The notes beneath the pieces are model-generated. The model was given only the letters and a program-made list of their open reading frames with translations, ran no database searches and was not told the DNA's origin. The position numbers and the translations under genes are program-made. Positions 1-64,000 of a DNA stretch of 64,000 nt are shown here, piece after piece; position 1 is the first letter of the stretch, and every line of letters starts with the position of its first letter. Origin of the DNA: Cunninghamella blakesleeana (Eukaryota; Mucoromycota; Mucoromycetes; Mucorales; Cunninghamellaceae); NCBI GenBank assembly GCA_017871115.1, contig JAFCIZ010000011.1:823501-887500 (forward strand), in the 5' to 3' direction.

Positions 1-442
1 CAAAACAAGAGAACAATCGCTCTTTCGAGAAGAGACACATGCTTGATAATGGCAGTTAATTACAATTTATTATTATTGTTTTTACTTTTCATTTTTGTCT
101 GTTATCATTTCTATTTTATGACCCCTCCTCTCTTTAAATATAATAAAATAAAAATAAGTCTCTTTAATCTTCTAAAAATAAGTTTTTTGGATGCGTACTT
201 ACATAGCCAAAAAAACAGTGTAGTGAAATAAAGCAACAGAGTTCTGATATTAAATATGGTGAATTTGATATTAGTATCATATTTTGATATTTATGTCATA
301 CTTTTTTTTAAAACGGTAATTTGCTTTGCCCTAGAATAATATTTATAAACTTAATTTTATTAAAACTAAAATATTAAAAATTAAATGAAAGACGATATGT
401 ATTAAATCATAAAAAGAGAGGAGGGGGGAGTAAAAGTTATTT
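1..442. other. AT-rich intergenic, no gene seen
   Basis: No convincing coding frame, RNA gene or ordered repeat. A 62-codon open frame at 43-231 is T/A-driven (Phe, Leu, Ile, Tyr) with no recognisable motif. The right end is the 3' flank of the minus-strand acetyltransferase. Confidence 0.6.
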
Positions 443-940
443 TCATGGTAAGTCATATTTATAGATAACGTTATCCGCAATATTAAAAGCAGATAATATA
501 TTTTCAGGTAAATCATCTCGATTTATTTTTTTCCAGTTGTTTTTTTCATAAAAACGTTTCGCACTTATTAATTCATCATTTGTTCCCAAGCATAAATAAG
601 ACAATTGATATTTTAGAGCATGTTTTAAGACAGTGTCCATCAATAAAGTAGATACTCCCAAATGTTTACCTCGATATTCCTTTTTAATATACATTTTTTT
701 TACAATGCCAATATAATCAATTACTTTTAATCCAATACATCCTATCAGATTAGTTAGTGTTTTATCTTCAAAGATAACCCAAAATTGGCTATGATTTTTT
801 TTAAAATAAGTGTTTAGGGTTTTTAATTCCTCCTGGTGTTCTACTTCAAGGTAAAATCCAAATTCTTTTTGTTGAATTTCTAAAATAAGATCTAATGTAC
901 TTTGTTCATATATATTGGAATATTCTAATAATTCATACAT
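443..940 (-). CDS. GNAT-family N-acetyltransferase
   Basis: Single-exon 165-aa protein of the GNAT superfamily, which transfers acetyl from acetyl-CoA to an amine. The acetyl-CoA loop is at about residues 85-103 (VKKMYIKKEYRGKHLGVS, with the R-G-K-x-L-G form of the Q/RxxGxG/A motif). The C-terminal motif B follows at about 118-136 (LGTNDELISAKRFYEKNNW), where a helix precedes the typical 'F/YE..GW' element. The length is normal for a one-domain GNAT. The substrate cannot be told from sequence; small GNATs of this type are often annotated as phosphinothricin or amino-acid acetyltransferase-like. No signal peptide, so probably cytosolic. The neighbour on the same strand, 150 bp upstream, is the GFA protein. 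No introns, unlike most genes here, which would fit a recent gain, but base composition does not stand out. Confidence 0.85.
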   Translation of the reverse strand: MYELLEYSNIYEQSTLDLILEIQQKEFGFYLEVEHQEELKTLNTYFKKNHSQFWVIFEDKTLTNLIGCIGLKVIDYIGIVKKMYIKKEYRGKHLGVSTLLMDTVLKHALKYQLSYLCLGTNDELISAKRFYEKNNWKKINRDDLPENILSAFNIADNVIYKYDLP

Positions 941-1089
941 GGTATATTCAAAAGTAAATAAATAAAGGAGGAAGAGAAGAAAAAATATACATCTTTTATT
1001 TGTTTATAAATAAAAAAAAAGAATGACATCAAATGAGTCAAAGGTAGATATAAACTTTTGGTTTAAAGAACCGATGACTTTTTTTTTCC

Positions 1090-1443
1090 TTATATCCAAT
1101 CAATGCCATTGTACTTTTCAATATTAAAGTTATCAACAGGCTGATTATCTATAGTTCTAAAATTAATAACTACTCTATTATTGGGATCTCTTCTACTAGT
1201 ATGAAAAGGACAAATCCCGCAAAATTTACAAAAATAATAGGTAGATAGTTTTGTGTGAAACCTATATTCTGTTAAATCATCGTAATTATTTGAAGTCAAA
1301 TCAAAGTCTTTTCTATCTAAATGTATATTGATAGCGCCTAGTTTGTAACATATTGTACAATTGCAACTAATGAGGGTTATATTTTCTGGTGCTTCGATAG
1401 CATATTTTATTTTTCCACAGTGACAGCTTCCTTTATACTTCAT
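1090..1443 (-). CDS. GFA/CENP-V-type zinc protein (glutathione-dependent formaldehyde-activating fold)
   Basis: Single-exon 117-aa protein. The GFA fold is recognised by its paired zinc sites: GSCHCGKIKY at residues 5-14, SCNCTICYK at about 26-34, and FCKFCGICPF at about 71-80, giving the C-x-C, C-x-C-x2-C and C-x2-C ligands seen in CENP-V and the formaldehyde-activating enzyme family. The C-terminal NPDNRV-like segment (here DPNNRVVINFR) is also family-typical. Length is near the usual 115-140 aa. Biochemical role is uncertain: the family includes a bacterial S-hydroxymethylglutathione synthase, but most fungal members have no shown activity. Cytosolic by lack of a signal sequence. Confidence 0.85.
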   Translation of the reverse strand: MKYKGSCHCGKIKYAIEAPENITLISCNCTICYKLGAINIHLDRKDFDLTSNNYDDLTEYRFHTKLSTYYFCKFCGICPFHTSRRDPNNRVVINFRTIDNQPVDNFNIEKYNGIDWI

Positions 1444-1987
1444 ATTGTTAGTATCAAAATAGTACAGGTATAAAGATAAAATAAAAACAAAACGAAAGAC
1501 GAAACAGAAAAGTAAATAAATAAGTAAAATAAAAAAAAGTGGCTGTGTTATCTATTATTCATGATGACGAGAAAGCATGATAATTACAAACAAACAATAA
1601 ACATTAAAGCATTCTTTCCCTTTTTTGTAGACAATTGTATTAATAATCAAACAATTATTAAACAAAAATTTAGAGATAATCTTTATTTTTTTTTTATTTT
1701 TAAACAAGACATATCCAAAAGGTAGGGGTCATCATTTTTGTTTTATATTGTTTTAGGGAGGAAAAATTAAGAGAGAATTGTTACTGCATACGTATATACT
1801 ACTCTCAGTATTAAAATTTGTTTCTAAAAGTTTATGAGTTGAAGTGACGTCAATGGTGGTCATAAAAGTCTATTTTTTTTTTATAAATTGAGAAGTGATT
1901 GTAACAAATACAATATATAGCGTTACTTTTATTTTGTTTTATCTAAATGATTTAAAATAATGGATAAGCTATGTATATTTATAAAAA
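1444..1987. other. Intergenic region between GFA gene and kelch gene A
   Basis: Promoter side of the GFA gene (minus) and 3' side of kelch A (minus). No coding frame seen. It holds a perfect TGACGTCA at 1845-1852 and several T or A runs. Confidence 0.6.
1845..1852. promoter_or_regulatory. CRE-type palindrome TGACGTCA
   Basis: Perfect 8-bp cAMP-response-element core, the target of CREB/ATF-type bZIP factors. It lies about 400 bp upstream of the GFA start codon (minus) and about 140 bp beyond the kelch A stop. The match is exact; function is inferred only. Confidence 0.4.
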
Positions 1988-2760
1988 TTACAAGAAGTCT
2001 TTGTCTTCAGAAGGTTTGCATATTTCTACTGTTGGTGTATCTGATAATGTGTTTGAATTTGTACTTGTATTTGTTGGAGAGGGTATATTGCTTTTGTTAC
2101 CGTTTAATTTTATTTCGACACTTTCTTTTTCTTTTAATAATGTTTTTTCACAAAATGAAGACTCATGAGGTTTACATATATTTTCTTCATATGATTTAAT
2201 GTGGTTCTTTTGTTGAGTATCATATGGTTTTAATCTACCTTCTATATTTATGTTGGTATTATGTTCTAATACATTTTTTTCATGCTTATTATCAGAAAGT
2301 ATTATTATATCATTTTCATCCATGTTGCTATATGGTTTGATTATGTCATACAATGATTTGCGTGGGTCCTCTTTTTCTAGTTGTAATCTTTTCTTTTCTT
2401 TTTGGCTTTTACGTTTTAAATAAACGATAATTCCTATTATTATTGACTAAAAAATATCAGTGATGAAAAGAGATAAATTAATATACTAATATATATATAT
2501 TCAGATAGATTTTAATTTTTAAATTATTACCAGAGCGGTTATAATGGTTATAACAATGATAATAATTAATGTAGTTCTACTTAGTTCATTATTTTTATTG
2601 TTTTCATCGTTTGTTGTTTCTGCATTAATTATCCATATTGGTTTTAATGGGTCTGTAATGTTAAGAACATTTATAGCATCTGATGCTTTAAAGTTTTCCG
2701 TGTAACCAAACATTAATAATAAATAATTGGAATTATATAAAGTAGCTATGGTAATTTAAT

Positions 2761-2800
<40 letters not shown>

Positions 2801-4356
2801 GTTAGCATAGGTATCACTTGTATAAATATAAATATATTTTGAAATATAGCTTCTAATTTATTACCATAATGACCAAATCGTTTTTTTGAAAATGGATAAA
2901 ATACTGTATCTTCAATTCTTATATAAGTATTATTTGTAACATTATAAACAACGTAATTGTCTTCCAAAAAGTCAATATCTAAATAAAAATTACTTTGGTT
3001 AAAACAGAATATTACTGTATTCATTATTGTTTACTTTTTTTTTTTTTTTTTTAATTTATACTAACTATTATCTCCTAAAACTAAAGATCCACCATATAAA
3101 AGAATTATATTTTTATCAGGAACTATAAATAAGAAGAATAATAATAGTAATACTATTAATGATCTGCATTATGTATAAGCATAAATATTTATACTTAAAT
3201 GTATACATTACGATAAGTTGCAGTATGATATTTTCTATCAGAAGGTCGAATACCGTTTGTTACAATATTGTTCCATGTCATGTTGATAGTATTGAAAGCA
3301 TAAATTAAAGATATTGCAAATTGGTATTGCATTTCAAAATAATATTGACTACCACCTATTCTATAGATTTCTGAACCGATTAACGTAATGCTGTGACCAG
3401 TGATTGAGTACCAGTAATTACTTGATGGATCTAAAACTTTATCAGACCAAGTTGCCTATTTTGTTATTATTATTTATATTGAAGGTAAAAGAAAGGTTAA
3501 GAAATTGAAGATAAAAATTTCGAATAACGAAACTATTACTTACACTTTTATAGTCAAATAATGCAGCTGTATTGTTCATCAGTTTTATTGGTATACTATT
3601 CAAACAGAGAGAAGATATTATTATTATTATTATTACTATTATTATTATTGTTATTATAATTATTACTGCTATAATTATTATTATTATGTTATATATATAT
3701 ATATATATATACATTACGTCTGTCCACCACTTTTCATTAGAATATCATTTCCTATATTTATAATAGCTGCACCAGACCTTTTTTTTTAAAAAAAATAAAT
3801 AAATAAATACAAAAACAAATTACTATTCTTCTTATTGTCAGCTTATTTTACAATTCATACTAGCGATGTTATTAAAAATTACATGAGTTGATCATCAGGT
3901 AATGCTGGTAAAGGATACCAGCTATTTTCTTTTGGATTATATTGCATAAAAATATCATCAGGAATTGAATAGTTATTATTGGTATATTGTACTCCGCCAT
4001 AAAATACATAACTCTTATCTGAAGAAAGACTGGCTGCAGCTGAAAAGGCGATAGGTTGAATAGGGTTTCCTGTCTTATTATTTATATTAGATAAATTCAT
4101 CCATGTTAGTTGAGATGGATTAAATGTTGAAAAATCACTATTTATTTGTGATAAATTTAAAGCTATATGATCATTTAAATATCGTGCATTGAGATATGAT
4201 TTTTGATTATATACTGCTCCGCCTATACAATATACCATGGAATCAACCGTAGAACATCCTAATACATATATATCAATATATTTATTAAATCAATGTAATA
4301 TATATATATATATATATAGGCAAAAGTTTACCTGCAAAAGCTCGAGGACCAATCAT
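1988..4356 (-). CDS. Kelch-repeat beta-propeller protein A, single-pass membrane type
   Basis: Nine exons joined by frame and by comparison with copies B and C: 4332-4356, 3883-4258, 3718-3777, 3544-3595, 3212-3455, 3066-3122, 2865-2978, 2531-2745 and 1988-2446 (533 aa). The extracellular part carries kelch-type blades with Gly-Gly turns (CIGGAVYN, FYGGVQY, MKSGGQT, RIGGSQYY, LYGGSL). It is followed by a transmembrane helix encoded across the exon 8/9 junction (TTLIIIIVITIITALSIII) and a Lys/Arg stop-transfer. The cytosolic tail of about 135 aa has repeated I-x-KP[YHS] motifs (IIKPYS, RLKPYD, ICKPHE, ICKPSED). The first ATG at 4356 gives no signal peptide, although 20 or more upstream codons are open and Phe-rich without an ATG, so the N-terminus may be damaged. 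It is closest to copy C: same exon sizes and recognisably similar introns. Likely a cell-surface protein; ligand unknown. Confidence 0.75.
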
Positions 4357-4728
4357 TATATTAAAATAAAGAAAAACAAAGGAAAAAGAAGAAAAAATAG
4401 GATTATTAAATAGAAAAAGTTTTTATAATGGCTGTGTAACATAAGAAAAATAGAAATGATTTTTATTATTGAAAAACGGCATATATAGCAGATGGACATT
4501 TATATTTTTTAACATATAGCCTTTGTTGTAATACAATATTGTATTATATTTTGTATAATATAATAAGGTAGGAATTTAAGTATGGAAGGATAACTGTCCA
4601 ATTTTTATGTGCATATGATTTCAAATCATTTTAATGGCTATTGGTTAATTGTCAAAAAAAAGTGAAGTCTACTTCATATGCCTTGTATTTTTTTACATGA
4701 CACTTAACTAATTGGTATATCTATTGTG

Positions 4729-4758
4729 ATTGGCTAAAATACTGTGTGATTTATAAAG
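4729..4758 (+). promoter_or_regulatory. CCAAT box (reverse) plus TATA box
   Basis: ATTGGCTA at 4729 followed about 22 bp later by TTATAAAG at 4751. The same arrangement occurs before adenosine kinase (9651/9667) and kelch C (26241/26266). It faces kelch B, whose ATG is about 750 bp away, so a long leader or a leader intron would be required. Confidence 0.4.
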
Positions 4759-4793
4759 TTGAGTAACGTCGAGAGATTTTCTTTTTTGTGTAC

Positions 4794-4819
4794 TTTTTTT
4801 TTTTTTAAAAAAAAAAAAA
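4794..4819. repeat. T13A13 perfect palindrome
   Basis: Thirteen T followed directly by thirteen A, with one TpA step in the middle. It is the longest of a series of balanced TnAn tracts in this window. Confidence 0.9.
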
Positions 4820-5503
4820 GCTACGTACTTGGATGATAATGAATTACGTTGGTTGTACACCTTTTTTTATTATCATTTTTGCTCATTTTTTATTTTATCA
4901 AAGTGATTTGGTATGATGTTTCTAAATTTATATAAACAAAGTAAGATTTAATTCCATTTATATAAAATGATGACTGAAAATCGCCTGGATTCAAAAAAAA
5001 AAGTCCTTCCCAATGAAAATGGCCCAGAGTAATTTATCGTTTTTACTACTTTAACTTAATTATTTTCCCAAAAACCTATATTCCAAAATCGCCAGTTCTA
5101 TTTTTTTTTTTTTTTTTTGTTTTGTTTTATAGATTATTCTGTATTATATCGTACTTCATGCCATGAATATTAAGTTTTTACATCAATTTTTATATACTTT
5201 ATCGAAATGACTTTATTAAATTGTTAATATAGTTATTTAAGAGATGGGTTCTCCCTCAAACTAGATTTCTATTTTTAATTGAAGCTTTCAAGAAGTTTAA
5301 CTGAATTCTAAAAAAAAACGTTTATTCGGTGTCCGCGTTTTTTTTGTATTACATAAACCAATAAGTTTCCCTCCCCCTCATTTTTTTATATACAAAGTAA
5401 TTTACAAAATGATTTGATTCCTTTTATTTATTTATTTATTTTATTTTATTTTATATTTTGATTTTCGTTTTTTTCTTCCCTTTCCTTTTTACTTTTAATT
5501 TGG

Positions 5504-6108
5504 ATGTTAAAAAACATATTTAATTTTATCCTTCTCTTTTTATTCTTTTCTCGATTTAAAGTCGAAAGTCAATTTGTGCCAACACCTCGTGGATGGGCCG
5601 GTATATAATATTTTGAAATAAATATTTTAATTTATTCATAGTATAATTTATATATATATATTTATATTTATATTTATATTTATATATATATTTATATTTA
5701 TATAGGTTGTTCGCTGGTAGATAGTACGATTCATTGTTTTGGTGGATTAACAGCATTTTATCAAAAAAAACTTAATGCTGGACAAGATTATAATCTTACT
5801 ACTGAACATATAACTTTAGACTTATCACAATATAAAAGTGATTTTTCAAATTTTGATAGAACAAAAGTAGAATGGAAGTTATTATCAAATAAGGTTAATG
5901 TAACAAATAATCCTATTTTACAAGGACTTGCCGAAATAGGAAGCGCTCCTATTTATTCAGATAATAGTTTTTTAATTTATGGTGGAGAACAAGATGGTTA
6001 TGGAGGAAATGCTTCGATAAATTTTCCTTTTGCTCATTATAATTCTCAATCAGATATTTGGAATCCTAAAAACATATCTAATAATGATTATTATGCGTAA
6101 GTTCGCGA

Positions 6109-6147
<39 letters not shown>

Positions 6148-6375
6148 TTGTATACTAATAGTTTTTTTTTTTTATAGCTCTCATACAACTTTAGTAAACC
6201 TTGGTAACGACACAATTTGGATATGGGGTGGATATGAGTATGCATATATAACGATAATAATATTAACATTAATCATTAATGAAAACTCATATTTAATACA
6301 AATGTATTTTATAGATATGCAACATTACATATAGCTCCAAATAAATTAAAGCTATACGATTATAAATCAGTAAAT

Positions 6376-6412
<37 letters not shown>

Positions 6413-7689
6413 ACAGTATCAGTGTAATATATGTAATTAATTATTACTCTTATTCTTATTAAACAAAAAGTCAAAGTGGACTATAGGGCCAACTATGAAT
6501 TGGAAACCCAGAGCTGATCACACCGCTACACTAACTAACAACGGCATGATTTATATATTAGGCGGATTAGTTACATATATGCTAAATGGATTTGAACAAG
6601 TAGATTATGTTCCTCTCCAAAACATCACTACTTTTAATTCAAATACTATGGAATGGAAAGATATTATTGCCACTGGTGATCAAGCAACCTTTAGAATTGC
6701 TCATACTACTACATTTTGTAAATAACAATATACATTATATATATAGTATTACATCATATATATATAAAAATATAAATATGCTAATTAAGAATTTTTTTAA
6801 TAGTGCCCAATAAAAATTTATTAATGGTTTATGGTGGTTTTGTTTTCAACGTTGTAGGAAGTAAAAACAAATATTATATTGCTATAACGATATTCAAACT
6901 TTTTTAAATTTATTAATTTTTATTTTATATTTTATATTTAGGTTATTCTTCCCCTGATCCATGCTATATTTATGACATTGAGAAAAATTCATATAAAAGA
7001 ATTACCTTCCCAGCTTTAGATTCTACCAATCTTCGATATGGTCATTTCGGTAATTCTCCTATCAGAAAGAAAGAAAATATCCAAAAAAAAAAAAAAAAAA
7101 ATAGCTATATTTTAATATTTATTTATGTATTATTCTTTTTCAAGCCACTTTATATGGGAATGATTCATTGATAATGGCATTAGGGTTTACTCATGATAAT
7201 ATTGGTGGTGACAGTTTAAGTATATTAAATATTACAGATCCATATAATCCAACTTGGTTGGGTACACCCTCAATATTACCACCAGAATCTACACCATCAG
7301 TTTTATCAGAAAACAATAATGGATTAAATCAACAATCTAAAATTGCAATTATTGTAGTTATGGTCATTGTGGCAGTGGTAATATATATATATATAATAAA
7401 TACGTAATAACTAAACAAGTATTTATACATGATATTATTTATTTTATTTTTAAAAAAAAATTGAATATAGGTCGGTATAATTGGTATTTTCTTCTTTTAT
7501 CGATCAAGAAAACGAAAACAAAAGAAAGCTTTTGCTTTAGATACTGATGGTACCACTGTATCTAATACAACAGACAGTCAAGATGTATATTGTAAACCTT
7601 TAGGTGTAAATAATAATGAAATTATATTTACTAAAGCTTATGATATAAGTCCGGATGAAAATATATGCAAACCATATGAATCCAAATAA
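5504..7689 (+). CDS. Kelch-repeat beta-propeller protein B, single-pass type I membrane protein
   Basis: Nine exons: 5504-5600, 5706-6096, 6178-6237, 6315-6369, 6471-6717, 6804-6860, 6942-7049, 7145-7377 and 7471-7689 (488 aa). Exon 1 encodes a clear signal peptide (MLKNIFNFILLFLFFSRF). Kelch blades carry HCFGGLTA, IYGGEQDG, IWGGYE, ILGGLVT and VYGGFVF turns. A transmembrane helix spans the last intron (AIIVVMVIVAVVGIIGIFFF) and is followed by RSRKRKQKK. The tail, about 55 aa, is the shortest of the three and ends ICKPYESK, matching the KP motifs of the paralogs. Intron positions and phases match copies A and C, and exons 3 and 6 have identical lengths (60 and 57 nt), so the family arose by duplication of one intron-containing ancestor. 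Probably a surface adhesion or sensing protein; partner unknown. Confidence 0.8.
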
Positions 7690-7922
7690 TTTAATAAACA
7701 ATTAAAATTTATGTATTATAGTAAACATATAGATATACCTTAAAAATAACTTTTAGTGAAGATTCGAGAATTCATATCGGGTTATTATTTTTAAAGAATT
7801 AAAATCATGTGATCCAAAATTATTATCATCACCCCCTTTTTAAATTTATTACTATAAATAATAACAACCTTTTTTGGGTCAACTTAAAAAAAAAAAATTC
7901 AAACTATAATCATAATTATTAT

Positions 7923-9381
7923 TTAAAAAGAATGAATTCGGTAAGGATTTGTTTTTTCATAATAAGTTTGTTCATCCCAAATAAAATTAGGGTCTAATTG
8001 TTTATAAGGTAGAGCACAACTACCATCCCACCAGTCGACACTTCTTTCTGGGTCACAATGGCATTTTTCTTGCAAGTAACGTTCTGTAGGACAATGAAGT
8101 AAAGGAGGATGATTATAGCCAATGTCATTAAAGAAATGTATCTGATCTTTTTTTAACATAAGAGCGGCAGCAATTGAATGAACTATAAAAGTAAATTATT
8201 ATGATTAATTTATATTCAATTTTTTTTTTTTTTTTTTTTCACTTTTTTGATACTAACCTGGAGCATCACCCCTAGAAGAAGATGTATACATATATATATA
8301 TATAATATATATAAAAAGAATAATAATGAATATCTATCTTACTAAAAAAAAGAAAAAAAGAAAAAAAAATACAGTAGTGATACTTACCAACGTTCATAAA
8401 AGAAACCACCTTCATTATCTAAATGATTAAAAAAATCAATGTACTCTTTTGACCTAAAAAATTCTAATGAACCAATTTCAAAGTTTGACCAAAAATGACA
8501 CCCATTATAATCCGTCGCATCTTCATTTAATATCCAAGGCATAATACTTTCCGATGAATCTTTAATATAATGAGGATAATTTTTCATAAATTTTAAAGTA
8601 GAATTCCATAAAGAAGGAATAGTTTCTGGGATTTCGGTAATTGCAATATTCCATCCATATTTATATCCATTATCTTTCATCATTTGAAAAACATCATAAT
8701 CAATATCACAAAAAAAGTCTACATCAGGTTCCACTCTCCTACAAAGTATACAAAAATTAAAAGATATGTATATATATTTTTAATTATTATTACTATACTA
8801 ATTATTTACCAGTAGTACTCATAAGGGTCTAATAAAGGGTGCCTAAAAAAGAATCCAGATTGAAATCTACACATATGTCGATAAGACTCACTATCAGCAT
8901 AAGGCACTTCTGGATCTAGACTAGCCATGATTTTTCTTGACTTGGCAGCTTTTTCTTGATCAATAAAATTTGGATAACTCCACATTGTTGCTTTATCTAC
9001 TAAGCCATATTCTACTTTTCGACCAGGACCAATAATCAAATTAACATAGTGTTTAAAATCTTCGGTAAATGGCTCTTCATTTAAAAAGACATAAGGGTAC
9101 TGAAATTTGTGATTAAACCTTTCTTCAAATTGACGAACGGATGCCTTGACGCCATAAAGGTTACTATTTCTTGCTAAAATAACTATACATGCTTTTACTT
9201 TTTCTTTATTTGAATAAACTTGTTGTTGTAAATAATTTTTAATCCTTACAGGTGAGGTCTTTTTAATATAAGTCGGTGATGATAAAGCAGTAGAATTTGG
9301 ATAAAAAAATAATTTTATTAGTATAATGACTAGTATACTTAAGATACTTATTTTTATATATCGATGCTTTCGACTTGTCAT
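7923..9381 (-). CDS. KTR: Golgi alpha-1,2-mannosyltransferase, GT15 (KRE2/MNT1/KTR family)
   Basis: Four exons (8810-9381, 8388-8738, a 14-nt micro-exon 8258-8271, and 7923-8182) give 398 aa. Type II topology: a short cytosolic N-terminus (MTSRKHRYIK), then one signal-anchor helix at about 11-27 and a luminal catalytic domain. GT15 hallmarks are present: EPDVDFFCDIDYDVF at about 193-207 (the metal and GDP-mannose region), and YNGCHFWSNFEIG at about 265-277, which holds the conserved Glu of the family. The C-terminal region has GDAPVHSIAA followed by the Cys-rich segment around HCHCDPERSVDWW-type residues. The enzyme transfers mannose from GDP-Man to O- and N-linked glycans of secreted proteins. 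The micro-exon is required to restore the GDAPVHS motif, which supports the model. Divergent from adenosine kinase, sharing 413 bp. Confidence 0.9.
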
Positions 9382-11063
<1,682 letters not shown>

Positions 11064-11262
11064 ATTAAATAATATATTTTTTTGTACTATTTTTTTTTTC
11101 TGAGTTTATTGTTTTATGATGTAACAATAAAATATATATTAATGTAATGGATTCATATATATTTAAATTATAAAATATAAATTGTAATATCTTCATAAAT
11201 TTAATTAATATGATCTTATTTCATGATTACATTGCAGTTGTCATTTATTATTGCTATTTACC

Positions 11263-11815
11263 TTATACTTTGGGAAAGTAATCATTATAGTAGCGCAAAG
11301 CATATTGAAAATAGTGTCCATAATCAAAACTTAATTGAAGAATAACTTGACTTAATGTATATTAAGAAATATGTTTGACTATTTGTCCATCATGAAATAA
11401 ATCACCTCGTATTAATTCAGGTTATTTTAATATCATTTTAATTGGTCCTGCTTTTTTTTGAATATTTTGTTAAAATTTACAGCTCACAATTCATTCGACT
11501 ATCATAGCCAAGGAATTTATTGGAGAAGGCATAAACTATATTCTTTGCTATATGTCTTAATTTAGTTCCAATTACTTTATATCTATAATGAAATAATAAA
11601 AAATAATGCATATATGTACATATTTTTTTCAAACATATACAGCTGATATCGCTGCCACGAAACATAGGTGATCTATTATATTTTCCTTTTATGTGATCAT
11701 GATTTAATTTGCTACCAAAGCGATTGAATATAGATTTATCTCCAAGACTTTTGTTAGTACGTAATGCCAATTTTTCTTCACGGGTATATATGGTTACAAA
11801 ATAATAATGAAAGGA
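11263..11815 (-). pseudogene. Decayed protein-coding gene, family not recognised
   Basis: Minus-strand reading gives protein-like text that is broken several times. An upstream piece reads YTREEKLALRTNKSLGDKSI and a middle piece reads RHIAKNIVYAFSNKFLGYDS, ending at a stop near 11477. A downstream piece (RGDLFHDGQIVKHIS, then YTLSQVILQLSFDYGHYFQY) runs to a stop at 11263. Joining the middle and last pieces needs a one-base shift in an A8 run near 11453, and two in-frame TAA codons interrupt the last piece. The amino-acid mix (Gly, His, Asp, Arg, Tyr) is far from the Phe/Ile/Asn/Lys noise of intergenic frames. I cannot name the family. The first two pieces also sit in one open frame of 141 codons (11477-11902). 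Confidence 0.55.
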
Positions 11816-12222
11816 AAAATAAAAATATCTGGATAAGTACTTTACGTAAGTACCTCTAAAATAAGAAAAAAGTACCCAGAGAGTGAAAAAAAAAAATAGC
11901 AAAATTAACCAATTAAATCAAGTATTTATTTATTTTACTTTGATAATTATGTTCATTTTTTTATCTCCAAAAAAATGGCTACGTAAATTTTTACTCTTTC
12001 CTTTTTTCATTGTTTAATGAAGAAAATAAAAAGAATAAACTCAGATATTAATTGATAATTTAACGAAAATAATTATATATGACATATTTAATAAGAATAT
12101 AAATATATTGCTGTGATCTTTACTTAATATAGAAATGTTCAGTTGAGAAGTCTTTCAAATATAAAATAGACAACTGACTTTTTTTTCATGTATTTCTTTC
12201 TTCTTTTTATATATTATTAATT

Positions 12223-13698
12223 ATGAACATAATTATAGTTGATAAACTATTTGACTATATATCTCTTCATGAAAAAATAAGTGTAGAATATATCATTGTT
12301 AACAAACAATGGTATCAAGCTTCATTGCCTCATCTTTATAAAAAATTATATATCTCAACACTAGATCATCAGCACCAAGATATCCATACTTCACCTCATC
12401 TATTATCAAAACTTGTTAAAAAAGTCAACTCATTTGCATTACATACTCATTATATTAAAGAGCTTCATTTAGATATGACTTACTTATCATTTTCACATTC
12501 TCATTCAACTATAACTCCTACCATATTAACAAAAAAATCAATACCGAATGTAGATCACAAAAGACTCTCTATATCTTCGACTTCACCCATAAACATGCTG
12601 ACTTCCTTCTTTCTTTCATCTCCACATAGAAAACAAAAACAAAATAAAAGAAAACAGTCAACATCATCATCATCCTTTTCTTCATCATATTCTCCTCCGC
12701 CTCTACTTATGAATAATAATGTGGATGAAGAAGATGAAGAAGATGAAGATGAAATGGATGAGGATGAAGAGATATATTATTGCCAATATTGTTTAAGGTT
12801 GTATGATATTGCCGATATTATTACTCAACTATTAAATCAAAGTCAATATATAGAAACACTTACTATAGATTTTAATCATAGACCATTTAAAATGATGACG
12901 TTAACGAATATATGCGACGATGCTATTCATTATTTTTTTACTCAATTAGTTAAACATAGTGTTCAATTTCCATTATTAAAATCTTTAACAATTCAACACT
13001 TACCAAAATTAGTATCGTATTCACCAAGTGATGGTGGACATAGCTTCTGGTATTGGTTAACGCATATTTTAACATCGCCTACTTCCCTTCAATTAATTGA
13101 AGTAACTACTTCTTTATTGCAAAATGAATTTATCAATATGTTACACCAATGGTCAACGTCAGCTTCTGATTCATTAAGATCTTTTACTATAGATGGCTTA
13201 ATGTTACAATGGAATAGTAGTAAAGAAAGCGAAGATATACCTCAACTTTATTTGCCGCCTTCTTTACATTCTTTTACATTGAAAGATTATCATCCATTTT
13301 GGTTTCAAGATAATGTTTTTTCAATATTAAAGCAAGATTGTCCTCATTTAAAACGTTTAGCTATCCTGGATTCCGGCCAACGATACTATTATAATTGGAA
13401 ACAGCAGTTCTCTTCTCAACAAAATAAGAATAATAATAGTAACAATAATTATAACAAAGATATGACATTAAAAATCATGAATGGAATGATACATTTATTA
13501 CATCATTGTACTGAATTAGAACAATGGTCTATTCAAGGCTTTCCACATTCTTTTCAAAATGATGATTTATTAAGATTTAAAATTATTGAATTGGCTACTC
13601 GTTCTACTTCTTCTCATGATATTTATCATCGTGATCATGACATTTGGCAACATCACCTGGACCACTTTATCAATGAAAATTCTAATATAACCTCTTAA
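12223..13698 (+). CDS. F-box-like / leucine-rich-repeat-like protein
   Basis: Single exon, 491 aa. The first 45 residues (LFDYISLHEKISVEYIIVNK then QWYQASLPHLYKKLYI) fit the degenerate F-box followed by the 'WY..A.P.LYK.LYI' transition found in the large fungal F-box families. The core Leu-Pro of the F-box is weak. After it come irregular Leu-rich segments at about 200-260 and 330-400 (for example TLTIDFNHRP, LKSLTIQHLPKL, SLHSFTLKDYHP, LKRLAILDSG), resembling LRR strands. A Ser/Lys-rich stretch at about 125-165 and an acidic run of Asp/Glu at about 166-184 interrupt the protein. Expected role: substrate adaptor of an SCF ubiquitin ligase; target unknown. The start is the first ATG after a T-rich leader. 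Confidence 0.6.
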   Translation: MNIIIVDKLFDYISLHEKISVEYIIVNKQWYQASLPHLYKKLYISTLDHQHQDIHTSPHLLSKLVKKVNSFALHTHYIKELHLDMTYLSFSHSHSTITPTILTKKSIPNVDHKRLSISSTSPINMLTSFFLSSPHRKQKQNKRKQSTSSSSFSSSYSPPPLLMNNNVDEEDEEDEDEMDEDEEIYYCQYCLRLYDIADIITQLLNQSQYIETLTIDFNHRPFKMMTLTNICDDAIHYFFTQLVKHSVQFPLLKSLTIQHLPKLVSYSPSDGGHSFWYWLTHILTSPTSLQLIEVTTSLLQNEFINMLHQWSTSASDSLRSFTIDGLMLQWNSSKESEDIPQLYLPPSLHSFTLKDYHPFWFQDNVFSILKQDCPHLKRLAILDSGQRYYYNWKQQFSSQQNKNNNSNNNYNKDMTLKIMNGMIHLLHHCTELEQWSIQGFPHSFQNDDLLRFKIIELATRSTSSHDIYHRDHDIWQHHLDHFINENSNITS

Positions 13699-14275
13699 AC
13701 ATACTCATTTTCATTTTTTTTACAATAATAATAGAAATAAAGTAAAATGTAAAGTATAAAGTCTATTTATAAATTATTTTATTATTTTCTTTTTTCCTAA
13801 TGACTATCACCTCTTTCAATTCATCATGGCTTTTAAAAAATTCTTTAATTGGAAATATCATAGGAATCCTCGCCTTATATAAGTAACGTGATCATATAAT
13901 CATTTTATGAGCCATAAAAGCCATCAAAATACAATGGAATCTGCTGTGTATGAATTGTTTATATTATTTTCATTTATTGTTGCATTATATAATACAAATT
14001 TATTCTATTTTAGTTAGATATAATGTCATATAAATTTTTATAAAAAGTTATAAGTATCACAAGAAGGTTGTGGTATTTTTACAGAGTTTTAATATGATAA
14101 TCTATTTTATATGCTTAATTTTTTCGCTGGTGCGCTTAAAACGGGATTTTAATTAGCCTCGTGCGCATATGCTTCTCTGAAAAATTTTTCAAAGAAAAAA
14201 TCTTTTTTTTTTTGTAACTTCATGTGAACAAGTAAAGGAAAAGAAATACTTTATTTTGTTTTATTTTAATTAATA
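13699..14275. other. Intergenic, SMG1 promoter side
   Basis: No gene seen. Less AT-rich than most spacers around 14120-14170 (GGTGCGC, AAACGGG, CGTGCGC). A perfect 14-bp palindrome, TGAAAAATTTTTCA, is at 14178-14191, about 85 bp before the SMG1 ATG. Confidence 0.5.
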
Positions 14276-17200
14276 ATGGAATATTACCCTCTACAGCATA
14301 ACCATCAACAACAAAAAATGGAGCGACTTGATGTGCAAGGATTATTAAATATTATATTTATTAATCATCATAATGACTATCAACAAAGAATAGACTATGC
14401 AAAAGATTTAGAAAGGTTTATTATTGAAGCAAGAACCAATGGAAATATAAGATGGTATCGACAAGATATGATGCAAATTGTAGAAACATGTATATATACA
14501 CAACAGCAAAGATTAATTCAAGTGATCAGCTACGAAGAAACAGATAAAGAAATTAAAAAGGCATTGGTTTCAATAATATCAAATTCAGCCTGTTACACCC
14601 GTCTTGATATACTAATTGGTTGGGTATTAGAGCAATTCAGCCAACAAAGCTCAAAGAAGTTTATTTCATGGTTATTTGAATTATTACTTGAAACTATTAA
14701 AAATGCACAAGTAGATTCTTTTACTCATAGACAATTACAAGAGCTATCCCCATCTATTATGTCAACACTTGTATTATTTTTAGATACCATAAATGCGATG
14801 GAGTATCTTAATGAACTATTGGATAATTTGAATTCTTTGGCCAAATATCATTCAAATTCTTTTATTAATCAATTTCAAGATATTATTGACATATTAGTTG
14901 GGTGGTATCTAGATCCTTCTATATCAGATAGTGATAGAAAAATAATAACTAGTAAATGTTTATAGATATTTATAAAATATTTAGTCATATTTTATTACTC
15001 TAAGGAAATCAAATATATATTAATTTTTTTTTTTTTTTGTTTTCTTCTTTAGATTCATTTATAAAATATGAACCTTTTTGGAAATCAAAATATTCATTTG
15101 GATTTGAGTTATTACAGCATTTTTTGACAGATATTTATCAACGTATCCAACAAAAAGAAGAATATGATATACTCCATTTATTGCTTGGGTGTTTCGATTC
15201 ATTATTACAATCCATATCACCTTTGATTTTCGATTTGAATAAAAATGAACTACAGTATCAGATTATCTTGACCTCTTTTGACCAACTACGTTCAAACACA
15301 TTATCATTATTTATTGATGTTTTGGAAAATCATCAAGATTCCTTCAAAAATTATCAAAAATGGCTACTTCGAGGTAAAAAAAAATACTAGTTGTTATATA
15401 TAAAAGACCTCTTCTAAACAATAGTATTGATCCATTTTCTGTTTCTTTTTTTCTTCTCTCTTTCTCTCTTTCTCTCCAGCAAATAGCATATTTTTTTTTA
15501 TGATCAAAACTCATCCAATATCCTTTCAGCCATTACAATATTCCTTTTTTAATTACATTACAACCCAAAATCAATGCAATTATATATCAGCTGAAATTTA
15601 TATCACTTATCTACTGAAACTGATAACTATATCTTCACCTACCGACCAATTTAAAAAGCTATTGCTAGATGTAAATACCTCTCCTCTTTATACTTTAATA
15701 ACAGAAAATCATAACAGTAATATCAGTAAGGGCATATTTTTACTTTTACAATATATATTACAAACTACATCTCAATCTTTACTTAATGATATCAGTCATC
15801 AATGGTTAACTTTAATACAACCTTATGAGATCAAAACAACTATACCAAACATGAATAAGATTACAAATAAAACCAAATTTAAGACTTATTCATTTGATGA
15901 ACCTACTTTTAATGCTTTGGATGAAGATCAATTGAAATTAGAATGGGCGAAATATAATTATTCAGTATGGGCGAAATGGAAAGCACTTGAAATAGATCAT
16001 AAATATAAATATCTAACAGAGATAGGAAAGGAAGGGGAAGAGAGAAGTGATAGAATGAAAAAGGGATGTGCATCGGATACTATGGAATCAAAGACACCTG
16101 TAATTATACGGTTGGATCCACTAGTTTATTGTCAACTTTTATTATCTTACTTAATAACACCATCTTCTATACCAATGGAAATGAAACAGCGTCATGTATA
16201 TCGTATTACATACTTAATGTATTCATCATGGCAAAAAGGTGAATTTCAACTTTTTCAGAATATGTTAGATATATTAATCAATTCATGGACTACATCAAGC
16301 TCTATCTTAAATCTAGAAAACGATATAATTCAATCATCTGTACTAAATGATTTAATCGACTGTTGGTTACAGCTTAATTTACGCGCCAAAAACACTATTT
16401 TAAAGTATTTCAACTCTCTAATATTATCTACAACTCTTATAAATAATGATGAAACTCCCTATTTTTCTAATTTACTATTGAAGTTATTAAAAATTGAAGG
16501 TAATTGATAGTAATTAGTAATTAATATTCATACCATATTCTGAGATAAATAATTATATTCGCTAATTTTACTCTATTTATTCAATATTTTTTGTATATAT
16601 TATAAAGAATATGAAAAAAATGGTCAAATAAAAGAGAAAATAGTTAAGCTAGTAAGGAATTATTGTCAGCTATTTGGATCATCCAAAGAGATAGATTTCA
16701 TTTTACATCATATTAAGAAATTGGCAGCCAGTAATTATACATCAGTAAAAGAAACAAGTAAAGCGATGTTATGTGAACTTAACCCCTTTATGATATCGGA
16801 AGCTGATGATTATCCAGATGAATTGATCACAACTTTAAAAACATTAATCATGGCTACCCCTCATACCGGTATGTTCCGACCTGTTCATTATGAAATTGTA
16901 ATGAAACACCTTAGCTTGGAAGAGCATCTCGTTAACAGCAATTGTACTAGTGATAATGAAAAAAAAGAACATTCTCAACTTAACCACCATAATGACAATG
17001 ATGGAAATAATGCAATAGATTCATTGGATTGGGCTAAAAGAATTTTAAACTATTGTGATGGTGTAAATCAATTGATCAAATTGAACAATAAAAAGGTAGA
17101 CGACAATTTCATAGAAAGTGTTATGAATGGATCAACTTCACTATTATATTATTGGTCTATATGGGAAATATCGAGGTACTGTATATTATCAAGACTAAGA

Positions 17201-20200
17201 ACACCTTTTGGGGGCCCCCAGCAAACTTTTGCAGCATTTGAAAAAGCTTTACAATCTTTTATTAATACTAAAGATCCAACTATTCAACAGCAATTGTCCT
17301 ATCGGCGTTCATTATCTATGATTTTATTATTATTAGATCGGTTAGAAATTCAAATTTATCATGCTTTTACATCAGATCCTTCAGCTAGTTCAACTAATGC
17401 ATTACCAACTGTGCCTAAACCTAGTTTTACGTTTTTCAGCACCAATCGGAAGACATGCCAGGATTATTTTACACGGATTCGCCCGCTTATTATCCAGTCT
17501 GCAAAAATAGTTCATCTTGATACATTGACATTGAAACACACAATTAGTTATTTATCATTTGCTAAAACACAACTTAATACAATAGCATCTCTTGATATTC
17601 TCGTTAATTGGTATAAAAGTTTAAATGTATATATTAAAGATATGGCAGAATTGTGTATTCGACAAAAATTAGTAGATTCTCTTGTTGGACTGGAATTTTG
17701 GTATCAACATTTATTGAACGATATACCCAAACATATAATGGAAGAATTTGAAAAAAAATATTATTTCATTGGTTGGATTGGCCCATTGTCAAAAAATAAA
17801 GACATCAACGAAAGTGCTGATATCACCTCTTGGTTCCAGATTGCTGCGAAATTTGCTATGGGTCATGATGAAGAAGCTATTAAACTATTATCTCAGTATC
17901 CTCCTCTAATTAATGGTTCTTATGGTATTTTAGAGATGCTCCATAGTCAAGTAAGTTGTTCAATTTAACAGAAATGTTTATATATATATATAGTGCCTTA
18001 TACATTTTATCCTTTTATTTTTCACTATTTTTATTAGGTAATTAACTTTTATACCTCGTTGGAAGATTATACCTCCATCCAAAATGTTTGTGAACGATAT
18101 CCAAACTTATTCAGTACCGAAATAACAAATGAACTCACTAATTTTACCATTAGCAATAAACAAAGAAATAATCATTCTAATGGCAACAAGTTAATGGACT
18201 TCATTACTTCCTCGCCATTAGATAAATGTGTTCAATTGGGCAGACTCACTCAGTTTCGTCGTTGTATCATGGATAAAAAGAACGATGATAAATTTACAAG
18301 CATTCTTAAAGATCGTTTATTACGTTCTGTAGTAGAAGACTCTATAGTGAGTGATGGTTATTATAACAAAACACATCTAGTTGAATTACAAATTACTCAT
18401 CAGCAGCCATTTGAACTACAGCGCTCTGCTGAAGATTGGTTAATCACTATTAAAAAACGTGAATTAAATCCATGGTGCTCTATACCAGATACAAAGCATT
18501 GGGTTAGGTTGGCCAATTTATCAACAGATAAATTCCCAATGATTCAACTACAAGCTGCAAAAGTCGCAAAAAGACAATGTAATTATGAAACAGCTACCCA
18601 TTTCTTGGATATTTGCCAATCTCACCATATAACTAAAGATTTATCAACTTTAGAAAAAATTAGGCTTAAAATTGATCAACACGAATTAATGGAAGCTATT
18701 GTAGATTTGAACCAATTTATTATATCGAATGAAAAGAAGGGTTCAAACAACGACAAGAAGGAAGACAGGTTGATTATTGATTTTTATTTGACCTTAGGAC
18801 TATTACTACAAAAGAAATTAGATTACAATGGATTATTTGATGACACGTTAGAGCTATCTTTTATGAATGAATACAGCTACAGTGATAATATTATTGATAA
18901 AACATTTGCAGATTCATCTTTATTTTACATTCAACGTAGTATTGAAACAGTGTTAAAAAAATCAATTGAAGAGTCATCCGCTTGGTCAAAACCTTGGTAC
19001 AGCTATGCTAACTATCATTATCAACAAGCTTCATATATTTGTGATGAAAAGGCAATAACAGCTGACTTGAATAATCATACGGTTACCAACACTACCAATG
19101 TATCACTCACTAATACTAATAATACGGTAGAAGTATTAATTAAAGATAAAGCAATAATGTTATGGTTAGATAGAAAGTTTAAACAGATTTTGGAGAATTA
19201 TTGTATTGATTTGCCAGAAGACCTATATCAACAAGTTAAATCAAGATTTCTACATTTATTTAAAAAACGGTTTGTCGATATTTGTAACCAGGGTAATCAG
19301 TTTAGCACCTCAAGTATAGTTTTAAATGATATTCAACAGGATGACATTTTAAAGAATAATTTATTTCATAAAGGTGCTTACATGGAATGTTTGAAAGTAA
19401 TGGATATACTACAATTGAATAAAATAGAACACTTAAAAGAAGCGACCACTGGCTATTTTCAATATCTACAATTCGTTGGTGAAAACGAAAATACAAATAA
19501 TCAACAGCAAGATCGCCGAATTTATCATCACAACAGCAATAATAGTCAAACTATATTATCAGCTTTAAGACTTTTGCAAATTTTGGTGAATTATGGAGAT
19601 GCATTACAACCTACATTTAATGAATATATAAATAATAATAATAAAACTGGTTTTGTAGTTATGATGGCTTGGAAGCATGTAACGCCTCAACTATTTGCCA
19701 GACTAAATCATCCTTCTAACTTTGTTCGAAGCGTGATCAATCACTGGATAACTCAACTTGTAGATACATTTCCAGATGATATTGTTTACGATGTTATGGT
19801 TGGATCCACTTCTACAAAGACAAACCAAGAAACAAAGCAAATTCTACAACAGCAGGCAAATAGAATGATGCAGTATGGAAAAGATGATTTATGGATTTCT
19901 ACTAGACGAATGGCAGAAGAATTTGAAAAAATTACTGTTTTATGGGAAGAACAGTGGTTACATCATTTAGCATCTTTACAATTTGAAGTCATGACTCAGT
20001 ATGAACAGTTGGATAAAGAATTAGCTTCAGCCAACACTGTAGTAGATAATAATAGCAGCGAATTTGTAGAAATCTATACAAACACCATGAAATACATTAT
20101 AGGGTCGGTTGAAAAATTAATAAATAACACCATTGATAGTTCAATAATTATGACACCCCATGAACAATGGTTTAATACAACTTATGGAAAATTAATTAGA

Positions 20201-22709
20201 CAAGCCTTTGATTTATTGGTTAATCCTGAAAGCAAATCAAATTATCGTAAAGGATGGGATAGATTTCAACAAATTCATAAACGACTAGCTATGGAAACAC
20301 AAAAGTTACGTATTTTTGACTTGGATCGTATTTCACCATATTTAGCAAAATGGCAAAAGACTTCTACTAAAGCAGTGATTCGAATGCCTGGTCTTTCTGG
20401 TCAACAGGTTGATCAAAATAATCCTCATTTTATCAATCATTTTGGATCTACCGTGGTGGTTTTACCTACTAAAACAAAACCTAAAAAATTGGATGTTTAT
20501 AGTACAGATGGAACGACGTATACTTATCTATTAAAAGGACTAGAAGATTTACATTTAGATGAACGTATTATCCAGTTGTTGAATACAATTAATATTACAT
20601 TAAAGGAAGACCCAGAAGCTAGCATTCGTGGATTAAAAGCAAGGACTTATGCAGTTATACCAATGAGCGATCATTCTGGAATGATTCAGTGGGTTAATAA
20701 TGCTACACCACTATTCTCGTTTTATAAAAATTGGCAAAGACTACATCACAATGGGAAGAGACCTACTGAAATATATGTTGAAAAGGTACTAGGAGCTTTA
20801 AAACAAGCTGGTTTAAGAGTCACTGCTAATCGACGACACTGGCCATCTCATATTTTAAACCAAGTCTATTCTGAAATGATAAAAGAAACGCCTCAAGATT
20901 TGTTAGAAAAGTTCATTTGGTATACTAGTTGTAATAGTGGTCATTGGCTGAATAAATCAAGATCATTAACAAGGTCTATGGCAGTCATGTCTATGGTAGG
21001 CTACGTTATAGGCTTAGGGGACCGTCATTTGGATAATATTTTAATGGATGATACAATAGGTGATATTATTCATATCGACTATAATGTCTGTTTTGAAAAA
21101 GGAACTAGCCTTCGTGTACCAGAACGCGTACCATTTCGATTAACTCAAAACCTAATCTATGCTATGGAGCTACACAATTATAATGGATTATTTAAAATAA
21201 GTGCCGAGCATACTTTAAGAATTATGCGACAACATAAAGATTTATTAATTGGATTACTGGATGCATTTGTTTACGACCCTTTGGTAGACTGGCGTGAACA
21301 GAATATATTACATCATCATGAAAACCATGAAAATCATTGGATAGAGTTACAAGCTAATTTAAATAAAGTTGCGAAAACATTAAGTGATACTACGACTAGC
21401 CGAGAAAACCAATATAAAGATATGATGGATCAGCTTATATCTATCAAACAAGAGCTTCAGGATAAACAGCAGCATTATCAACAAATTGCATTGGATAATA
21501 GTGAAGAGGAAGATGAAGAGTATGGAGAAGTATACGAAGATGAAGAAGAAGAAGAGGGAAATGAAGTTATTAAACAAGCTGAAGTAGAAGGAGAAGACAT
21601 TGATGATAATGAAAAGAAGAAAGTAATGATGGATCGATTACGCGAAGGGCACGATAATAAAGCCATGCATCAACAATCACTCTTTAATATTTTAAAGACC
21701 TGCCAACACTGGGAATTAAAGCACAAAGAAGCATTGGATTATTTAATCAAAGATCAGCCTATGTTGAAAAATTTGATTAAGCAACATTATTTAACAGCGG
21801 ATACAATGGTACCTTTTGAAAATAACTTGGAAACAAAAATCACTTCATGGATGTGCAAACGTGATACTGTTGATCAACTTATAGCTCAAGATTTTAATGT
21901 TTATTATCAACTAGCTCACCCTGTTTACTTAAAGTTAAAGCAACAAGATACGTGCTCTATATATCATGGCCTTTTAGCTAGTTTAATTCAATCTACTAAT
22001 ACCATTAATACTACAACTGCTGCATCTACTACAAACAATAATAGCAACAATAATATTAACAATAATAGTACTGGGGGCAATATCAGTAACACAAGTACGA
22101 GTAATAGTAATAGTAATATAGTATCATCAACGGCAGTATCAAACCCTAATATTAACGCAAGCCAGCATTCATCAACTAGAAATGTTTCAAACCAAAATAA
22201 TACTGGAAACAGCAACAATGCAAACGCGGGAGTTTCAATTGCTGCTGAAGGTAGTGCAGTTTCAGCATTCATTAATTTTCCCAATCAACTGGAAACTATT
22301 CAAATGGAACTAAACCGTGATTTATCAGATGATATATCTATTATACAACAAATGTCCAGCACTATTTATCAATTTGTAAACCAGTTAAACCAATATGTAG
22401 ATTTTGCCAAAAAGGAAATACAGAACAGCCAACAGGATTCACTTGATAATATTCATATCTCTTCAAATATGGATAAAATGATATTAGTCGATCATATGAA
22501 ACACGACATCAATCAACTATTGAATTATAAACAACATCAAATGAAAGCTGAACTTAAATTAATTACCAATGCTGAACAAGAATTGGAAAGGAAAAGCTAT
22601 CTTGGCCTTAATCTTAAAGAAGAGAGCAATTTTGGCTGGTTAACTATAACTCAATACTTCAATAATCTTGAACTAGGTAAAAAAATATGATAATTGGAAA
22701 TGTTATTCA

Positions 22710-22741
<32 letters not shown>

Positions 22742-23394
22742 GAAAAGAAAATGCGACTTTACTAAATGATATATATATATGTACTTATAAACTAGATAAT
22801 ACTATAGAAAGTAAAGATGATATACTGGAGGCATCAAAGTGGATTTCAAAATCATCAATAGCATTATATCGCTTTGAATTTAACTGTTGGCAATTCTGTA
22901 AAAAAATCTATGATTCTTTATTCGAATCGCAAAAGCTAGTTGAAGAAATGTCATTTTATCTGGATGTTACTGATCATTCTGCCATGGTAAATAATAGCAA
23001 TAATAATATTAATTTAAATAGCGATATTTTTATTTTAGTTTGATATTTTTATTTAATATTACTATATGAATTTTAATTAGATTAATCCTGAATTTGATGA
23101 GCATCACAAGAAATCAAAACCAAAGTTATGGAATAAAATTCAAGAGATATTTCTACCCATGGATATGTTATATATTTCTTCTAAGGTACATAAAAAAAAG
23201 TTGAGCACAATTATTATGACTTTTATGATGTACCAGTACTTATATATGCATTATATATATATATATATATTGATATATAGAAAATGGGCCATAATCCAAG
23301 CAACGATGTTTATTCTACACTGAAAAAAGAGGTATTACTTGTTTAATATAAAATTAGATTGGTATGACTTTGGGATATTATTAATTGCTAACTA

Positions 23395-23431
<37 letters not shown>

Positions 23432-24630
23432 TATATTATATTATATTATCAGTTAATTACGAAGCTATTGAAAGAAACTATTAAACGTTTTAATATGATG
23501 CCATCAGATGTTTGGATGTCTTCTTTATTGCTATCTTGGTCATTAACAACATCTATATCAAATTTTACCAGGAAATTCATAAATGTATTTTTATATGATA
23601 TTCAACTTCCATTATGTATATCAATATTAACAAGTTTAACACCTCAACTAAGAAATGGCTCTCCAGAAAAGATATGCACTGGCAATTCTTCAGCATACTT
23701 AATACAATTGGTAATAATATATATAAAGGTTCATTTGAAAAAGAAATTCATTTTGCTCATATAATATATAATACTTTAATAGAATGAAGCCATATTAGAA
23801 GATTGTGAAAAACAGTTGAAGCAATATCAAATTGACTATCATCGATTCCAATGGTTTAATATTTCCTATTTGAATAGCAATCAGGACTCCATTAATCAAG
23901 TAATTATAATACGAAAATAAAACATAAAACATGAAAAAAGGCATTTAATTAATTTAATTTATTTTAATTTACTTATTATTATTAGGTCGCCTCAACAATG
24001 ATGGCAAGAGTTGAACAAATCTCGAATATCATATCAGACCTTCATTCATTAAATGACTTTATATTAAAAATATCTTCTACTGATGAAAGTTACTGGGAAC
24101 CATTATATCAACAAGAGCTTGAAAAAGTATATAAAAAGCACAAATAATCTTCCATAAGAGAATATTTAACGGATTAATCATTCTTTCCTTTTTAATTTTT
24201 TTAGTATACCTTCTTAGGCTCACTGTGTTCAGTTATTGTACATTTAGAAAATACTCGCAAAGGATGTCAGCAAGGTATTCAAATGGAAAAAGAAATTCAA
24301 CATCACTTACATTCACTCTACTCTAATACGAATACAGCCGGAAGAGGAGGAGGTACTTCATCATCTTTATCATTATCTAGATTAGATTCAACTATCAATT
24401 CATCAATGGCAACAGTAACAGGTATAAAGGATCAGCAACAACATGGGAAAAAGAAGATAAACAGCATCCCTTCTCAATTATTCAATACTATTAAACAAAA
24501 AATTAAACAAATATTTAGTCCATTAGAAGAGTATTATAAATCACCAAATTTTATTTCTTTATTGGAATCTATTATGATGATGGAAATTGAGCAAAACAAT
24601 GAAATGCATGTTGCACAACAAAGTGCAAAG

Positions 24631-24669
<39 letters not shown>

Positions 24670-25378
24670 TCCTCATAGCTAACATATGTTTATTATTTGC
24701 ACTTTATATATACATGTATTATAGGTGATCTCGGATACAATGAATTACATTTCTACATGTCAAGAAAAATTGGATTATGAATCCACTTTTACTTTATATG
24801 AATTGGTAACATATATAGTTATATTTAATATATCACAATAGTATTTTTTTTTATATGCTTTTTCTCATTCCTTTATTTCTTTTTTGTTCTTTTTAATATT
24901 AATTATTAGATTGATATGATTCAAGAAGCCATGAATATATTACAACAATTTTATTCTTCCTTAAGAGTATTAGAAACATTTGGTATTGACCCTATACAGC
25001 CTATTGATGAAAAACCGGTCATAAAAAATGGTAAAAGGATATATAAGTTGAACATTACAGTGCTTATAGATATATTACTAATATATATGAATGTATATAT
25101 ATTATATGTATATATTTAGTACAACAACAAAAAAATGCACACGTAATGAAAATAATTCAAAGAGTTCAAGAAAAATTAGATGGGTATGATTTCGGTATTG
25201 ATCATGCAATGGATATTACAGAACAGGTAAATGATAATAAAATAAAGTAAAGCAAAATAAAATAAGAGTGCTTATTAATATTTTTCTTTTTCTTTTTTAG
25301 GTATCAATAACCATTGATCAAGCAACTTCAGCTAAAAATTTAAGTTTAATGTATGAAGGTTGGACAAGTTGGGTATAA
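14276..25378 (+). CDS. SMG1: SMG1, PI3K-like protein kinase of nonsense-mediated mRNA decay
   Basis: Sixteen exons: 14276-14951, 15053-15373, 15480-16499, 16608-17950, 18038-22676, 22748-22986, 23081-23185, 23281-23331, 23453-23710, 23783-23899, 23986-24126, 24205-24630, 24725-24805, 24910-25030, 25120-25226 and 25301-25378. They sum to 3,240 aa (human SMG1 is about 3,660). SMG1 phosphorylates UPF1. The N-terminal helical repeats include the SMG1-typical DIIDILVGWYLDP. The kinase domain is in exon 5 (about 20,450-21,300): VVLPTKTKPKKLDVY, YLLKGLEDLHLDERIIQLL, the catalytic loop GLGDRHLDNILMD, and HIDYNVCFEKGTSLRVPE, where SMG1s have DYN rather than DFG. The protein ends with a FATC domain (ATSAKNLSLMYEGWTSWV). 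Between kinase and FATC lies a long insert with an acidic tract and an Asn/Ser-rich tract (about 22,000-22,240). The exon 5/6 junction, next to an A28 run, is the least certain splice. Confidence 0.93.
22711..22738. repeat. Poly(A) tract, about 28 nt, inside an SMG1 intron
   Basis: Uninterrupted A run immediately before the inferred acceptor of SMG1 exon 6. Length is likely to vary between isolates or sequencing runs. Confidence 0.85.
23398..23450. repeat. (TA)n followed by (TATAT)n in an SMG1 intron
   Basis: About 14 TA units pass into roughly five copies of a TATAT pentamer, ending at the exon 9 acceptor CAG. Confidence 0.85.
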
Positions 25379-25541
25379 ATAGAATTATAAAAATAATGTA
25401 TTATTTTAATAAAGGTGATATATAAACAGTGATAGAAATCACAATAAAGTAGCATTTGGAGTAATCGATTATTTTTATATGTTATTTATTTAAAATATAT
25501 GTACGAAAATTAAATAAAAAATAAAATAATACATTGTTCAC

Positions 25542-25577
<36 letters not shown>

Positions 25578-25798
25578 TATTTATTAAGACAATATTATTT
25601 TATAAAGATGGCAGCTATTAAAAAGTAGATTAAGAGCAAACTTTATTTAATGTTATTGTAAGCATGTATCTATATTTACAAAAATCTGAATTGGTGAGTT
25701 AAAAACTTGTACTTAATTCATTAGAATTAATGACTGAATTTATTTTTATTTTTCTTGCATAAAAGATTGAATCTTGTATTAAGAATAATAATAATCTT

Positions 25799-25969
25799 TT
25801 AATCTAAACTTTCATGAAAAAGCTTAGTTAAAAACCCATTTGCCCCAAAAATTGAAGTAATAGAATTGATTAATTGTTGAATTCTTTCTAGCCGCGCAAA
25901 TGATTGTGATACTCAGGTAAGAGCATTACTACTGTTACTGACGGGGACCTTATTGATTACGGGAGAATC
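25799..25969 (-). pseudogene. Possible C-terminal gene relic
   Basis: Minus-strand reading gives VINKVPVSNSSNALT, a TGA, then SQSFARLERIQQLINSITSI, then FGANGFLTKLFHESLD and a stop. The segment is less AT-rich than its surroundings and includes GACGGGGACC and CCGCGC. No family recognised. It could be chance. Confidence 0.25.
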
Positions 25970-26240
25970 CAAGTTTGAAAAAAAAATTGATTAGGAATTA
26001 AAAAAGGAAAAAAAGGAATCTACTAACCTGTCTATATGCTAATATTTACTATTGTATATAGGTTTAACTTTAGTAATTCTCACCTTATATGAAATTTTTT
26101 TAAATTTGTGTTAAATATTTACTGATTTTTCTTTTATATTTTTAACTTATCTTTAAAAATAAATATAGTCTTATTTATCTTTTTTTTTTTTTTTTTTCAC
26201 AATGCTATGCCTCTTTCTTTCTTTTTTTGGTTTGTTGCTG

Positions 26241-26273
26241 ATTGGCTACCTGTTCTATGGATGAGTTATAAAA
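26241..26273 (+). promoter_or_regulatory. CCAAT box (reverse) and TATA box of kelch C
   Basis: ATTGGCTA at 26241 and TTATAAAA at 26266, 25 bp apart, with a second CCAAT (AGCCAATCA) just downstream near 26308. Same order and spacing as before kelch B and adenosine kinase. The distance to the ATG at 26668 is about 400 bp, fitting an unseen 5' exon. Confidence 0.45.
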
Positions 26274-26667
26274 ATCCTCAAAGTTTCACAACCATTATTT
26301 TTCCATAGCCAATCATAGTAATGGTATTATTTTGTAATCTTCTATTAAAAAACTAATATAGGTATGGGTTTCTTTATTGATAATTGAGTACTTGGCTATT
26401 ATAATGAATTTTAAATTACCTCAGAGGTACATATCCTTTCATATTTAAAACTTTTATCTTTTAATATAAAATACAAACTAACAATAGAAATCAAAGAACA
26501 TCCAGATTTAGTAATAAAGATCGATTTTATTTTGGGTTACACAAATGTTTAATTAGAATATATATAGACTTTTTTTTTTAATTTCTTTTTTCGACAATTG
26601 CTTCTTTTCTCCTTCTTTTTCTTTTGAACAAAGTTTACGTTTACTTTTTTTATTATTATTTAATAAA

Positions 26668-27200
26668 ATGGTAGATCTTCGAGCTTCTGCTGGTAAATAT
26701 TTATTCCTATGCCCCATTCACAATAGCTAAATACATGTATATTAACCATATATATTAGGATGCTCTAGGATTGACTCCATGGTTTATTGTATAGGCGGAG
26801 CAGTTTATAATCAAAAATCATATCTCAATGCACAATATTTAAACGATCATATAGCTTTAAATTTATTGCAAATAAATAATGATTTTTCAACATTTAATCC
26901 ATCTCAACTAACATGGATGACTTTGTCTAATATAAATAATAAAACAGGAAAACCCATTCAACCTATCGCCTTTTCAGCAGCCACCAGTCTTTCTTCAGAT
27001 AACGGATATGTTTTCTATGGTGGAGTACAATATACCAATAATCATTATTCCGTTCCTGATGATATTTTTATGCAATACAATTCGAAAGAAGATATTTGGC
27101 ACCCTTTACCAGCTTTACCTAATGAAAGAGAATTGTAATTTTTAATAATAATAATAACAATAATAATACTAAGAGCGATATAATCAGTAGCCAATAATAA

Positions 27201-27242
<42 letters not shown>

Positions 27243-27364
27243 CTCTAGAACGACTATTGTAAATATAGGAAACGACGTTTTATGGAAATGTGGTGGTCTA
27301 ATGTAATAAATACCTACATATGTTGTAAATTGATAATAGCAATAGTGATGAATATGTATATTGA

Positions 27365-27455
<91 letters not shown>

Positions 27456-29106
27456 TACATTTTTCTTTTCATTTGAGCAGTACGAGCGGAGAACCTGTAA
27501 ACAATACAGCTAATTTATACGACTATAAAAATGTAAGTCCTTATTCCATTAATCATTTTTTTTAATTTTTATTTCTAACCTATTTCATATTTTTCGCCAT
27601 AAATAATAATGTTAATAAAATAGTCAACATGGTCTGGTAAAATTATTGATCCAACATATTATGCATGGTTTGGGGTTTCTAATCACACCTCCACATTAGC
27701 AGGTACAACTATATATAGAATAGGTGGTAGTCAATTTAGTAGTGTTGAAAGAGAAACTTTTCCACTTTCTCTAATGTACACCTTTAGTACTACTGATATG
27801 AAATGGGCAGTAACTGAAACGAAGGGTATCCGACCTTCAGATAGAGAACATCATACCGCAACCTATCGTAAAGTATTTTTATATGTATATAAATATTTAT
27901 ATATTGTCCCTTACTAATATTTTTATTACTGCTTTCATTTCTTTTAATTTATAGTTCCTGATAAAAATTTAATTCTTCTATACGGTGGTGCCATATTTTT
28001 AGGAGGTTCTGGTAAGTATTATAAAGAATTATAATAATAGGAAATATAACAAATTAATGAGCACTAAAGATATTAATTATATTATGGTTTAATTGTTTTA
28101 TAATTTTTCATAGCTAGTTTCTTGGAAGACAATTATGTTATTTATAATATTACAAGTAGCTCATATATAAGGATTGAAGAAACAGTATTTTATCCATTTT
28201 CAAAAAAACGGTTTGGTCATTATGGTAATAGACTAGAATCTATACTTCAAAATATATATATAAAAGTAATGCTAGTGCTAACTCTAATACATATATTAAA
28301 CTATCATAGCTACTTTATATAATTCCAATTATTTATTATTAATGTTCGGTTATACGGAAAATCTTCAAGCAGCAGATGCTATAAATGTAATTAACATTAC
28401 AGACCCACTGAAACCGATATGGATAGCCAATAAAGAAACAACTATTGGTGAAAATAATCAAAATGATGGATTAAGTAAAACAACATTAATTATCATCATT
28501 GTTATAACCATCATAACCGTACTGGTAATATATTAAAAATGAATATTTTATCTGGAAAATAATGATGTTAATATATTAATTTCCTTCTTTTTATGATTAC
28601 TATTGTTTATTACTTAGTCAATAATATTAGGAATTGTAATTTATTTACGACGTAAAAGCAAAAAAGATAAAGAAATAATACAACTAGAAAAAGAGGATCC
28701 ACGTAATACATTCTATAGCATTGCAAAACCATTTGACAACATTAATGAAGACGATGTAATTAAACCTTTTGACAATAGTGAAGATCATGTAATAAAACCT
28801 TTTGACAATAATGAAAGGGTTGTATTAAAACCATATGATAGTACAAATGGAGATGATATAGCAAAACCCCATGATTCTCAGCAAGAAAATCATATTATAT
28901 CAAACGAAGGATGCAAGCCCAAACCTCTTAACCCTCTATTTTGTGAAAAAACACTACTAGTGGAAAAGGAAGAAGTAGAAGTAGAAGCAAACAAACGAGA
29001 AAGCACTATCCTTTCTCCAACATTTACAAGTACAGACTCAATCACACTCTTAGGTACACCATTAGTAGAAATATGTAAACCTTCTGAAGATAAAAATTTC
29101 CCATAA
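26668..29106 (+). CDS. Kelch-repeat beta-propeller protein C, single-pass membrane type
   Basis: Nine exons: 26668-26692, 26759-27134, 27243-27302, 27481-27532, 27624-27867, 27955-28011, 28114-28224, 28310-28524 and 28618-29106 (542 aa). Most exon lengths equal those of copy A. Kelch turns include CIGGAVYN, FYGGVQY, KCGGLI, RIGGSQF and LYGGAIF. The transmembrane helix TTLIIIIVITIITVLSIILG spans the last intron, followed by YLRRKSKKDKE. The cytosolic tail, about 150 aa, contains a run of near-repeats IAKPFDN, VIKPFDN, VIKPFDN, VLKPYDS, IAKPHDS and later EICKPSED. An alternative start uses an upstream exon 26404-26426 (ATG AAT...) spliced to 26634. This stays in frame and adds a Leu-rich signal-like stretch (SLRLLFLLLFNK) before the Met at 26668. 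I consider that longer model likely, since the membrane topology needs a signal sequence. Confidence 0.75.
27204..27240. repeat. Poly(T) tract at a 3' splice site
   Basis: About 37 T directly before the AG acceptor of kelch C exon 3: a polypyrimidine tract expanded to a pure homopolymer. Confidence 0.9.
27365..27454. repeat. (AAT)n microsatellite, about 30 units, in kelch C intron 3
   Basis: Uninterrupted trinucleotide repeat of about 90 bp. The same intron of kelch A (3596-3717, minus strand) carries a shorter, interrupted version of the same repeat. Confidence 0.95.
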
Positions 29107-29706
29107 TTTTTTAAAGTATTATAAAAAAATATATCCAGTTTTATATATCCAATTATATGTATATACGTATATATAGTTTTTTCATTATTATTAATTATTT
29201 AAATAAAGTAATATAAAAGTAATGCCATTTACTATATTTTTTAATACCACTTGTAAGCAAAAAATATATATAAACAACAGTTTTTGAACAGCCTTTGCTC
29301 AAAAAAAAAAAAAAAAACTAGAATTATAAAAACAAATAATATAATTTTTTTATTTTTATTTTATGATTATTATTGTTAGTTTTATATATATATATATATC
29401 GAAAACGATTTTTATTAATATTGTGTAATCACTTGCAAAATATAGTTTTCTTTTTATTCTTTTTTTCATTGATAGAAACGATGATGATGACATTAATCAT
29501 AAATATTTTCTTCCTTTTTATCTTGTACTTGATTTCCATTATTTAACTTTTCCTTATTTAATTCAGTCTTGCTATTATTATTGTTATTATTATTACTACT
29601 ACTACTGGATAAGTCATTTATATTGGTATCTATACATAAAATATGAATAAGTATTATTATATTCTTTTTCATATTTTCTTTATGGCTTTTATATTTATTA
29701 TAAACA
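29107..29706. other. Convergent 3' intergenic region, kelch C / CUE protein
   Basis: No gene supported. A 77-codon minus-strand frame at 29493-29726 is Asn-rich low complexity and follows the stop codon of the CUE gene. Contains A/T runs and a short (AT)n. Confidence 0.55.
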
Positions 29707-30944
29707 TTATTTATTACCATGTTCATCCACTAACAATAAATCGTCATCATCATCTTCGTCTTTAATGACATATGCACTTTCTTCAATCTCCCTTTTTTCA
29801 GACTTTATATCATGATTTGGAGCAGTTAAAGTCACTAATTGACCTATATTAATATATATTGAATGAAAAACAAAAAGAAATGATAGAATTATTATTATTA
29901 TTATTGATTTTATTTGATTTAAATACAATTATAATTATATATAGATAAAACTTACCTTCATCGTTATCATCTTCATGTTGACTAATCATACTATGAGTTA
30001 TTGGTCTTGAAAAAGGTTTAGGAGAATGTTGTTGTAATAAAGGTGGTTGCTGCTGCTGTTGTTGAACTTGTTGCCTTTGAGCCGCTACAAGATAATTTTC
30101 AGTGTTAGATTTATTTTCCTTATTCTCTATATTCTGTTTTTATTCTTTTTTTTCCTCACATTTTTATTTTTATTTTAAAAATATATAATTTTAGTATTTA
30201 CCTAATCTTTCTAATTGAGCGTCTTCCAATGCTAACCTTCTTGCAAAGGCTTCATCGTCAAGCATTTGTTGATCAGGGGTAATTGTTGTAGGTTTATCTA
30301 TTATGTTTATATATATGCATATTTTTGAAAAATGCACAATGTATTATTTATAATTAATGAGAATAAAAACTTTATAAAAAAAATCGTATTTTTTTTTTTT
30401 TTTTTGCTTTATATATTTTAAAGCTGTTTACCATGTTGCTTCATAGGTGTATTAACGGATATATCAGAAACACGTAATCCTCTCATATCATTTACTAATC
30501 CATCACCTCTAAAATAATAAAAATTAAAATTGAAGTCAAAACCCATGATATAGTATAATAAAAGCTATCCATTTTTTAATTTTTTTTTTACCTTATTGAA
30601 CTAGATGTTGCTGTATTACTTTGATTATTTTGTTGCTGATGATCATCACTATTATTAGCTCCTTGTTCCATGAATGAGTTGTAAAAATTCATAAATTTTT
30701 TCTTGGCAACTTTTCAATAAAAGAAAAAATAAAAATTGCTTAGTTTTTAAAACGTAAATACAAGATTTTATCGTTATTTCTTATATATATATACAGTGTC
30801 AAACTTACCATTTCCGGCTTCAATCACTCTTTCTTTAATAATAGGCAATTCCTCTATAATAACGTCAATAATCATATTAATAATAATAATAATAATAAAC
30901 CAAAATTGAATATATTATACATGTCATTTGCTTTTTACAAATAG

Positions 30945-30979
<35 letters not shown>

Positions 30980-31391
30980 TACCTTGTAAATTAAATGTAG
31001 GTTGGTTTTGTTGTTGTTGTTGTTGTTGTTGTCTTTGCTCAAGGATTCTTTGCTCTTCTTCAAATTGCTCAGCTAATTGTCTAGCTAAGGCTTCATCGTC
31101 TTGTTCTTGTTGAAATATATTATTTGTTGTATTTACATTAGAAGGTTGATAATTTGGATCAGACATGCTTAATAAAGTATCAAATGTGGCATCTAAATTA
31201 TTATTTTGACTGGAATAAATAACATCAATGACTTCTTTATCAATATCAGGAAAGGCTTCTTGGAGAGTCTTTATATCTTGTTCATAAGGTGATAAAGGCT
31301 TTGGTGGTGTTGCTTCTTGATTGGTTGCTGTGGATGTGGGGTTTTGATTAGTTTCTTCACTTGTTTGTACATTACTAGTTTGTTCAGACAT
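29707..31391 (-). CDS. CUE5: CUE-domain ubiquitin-binding protein, CUE5-like
   Basis: Seven exons (30983-31391, 30809-30853, 30592-30709, 30432-30508, 30202-30297, 29956-30084, 29707-29843) give 336 aa. The CUE domain is at about residues 36-78: YEQDIKTLQEAFPDIDKEVI then IDVIYSSQNNNLDATFDTLL, with the ubiquitin-contacting FP and LL elements. Next come an acidic coiled coil (DDEALARQLAEQFEEEQRIL), a Gln tract, and a second helical region (ELPIIKERVIEAGNVAKKKF). This layout matches fungal Cue5, a receptor that couples ubiquitinated cargo to autophagy. A second DDEAFARRLALEDAQLERL element, at about 224-242, mirrors the first. The C-terminus is acidic (DEDDDDDLLLVDEHGNK). I see no obvious W/F/Y-x-x-L Atg8-binding motif outside the CUE helices, so the autophagy role is inferred from family only. 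It shares a 334-bp promoter region with the first I78 gene. Confidence 0.85.
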
Positions 31392-31725
31392 AGTGTTATA
31401 TATTTACATATATTTCAATTAATAAATTAAAGATAACTAATAATAAATATTAAATAAAAGAGAAAGAAGAGAAAAAATAGATAGTAATATTAATAATAGT
31501 AATAATAATTAAAAAAAAAAGTAGCAAAATAGAAAAAAGTACATTGGCGTTTTTTTTTTTTTTCAATTTAGGCCGAAAAAATCGGTGTTAGAATTTTTTT
31601 AAAATGTGGATTATCATTTTTTTTTTTAATATTTTCTTTCTCTTTCTTTTTTCTTTTTCTTCCTCTTTTTATACTCTATTGTTTTATTATTATTATTATT
31701 ATTATTATTTTATTTATATTAAAAA
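31392..31725. promoter_or_regulatory. Bidirectional promoter, CUE protein (minus) / I78 inhibitor 1 (plus)
   Basis: 334 bp of T- and A-rich sequence with a short (TTA)n before the plus-strand ATG. No clear TATA or CCAAT box identified. Confidence 0.4.
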
Positions 31726-31977
31726 ATGTCCTCTGATCCATTCCCTAGTCAAGAAGAAGTTCAGGAAATTAAGAATAAATTGGTAGGAAAATATGTGCTT
31801 GGTCCTGAAGAAGTTGTTGCTGAAATTAATGAAAACGAAGTGGTGCGTTCTAATACCTTAAAACAACCAGTAAGAGTAATAAAACCAGGTGATCCTGTTA
31901 CTAGAGATCTTATTCCTAACCGAATGAACGTTTTACTTGATGAAAATAAAAAAGTAACCAATGTTTACTTTAGTTAA
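31726..31977 (+). CDS. I78-family peptidase inhibitor-like protein 1
   Basis: Single exon, 83 aa. Matches the I78 potato-inhibitor-I-like fold typified by the Aspergillus elastase inhibitor: a helix (EEVQEIKNKLVGKYVLG), then the VVRSNTLKQPVRVIKPGDPV loop region, then the family motif T-R-D-L-I-P-N-R-M-N-V and a final NVYFS strand. No signal peptide and no Cys pair, so an intracellular inhibitor of a vacuolar or cytosolic serine protease is more likely than a secreted one. The neighbour at 32438 is a paralog in the same orientation (tandem duplication). Target protease unknown. Confidence 0.8.
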   Translation: MSSDPFPSQEEVQEIKNKLVGKYVLGPEEVVAEINENEVVRSNTLKQPVRVIKPGDPVTRDLIPNRMNVLLDENKKVTNVYFS

Positions 31978-32437
31978 ACGTATTATATTAAAACTATATC
32001 TAATAAAAAAAATCACGTAAAAAACGTTTCTCCCTAAATATAAAAATGTTATCAAAAAACTGTTGGTGTAACTTAAATCGTATGACGTCATTGATTATCG
32101 ATAGTAAAATGACAAGAGTTTTGAAGTGAATGTATTTGATATGTAATTATATATATATATATATGTATATGTATATGTTGGAAACGAAATGAATGTCATT
32201 GTCTATAAATAATTTCTATTATACAAAATAAAAAGAACCCTTTTATTTTGATCCTAATATCCGGAAAGAATTCCAGGTTAGGTGATTAATCGGAGTAGTA
32301 CCCAAAAAAAGAACAGAAAAATTTTATTTTAAAATTATTATATAAACGTATATACTTTTTCTTTTTGTCCTTTTTCTTTTTTCTTTTTTTTTTATTATCA
32401 AAACATTAAAACAAAAGCAATTTATTCTCATTTTAAT
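31978..32437. other. Spacer between the two I78 genes with a CRE palindrome
   Basis: 460 bp containing ATGACGTCAT at 32092-32101, then TTATCGATAG, a short (AT)n at about 32149-32164 and a T/C-rich leader before the second gene. Confidence 0.55.
32092..32101. promoter_or_regulatory. CRE palindrome ATGACGTCAT
   Basis: Perfect 10-bp CREB/ATF-type site, about 340 bp upstream of I78 inhibitor 2. Function inferred. Confidence 0.45.
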
Positions 32438-32710
32438 ATGGAAGGGCCAAAATATACACCCGATATGTTTCAACCAGTAAGTGAAGAAGTCGTTAACGAA
32501 TGGAAAGAAAAATTAGTTGGTAAATATTTACTTGACGTGGATGAAGTTCGTGCTGAATTAAATGATGATCAAATCGTACGCCGTGACACTATACCAAAAA
32601 CTACAAGAGTTTTATTCCCAACTACACCTTGTACTATGGATTATATTCCTGGAAGAATGAATATTGGTATTGAAGAAGATAAAAAAATAACTAGTGTTTA
32701 CTTTTGTTAA
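32438..32710 (+). CDS. I78-family peptidase inhibitor-like protein 2
   Basis: Single exon, 90 aa, paralog of the gene at 31726. Shared elements are EEVVNEWKEKLVGKYLLDVD (first: EEVQEIKNKLVGKYVLGPEE), a V-R-R-D-T-I-P-K-T-T-R-V loop, T-M-D-Y-I-P-G-R-M-N-I and a terminal SVYFC. It is longer by about seven residues at the N-terminus. The central region differs clearly (FPTTPC in place of KPGDPV). This region holds the reactive loop in characterised relatives, so the two copies may act on different proteases. No signal peptide. Confidence 0.8.
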   Translation: MEGPKYTPDMFQPVSEEVVNEWKEKLVGKYLLDVDEVRAELNDDQIVRRDTIPKTTRVLFPTTPCTMDYIPGRMNIGIEEDKKITSVYFC

Positions 32711-32816
32711 ATAAAAAAGTTGATTAGCATTAAAATCAAATAAAAAAAATCGTGAATGCAAAACTGGCAATTAAAAAAAAAATCATTTTTTTCGATATAA
32801 ATTTTCCCAAGCTCTT

Positions 32817-32866
32817 TTTTTTTTTTCCCCTTTCTTTTCTCTCTCTTTTTTTTTTTTTTTTTTTTT
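32817..32866 (+). promoter_or_regulatory. Pyrimidine-rich leader before GH125
   Basis: Almost pure T/C for about 50 bp, ending about 15 bp before the ATG. Similar C/T tracts precede the start codons of the bromodomain-kinase gene and the acyl-CoA dehydrogenase gene. Confidence 0.5.
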
Positions 32867-32881
32867 GAAAAAATAACATAA

Positions 32882-33322
32882 ATGCCTTTAATAGTATCAA
32901 GACCATTATCTACAAAGTCAATATGTTACATTATTATTATATCTAGTTTAGTTCTTATAAATATATATATATTATATACTATATATATTTTACCAAATTT
33001 ATCACCACCATCGTCATCTCCTCAACCAAAACCTTCCTTGCCCTATGACCCTCCTTATTATGGCGTTCCTTATAAACGTATCGTTTCCTCTAAACGAAAA
33101 TATAAAAGTCAAATTGTAGATAAATATATTCAACTGAAAGCTGATACTATGAACGATAAAGACTTGGCTACTTTATTAAAGAACTGCTTTCCTAATACTT
33201 TGGATACAACTATCGATTGGTACGATTTAAATAATCCATATACGTTTCTTATTACAGGCGATAGTAGGTAGATATAATTATGCACGTATATTTATTTATA
33301 TATTTATATGACTTACATATTC

Positions 33323-33362
<40 letters not shown>

Positions 33363-34878
33363 ATGCTTCTCTTTTATTTATATAAATATAGTCCCCGCTA
33401 TGTGGATCCGTGATTCTACTAATCAAATACTACCTTATATATCATTTATTGGAAATGATGAAGCATTAAAGCAATTGCTTCTAGGTGTTATCTTTACACA
33501 AGCTTCCTTTCTTGAATACGATCCATATGCTAATGCGTTTTTAAAACCTTGGTATGCCAAAAACGCTCAAGATCATGCATCCATGGGAAGATTATTAGAT
33601 AAAGTCATACCGCAATATGATGCACAATTTGTGTGGGAATCAAAGGTAATCTATAAATAAAATAAAAATGAACGAATATATATTTACATACTTACATTTA
33701 TTGCTAATAGTATGAATTAGATTCTTTTGGCCATTTTTTTCAATTAAGTAATGAATATATGATAGCAACAGGGGATGCAACTTCAGTGATTAAAAACAAC
33801 AATTGGATTCAAGCAACTGAAAGAATACTTCAAGTCATTCGTCAACAAATGAAAGGTACTTGGGAACTACAAAATGATGGATTAATTATGAAGAATGGAA
33901 AACACCATATACCTCATCCAATCAATAACACTTTTATGCCATTATCAAAACCAGATCCATTACCTATTCACCATGGTTACCGATTTCAAAGATGGACCGA
34001 CCGACCTACTGAAACATTAGCGGGTGAAGGTTTGGGTGGGGTCTCCAAATCATGTGGTTTAGTAAGAAGTGCTTTCAGACCAAGTGACGATGCTACTACC
34101 TTTCCTTATTTGGTAAGCTATAAATGCCTCAATAGTCATATATAATAAGTTTTTATTCACATTTAAATTTATTTATATAACATAGATTCCTGCCAACGCT
34201 CAATTATCTGTCCAACTTAAAAAATTGGGACAAATTATTCGTACATCTATCCATAAACACAATTATGATGATCAGCAACTTGATGTAAATACTATCAATA
34301 GATTAAATGATATCGCCAAAAGAGCACAATCCATAGGTGATACCATCCATGAAGCTATTTATCAGCATGCTGTCATCGATCATGCTATTTATGGCAAAAT
34401 ATTTGCTTACGAAGTGGATTGCTATGGCTCTTTTATTTTAATGGATGACGGTAATACGCCTTCTTTATTATCTTTACCATTGCTAGGTTTTATTCAACGG
34501 GATGACCCACTCTATCAACGTACTCGTCAGTTTTTATTATCTACTAATAACCCTTGGTATTTTGAAAGTCAAATAAACCAACTCGGTAACAATTCTTCTA
34601 CCAGGTTTCAAGGTATTGGTAGCCCTCATACTGGGTATGGTATGATTTGGCCAATGAGTATTTTGGTTCAAATACAAACATCGACTGATGAAGATGAGAT
34701 CAAAAGTTGCTTGGATATATTAAAGCAATTGGCTGCGAGCTCAACAAATGGTTATATGGTAGAATCTTTTTATAAAGATGATTTAACTCTTTTTACAAGA
34801 CCATGGTTTAGTTGGGTTAATGGTTTGTTTGGTTCTATGATTATGGATCTTGATACTAGATATCCTCATTTATTATAG
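32882..34878 (+). CDS. GH125 exo-alpha-1,6-mannosidase, membrane-anchored
   Basis: Four exons (32882-33263, 33392-33645, 33711-34112, 34186-34878), 576 aa. The N-terminus is a type II signal anchor (SICYIIIISSLVLINIYILY at about 13-32) followed by a Pro/Ser-rich stem. The GH125 (formerly DUF1237) domain begins at about residue 80 and includes TGDIPAMWIRDSTNQILPYI. That motif forms only when exon 1 ends at GGCGATA|GTAGGT, which fixes the first intron. Further family blocks are GRLLDKVIPQYDAQFVWESK, CGLVRSAFRPSDDATTFPYL, YAYEVDCYG-type FAYEVDCYGSFILMDDGNTP, and GIGSPHTGYGMIWPMSI. GH125 enzymes are metal-independent inverting alpha-1,6-mannosidases. Likely in the Golgi or cell wall, trimming alpha-1,6-linked mannose. 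Followed by the GT32 gene on the same strand. Confidence 0.9.
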
Positions 34879-35653
34879 TTTGGTTATTTTATATTTAGTT
34901 TTACTAGCCAAGTGTTTTTATTTTATAATATATCAAGTAAATAAATATAGTAATAGTAAAATGGAAAAAGTTTTCGCGTAAGGGACTTTTTTTTATTTTT
35001 TTAGACTGGTAATATTTTCTATTAATTGTAATTTTTTTAACTTCAATTTGAAGTTACTTGTCTTACTTCGAAAATGGATGAAAAAATTATTTATATATGT
35101 CTTTTTTTTAAAAGTTTTTTTCTTTACCTATTGTTTTAATTTTAATAATAACTCTTTAATTACTATTTTATTTTAGATAGCAAACTTTTTCGTTTACATT
35201 TTCTCTACTATCGAAAAAGCTCCTATTCCTTCAGTACCTCTTTTACTATCAGCTGTAGTAAAAAGGAAATTAATCAAAAAATAAAAAATTAATAAAAATG
35301 TTTTGAATAATTTCATATTTATAGAAAAAAATATCTTTGTATTATTTTTATTATCTCAATGTGATAGCTCTATTTTATTGGTCTACACCAAGTCCCACTG
35401 TTATATTGTATATGTTAATATTAGCATTATTGTTATAATTATCGGCCCAATACTATATTGCACGTTTTTATTGGCATTATTGTGTTACTTCTATAACTAA
35501 AGACTTAAAATTCCGACCGCAACATATATTATTAATAAAAATTCTTTGGGCAATATTCCCCCTCCGCATAGATTTTACTCAAAATATGGTATTTTTTTTC
35601 CAAATCAGTTTTATTTCTTTTCTTCTTTTTCTTTTTTTCAAAAAAAAGTTGTA
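34879..35653. other. Intergenic, GH125 to GT32
   Basis: No gene supported. A short plus-strand frame near 35170-35283 (STIEKAPIPSVPLLLSAVV) is protein-like but lacks a start or neighbours. The rest is T-rich. Confidence 0.5.
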
Positions 35654-36398
35654 ATGCCATCACCAAAATATAATGTAAATTCTGATTCATTTTCATCAAC
35701 ATCCTTACCATTTTCAAGATCACATAAAAAGAGTACATCTAAATTATATAAACCTAATAAAAAAACCGGAATTTATTATCAACAAATCTCATCTAAAGAA
35801 AAAGTAGATCCAAAACAATGGATAATAAGATTATTATTTTTTTTATTAATATGTTATTTTATAATACAATATATATCATCACCTAACACTAATGAATTAA
35901 CAACCGAAGACATACCTGAATTGATGATAGCACAGAAGTACCAACCTGTGCTATCTTCTTCTTCAGCACTCTCACTTCATCCCCGTATACCAAAAATTGT
36001 TCATTTTGTTTATGGATTAAAAGGGCCTGAGCCAACATTAGATTTAATTCATTATTTGTCAATCAAATCAGCTCATGATCGACTTCAACCTGATACAATC
36101 ATGTTTCATTATCATTATTTACCAACTGGGGAATTATTTGAAAAAGCTAAACCTTATTTAACTTTACATCAAGTGGATTTAGTACCTGAAATCTTTGGCC
36201 AACCTATTTCTCATTTTGCTCATCAAGCTGATATTATACGATTAGATGTATTAAATGAGTACGGTGGTATATATTTAGATATGGATGTCATTTCTTTAAA
36301 ATCTTTAGATGATTTACTGGATTATGATTTTGTTATGGGTCAAGAAGGCATAGGTAAAAGTTCATAATAAACAAATATAAATATACTTTTTTTTTTAA

Positions 36399-36437
<39 letters not shown>

Positions 36438-37937
36438 GATGGTTCCATTGGATTGTGTAATGCAGTTATTTTAAGTAAACCCGGATCAGCATTTTTACAA
36501 AGATGGAAACAAACGTATCAAACATTTAATCAAAATGATTGGAATTATCATTCGGTAATTTTACCTGGAAAATTAGCACCTTACTTTAAAAATGAAATCC
36601 ACGTCATGAATCACACTAGTTTTTTTTGGCCACTATGGGATAGTAATGGGTTACGAACTTTATTTCTTGAGAAATCCTACCCATTTCATCAAGGAAATTA
36701 TTTAACACATATATGGGAATCCGCTGCTACACCACACTTGATGCATGGATTATCAACCGATCTCATTAAATATATAGATAATAGTTTATACTGTCAGTTG
36801 AGATTCTTTTTAAATAATGATAGTGTTGATGAACCTATTCAACCTTGTCAACATATGGAACATAGTGAAAGAGAAGATCGACTTATTGGCCATTGGCCCT
36901 TAAAAAAATATTTAAACAAACAAATCAATCCTACACCAGCTTTAGATGCTTCAGGCAATGGTATGCATGGCATATTAAGAAATGGCTATTATTATTTAAA
37001 TGAAAATCAAAATGACGATGGTGCTTATGTCAATGGAAAAGACAGTTATTTATTCCTATCAATGCCTACCAACATGTCGTTAGAAGAAAATGGTTTAACG
37101 ATTCATTGGTTAATGAAAACAAATTCTGAAAAAGAAAATGGAACAGTAGTAATGATACAAGCAGATACTTATCAATTACATATTAAAACTCAAAAAATTC
37201 CAACAATGACAGATATATCATCATCATCACCATCAAATGAAAAAAAAAAGGATTTATTATCTCTAGCAATAGATACATATATATTAGTTGATGGTTGGCA
37301 ATGGTCGTATCAACCTAATTTATCAGTCTCTTCAAGTATTATTCCCATAAACCAAGAGGATCGTTATTCCCAATATACATTAGTTGTTCAAAAAAATAAA
37401 AATAAGGATGATAAGGATAATATTAATGGATCAGCTTTAACACCTAACTTAGTATTATATAAGGATGGGTATGTCATGGCAAGTCATTCTCATTGGCAAC
37501 CCTATTTTGATCATTTATTAGAACAACAACAGCAACAAAAGGAGAAAGAATTGGAAAAAGAAAAAGAACTGCAGGAAATGAAATCCATTATTCGTGGTAT
37601 TTGGTTGGGGTCAAGGGAACCTAGTAAATATCAAGACGCATGGGATATCAGACCTAGTTTAGATGCTTGGTTTAAAGATATTAGTGTATGGGAAACAGCT
37701 TTAGATTTATCTTTTATAAAAGATCATATCCTATCAAAAGATATCAAAAATAGTATGGAAAACATAAACAATAGTAATAATAACGGTTTATTCAATACGG
37801 TATTTAATAATGCACCAGATCAAGGTACAAAGTTAGAAAACGATTCAAGTGACACTGATAATATTTATTTTAATGATAATAATGATAATAATGTTAGTGG
37901 CGATACAACTGCAATAGAAAATGAATTGGAAGAGTGA
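35654..37937 (+). CDS. GT32 (OCH1-like) glycosyltransferase with C-terminal LamG/ConA-like domain
   Basis: Two exons (35654-36353, 36439-37937), 732 aa. The start at 35654 follows a T-run leader; an in-frame ATG at 35546 would add a Phe-rich stretch encoded by that leader and is less likely. Type II anchor at about residues 57-75 (WIIRLLFFLLICYFIIQYI). The GT32 sugar-binding region is IPKIVHFVYGLKGPEP, then ADIIRLDVLNEYGGIYLDMD at about 196-215, containing the DxD metal motif (D-M-D). A shorter conserved stretch follows in exon 2 (GSIGLCNAVILSKPG). From about residue 405 a second domain begins with RLIGHWPLKKY, then ALDASGNGMHGILRNG and a VNGKDSYLFLSMP strand. This resembles LamG_3/concanavalin A-like domains that bind sugar. 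It ends with an Asn/Asp-rich tail. Probably Golgi; acceptor unknown. Confidence 0.85.
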
Positions 37938-39103
37938 TATATGTAAATTGGGTAGTAAAAAATTTTTTTTCATTACTCCTTCATTTTTTATTAGCTATAT
38001 TATATTAATAAATGTATATTTATAGTTAATACTATGTATATTATCTGTTAAAACTAATAAAAAATATTAATAAAAAATATTCAGTCAATCTTTTTTTTTA
38101 TATGTAAGATTTGATGTCTTGATTATATATATTAGTTTCATTAAATGGTGGTTTTCAGTAAAAAAAAATACTGATTCAACTACCTTTTACTTTTGTTACT
38201 CGCATACTATAGAAAAAATAACTATGTAAATAAGTAATAAATTACATTATTATGTAACAGCATATAATTTATTCAAAATATATGTAATACGCTGATATGT
38301 ATGTATGTTGTATTTTCCATATTAAAATATATTATTTTATAAACTTTAACATGATACTAATACATCATTAATACAGTAACTAATATCTAATTTATCAATA
38401 CAAAGTAGTTTATTATAAATATAAATATCATTCTTCTAAATAATGTAATTATACTATACTACTATATTCTACTTAGTATACATAATATATGCAAAATTAA
38501 AATAATACTATATATTCCCAAATAGGACAAGAATTCGATGCACTAAAATCCAATATAATGTCTCTTGTATATATTTATAAAAAAACATACAAATATCTAT
38601 TTTATTTTAAGTCCAATAAAAAATATCATCAATTTCACAATATTTCTTTTGTCTTTAATTTTTTATCTTTTAATTTTATTATATAATATTATATTTATTT
38701 TAATAAAGCTAACATAAGCAATTAAACTATCTCGATTACAAACTATTTTGATCTATGTACTGTCAAAATATCTAATTCTTTGGCTTTTTTTCTGTTTTAG
38801 TCTGTTGGCTCTAAATCGTACACTAAGCATGCAGCTCGCCTGAGCGTGATTATTGGATAAAAAAAGGTAGAAATTAAAAGTTGGAAAAGAGGAAGAATAA
38901 TATATCACTAAATTCTATTATTACCATATAAATATCTGTCGGGCTTTTTTTCGATCTTTACAAAGTTAAAAATATTAAAAAAAGCGCGCCTTTTTTTTTT
39001 GGACGCTCCTCTTCTTTTTTTTTTTTCGTTTTGCTTTATTTATATTTAAGTTTTCAATTTACAATATACTTTTATAGAAATATAATAGAGCAATTGAATT
39101 GTA
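37938..39103. other. Intergenic, GT32 to DNA ligase I
   Basis: 1.17 kb, very AT-rich up to about 38800, then a more mixed promoter segment with GCAGCTCGCCTGAGCG near 38831-38846 and GCGCGC at 38984-38989. No gene seen. Confidence 0.55.
38984..38989. promoter_or_regulatory. GCGCGC element in the ligase promoter
   Basis: An isolated GCGCGCC flanked by A and T runs, 115 bp before the LIG1 ATG. DNA ligase I is an MBF/E2F target in other eukaryotes, whose sites have a CGCG core, so this is a candidate cell-cycle site. The flanks do not match the full consensus. Confidence 0.3.
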
Positions 39104-40881
39104 ATGAAACAAGCTAAACTTGGGTAAGATATACACGATGTTTTAGTGTAGATAACATGGTTTAAATCATGTATGGTTGGATCTATATATTGATCAATAT
39201 TTCAATTTCTATTTTGTATTAGATTTTTCTTTAATGGCGAGGCGGCAAAGCAAAAAGAAGAGGAAAAAAAAAATAAAACAAATGATTCCTCAGGTCAAAC
39301 AGTACAAATGGATATTGATACTACTTCAGTTGGTAAACTACTATATATTTATTTTATATATATATAAAAGAGGGTATTCATTTTGTATTCTTGGATTTCA
39401 TTATATAAATTCTCATACTCATTTATACTATCTTTCTACTATTATTATTTAATATATATTAGATGATCAAGAACAATCTAATAAACGTAAAAGACAGAAT
39501 GAAACCTCGGATTTGGATATAGAAAATGAACGAGTGAATGTCAAGCCTAAAAAAGGGATTACTGATATAGAAGAAGAGGAAGAAGAGGATCAAGAAGAAT
39601 CTGAGGAAACTGACGCTATAGTAGAAGAAGAAAAGGAAGAAGAAGAAGAAGAAAAGGAAGAAAAAGAAAATTTAAAAGCCTTGTAAGCAACAAGAAGAAT
39701 AAATAAATACATAAATAAAACAAACTAGTAAAAGAGTTAAAACTATAAATATTTATATATCATTTATTATTGTTTTTTTTTCTTTCAGAACAACAATGTC
39801 TATAAGTGAAAAAAGCGAATCATTAGGAACAACATGGAAGAAAAATGATCCGTAAGTAATACATCTAACTTTTTTATCTTTTTTTTATACATATGCTTGT
39901 TTATATATACTAAAATAGCTCGTATTATTATTATTATTAAATTATACATTGTCTAAATTAGAGTACCTTATTCAGTTTTGGCTAAAATGTTTGAAAAATG
40001 CGAAACCACCACGAAACGATTGCAAATTACAGAATATGTCATTACTTTATTTATTCAAGTAATGAGACTTTCACCTTCTGAATTATTAGAAGTTCTATAT
40101 TTATGTATCAATAAATTATGTCCCGATTATGAAGGATTGGAACTTGGTATAGGTGAATCTTTACTAATGAAAGCAATTGCAAGATCTACCGGAAGAAATA
40201 TGCAAGTACTTAAAGCTGATTATGTAAAGATAGGTGATCTTGGAACTGTAGCAAAGGTAATTTTTTTTAAAAAAAAGTGAAGGAAAAGAAAATATATGAA
40301 AAAAATAAGATGTGAGTATATAAACATTAAGTATGAAATATTAATTTTGTAATATCTTTCTTTTTTTAGGATAGCAAAGGATCACAGAGAACTTTATTTA
40401 AACCAAAATCATTGACTACAAGCCATGTATTTAAAACATTAAAAGAAATTGCTACATTATCAGGGCAATCCGTAAGTTTATATATATCAATAAATATGTA
40501 TATGTGCTAGTTCATCATTAACAAGTTAGATTTATTAACTTGTTAATATTTCTATTTTATTTTTATTTTTGGATAGTCTCAAAATAAAAAAGTAGATAAA
40601 ATACAAGGATTACTGGTTGCATGTCAAGAAAATGAAGCAAAATATATTATAAGGTATATAAATATATATCTACATATATGTATGTATAAAAGGCAATATG
40701 AACCAACATATTAATACTATATGAATGATTAAATATAGACAATTGGAAGGAAAATTAAGAATTGGATTGGCAGAACAAACAGTTTTATCGGCTCTTGCGC
40801 AAGCGGCTGTAATGAATAAACCAGGTAATAATAAAGAATTTTATATGTGGTATTATATTATATACTTTAATTTATGTACCC

Positions 40882-40913
<32 letters not shown>

Positions 40914-42591
40914 GAATATTCAAAATGGAGTCAGGAAAAAAAAGAATCAAAATTATCGAGTGCTATTGATATATTAAAATCTGTATATAAGTAAGCAAAA
41001 TAAAGTAAACGAAATAAAAAAATTTAACTTTTTACCTAAAATGTGCAAATTAATATATATTACTATAAACTTATAGTCAATTACCTAGTTATGATATGAT
41101 TATTCCTGCTTTATTAAAATATCCAATTGAAGAACTTGAATCTATATGCACAATGAGGCCCGGTATTCCTTTGAAACCTATGTTAGCTCATCCTACAAAA
41201 TCTTTACCTGAAATTTTGGATCGTTTTCAAGATAAGAAATTTACTTGTGAATTTAAGTATGATGGTGAGCGTGCCCAAATTCACTTGTGTCCCGAAGGTA
41301 AAATCTCAATTTATAGCAGAAACTCTGAAAATATGTCAGTAAGATATCCTGATATTATGGAAAAGGTTAAAAAGGTAAATATATCATCTTTCTTTCTCTT
41401 TCATTTATTGTTTTTATATAATAATAATAATCAAAAAAATTTATATTTCATTTTTACTTATTTGTTATTATCATTACCATTACCATTATTATTATTATTA
41501 TATATGTAGTGGTTGAAGCCTTCAACACAATCATTTATATTAGATTGTGAAGCTGTTGCATGGGATTTAGAAAAAAGTTGTATATTACCATTTCAAATTT
41601 TAAGTACAAGAAAACGTAAAGATGTTAAAGAAAATGAAATCACTGTACAAGTTGCTATATATGTATTTGATTGTCTATACCTTAATGGAGAGGTAAATTG
41701 AAATATATAACTATATTTATTAATATTTTAAAAAAAAAAACTTATTCTTTTTATTACTATTTTATCTATTTATTTTTAGTCGTTATTACAAAAATCGCTT
41801 CAAGAAAGACGTGAAATATTAAAAGAAGGGTTTACGGAAACAAAAGATGAATTCTATTTTGCACAACATATGGATTCCAATGATATTGCAGATATTCAAA
41901 CCTTTTTAGATGTATCACTACAAAATAATTGCGAAGGGTTAATGATAAAAACATATGAAGGGAATCAAGCTACATATGAACCATCAAAAAGGTCATGTAA
42001 TTGGTTAAAAGTGAAAAAGGATTATTTAGATGGCATAGGAGATTCTGTGGATTTGGTAGTGTTGGGCGCCTTCTATGGCCGCGGTAAAAGAACTTCTGTT
42101 TATGGTGCCTATCTTTTAGGATGCTATGATCCAGACCAAGAAGAGTATCAAACGATTTGCAAAATTGGTACAGGGTTTTCTGATGAAATTTTGCAGACTT
42201 TATACAATACATTAAAAGACCATGTGATCGAACAGCCAAAGCGATTTTATTGTCTTGGTGAAAATCCTATTAAGCCTGATGTTTGGTTTGAACCTGTTCA
42301 GGTATGGGAAGTGAAATGTGCAGATTTAAGTATTTCTCCTACGTATATGGCTGGTGTAGGTCAAGTGAATGACTCGAAAGGTATTTCTTTAAGATTCCCG
42401 CGTTTTATTCGTATTAGAGAAGATAAAGATCCAGAAGAAGCAACAACTAGTACACAAGTAAATATATAATATAATATAAAAGGAAAAGAAGAAAAAAATA
42501 GAAAAAGAAAAAAACATATCTAATACTTTTATTTTCAATTTTATTATAGATCGTAGAGTTTTATCATAATCAACAGAGTAATAATCATTAA
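39104..42591 (+). CDS. CDC9: DNA ligase I, ATP-dependent
   Basis: Thirteen exons: 39104-39123, 39223-39332, 39463-39682, 39789-39851, 39962-40256, 40370-40471, 40577-40653, 40739-40824, 40915-40990, 41077-41374, 41510-41692, 41780-42457 and 42550-42591 (749 aa). It seals nicks between Okazaki fragments and in repair. The spliced N-terminus MKQAKLGFFF forms a PCNA-interacting box (QxxLxxFF), which confirms the 20-nt first exon. A long acidic low-complexity linker follows. The DNA-binding domain includes [18 protein letters not shown] and [20 protein letters not shown]. The nucleotidyltransferase motif [17 protein letters not shown] supplies the adenylated Lys. Also seen are [26 protein letters not shown] (motif IV) and [12 protein letters not shown] (motif V), then an OB fold ending [18 protein letters not shown]. 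The short last exon adds [13 protein letters not shown], matching the usual ligase I C-terminus. Convergent with the EI24-like gene. Confidence 0.96.
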
Positions 42592-42691
42592 AAATGCATA
42601 ATTTTATAAATTTACATAATTTAAATGAATCATACATAATATATAATAGTATTATATAATAAAGCTATTTATAATTAATTGTTTGCTATCA

Positions 42692-43831
42692 TCATTTAAA
42701 TTTATCTTCTTTTTTCCAATCAGCAACTAGTAAAGCAGCACTATTTGTAGAAATTAATATATAAAATATGAAAAAACAAGAGAAAAAAAAGAAAATAAAG
42801 ATTAAAAACCACTGAAAAGTATAACTGCATGCATATATTTATATTTTCATTCGCAAATTTATAACTTACCCAATTTCATTAGTATACGAAAATATAAATC
42901 CAGCAAAAGGAATGATCTCCAAAGCCGAAGCAATCAATCCAAATTGATGATATTGCCAGTATAAAGAAGATAAATGACGCTGACGATGTTCTCTGGACCA
43001 ATTTAAATGATCAAAATAACGACGGTGAGCTAAACCACCTTTCACGTTAGCATTAATACTAATAACCGCTAAGGGACCCACGATAGGAATGATAGCTAAT
43101 GGTAAAGTGACTATATACAAAAAGGTAGGAATACATGATACCAAAAATGATTGATCGTTTTTATCACGAGCTACTGCACCCATTATATGTTCCCCAGAAA
43201 TCCACCATTTTGCCTTTCTTTTCAATTCTGCTTCGGTTTTTGGAATATGGAATGTTTCAACTACTTGACTCACGAATTCTTCTTTGGTATTAGGTAAATG
43301 CATTTTTGTAGAAGAGGAAGTAGAAGCTATTTCTTCTTGACTTTTTTTCTTCTTCAATTTCTTTTTATCTCCGGGTTTAGGAATATCAATACCATTGTCT
43401 ATTAAAATAGCATCGAATAACCGAGCACGGATCGATCCAATAAAATAGTATCCTACTTGGCTTGTTACAAAAAAGGATTCAGCAAGGCATAATAAAGAAC
43501 TTGTAACAGAGGCCGCAAAAGAACTGGAAGAAAAAAAAGTACGAATAATAGAGGATAAAAAGGAGGCAGCAGTAGAACGTTGATCAGAAGTTAATACATC
43601 GCTATAAATAGTACGTAATAATCTTGCTTGCCAATGATATCCAATATGAAAGATAGGAATCAATGCTAATATACTAATGGCCCCAGCTTTAAGAGTTGAT
43701 AAAACTATAGGACCGCCGAGTTGCTTTCCATTATCAAGTAAATGAAGGATACCTTTGAAAGGATACACGGCCGGTGAATTTGATTTTCTGTTTAACGAGG
43801 ATGGCGGAGGTTTAGAGAATAAAGTTACCAT
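42692..43831 (-). CDS. EI24/RRT8-like multi-pass membrane protein
   Basis: Two exons (42870-43831, 42692-42740), 336 aa. Several membrane segments: about 45-65 (LKAGAISILALIPIFHIGYH), about 108-130 (SLLCLAESFFVTSQVGYYFI), about 236-262 (FLYIVTLPLAIIPIVGPLAV) and about 300-318. The order LP..IPIVG, then G-x-A-H-R-R-Y-F-D-H-L-N-W-S and finally FGLIASALEIIPFAGFIFSY, TNEIGAALLVAD is the pattern of fungal RRT8/LDS outer-spore-wall proteins, a branch of the EI24 family. The last 16 codons come from the small second exon and restore the conserved TN-x-x-GAAL ending. A Lys-rich cytosolic loop at about 155-165. Family members are linked to lipid droplets and spore wall in yeast; here the role is inferred. 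Confidence 0.8.
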
Positions 43832-44303
43832 GATTTTTATTGCTATTGTTATTTACTTTTTTAAAAAAAAAAGAGAAAAATGGTAAAGTGGAAATAAAGA
43901 GAAGAAAAAGAGAAAAAAAAGAAAAAGTGAAAATCACGCTTGACAAAAAAGGAAAGTATTTCGGGCACCTTAATTTTTTTTAACTCAGTCTATGTGACTA
44001 CCAGTTCGATGGCCAAGCATAGGCGGATTTTTTTTATACTTCGTTTCTTGTTACTTTTTTGTAAACTTTCATTTTTTTTTAAACTATATCAATTGATAAT
44101 ATAATATTATATATCTTATAATAATAATATATATTATTTTATATATTATTTTATAAAAAGTAAGGGTAAAAATATTTTTATTTAATACTTGTTTTTTTAT
44201 TTTATATTAGTTTTAATAACAGAACAAACAAACAAAAAAAAAAAAACAACACTTTTGCTCACTCCCTTTTTTTTCTCTCTCTTCTATTTCACTATTTTAC
44301 CCT

Positions 44304-44336
<33 letters not shown>

Positions 44337-44407
44337 CTCTTTATTTTTATTTTTATTTTTATTAATAAATAAATACAAAAACTCTAGTGGCCAGTAATAA
44401 AAATCAA
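43832..44407. promoter_or_regulatory. Bidirectional promoter, EI24-like (minus) / bromodomain-kinase (plus)
   Basis: 576 bp. T6A10 at 43857-43872 next to the minus-strand start, and a long C/T-rich leader with a (TC)n run at about 44303-44330 before the plus-strand start. No clear TATA box. Confidence 0.45.
44303..44330. repeat. (TC)n microsatellite in a 5' leader
   Basis: About 13-14 TC units within a pyrimidine-rich leader roughly 80 bp before the ATG at 44408. Confidence 0.9.
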
Positions 44408-47400
44408 ATGGAAATAATAGAAAGAAAGGATATTCAGGTTAATAAGAACGTATTACGGCATTGTATTTATATTATTAATAAACTATTATCTTATGAAGAA
44501 AGTGGCCCATTTGCAACACCTGTACCCCTCGATGCTTATATTTATTATGAACGTATAAAACAACCTATGGACTTTGCTACTTTAGAAAAAAATGTTTATG
44601 ACAATAAATACCCTTCCGATATGGAATTTGAAGCAGACTTAACGCTTATTTGGAAAAATGCTATGGAGTTTCACCATACTATTGATACTATTTATAAACA
44701 GGCTGAAGCTCTAAGAAATCATTACCATGAAGTTTTTACAAATATACAAAGGTAAATATATATATGAATATGGATATATCTATTTTTATAGTATAAAATA
44801 TAAAAAAGAAATTATAAAAAAGGTTTGCAGGATCAGAAGTAAAATATATGATATATAGTCTTATTTATTTCATATGCTTTTCGTACATTTATCCTTATTT
44901 TCATTTTTATCATTTTAGAATGCCATTCGAAGAAAAAAAAATATTGATTCAAAAGCCTGTTCCTGAAGAACATTTGCCACTTTTTACAACGAATTTGTTT
45001 GATTTTGATGCCAACAGGTAATTTTCAATATTTAAAATCAAAATGAGAATAAAAAAAAAGAAAATTTCATGCAAAATTTTTTCTCTGACTTTTTTCTTTC
45101 CTTCTTTTTTAACATAAATATAAAAAACTAATAGAGATGTTTATATGGTACAAGTTGTTTTACCCACGGAAAAATCAAAGGCAATACGTGGCTATGGAAA
45201 AAAATTACGCACCTTATATGATGATTTAAATAAACACTTATACGACTGCATAAACGACGATGATTTTTTCAACAAATATAAAAAAAATATGATACCATTA
45301 CCTCGTCTTTATGTCTGTAAAAATCGAACATTACTAACGGAAGCCTGTAAGAAACCATCAAGCTATATTACTATTTTATCTAACGTCAAGTCAACTATAC
45401 CCACCTCTTTTAAAAACGGACAACGCAAAGATGTATTGATCATAACATTTGATGTTACAATTTGTTTACCTATGTCAGAAAATGTCCATCGTTTTGAACC
45501 ATTTGCACTTGATACAGATACAACAACACATTTAGATTACTGTCCAAAAGCTTTTATTAAATTGTTACCATTGAAAACATATCGTCACGTGTCTGCTGTA
45601 ATTTCAACTAATATGGAAAAGCAATATTTTAGACATGCTTTTACAAATCATCGCTTACAGCATGACCCACCAGTTGTATCTAAACCAGCCATTCCTTCTA
45701 ACTTACCTGCTAAAAGAGGTAGAAAGCCTAAAAAGGAAATCAAGCCTCAGTCACCAACCGTAGATCAACCATTGATACAACGTTTAATGCGTGCTATATG
45801 GACTGGTGAAAGCAATAACATAATCCCGATTGAAGAAAATGACCAAACCTTACCCCCATCTTTATCTTCATCTCCACCCCCATCATCATCGTTACCTGCA
45901 TCACTATCAACATCTACAAATACAAAAACTACTAGTGCATCAGTGCTACCACCATCACCTTCAGCCGCATACAAAGATTTAGTAACAAAAAAATTAACTT
46001 TAAGACCACCTCTTGAGGAAACAAAATCTACACCTCCTACCTCATCGTCATCATCATTTACACCGAAATATGAGGAAAAAGCATCAATACCATCTTTCCC
46101 CAAAAAGGAACCAATAAACCACGCACCTATTATCAATACACTTTCCACTATTATGAAAGATAAAGAACTAATGGAAGCAACTAATAAATATTACCAAGAT
46201 TCTCAAAAAGTAATAAATGAACTAAAAAAATGTAGGTATATCATTAAAAAAAAAAAGGAAAATCAATATACTAGGATAGAGATATCAATTGCTTATATAT
46301 ATATATAATTGTGTATTGTAGATGCGGCACTAAAAAATGTACCTGTAGAAAAAGTGACTAAATATGCAAAATATACAACAACATACGCCAATGCAGAAGG
46401 ATATTTTAAACAAGTTAGATATGTGGATAATGATAAAAGCATAGTAGTACAAACATTTCGGAGAACAACCACCACTCAACGTTTAACAGAAATTGTATGT
46501 TTATTGAAATTAAAGGATTTGCCACATATGGCACATATTAAAGAAATATTAGAAGATGATGAAGGTAATATTGTTGGGTTAACCATGAAAAGGTATGAGT
46601 ATACATTAAAGCAATACACACATGAGCATTCACATCACGCTTTATCAGCATATCAAAAATGGGATATTATTCAGCAAATATTAAACTGTTTACAGATTAT
46701 TCATGAAAATGGAATTAGTCATAGAGATCTATCGGAAGTTAACTTTATGGTCAATAAAAACACTAAAGAATTATTAAAGGATGGAAGTCCTTCAGCTCAA
46801 GTACATTTGATTGATTTTGGTAAAGCGATTTTCACTCAACAACAAGATGTAGAGCATTGGTGGATTAAGCCCATTCCTACTTTTATTAAAGAAAGAAGAG
46901 AACAATTATTAAATGCCTCGTCGTTATCATCATCATCTACACCAATACTATCAACATCATCGTCATTATCCTATTTAGATCAACTAGTTTCGCTCACGTC
47001 TTTATCATCATCTACACCATTATCGCCATTAGCTTCGTCTATACCAACTACATCCATTGCATTTTGGACATCCTTGTTTGAGTATGAAGGTGAGGTGATA
47101 CCAGAAACTGAAGAGAAATTACAAGAATGGTGTCAAGCATTACCTTGGATTCAGGTAAAGCCTGATCATGGCTATCGACATTATCGATCGATTCAAACCT
47201 TGCCAAGAAATAGAACAGATCACGAAATCTTACCTTGGTTAGTAGATCCTATAGCAGAAGATATGTATTCTATTGGTACAATTATTTGGAAGATATTTTC
47301 AGGTATGGAGCCTTGGCATGGTATACTGGATAATGATTTACGTGGATTAAGGGAAATCGTAGAAAGTGATAGACGGTTAACATTAAGACTGAAACGTGAA

Positions 47401-47788
47401 GTCAATGGGGATTTATCAAAAGAATTATTACTCCTTTCTTTAAAAACGCAACCCGAGGATAGAAAAAGTGCTCATGATATTTTAAACTGGTTGGACCAAC
47501 CAAATATAAAAGAAGGCTTAATAGAAGAATGGAATCAGTATGCTCCAACAGAAAGAAAAAGAAGAAAGGCAAAACCTGGTCATCAGTTTGAAGAAGAACA
47601 AGCTAAGCAATTTCAAAATACATCTTATTTCCCAAATTCAATTATCAATAAAAATAGAATAAAGAAAAAACGTAAAACAACTGAAACTTCGACAACAACC
47701 ACAGCAAATCCACCCGGAAGAAAAAAATATAAAACAAAAAACAATAAAGGAGTCAATAATAACGATATTTATAATAATAATAATAATA

Positions 47789-47832
<44 letters not shown>

Positions 47833-48327
47833 GGCAGTACAATACATATTGATGGTATGATTTTCAATAATCAAAATAATAACTATAATAATTATCAACA
47901 GCATCTTTATAATAATAATAATAATAATAATAATTACATTCATAATAATATTAATAATCATTATCCAAACAACGGCAACAACAACAACAATAATAATAAT
48001 ATTAATAATAATAATAATTATCATACTTATAAAATACCAATTTATCCTTCAAATGGTTTAATACCACCATCATCCATTGCATCATCATTACCATCAACAC
48101 AACCACCACATTTATCTACTATTACGTCACCAACTATTAGAAAACCACTTCCTACTATTATTCCTGCATTACCAACACCTACCTCTTCACAATCATCATC
48201 TGAATATTCTCTACCAACCGAATTAAAGCCATTGAAAATTAAATTTTCTAGTAGATGGCAAACAAGTAATTTTAATAACAATAATAATCACTGTAAAACA
48301 AATTTTTTTTCTGAAGTTACTAATTAA
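44408..48327 (+). CDS. Bromodomain-like plus protein-kinase-like fusion protein
   Basis: Four exons (44408-44751, 44919-45017, 45135-46231, 46322-48327), 1,181 aa. I start at the first ATG, 44408. Residues about 10-110 form a bromodomain: VLRHCIYIINKLL, GPFATPVPLDAYIYYERI, KQPMDFATLEKNVYDNKYPS, WKNAMEFHHTID. The usual acetyl-lysine Asn (…YN) is His here. A conserved-looking unassigned region follows (about 150-320), then an AT-hook-like KRGRKPKKE and a Ser/Pro-rich linker. The kinase-like domain covers about 515-910: catalytic loop ENGISHRDLSEVNFMVN, then HLIDFGKAIF, a long insert, and the helical end AEDMYSIGTIIWKIFSGMEP. The expected beta-3 Lys is absent (SIVVQTFRR). The C-terminal 200 residues are Asn-rich. 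Likely nuclear. Kinase activity is doubtful; the HRD and DFG elements remain. Confidence 0.8.
47762..48022. repeat. AAT/AAC coding repeats (poly-Asn)
   Basis: Several blocks of AAT with occasional AAC codons (about 47774-47830, 47911-47932, 47975-48018) encode Asn runs in the tail of the bromodomain-kinase protein. Confidence 0.9.
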
Positions 48328-49901
48328 AATAATTATAATAAATTAATTATTCATATAAATATATATTTTATTATATTATTCTATATTATATTTATACATC
48401 TGTAGCTTCTCCTAATTATAATATTGATTGACTTAAGTAAAAATACATGTTTGGCCTTCTACATGGTGAATATATATATGTATATATATTATTTATTTAT
48501 TTGAATGATGTTTAATGAATATTTAATTTAATACATAAAAAATATCTTTTATGTACTGATTATTTTTTATATTTATTTAATTTTGAAGGTGGCATAATAA
48601 ACAAATAAAAAAAAATGATTGTTACATTTCACTATTTTTTTTAATAAATGATAAACATATCAGGCTTTCTTATTAAATAGGAAAGAAATTAAAAAAACTA
48701 TAATGGTTATTTATTACTTTTAATAGTTATTCAATAAAAAATAAATGACTAGCCTTAACCATATGAACTACACACACATAATAAATAAAAGCACAATATT
48801 ATTTGAAAAAATGAATTGTGTGTGAGAGAAAGTGTTTATTTGTTTTTGTTAAGGGGAGATGGGAAAAAAAAATATAAAAAAAGTACAAGATGAATTGAAA
48901 TATACTTTACGATTAAATATTATTATTTTTATTTTGTATTACGTGCTTTATTATACGTACTTGTACACACTTTTTCATCATAGTGTTTTTTATTACAGAA
49001 CTACTTGTATACTTTATATGTATATGTACATGCGTACGTGTATGTATACTATTTATTAAATATGTAAAAAAATGTACATATAAATGAAAAAGGATTTAAC
49101 TTTTTTATTTTTTGGAAAAAAATGGACAGATATTGAAAAAAATATTTCAGGCTTTTTCTTTCTTTCTTTCTTTCTCCAATGTTGATCCTCCTAAATATTA
49201 TACCCACTTTTTATCATTTTAATTTTCCAAAAGATTAGATTTGTTTATCTTTTCATTTATTTATATCCCCAATTCTTTAAGTGGGGTATAGACGATAATT
49301 TTGGTGAAATTACCATTTGCGGTCATTGAATAATGACAATATCAGAATGACCTAAATAAGGTAATGCATTTCCAGCAGTGACTTTTTCGTTTATTATTAT
49401 TACAATTATCATTATATATTAATATTAATTTCAACATTACTGTTGGTACATATATATTATATACTTATATATATCACATATATATATATATATAAATGGT
49501 ATATATATGATGTATTATTATTTTTATTGTGAGATATAAATATATGATACACAAAACTTTAATGTTGTGGGTAAAAATAAAAGAGTAGATGGTGAAAAAT
49601 GCGGGGTATATAATAGACGATTATAATTTTTTTATTTTCACATGTAAATTTCAATTTTTATTAGAAAGCAGGTGAGCGTCATTGTTGTAGAAATATGCCT
49701 TGAGTTTAAGTAAATCAAGCTATATTTTTTTATAAAGGTTAAAAAGCAGCTAATGGCACGTGTAAAAAAAAGTCTCTCTCTCCTTCTCTTTTTTTTATAT
49801 ATTTATATTTTACACTTTTTTTTTCCTTCTATCTCTTTTTTTTTCTTTCTCTCTCATTAACTCTCCCCTACTCTTTTTTATATATACACAATTTTCCTAT
49901 A
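48328..49901. other. Intergenic, bromodomain-kinase to acyl-CoA dehydrogenase
   Basis: 1.57 kb, mostly very AT-rich. A more complex patch at about 49265-49385 reads on the minus strand as VTAGNALPYLGHSDIVIIQ then a stop, possibly a gene relic. The last 130 bp are the pyrimidine-rich leader of the next gene (CT-rich from about 49771). Confidence 0.5.
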
Positions 49902-51273
49902 ATGTCTAAGAATTTCACCGTAGAAGAAGTTGCTAAACATACTTCAGACAACGATTGGTAATAATAAAAATAATACTGGAATAATATAATAGAAAAATGC
50001 GACATTCCTATATTTATATATTTACATAAATATATATATATATATATATATATACATAGTTGGATTATTATTCATGATGGTGTTTATGATCTCACCAAAT
50101 TCTTAGCTGATCACCCAGGAGGTAAAAAAATTTTATTAAAGAATGCAGGTACTGATGCCACCAAGAAGTTTGACTCCTTCCATAATATTGCTACTTTACA
50201 TAAATTGGGTGCTCAATACTTAATTGGTAAAGTTGGAACTGGTGAAGCTGAAGCTGAAGCTGAAGAAGAAATTGAAGATAGCAATCCTTTAGTTGTTGGT
50301 AAACCCTTTGGTGAAATGGTTCCTTATGGTGACCCTATGTGGTATCAAGATTGGTATAGGTAATGATTTATTATATAAATATACTTGTAGAAATATTTGG
50401 AAGAGAGTTTGACATGTGATACTTTTTTTTTAAAAAAAAAAATGATACGATACAATTGATTCATTTCTTTTTTTTTTTTTCAATTATTATTTTTATATAT
50501 TTATAATAGTCCTTTCTATAATGATTCTCACCGTGCTGTACGTAAAGCTGTACGTGAATTTGTTGATAAAGAAATTACACCTTTCTGTCATGAATGGGAT
50601 GAAGCCAAAAAATTACCTCGTGAACTTTACATCAAGGCCGCTAAAGCTGGTATTTTAGCTGGTTGTATTGCTGAAGTAGAAGATGAAAGTTTAATTCCTT
50701 ACCCAATGCCTGGTGGTGTTCCATATAAAGAATTCGATGCCTTCCATCGTTTAATTGTTTTGGATGAATTATCCCGTTGTGGCTCTGGTGGTGTTACCTG
50801 GGGTTTAGTTGGTGGTTTAGGTATTGGTATTGGTCCCATTGTCCACTTTGCTAATAAGGAAATTCAAGGTAGAGTGGTAAAAGATTGCTTATCTGGTACA
50901 AAGAACATTTGTTTAGCCATTACTGAACCTACCGGTGGTTCTGATGTTGCTGGTTTGATTACAGAAGCTAAAGATATGGGAGACCACTTCCTTGTTAATG
51001 GTGAAAAGAAATGGATCACCAACGGCACCTTTGCCGATTTCTTTACTGTCGCTGTTCGTACTGGTAAACCCGGTTTTGGTGGTATTTCTTTCCTTTTAAT
51101 TGAACGTGGTATGCCTGGTGTTACTACACGTCAAATGAACTGTTCTGGTGTCTGGTCTTCTGGTACTGCTTATATTACCTTTGAAGATGTTAAGGTTCCT
51201 AAATCCAATGTTATCGGTAAAGTTGACAAAGGTTTCAAATACATCATGCAAAGTAAGTATTAATCATTTTTTG

Positions 51274-51321
<48 letters not shown>

Positions 51322-51899
51322 AGTAATGTTAAGAACATTGATAATATACATAAATGTATATAATGTTTAATTATTCAACTGTATACTAATCTTTTTTTTA
51401 AAAAATAATAATAATAGATTTCAATCCTGAACGTATTGGTTGTATTATTCAAGCTAACCGATTTGCTCGTATGTGTATTGAAGAATGTATTAAATATGGT
51501 AATAAACGTGAAACCTTTGGTAAGAAATTGATTGATCACCCTGTTATTCGTAACAAGTTGGCCCATATGATTCGTAAAGTAGAAGCTACACATGCTTGGT
51601 TAGAAGCCTTAGTATACCAATCTACCAAGATGGATCCTAATTTACAAGCTGTCAGATTAGGAGGTCCTATTGCTTTATGTAAAGCCCAAGCTTCTCGTAC
51701 CTTTGAATATTGCGCTCGTGAAGCTGCTCAAATCTTTGGTGGTTTAGCTTATACCCGTGGTGGTCAAGGTGAAAAAGTAGAACGTTTATACCGTGAAGTA
51801 CGTGCTTTTGCTATTCCCGGTGGTTCTGAAGAAATTATGCTTGACCTTGGTATTAGACAATCTATTAAGGTTGGTCAATTCATGGGTGCCAAAATGTAA
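49902..51899 (+). CDS. Cytochrome b5-acyl-CoA dehydrogenase fusion
   Basis: Four exons (49902-49957, 50060-50359, 50510-51252, 51418-51899), 526 aa. Residues about 1-80 are a cytochrome b5 domain: FTVEEVAKHTSDNDCWIIIH, DGVYDLTKFLADHPGGKKIL with the first heme His in HPGG, and the second in DSFHNIATLHKLG. The acyl-CoA dehydrogenase begins at about 120 (FYNDSHRAVRKAVREFVDKE). FAD-binding signatures are CLAITEPTGGSDVAGL and GEKKWITNGTFADFF; the C-terminal domain has YGNKRETFGKKLIDHPVI and EAAQIFGGLAYTRGG. The usual medium-chain catalytic Glu site reads IPGGSEE, while a Glu is present in NPERIGC on helix G, as in isovaleryl- and long-chain enzymes. The b5 domain may pass electrons or target the enzyme. 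No mitochondrial presequence; no clear peroxisomal tail (ends GAKM). Codons are well-expressed type. Confidence 0.93.
51274..51320. repeat. Poly(A) tract, about 47 nt, in an intron
   Basis: Longest homopolymer in the window, in the last intron of the cytochrome b5-acyl-CoA dehydrogenase gene, 20 nt after the donor. Confidence 0.9.
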
Positions 51900-53211
51900 A
51901 TAGCTTAGTATTATTATTTTTTCTTTACTATTATAATTATTATACTTTATTGTATTTTTTTAAAAAAATAAAAATGAAATAAAAATGAAATAAAAATGAA
52001 ATAAACATATTTTATTATGACTGAGAAAAAAAAATGGAATTATCATTATAGTTAATTGCTACTAGAAATGTCAAAATTTGATTGATCAAGAGTTTTATTT
52101 TATTTTTTTAAATAAAACATCAATCTATTACTCAGTACTTTACATAAATAATTCTCACAATTTAGCACATGAACAATCAGCGATTATAAAATGGCTTTTT
52201 TTTTTTGTTTTTTTTTTTTTGTTTATATATTTTGTTATTCGATCAATTTCATAAATGCCGGATGAATATATCAAATAAGGTATATCAATTCGGTGGTTGC
52301 ATTAAAAAGGAGAGAATGTATCACCAGCTAGTTTTAATTCATTTAAATAGTAATAAAAATGAAAAATATTCTTTCTTTTTTCTTTTTTCTTTCCTTTTTC
52401 TTTATTTTAATTTCCAAGATATATAAAAAATAAAACTCACCTTCCTCTATTGAACAGTTACAAATAAAAGGATTTTGCTTTTTCCTCCTTCTTTCTCTAT
52501 GTAAGTTTTTAAATATAAAAATAAAAAGAATGAAATATAACTTTTAATATCATTTATGTTTATTTTATTTTACTTATATTATTATAGATGTTAAGCACAT
52601 GAAATGCCGAGGAAGGTGATAAGAGAAAGATGGAGGGAGAAGAGAGAGAGAGAAAGAGAAAGAGAGAAAATGATATACTAGATAGAGAAAGTTTAAGGAA
52701 TTAAACCTATCCCTTTCTTTCTCTATCTGTGTGTGTATGTTTTTAGTAGAGTAATAAATATGGTAATTCAAGGTAACTAATAAAAACACGCTATTTGTTT
52801 ATTTATTTTTTATATCAATTAATCATTTAAAATTTTAAAATACATAGATAAATTCAACAAGGAACATTTTGTTTGGTGCTGATCTATTGGCTAATAGCGC
52901 CTTGGAATTTACATTATAATAATAATAATTTTAATTGGCCATAGTTATTACAAAAGCATAATTACTCAATAAAAAAAAAAGAATAGTGTTATTTTAATTA
53001 TGTGTTAGTTTTTATTATTCTCTTTTTTTTTGCAAGCGCCATGCTTTTATTGAGTAAAACATGAATTGATCAAGTGAACAAAATTTAAAACCTAGCTCAA
53101 TGCTTAAAATAAAAAAATTCTGTACTTAAAAACCGTTTCAACCTATTTTTGAAAAAAACTTTCTTTCCCATTATTTTTCCTTTATATTATATTTGTATAT
53201 CGCTTATTATA
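51900..53211. other. Intergenic, acyl-CoA dehydrogenase to isoaspartate methyltransferase
   Basis: 1.3 kb AT-rich. Notable: three copies of AAAAATGAAATA just after the upstream stop (about 51968-52004), a purine-rich GA tract at about 52632-52668, and ATTGGCTA (reverse CCAAT) at about 52887. No gene seen. Confidence 0.5.
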
Positions 53212-53704
53212 ATGGCTTGGGCTTGCAGTGGTAAAAATAAAAAAATTATATTTTATAAATCTATTTATCTTTCTATATATTAATATGTGTATATGTGTAT
53301 ATGTTTTTATAGGATTGTCTAATATTGAACTTATCTCTAATTTAAAACAGGCTGGTATCATTAAAAGTAATAGAGTATTCCAAGCAATGTCCGCAATTGA
53401 TAGAAAGGATTATTGTGAATATTCTCCTTATCAAGATAGTCCTCAAACTATTGGTTATGGAGTTACTATATCTGCTCCGTAAGTTTATTATTGTAATTTT
53501 TTATTATGTTTATATACAACATAATACATGCCAGGTTTATGGATAATTTATTCACATTAAAGTTTATTGTTATTATTATTATTTATACTATAGTCATATG
53601 CATGGTTATGCCCTTGAACAACTAGAAGAGTTTCTTCAACCTGGAATGAAGGGTAATATTTATTTTATATATTATAAAATTCATAATATAATTAAATAAT
53701 TATT

Positions 53705-53735
<31 letters not shown>

Positions 53736-54525
53736 AATTCATGTATATATTTTTAGTATTGGATGTTGGATCAGGGTCAGGCTATTTGACCGCGTGTATG
53801 GCAGAAATGGTAATAATAATAATAATAGTTGTAATGAATGGCCAAAATAAAGCAATACGCATACTGTACTTTCTTTTTATGAATTAGGAATGGCTAAGAA
53901 TTGTATACGATATTTTTTTCATTTTTCATTTTTATATTAGGTAGGACCTAATGGTAGAGCAATTGGCATTGAACATATATCAGAATTAGTAGACTATTCT
54001 ATTAAAAATGTAAAAAAACACCATAGTGATTGGATTGATTCTGGTCGAATTAAATTTGTAGTTGGTGATGGTAGACTAGGTTATACTGAAGATGCTAAAT
54101 ATGATTGCATGTAAGTATGTTTATATAAAATAAAATAGCATCATTAATAATAATAAAAATAGACAATTATTAACATACAAGCATAAATGTAATTATAAAT
54201 ATAAAGACATGTAGGTGCTGCTTCTCCAAAAAAACCGACTGAACTAATTGAACAATTGAAATCACCTGGAAGGTAATAATAAGCATATAGATAAATAAAT
54301 ATAGATTTATGCAAAAATTAAGGAAAAATTAAATAATATATTTATATATATATATATATATATACATGCCTTAGATTATTTGTACCTGTGGGGCAATATC
54401 AACAAAATATTATAGTCTATGATAAAAAAGAAGACGGTACAGTCGAAGAGCAAAAAATTATGGGTGTTATATATGTACCTCTCACAGATGCTGATAAACA
54501 ACGAGGAACGAATCATTCTTATTAA
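53212..54525 (+). CDS. PCMT1: Protein-L-isoaspartate O-methyltransferase
   Basis: Seven exons (53212-53230, 53313-53478, 53594-53652, 53757-53809, 53941-54110, 54207-54272, 54375-54525) give 227 aa, the normal eukaryotic PIMT length. It methylates L-isoaspartyl residues with S-adenosylmethionine, starting repair of aged proteins. Start MAWACSGLSNIELISNLKQ is near-identical in kind to animal PCMT1. Substrate-side motif: [20 protein letters not shown]. SAM motif I: VLDVGSGSGYLTACMAEMVG. Post-I: RAIGIEHISELVDYS. Motif II/III: YDCIHVGAASPKKPTELIEQ, then GRLFVPVGQ and DKKEDGTVEEQKIMGVIYVP. The motif-bearing exons join only with the stated splice sites, including AT|ACATGTAGG for exon 6. Cytosolic. 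Confidence 0.95.
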
Positions 54526-54547
54526 ATACTTAATTCAGATATATCTC

Positions 54548-54580
<33 letters not shown>

Positions 54581-56521
54581 GTTTTAAAAAAAAAATTAAT
54601 ATAGCTTAATAATATCACAAAAAAAAAAAATGCATTTTTTCTATAACCCTAATAATCAAATATTTTTTTTTTCTTTTAATGAAAATAACTATATCAAATA
54701 AATTTATTATTAATAATAGTATCATTCTAATCATAAAATAAATAGTGAATTAATTATAATATTTTTATTTATTTATTTAATAAATAAATGCAAAAAAATA
54801 ACTTGTGATTTCATCCTTCAAAAATAGTTTCTTGTTAGTGCCTACAATAAATGATTTTTATAATAAATATATTCAGAAAGGAAAGGGAAATTTGAAAATT
54901 AGCCATCACTTTCTTAAAGCTTTTTTTTTTTTTTTTTTTTTTTTTTGCTTTTTGATGCTCATTTTTTTTTTATAGTGAAATATATAATAGAATATACGTA
55001 TATAAAATAAATGTATCTATTCAACTAATTTAAACATTAATATGGTATAATTTAACTATATAACATTATAACAAAATTTTACCAATTTAAAATTGGAAAC
55101 TTCCAACATTTTTTTAATAAAGAATAAGAGTTTTCAATTACATTTTTCAAATACTTATTATTATTTAATGTATTAATAAAACAATGTCATTTTGTTTTTT
55201 TAATCATGGAATTCTAATCCATACCTTAAAATAAATAAATTTATAATAAAAACATAGAAGAATTAATGTATAAAAACTAGCCACAAGATTTTTTTTTTTT
55301 TGAATTTTTTAAAAACTTGATGGATCATACACCTATTTTTTGGGTGTAGATATTTTTTGCTTTTTTATAGTAAGGTCCATAACAGAATATAGGTATTAAA
55401 AACAGGTAGAAATATACAATCTTTTTAAAGTGTATTTATTATTAATCAATTATAAAAATTATAACTTATTTTACATAAAAGTTATGTACCATGCTATTTT
55501 TAATAGTAAAAGTGAAGTTTTAAATAGTTTATGTGGATAATTTACCACTATTATCCTTAAAAATGTGTTTCTAAGTTTAATATGCATGATCGTCTTATGA
55601 AAATCAATCAATATATCATGGTTGATTATTTAATAGACCTATTAAGATTTTTGAGTTAATGGTAAAATATATTCAAATTTTTAAAATACCTTTATTGAGA
55701 GATATTTTTCTATTTAATTATGACTTCAATATTCTTATTTTTTTGTTCATATTGTATAAATCTTATATAAAAGAGTAAATAGATAAAAAAGGATGATAAT
55801 AATTGGTTAATCATTGTATTATTTATGAAATATCCAATGTTATATAATTACATATAACTTAGATGCTGAAATTAAATTTTGTTGTTGAATATATTTTAAA
55901 AGGTTCTAATCCACTTTTTCTAAATATACTAGTTATATAATTGTGTGTTCTGGTTGGGTTTATTAATAGTATAAGAACAGCTGTCCTAGACAATAGAATA
56001 AACGAATATATAACAATTGAAGTGAATTAGCAATTGTTCTGGCAATCATTAATAATAAAAATAATAATAATAATAAAAATACTATGGTATAATTACTCAA
56101 CTTACAAGTGACCAATATGTAGTTCTAGGTATAGTAATCCATTTGTATTTATAACTGAGTTCTGGAAATCGTAGAATGCTCTTGATACTGTGAATCCATC
56201 TATTATATATGGAGACGCTTTTTATATTGTTAATGTTATTTAAAAATTACTTTTTTACCCCAATCAACACCGTGGATTATTACTATAACAGCATCAATTC
56301 TTTTTTTATAATCCTTGATAACTACTTTTACTATGCAATTCTACTCAAATATATCCAACAGTTCATATAAAACATAACTTGTAATTGTAATATTGAAATT
56401 ATACTTTTATGTAAAATTTAAAACTCCACATTTTTTTAAAAAAAAAAATGGCATGCAACCTTTTTTTCTTTTCCTTTTCGTTTCAAAACTATTTTTTGTA
56501 TATACTTATATATATGTATAT
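54526..56521. other. Long AT-rich intergenic region
   Basis: 2 kb, the largest spacer here, with T26 at about 54921-54946 and T7A11 at 56431-56448. A minus-strand coding relic is possible at 56102-56335. Nothing else seen. Confidence 0.5.
56102..56335 (-). pseudogene. Possible gene relic
   Basis: Minus-strand reading gives KDYKKRIDAVIVIIHGVDWG then a stop, and after a frame change ASPYIIDGFTVSRAFYDFQN and NTNGLLYLELHIGHL then a stop. The composition is more protein-like than surrounding frames but no family is recognised. Weak. Confidence 0.25.
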
Positions 56522-59195
56522 ATGCTAGCTTCTTTATTAAAAATTGAAGCATTATTAAAGTGTAATATATGGTAAGTTAAAAAAATGATATACATATATT
56601 CTCATAGATATACTTATAAAAATGAAAAATCATAGTAACTAAAATTTATAATTAATATTTATTATATTAGTGGGAACCTGTTACGATCAACAAGAACTCT
56701 AACAGAATGTAACCATCGATATTGCGAGTAAGTAATAGTTACGTTATACACATATACTAATTAAAAAAGATATGGAAGTATAACTCAATAAAATATTTCT
56801 TATAAATAAAAAAAGGAATTGTATTTATGATCGATTAGGTACAGAAGGAAAATGTCCTCTATGTCATTTACCTGCTATAGTCAAAAATTTACGTAAGGAT
56901 CCAAAGAATGATACCCTTGTTACTTGTGTTAAAAAATTAAAGCAACTTATTATCGAAAAAATGGATAAAGAGGAAGAAGAAAGTTATGATTCTACCTCAC
57001 TACAAATGACAGCTACTTTTGATACTTCGACACGTAATTATCGTAAACAGCAACAATTTATGGATCAAAATAGCTACTCTTTAAATCAATTGGATAAATT
57101 ATCTCAAGACTACCAATGTATGAATGATAGTGATGATAATGATGATAATAGTAATGCCAATATTTTAAATTCATTGATATACACTACTACACCTGACAAT
57201 AATAACGATAATCATCTGTCTCAGCAAAATAATCACCTTTCAACAACTCCCGTAATAAATGATTCAAAAAAAGAAAATGAAAATAATAATAACCTACATT
57301 TGAAAAACAAACAGTTTTTTACCAATAATAAATACGATAGGTCAACAACTGGTATAAACCATTACCATCATTTATTGAAAGAGAAACAATCACAATCACA
57401 ACAACTTCAAATACAACAAAAACCAATAAAAGAAAACATTATTACAGATGATTTACTTTTGCAGTTAAGATATAATGACAAAAATGCTCTTGATTATGAT
57501 GGCTATAATAAGTCAAGTAATAATAACCACAGTAGTAGCGCAGGACAAGGAAATGAAGATAAACATCAATTTAACAATCCACAACGAAAACATGAACACC
57601 ATGGTACAACTGAAGAAAATGTTGAAAACCTACTTTTGGAAATGGAAATCAATGAAGATATCAATGATAGTGATGATGACGATAAAAATAAAATAAGCAT
57701 ATGCAATGGTTTTTCAACTATAAAAAATACATTACAACAATCAACTCAATTAAATAATAACCTGAAAAAAGAAAATGGTGGTAATAATAAAAATAGAAAA
57801 CAATCATGTACTAGTGTAGATGATTTATTGATGGCAATGGAATCTGAAGAAGCTGCAATAGATGATGAAGAGGAGGATGGAGAAGATAGGGGTGGTAATA
57901 ATACAACCTCCCATGAACCAATATTGATTTCGACCGGTAACATTTCAAAAATGATAACAACAACTAAATACAATAACAATAGCATTGATACAACTGACAA
58001 TATACACACAAAATACGAAAAGAAAGTAGATAAGCATCATTCACTACCATCACCCGCTAGTAAACGTAGGAAACTTACTTTTAATGAATCTATACCTCAT
58101 GTAAAATAATATGATTTTTTTAAAAAAAAGAAAGTAATATACTCTTAAAATTATGATAATAATATTATATATATTCCGTTTATAGGATGACAAGTTGAAA
58201 GATAATGATCCGATGCTACTTTCTAGAATAGAGAAGTGGGAATGCACTTTTTGTAAATTTATGAATAATATGGATCAAGAAATATGCGTCATTTGTAGAT
58301 ATAAACCAAGTAATAGAAATGGATTGATAGGTCATTATAATTATAGCTCTTTAAAGCAATCTCTACAACAACAATCTACAATTCCAAATATCATCGATAC
58401 ATCTCCAGTTTTTATACCAGCCACCATAGAGATAACAGCATCACAAGCTCAAACGTCACAATATCTAAATCAGACTATAAGCATTATGTCTACTGCATTA
58501 AATAAAAATGATTCCATATCTATCGATTCAGCCATGACAAAGGTGATTGATTTGAATTTAAAATTAGAAATATGTTCAAATATTAGAGATATAGATCAAG
58601 TCACTCATTTAATCACAAGTATTAATTCTGATGGATTATGTACTAGAACATCAAAATATTTAATTGGTATCATCACTGGCAAATGGATAGTTGACACTTC
58701 ATGTAAAAATAAAATAAAAAGAGCAAGAAAAAGAAATAGTATTACAAATATATAACTAAAATATACTTATATATATATAATATTCTAATATCTAATAAAG
58801 GGCTTTTAACTAGTATTCAAGCTGGCTATTGGTTACCAGAACAAGATTATGAAGTACGTGGAGATAAAATGTTAGGATATACAAATGGACCAAAGCGTGG
58901 ACGTGAACGTGATTTAAGCCAACCTTTTTTTCACGATCGGCAATTCTTTTTTTATGGTGATTATCCTTCGAAAGATAAATTATTATTAATGCAGCTGGTT
59001 ACAGCGGGTGGTGGTACTATTTATTCAAGAAGACCTTCGGAAAAAAAGAAAGACGCTGTCATTATCATTATACCTTCGATCTCAGTTTTACTTAAAAAAA
59101 ACAAATCGACAGTTTGGTTAAACCATTGTAAATATGTTAAAGATCGCGATTGGTTAATTGAAACAGTAGCTCGTGGAGTTCCCTTAGATATTTAG
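56522..59195 (+). CDS. BARD1/BRCA1-like: BRCA1/BARD1-family protein: RING, RanBP2-type zinc finger, tandem BRCT
   Basis: Five exons (56522-56571, 56671-56727, 56816-58100, 58186-58702, 58801-59195), 767 aa. The N-terminal C3HC4 RING is assembled across exons 1-3: LLKCNICGNLL, ECNHRYCENC, KCPLCHLPA, followed by a BARD1-like helix (NDTLVTCVKKLKQLI). Residues about 90-460 are Asn/Gln-rich and acidic with an NLS-like SKRRKL. Then a RanBP2/NZF finger (WECTFCKFMNNMDQEICVIC). BRCT1 includes LCTRTSKYLIGIITGKWIVD and WLLTSIQAGYWLPEQDYEVR, the latter continuing GDKMLGYTNGPKRGRE, which mirrors the BRCA1 BRCT linker. BRCT2 contains LLMQLVTAGGGTIYSRRP, which mirrors BARD1, and the end DWLIETVARGVPLDI also resembles BARD1. 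Family role: nuclear ubiquitin ligase in homologous recombination. Animal BARD1 has ankyrins where this protein has the finger. Confidence 0.88.
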
Positions 59196-59970
59196 TTTAT
59201 AGGTTTAAACATACATATATACAATCACTTGACAATTTTTTTCAATTTATTAATATTATTCGTATTATATATCAAAAAAGAAAATAACAATTGTAAGCTA
59301 TTATTAGCTAAGCAGATTTTGATTTATTATATAAACGTAAAGATATTTAATGATCCATAATTGTGAGATTTCCTTTTGGGGTACCGTTTATAGAAAAATA
59401 AAAATTATAATATATATAATAGAAAATATCAGTACATATTCTTTCTCTACCGTTACTGCCTCTTCTTACTAATCACATGTACTAATACATAACTAGAAAG
59501 TCGAATCTAGTCCTTATACAGCATAATATATTTGTTTTTCTAATTTTATAAATAGACGCATGAAAATTTATTATATGAAATATATATATTTATATATAAT
59601 AAAATTTGTTTTTTACAAAAACAATAAATATTTTTTTTATTTAAATATATAATAAAATAGAGAAATAATAATAAATAAAATAATAATAAAAATGAAATAT
59701 ATAAAACAATATACTAATAAATTTATATATAAATATATCAAAAATGAGATTTAAAGAAAAAGTAAAAAAAATAAAATTCACTGCCATGATTTATTTTTTT
59801 GTTTTTTTTTCCTTGATATAAATATATAAAATAGAAAAATGAAAAATGCAAAAATTAAAAAGTAAAAAAGTAAAAAGAGAATAAAAAATTATAATAATAA
59901 AAAAAATAGAAATATAATAATAAATATTATTTTAAAATACCCTTACAATAAAATAACACTAATAATATAT
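59196..59970. other. Convergent 3' intergenic region
   Basis: Very AT-rich spacer between the 3' ends of the BRCT protein (plus) and URA2 (minus). A and T runs only; no gene seen. Confidence 0.6.
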
Positions 59971-62900
59971 TTAACCTCTAAGGTTACCCATAACGAGAGC
60001 CAATAAAGCCATACGAACATATAAACCGTAACGCATTTGACGGAAATAAGCAGCACGTTGATCATAATCGACTTCAGGTTCAATTTCATTTACACGAGGT
60101 AAAGGATGTAATACAATCATTTGAGATTTGGCCTTGCTGATCATATCATTGTTCAAAATAAAGGCATCCTTGACAGCGTTATATGCTTCATCTGTTTCGA
60201 AACGTTCCTTTTGTACACGAGTCATGTAAAGTACATCTGTATTACCAATGACTTCATCTAAAGAACTGTATACATTTTGAGTGACACCAGCTTGAGCTAC
60301 TTCGTCCATAACATCTTTAGGCATAGCTAAAGAAGGAGGAGCTACATAATTAAGTGTTACTTGATAATAAGCAAGAATCTTGACTAAACTGTGGACGGTA
60401 CGACCATTCTTCAAATCACCAACTAATGTAACGGTTAAACCATTGACAGTACCAAGTTCTTCACGAATAGTGAATACATCAAGGAAGGCTTGAGTAGGAT
60501 GTTCTCCAATACCATCACCAGCATTGATCACAGGGACTTTAGAGTATTTAGCAGCTAATTGAGCACTTCCAGGTTGAGGATGACGAAGGACAATACAATC
60601 AGAGTAGCAACCAAGAGTACGAACAGTATCAGCTAAAGATTCACCTTTTTGAACAGAGGAGGTAGTAGCGCTAACAGATACAACTTTACCACCTAAACGG
60701 TACATAGCGGCTTCAAATGAAGCAGAAGTACGAGTGGAAGGTTCAAAGAACATGGTACTTAATACACGACCTTCTAATAAATTGATACATCCGTAAAGTT
60801 CAACTAAATTACGCATTTCATGAGCAACACCAAATAAGACATGTAAATCATTACGATCAAATTGTTTGGATTTAAGGATATGGTTACGGTAGAAAGGTGA
60901 ACGAGTAAAGACACGAGCCAATGAAGCAGAGATTTCATAACGAGGAGAAGCAAAAGAAACTAATTGCTGATCAGAAGCACCGGCAAGCTTAACGGATTCA
61001 CCAGTGGTAACAGCATCGGTTGTCTTTTCAGCAGCAACAACAGCAGGAGCATTATCTACAGCAACAGCTTGAGCCTTCACTTGAGGAGCAGGAGTTGTTT
61101 CACTAACTTGTTCTTTTTCTTTTACTACAGTTTGAACAGATAAATCACGACCAAGATTACCTTGTGATTTACATAAACCATCCATAAAGACAGTCTTTTC
61201 AGACATGACTACACGATGAACAGATCCGCTAAGAGTTTGACCTTCAAGTGGAGACCATTGTTGATCCTTGACCTTCCATACTTGTTTACGATCTAATTCA
61301 ACTTCAACATAGGTATCGGCTTGAGGCACTAAACCAAAGATACGACGAGGGTTTTCATAGAATCGTTCGGTAATGTCAGCAAGACGTAATTTACCTTGGG
61401 CAACAGCATTTAATAATAAAGGTAAAGCTTCTTCAATACCAGATGAAACAGTAGCAGTCTTTCCTAAAGATTGGGCTAAAAGACGAGGAGTGGAGCCAAC
61501 AGAGAAACAATCAACGGCTTTAAGGTTAGCCCATAAAGCTTCTTGATCCTTCTTGGTAGGTAATAATTTAGTGTTATCATAATCTTCAGAGGCCAAGAAT
61601 AAAGCATAAACTGATACATCACAACTAACATCAAGTCCCTTTTTCTTACTAAGTTCAATAAGTGCTAAATCTTCTTTACTAGAAACATTGGTAACGTGAA
61701 TGACACGATTGTGTAAGGAGGCCAATAATAAAATAGAAGCAAGATCGGTACCCTTAGCATCAGTAACTACTAATTGAGAGCTAGGCCATGAAGAAAAGAC
61801 AGAATCAAAGATAGACACATTACCACTTCCAATCTTATCAGTATTGATATAAACAGCAGCAGCTTCAGAGGCAAGGTTACCTACATTGTTAGCATTATTA
61901 GCTGTAGCAGTGACATTAAGTAAATAATCTGTGTGAGCAGCCTTGTGAGCACTAACGTTAACAGCATCAAGAGCTTCAGCATTATTAACATCTTCGGCAA
62001 TAGCAGAGATAGTGGTATAACCAGCACAAACTGATGCTTTTGTAACATCAGCAAATTCTTCAGCCTTTCCTAAATAAGCATTAACATTGATCAAACCAGG
62101 TAAAACAGCAGTGGTATTGCTAGTCTTATAATCCACACCAGCAACTTCAAATTCCTTCATACGAGCAAGAGCTTCAACAAATAATTTAGCACATTTGACA
62201 TTGGTTAATAAAGGAATGGAGTAATCCACAGCCATACGACGAGAGCGATAACCTTTAGACATGTATGAAGCAGGACGGCGGTAACGGTTACGAGAAGGTA
62301 AATTGATATACATATCAATTAAGTTATTGGATAAATGTTGTTGTAAAGAGTATTCAGCCTTAAGTTTATCATTGACATCACCATCTAAAGCTTCCAAATG
62401 TTTGACAGGAATGTTATGTTCTTGAATAAAATCGGCAGTACCAGTGGTGGCAAAGATATTATAGCCCAATTCATGTAATTTCTTAACAGAGGGTAAAAAT
62501 TCTTGTTTTTCCTTATAAGAACCAATAGACAATAATATATTCTTCTTGGGAAGAGAGAAGCCAGTAGCTAATAAAGCTTTAAGGTAAGCAGAGTATTTAT
62601 CTTTACCGAAACAAGCAACTTCACCAGTAGAAGCCATTTCAACACCCAAAATAGGATCAGCACCAGATAAACGACTGAAAGAGAATTGGGGAACTTTAAC
62701 ACCAACATAATCTTTACCGATAGAGACCTTAGGATAAGGTTCGACAGGTAAACCTAACATAGCATGTGTAGCCATTTCAATCAAATCTACACCCATGACT
62801 TTAGAAACGAATGGGAAAGAACGAGCAGCACGAACGTTACATTCAATAACCTTAATTTCATTATTCTTTGCAATAAATTGAATATTGAAAGGACCTGTAA

Positions 62901-64000
62901 CATTCAAAGCACGACCAATCTTGGCAGTAGCAGTTTCAACCTTACGAATGGTTTCAGGATCAAGATCTTGAGGTGGAAGAACTAATGTAGCATCACCAGA
63001 GTGAACACCGGCATTTTCAACATGTTCAGAAACAACGTGCATGATTAATTTACCATCTAAGGCAACAGCATCCATTTCAATTTCTTTTGCTTCTTCAATA
63101 TATTTAGAAATTACTACAGGATGATCGCGAGAAACGGCAGCAGCTTCTTTAAGATAAGATGCAAGATCATCTTTAGAAGATACAACGTTCATAGCAGCAC
63201 CTGATAAAACATAAGAAGGACGGACAAGAACAGGGTAGCCAACATTAGCACAGAAGCTTTCAGCTTCTTCATAACTAGTTAACTCCTTCCATAAAGGTTG
63301 ATCTACACCAATACGATCACACATACGTGAGAATTTATAACGATTTTCAGCATTATCAATCATTTCAGGTGAAGTACCAAGTACCTTAACGTTTTGACGG
63401 TATAAAGGTAAAGCAATGTTATTAGGAGTTTGACCACCCATAGACATGATAACACCAGTGGAGTTTTCAATTTCGTAAATATCCATCACACGTTCCAAAT
63501 TGATATTTTCAAAGTATAAACGATCAGCTTCATCGTAATCAGTAGATACAGTTTCAGGATTATAATTTACCATCACAGTCTTGATACCCTTTTCACGTAA
63601 AGTACGAATGGCACGTACAGCACACCAATCGAATTCAACAGATGAACCAATACGATAAACACCAGAACCAAGTACCATAATACCATTGTCATCAAAAGTA
63701 ATATCGTGTTCAACAGCATTATAAGTCATGTATAAGTAATTGGTGAAAGCAGGGAATTCAGCAGCAACTATAATATATAAACATTTGTATCAATTATCAC
63801 TCTTCACATGGCCCTAATCTATTACCATTCACATATTTATTTTATTTAATTATTACCTGTATCAATTTGTTTAACATAAGGTGTAACACCAAATTCTTGA
63901 CGAAGACGACGAACGGCTAATTCATTACTGTTAATACGATTAGCAATTTGACGATCAGAGAAACCAAGTTGTTTAGCAGAGCGAATGAGATTACCAGGAA
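59971..64000 (-). CDS. URA2: URA2/CAD: CPSase large part, inactive DHOase, aspartate carbamoyltransferase (5' end outside window)
   Basis: Two exons visible (63857-64000, open at the window edge, and 59971-63767), about 1,313 codons of a protein usually near 2,200 aa. It makes carbamoyl phosphate and carbamoyl aspartate, the first steps of pyrimidine synthesis. From the N-terminal side: the end of the first CPSase half ([20 protein letters not shown]), then the second ATP-grasp half ([71 protein letters not shown]). The allosteric region follows ([16 protein letters not shown]). A DHOase-like domain comes next with [15 protein letters not shown] where active enzymes have a D-x-H-x-H motif, so it is a yeast-type pseudo-DHOase. 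A variable linker precedes ATCase: [16 protein letters not shown] binds carbamoyl phosphate, plus [16 protein letters not shown] and [11 protein letters not shown]. It ends at GNLRG. Strong codon bias suggests high expression. Confidence 0.96.

What the first reader, a model, noticed from the sequence alone, without database searches (positions are those of the whole stretch)
56522..59195. BRCA1/BARD1-type protein in a fungus, with an NZF-like finger in place of ankyrins
The spliced protein has RING, RanBP2/NZF finger and tandem BRCT. It mixes features of both animal partners: BRCT1 and the linker follow BRCA1 (KYLIGIITGKWIV, then EVRGD...NGPKRGRE), while the RING flank, LVTAGGGTIYSRRP and the C-terminal VPLDI follow BARD1. 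This would fit a descendant of a single ancestral gene, or a BARD1 that needs no partner. Human BARD1 reads nucleosomes through ankyrin and BRCT domains, including ubiquitin on H2A. An NZF finger (WECTFCKFMN...CVIC) could supply ubiquitin binding in another way; its usual Thr-Phe pair is Lys-Phe here, so affinity may differ. Dikarya lack this family.
Basis: partly seen in the sequence, partly recalled or inferred. Interest (0 to 1): 0.85.

Follow-up and report, generated by a model that had tools for sequence, protein, structure and literature searches.

The report
Fungal BARD1 with its BRCA1 partner
A mould related to Cunninghamella appears to carry both halves of the breast-cancer DNA-repair pair BRCA1-BARD1, and its BARD1 has a small zinc finger where animal BARD1 has ankyrin repeats, so the pair could be studied in a simple fungus whose H2A lacks the lysine that animal BARD1 reads.

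Summary
Exons 56522-59195 splice into one 767-aa protein with a BARD1-type RING, a RanBP2-type C4 finger and tandem BRCTs. All 20 fungal family rows examined keep the finger pattern.

The 'BRCA1-like' BRCT1 motif also occurs in coral and amphioxus BARD1, and nearly so in plant BARD1, so the protein is no mosaic. A joined RING+BRCT tree groups the fungal family with animal BARD1 (96/96) and rejects grouping it with BRCA1 (p 0.028).

The same genome holds a second RING-BRCT gene on contig C7 (464 aa in my model) whose RING matches BRCA1 best (E 1.3e-13). So the fungus has a candidate BRCA1-BARD1 pair, not a partner-free BARD1.

The finger lacks the Thr-Phe/Tyr ubiquitin dyad in 20 of 20 rows, ankyrins are absent, and two H2A copies have Gln at K15. 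An H2AK15ub reader is unlikely.

BRCA1 in early-diverging fungi was reported in 2024, and a 2014 paper hints at complex members in non-model fungi; my searches listed no paper describing a fungal BARD1 or the pair.

The parts
56522..56571 (+). exon 1: N-terminal helix and first two RING cysteines; the intron splits the codon of Cys17 (TG|T)
   Evidence: GT-AG; intron of the same phase in the equivalent Cys codon of the C7 gene
56671..56727 (+). exon 2 (57 nt): middle of the RING
   Evidence: public models of relatives that skip this stretch (19 residues in P0003, P0015, P0026; 18 in P0028) point to the same exon in other fungi, coral and Brassica
56816..58100 (+). exon 3: end of the RING, C-terminal helix, long Asn/Asp-rich linker
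57624..57851 (+). two copies of an acidic linker motif (residues 306- ENLLLEMEINED and 371- DDLLMAMESEE)
   Evidence: the motif pattern is found in 12 of 20 fungal rows; function unknown
58186..58702 (+). exon 4: RanBP2-type finger and most of BRCT1
58237..58296 (+). RanBP2/NZF-type C4 finger WECTFCKFMNNMDQEICVIC (residues 482-501)
   Evidence: pattern in 20 of 20 fungal rows; model resembles RanBP2-class fingers such as Trabid NZF1, Nup153, RYBP and MDM2, weak scores
58474..58869 (+). BRCT1 (residues about 561-660; crosses the intron 58703-58800); Thr567/Thr619/Lys621 at the BRCA1 phosphate-pocket positions
58801..59195 (+). exon 5: end of BRCT1, EVRGD...GPKRGRE linker, BRCT2, stop
58917..59192 (+). 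BRCT2 (residues about 676-767); GGGxIxSRxP as in BARD1; lacks the VAYHA loop of animal BARD1

Best explanation
The window gene is the fungal ortholog of BARD1, one chain of a BRCA1-BARD1 RING-BRCT ubiquitin ligase whose other chain is encoded on contig C7 of the same genome. Shown: the gene model, domain content, family-wide finger, tree position with animal BARD1, and a second RING-BRCT gene with a BRCA1-type RING (E2-face Cys-Pro-Ile-Cys, Lys after the last zinc Cys, ITKR). Inferred: the two RINGs pair through their flanking helices; the C7 RING recruits the E2 and docks on the nucleosome acidic patch through its Lys-Arg; the ligase marks the lysine-rich H2A tail in homology-directed repair; the window chain's BRCTs, with Thr/Thr/Lys at the phosphate-pocket positions, bring it to phosphorylated partners. 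The finger most likely serves as a protein-binding module rather than a classical ubiquitin reader. Unlike animal BARD1, this one has no ankyrin domain and no animal-type BRCT2 loop, and two H2A copies of the genome lack K15, so it should not read H2AK15ub.
For: Gene model and domains. PDB by sequence: BARD1 8off_Ea best (E 1.1e-20, RING plus BRCT). Second gene: human BRCA1 RING hits C7:3046830-3047057(-) at E 7.6e-8, BRCT_2 hits C7:3045038-3045316(-) at 2.1e-8; spliced 464 aa; best PDB chain is BRCA1 1jm7_A, E 1.3e-13 over RING and both flanks; BRCT_2 E 1.4e-11. Trees: RING, C7 + human BRCA1 96/93, fungal family + BRCA1s p 0.0227, fungal family + C7 p 0.0165; RING+BRCT, fungal family + animal BARD1 96/96, + BRCA1s p 0.0278, + C7 p 0.0036. 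Intron inside the second RING Cys codon of both genes. Pocket residues. H2A with Gln at the K15 position in two copies. BRCA2 OB1 in the same genome (E 1.6e-21; the match runs across three in-frame stops, presumably an intron).
Confidence: 0.78

Rival explanations
1. Single-gene form: the protein descends from the gene that existed before BRCA1 and BARD1 split, or is a BARD1 that does both jobs without a partner.
For: BRCT1 and linker score nearest BRCA1, RING nearest BARD1. BLAST with this gene's own BRCT finds no other gene in the genome at E<=10.
Against: A second RING-BRCT gene with a BRCA1-type RING exists. Coral and amphioxus BARD1 share the BRCT1 motif. The joined tree puts the family beside animal BARD1, away from BRCA1, 96/96.
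Confidence: 0.06
2. Homodimeric E3: the window RING keeps enough E2-binding surface (Ile at the BRCA1 I26 position, Lys at the R71 position) to work as a RAD18-like homodimer, with the C7 protein doing something else.
Against: In the window it is His, as in 4 of the 11 rows; the other 4 have Asp, Gly or Gln. A BRCA1-type RING with Lys there is present in the genome.
Confidence: 0.12
3. The finger replaces the ankyrin/BRCT2 reader as a ubiquitin reader, giving positive feedback like RYBP's NZF in PRC1.
For: RanBP2/NZF-type fold; Foldseek's nearest chains include Trabid NZF1 and RYBP-PRC1 bound to H2AK119ub (best E 0.10). An aromatic stands second after Cys2 in 19 of 20 rows, and a hydrophobic residue precedes the last Cys.
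Against: Thr-Phe/Tyr in 0 of 20 rows; this dyad is described as critical for, or contributing to, ubiquitin binding (PMC12383448 and PMC12805371, passages seen). Ran-, RNA- and RPL11-binding fingers match about as well.
Confidence: 0.2
4. Annotation artefact: RING exons and BRCT exons belong to separate genes.
For: Public models of C. echinulata, C. blakesleeana and Absidia cylindrospora start after the RING (P0001, P0002, P0004).
Against: Several relatives carry both in one model, e.g. P0005, P0006, P0008, P0012; open GT-AG spliced frame without internal stop.
Confidence: 0.03

Closest known systems
Animal BARD1 (RING - ankyrin - BRCT2)
   Same: BARD1-type RING, tandem C-terminal BRCTs, CxRTxKYLxG...GKWIV motif (coral, sea anemone, amphioxus), LFxG..FYF and GGGxIxSRxP in BRCT2, a 57-nt RING exon inferred for coral
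   Different: No ankyrin repeats, no VAYHA loop in BRCT2, RanBP2-type finger present
Plant BARD1 (RING - ePHD - BRCT2)
   Same: RING, a zinc module in the middle, tandem BRCTs, no ankyrins; RING exon pattern (54 nt inferred for Brassica)
   Different: The plant middle module is PF13771, not a 20-residue C4 finger; fungal + plant grouping is rejected (p 0.026)
BRCA1
   Same: BRCT1 and linker EVRGD...GPKRxRE; intron in the second RING Cys codon shared with the C7 gene
   Different: The window RING is of the other type; the BRCA1-type gene is a separate locus on C7 of the same genome
'BRCA1' homologs of early-diverging fungi (Barua et al. 2024, PMC11061109)
   Same: BRCA1 homologs reported in Mucor, Rhizopus and Lobosporangium
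   Different: Its main text has no occurrence of BARD1 or BRCT; which of the two genes it counted cannot be told without its supplement
BRCA1-complex survey (PMC3969565, 2014)
   Same: Says BARD1 and BRCA1 were lost in S. cerevisiae and S. [quoted passage not shown]
   Different: The passage names no fungal BARD1 and describes no architecture; its figure is not held
NZF fingers (Npl4, TAB2, Trabid, RYBP)
   Same: Cysteine spacing, Trp and Asn of the RanBP2 signature, small two-hairpin fold in the model
   Different: No Thr-Phe/Tyr dyad in any of 20 rows; P0003-P0006 have one extra residue between Cys2 and Asn, P0010 one between Asn and Cys3

Membership tests
BARD1 (orthologous group, animals and plants) | BARD1-type RING | tested here: met
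   PF14835 41.6 bits against cut-off 35; BARD1 RING 44-48 bits in PDB chains. Of six relatives scanned, P0005 (40.0) and P0008 (35.3) reach the cut-off, P0011 (25.6) and P0012 (23.8) do not, P0014 and P0016 are not listed for it (their models lack part of the RING)
BARD1 (orthologous group, animals and plants) | C-terminal tandem BRCT | tested here: met
BARD1 (orthologous group, animals and plants) | groups with BARD1, not BRCA1, in a tree | tested here: met
   96/96 with animal BARD1, BRCA1 grouping p 0.028; BRCT alone 94/94, p 0.065; RING alone unresolved for animal BARD1, BRCA1 grouping p 0.0227
BARD1 (orthologous group, animals and plants) | a BRCA1-type partner in the same genome | tested here: met
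BARD1 (orthologous group, animals and plants) | RING-flanking helices that dimerise with BRCA1 | tested here: inconclusive
   helices 2-10 and 63-81 in the model of relative P0012; pairing not testable here
Animal-type BARD1 | ankyrin domain | tested here: not met
   none by Pfam in the window protein or six relatives; none in the precomputed Pfam of the 19 fungal relatives
Animal-type BARD1 | H2AK15ub-reading BRCT2 region | tested here: inconclusive
   the VAYHA loop pattern is found in 5 of 5 animal rows searched and 0 of 20 fungal rows, two of which (P0018, P0025) are cut off before BRCT2; that this loop holds the BUDR motif is recalled, not from a call
BRCA1 | BRCA1-type RING (Ile on E2 face, Lys after last Cys, ITKR) | tested here: not met
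   window RING reads CNIC...CPLCHLPAIVKNL (Ile present, Lys and ITKR absent); the C7 gene has all three
Ubiquitin-binding NZF | RanBP2 signature W-x-C-x2-C-x3-N-x6-C-x2-C | tested here: met
   exact in the window and in 15 of 20 rows; one extra residue in the other 5. Pfam PF00641 stays under its cut-off
Ubiquitin-binding NZF | Thr-(Phe/Tyr) dyad after Cys2 | tested here: not met
   0 of 20 rows

The most novel reading that the evidence does not exclude
Mucoromycota keep a working BRCA1-BARD1 ligase that never used, or has dropped, the H2AK15ub/H4K20 reading of animals: BARD1's middle slot is a swappable module (ankyrins in animals, ePHD in plants, a RanBP2 finger here), the phosphopeptide-reading BRCT sits on BARD1 instead of BRCA1 (the C7 pocket is degenerate, S1655 to Glu, T1700 to Ile), and the finger reads something new at damaged chromatin.
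Probability: 0.35. Interest if true: 0.75.

Novelty: new variant of a known kind. Interest (0 to 1): 0.6.

Why it matters
One paper states that databases hold no fungal BRCA1 (PMC8483008, passage), another reports BRCA1 homologs in early-diverging fungi (PMC11061109). A candidate BRCA1-BARD1 pair in a compact mould genome that also has a BRCA2 domain would allow the core ligase function to be tested where H2A K15 and the animal-type reader are missing. It also makes the middle module of BARD1 a testable variable: ankyrin, ePHD or RanBP2 finger on the same RING-BRCT frame.

Tried and rejected

Rows left out: BRCT tree, 14 of 20 fungal rows used (left out P0004, P0010, P0015, P0017, P0018, P0025); RING tree, 11 of 20; joined tree, 7 fungal rows, Hesseltinella left out although it was in both single trees. 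Considered and left: a UIM-like reading of the acidic DDLLxAME repeats (the motif's Ser is Glu; no Pfam hit).

Full report
What is there. Pfam finds a BARD1-type RING (PF14835), tandem BRCTs and, below cut-off, a RanBP2 finger. Among PDB sequences the best chain is BARD1 (8off_Ea, E 1.1e-20, both RING and BRCT); next come BRCA1 BRCT chains (best E 3.7e-15, a mutant; wild type 56.4 bits), and BARD1 BRCT chains alone score lower (about 35 bits).

Family. A search with the BRCT region gave 6 relatives among 594 candidates; a profile search gave 30 at E<=0.001 among 7240 candidates: 17 from Mucorales genera, one from Endogone, 12 from animals, plants or unnamed. The nearest relatives are Cunninghamella echinulata (91% over the BRCT region) and C. 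blakesleeana (81%), so the window is inferred to be a Cunninghamella. All 20 fungal rows used (window, P0001-P0018, P0025) carry the finger pattern between linker and BRCT; 0 of the 33 other sequences checked do, though 12 of those are short fragments. Pfam itself stays under its cut-off for the finger in the window and lists it in only two of six relatives scanned. Ankyrins are absent from the fungal rows by Pfam. Several public models skip the small RING exon or start after it, which can hide the RING from annotation.

Why it is not a mosaic. Coral, sea anemone and amphioxus BARD1 read CPRTIKYLNGVVTGKW, CRRTIKYLSGILCGKW and CPRTIKYLRGVLTGKW; the window reads CTRTSKYLIGIITGKW; plant BARD1 reads CTRTLKVLMGILNGKW. 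The BRCT1 likeness to BRCA1 is therefore most simply a shared ancestral state.

The partner. Own-genome searches with the window's own domains found only its own BRCT exons and, for the RING, more distant RINGs, among them an unrecognised hit on C7 at E 0.007. Human BRCA1 hit the same C7 place (3046830-3047057, -) at E 7.6e-8, and BRCT_2 hit 1.5 kb downstream on the same strand (C7:3045038-3045316, E 2.1e-8). Eight exons join into 464 aa: a RING with CPICL, Lys after the last Cys and ITKR, then a short linker and tandem BRCTs (BRCT_2 E 1.4e-11). Its best PDB chain is the human BRCA1 RING with both flanks (E 1.3e-13). Against this, the only BRCT chain among the 60 of 162 shown is BARD1 at E 1e-5, so its BRCTs are divergent and the BRCA1 name rests on the RING, on linkage to BRCTs and on the RING tree. 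Both genes have an intron inside the codon of the second RING Cys (TG|T). Human BRCA1 and BARD1 are recalled to share it; that was not checked here.

Trees. RING alone, 23 rows: C7 with human BRCA1 96/93; window family with the BRCA1s rejected (p 0.0227), with C7 rejected (p 0.0165), with animal BARD1 not rejected (p 0.271) but not in the best tree. RING+BRCT, 15 rows: window family with animal BARD1 96/96, with the BRCA1s p 0.0278, with C7 p 0.0036, with plant BARD1 p 0.0256, C7 with human BRCA1 79/71. C7 and human BRCA1 are long branches and treekit warns about that join; only one BRCA1 from outside this genome was in the trees. Rows left out are told under Tried and rejected.

How it may work. 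The C7 chain has the residues of the active half (Ile on the E2 face, Lys after the last Cys, Lys-Arg; their roles in human BRCA1 are recalled); by analogy it would recruit the E2 and dock on the acidic patch (acidic-patch dependence of the human ligase: PMC10639053, passages seen). The window chain would pair through its RING flanks, predicted as helices in a Mucor relative. The window BRCTs have Thr/Thr/Lys at S1655/T1700/K1702, and Arg at R1699, in all five fungal rows tabulated, while C7 has Glu/Ile/Lys and Lys at R1699, so phosphopeptide reading appears to sit on the BARD1 chain (C7 is aligned at low identity). These steps are inferred.

Histone reading. Human BARD1 reads H2AK15ub and H4K20me0 through ankyrin and BRCT modules (PMC10639053, PMC8514019, passages seen). 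Here there are no ankyrins. The VAYHA loop pattern of animal BRCT2 is found in 5 of 5 animal rows searched and in 0 of 20 fungal rows, two of which are cut off before BRCT2. Two H2A copies (of four matches; the other two were not read) have GSKSQTRSSKAG, with Gln where human H2A has K15 and Lys kept at K13, by eye. K15 itself therefore cannot be ubiquitylated on these two H2As; K13 could.

In print. Barua et al. 2024 (PMC11061109; passages, outline, part 1 of Results, and the domain, phylogenetics and methods sections seen) report BRCA1 homologs in early-diverging fungi, with transcripts in Mucor, Rhizopus and Lobosporangium; BARD1 does not occur in the main text. [quoted passage not shown] figure not held), which may mean that fungal BARD1 genes had been counted before. 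A 2021 paper says databases contain no fungal BRCA1 (PMC8483008, passages). Searches for BARD1 with fungal terms listed no paper describing a fungal BARD1 or the pair: 0 of 0, 20 of 444, 9 of 9, 5 of 5, 20 of 34, 15 of 1,830, none with BARD1, and 8 of 15 were listed; most subscription journals are not in that library.

Verdict. New variant of a known kind.

Noticed in passing
G000 contig C7:3045029-3047255 (-), locus L041: A 464-aa BRCA1-type RING-BRCT gene, far shorter than human BRCA1, with a degenerate BRCT phosphate pocket.
   Followed up: yes
window 57624-57851 (residues 306- and 371-) and relatives: Acidic motif DDLLxAMExEE repeated in the linker; the pattern is in 12 of 20 fungal rows; in Fennellomyces, Zychaea and Phascolomyces it runs into ..PDDE[LVI].. 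No known motif assigned.
   Followed up: partly
L044 and L045 (H2A genes of the genome): Both H2A copies have Gln at the K15 position, Lys at K13, and end SKSKKGAASQEI.
   Followed up: partly
P0001, P0002, P0003, P0004, P0015, P0016, P0026, P0028: Public gene models of fungal, coral and Brassica BARD1 skip the small RING exon or begin after the RING, hiding the domain from annotation.
   Followed up: partly
window 59971-63789 (-) and beyond: Neighbouring gene looks like a URA2/CAD-type fusion ending in aspartate carbamoyltransferase (read by eye from the ORF).
   Followed up: no
G000 contig C10:67945-68289 (+): BRCA2 OB1 domain match (E 1.6e-21, across three in-frame stops, presumably an intron), so the BRCA2 arm of repair is probably there too; PALB2 could not be judged.
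   Followed up: no
G000 C6:1596404 and C2:1240915: Two BRE1-like RING genes by eye, suggesting a duplicated H2B ligase.
   Followed up: no
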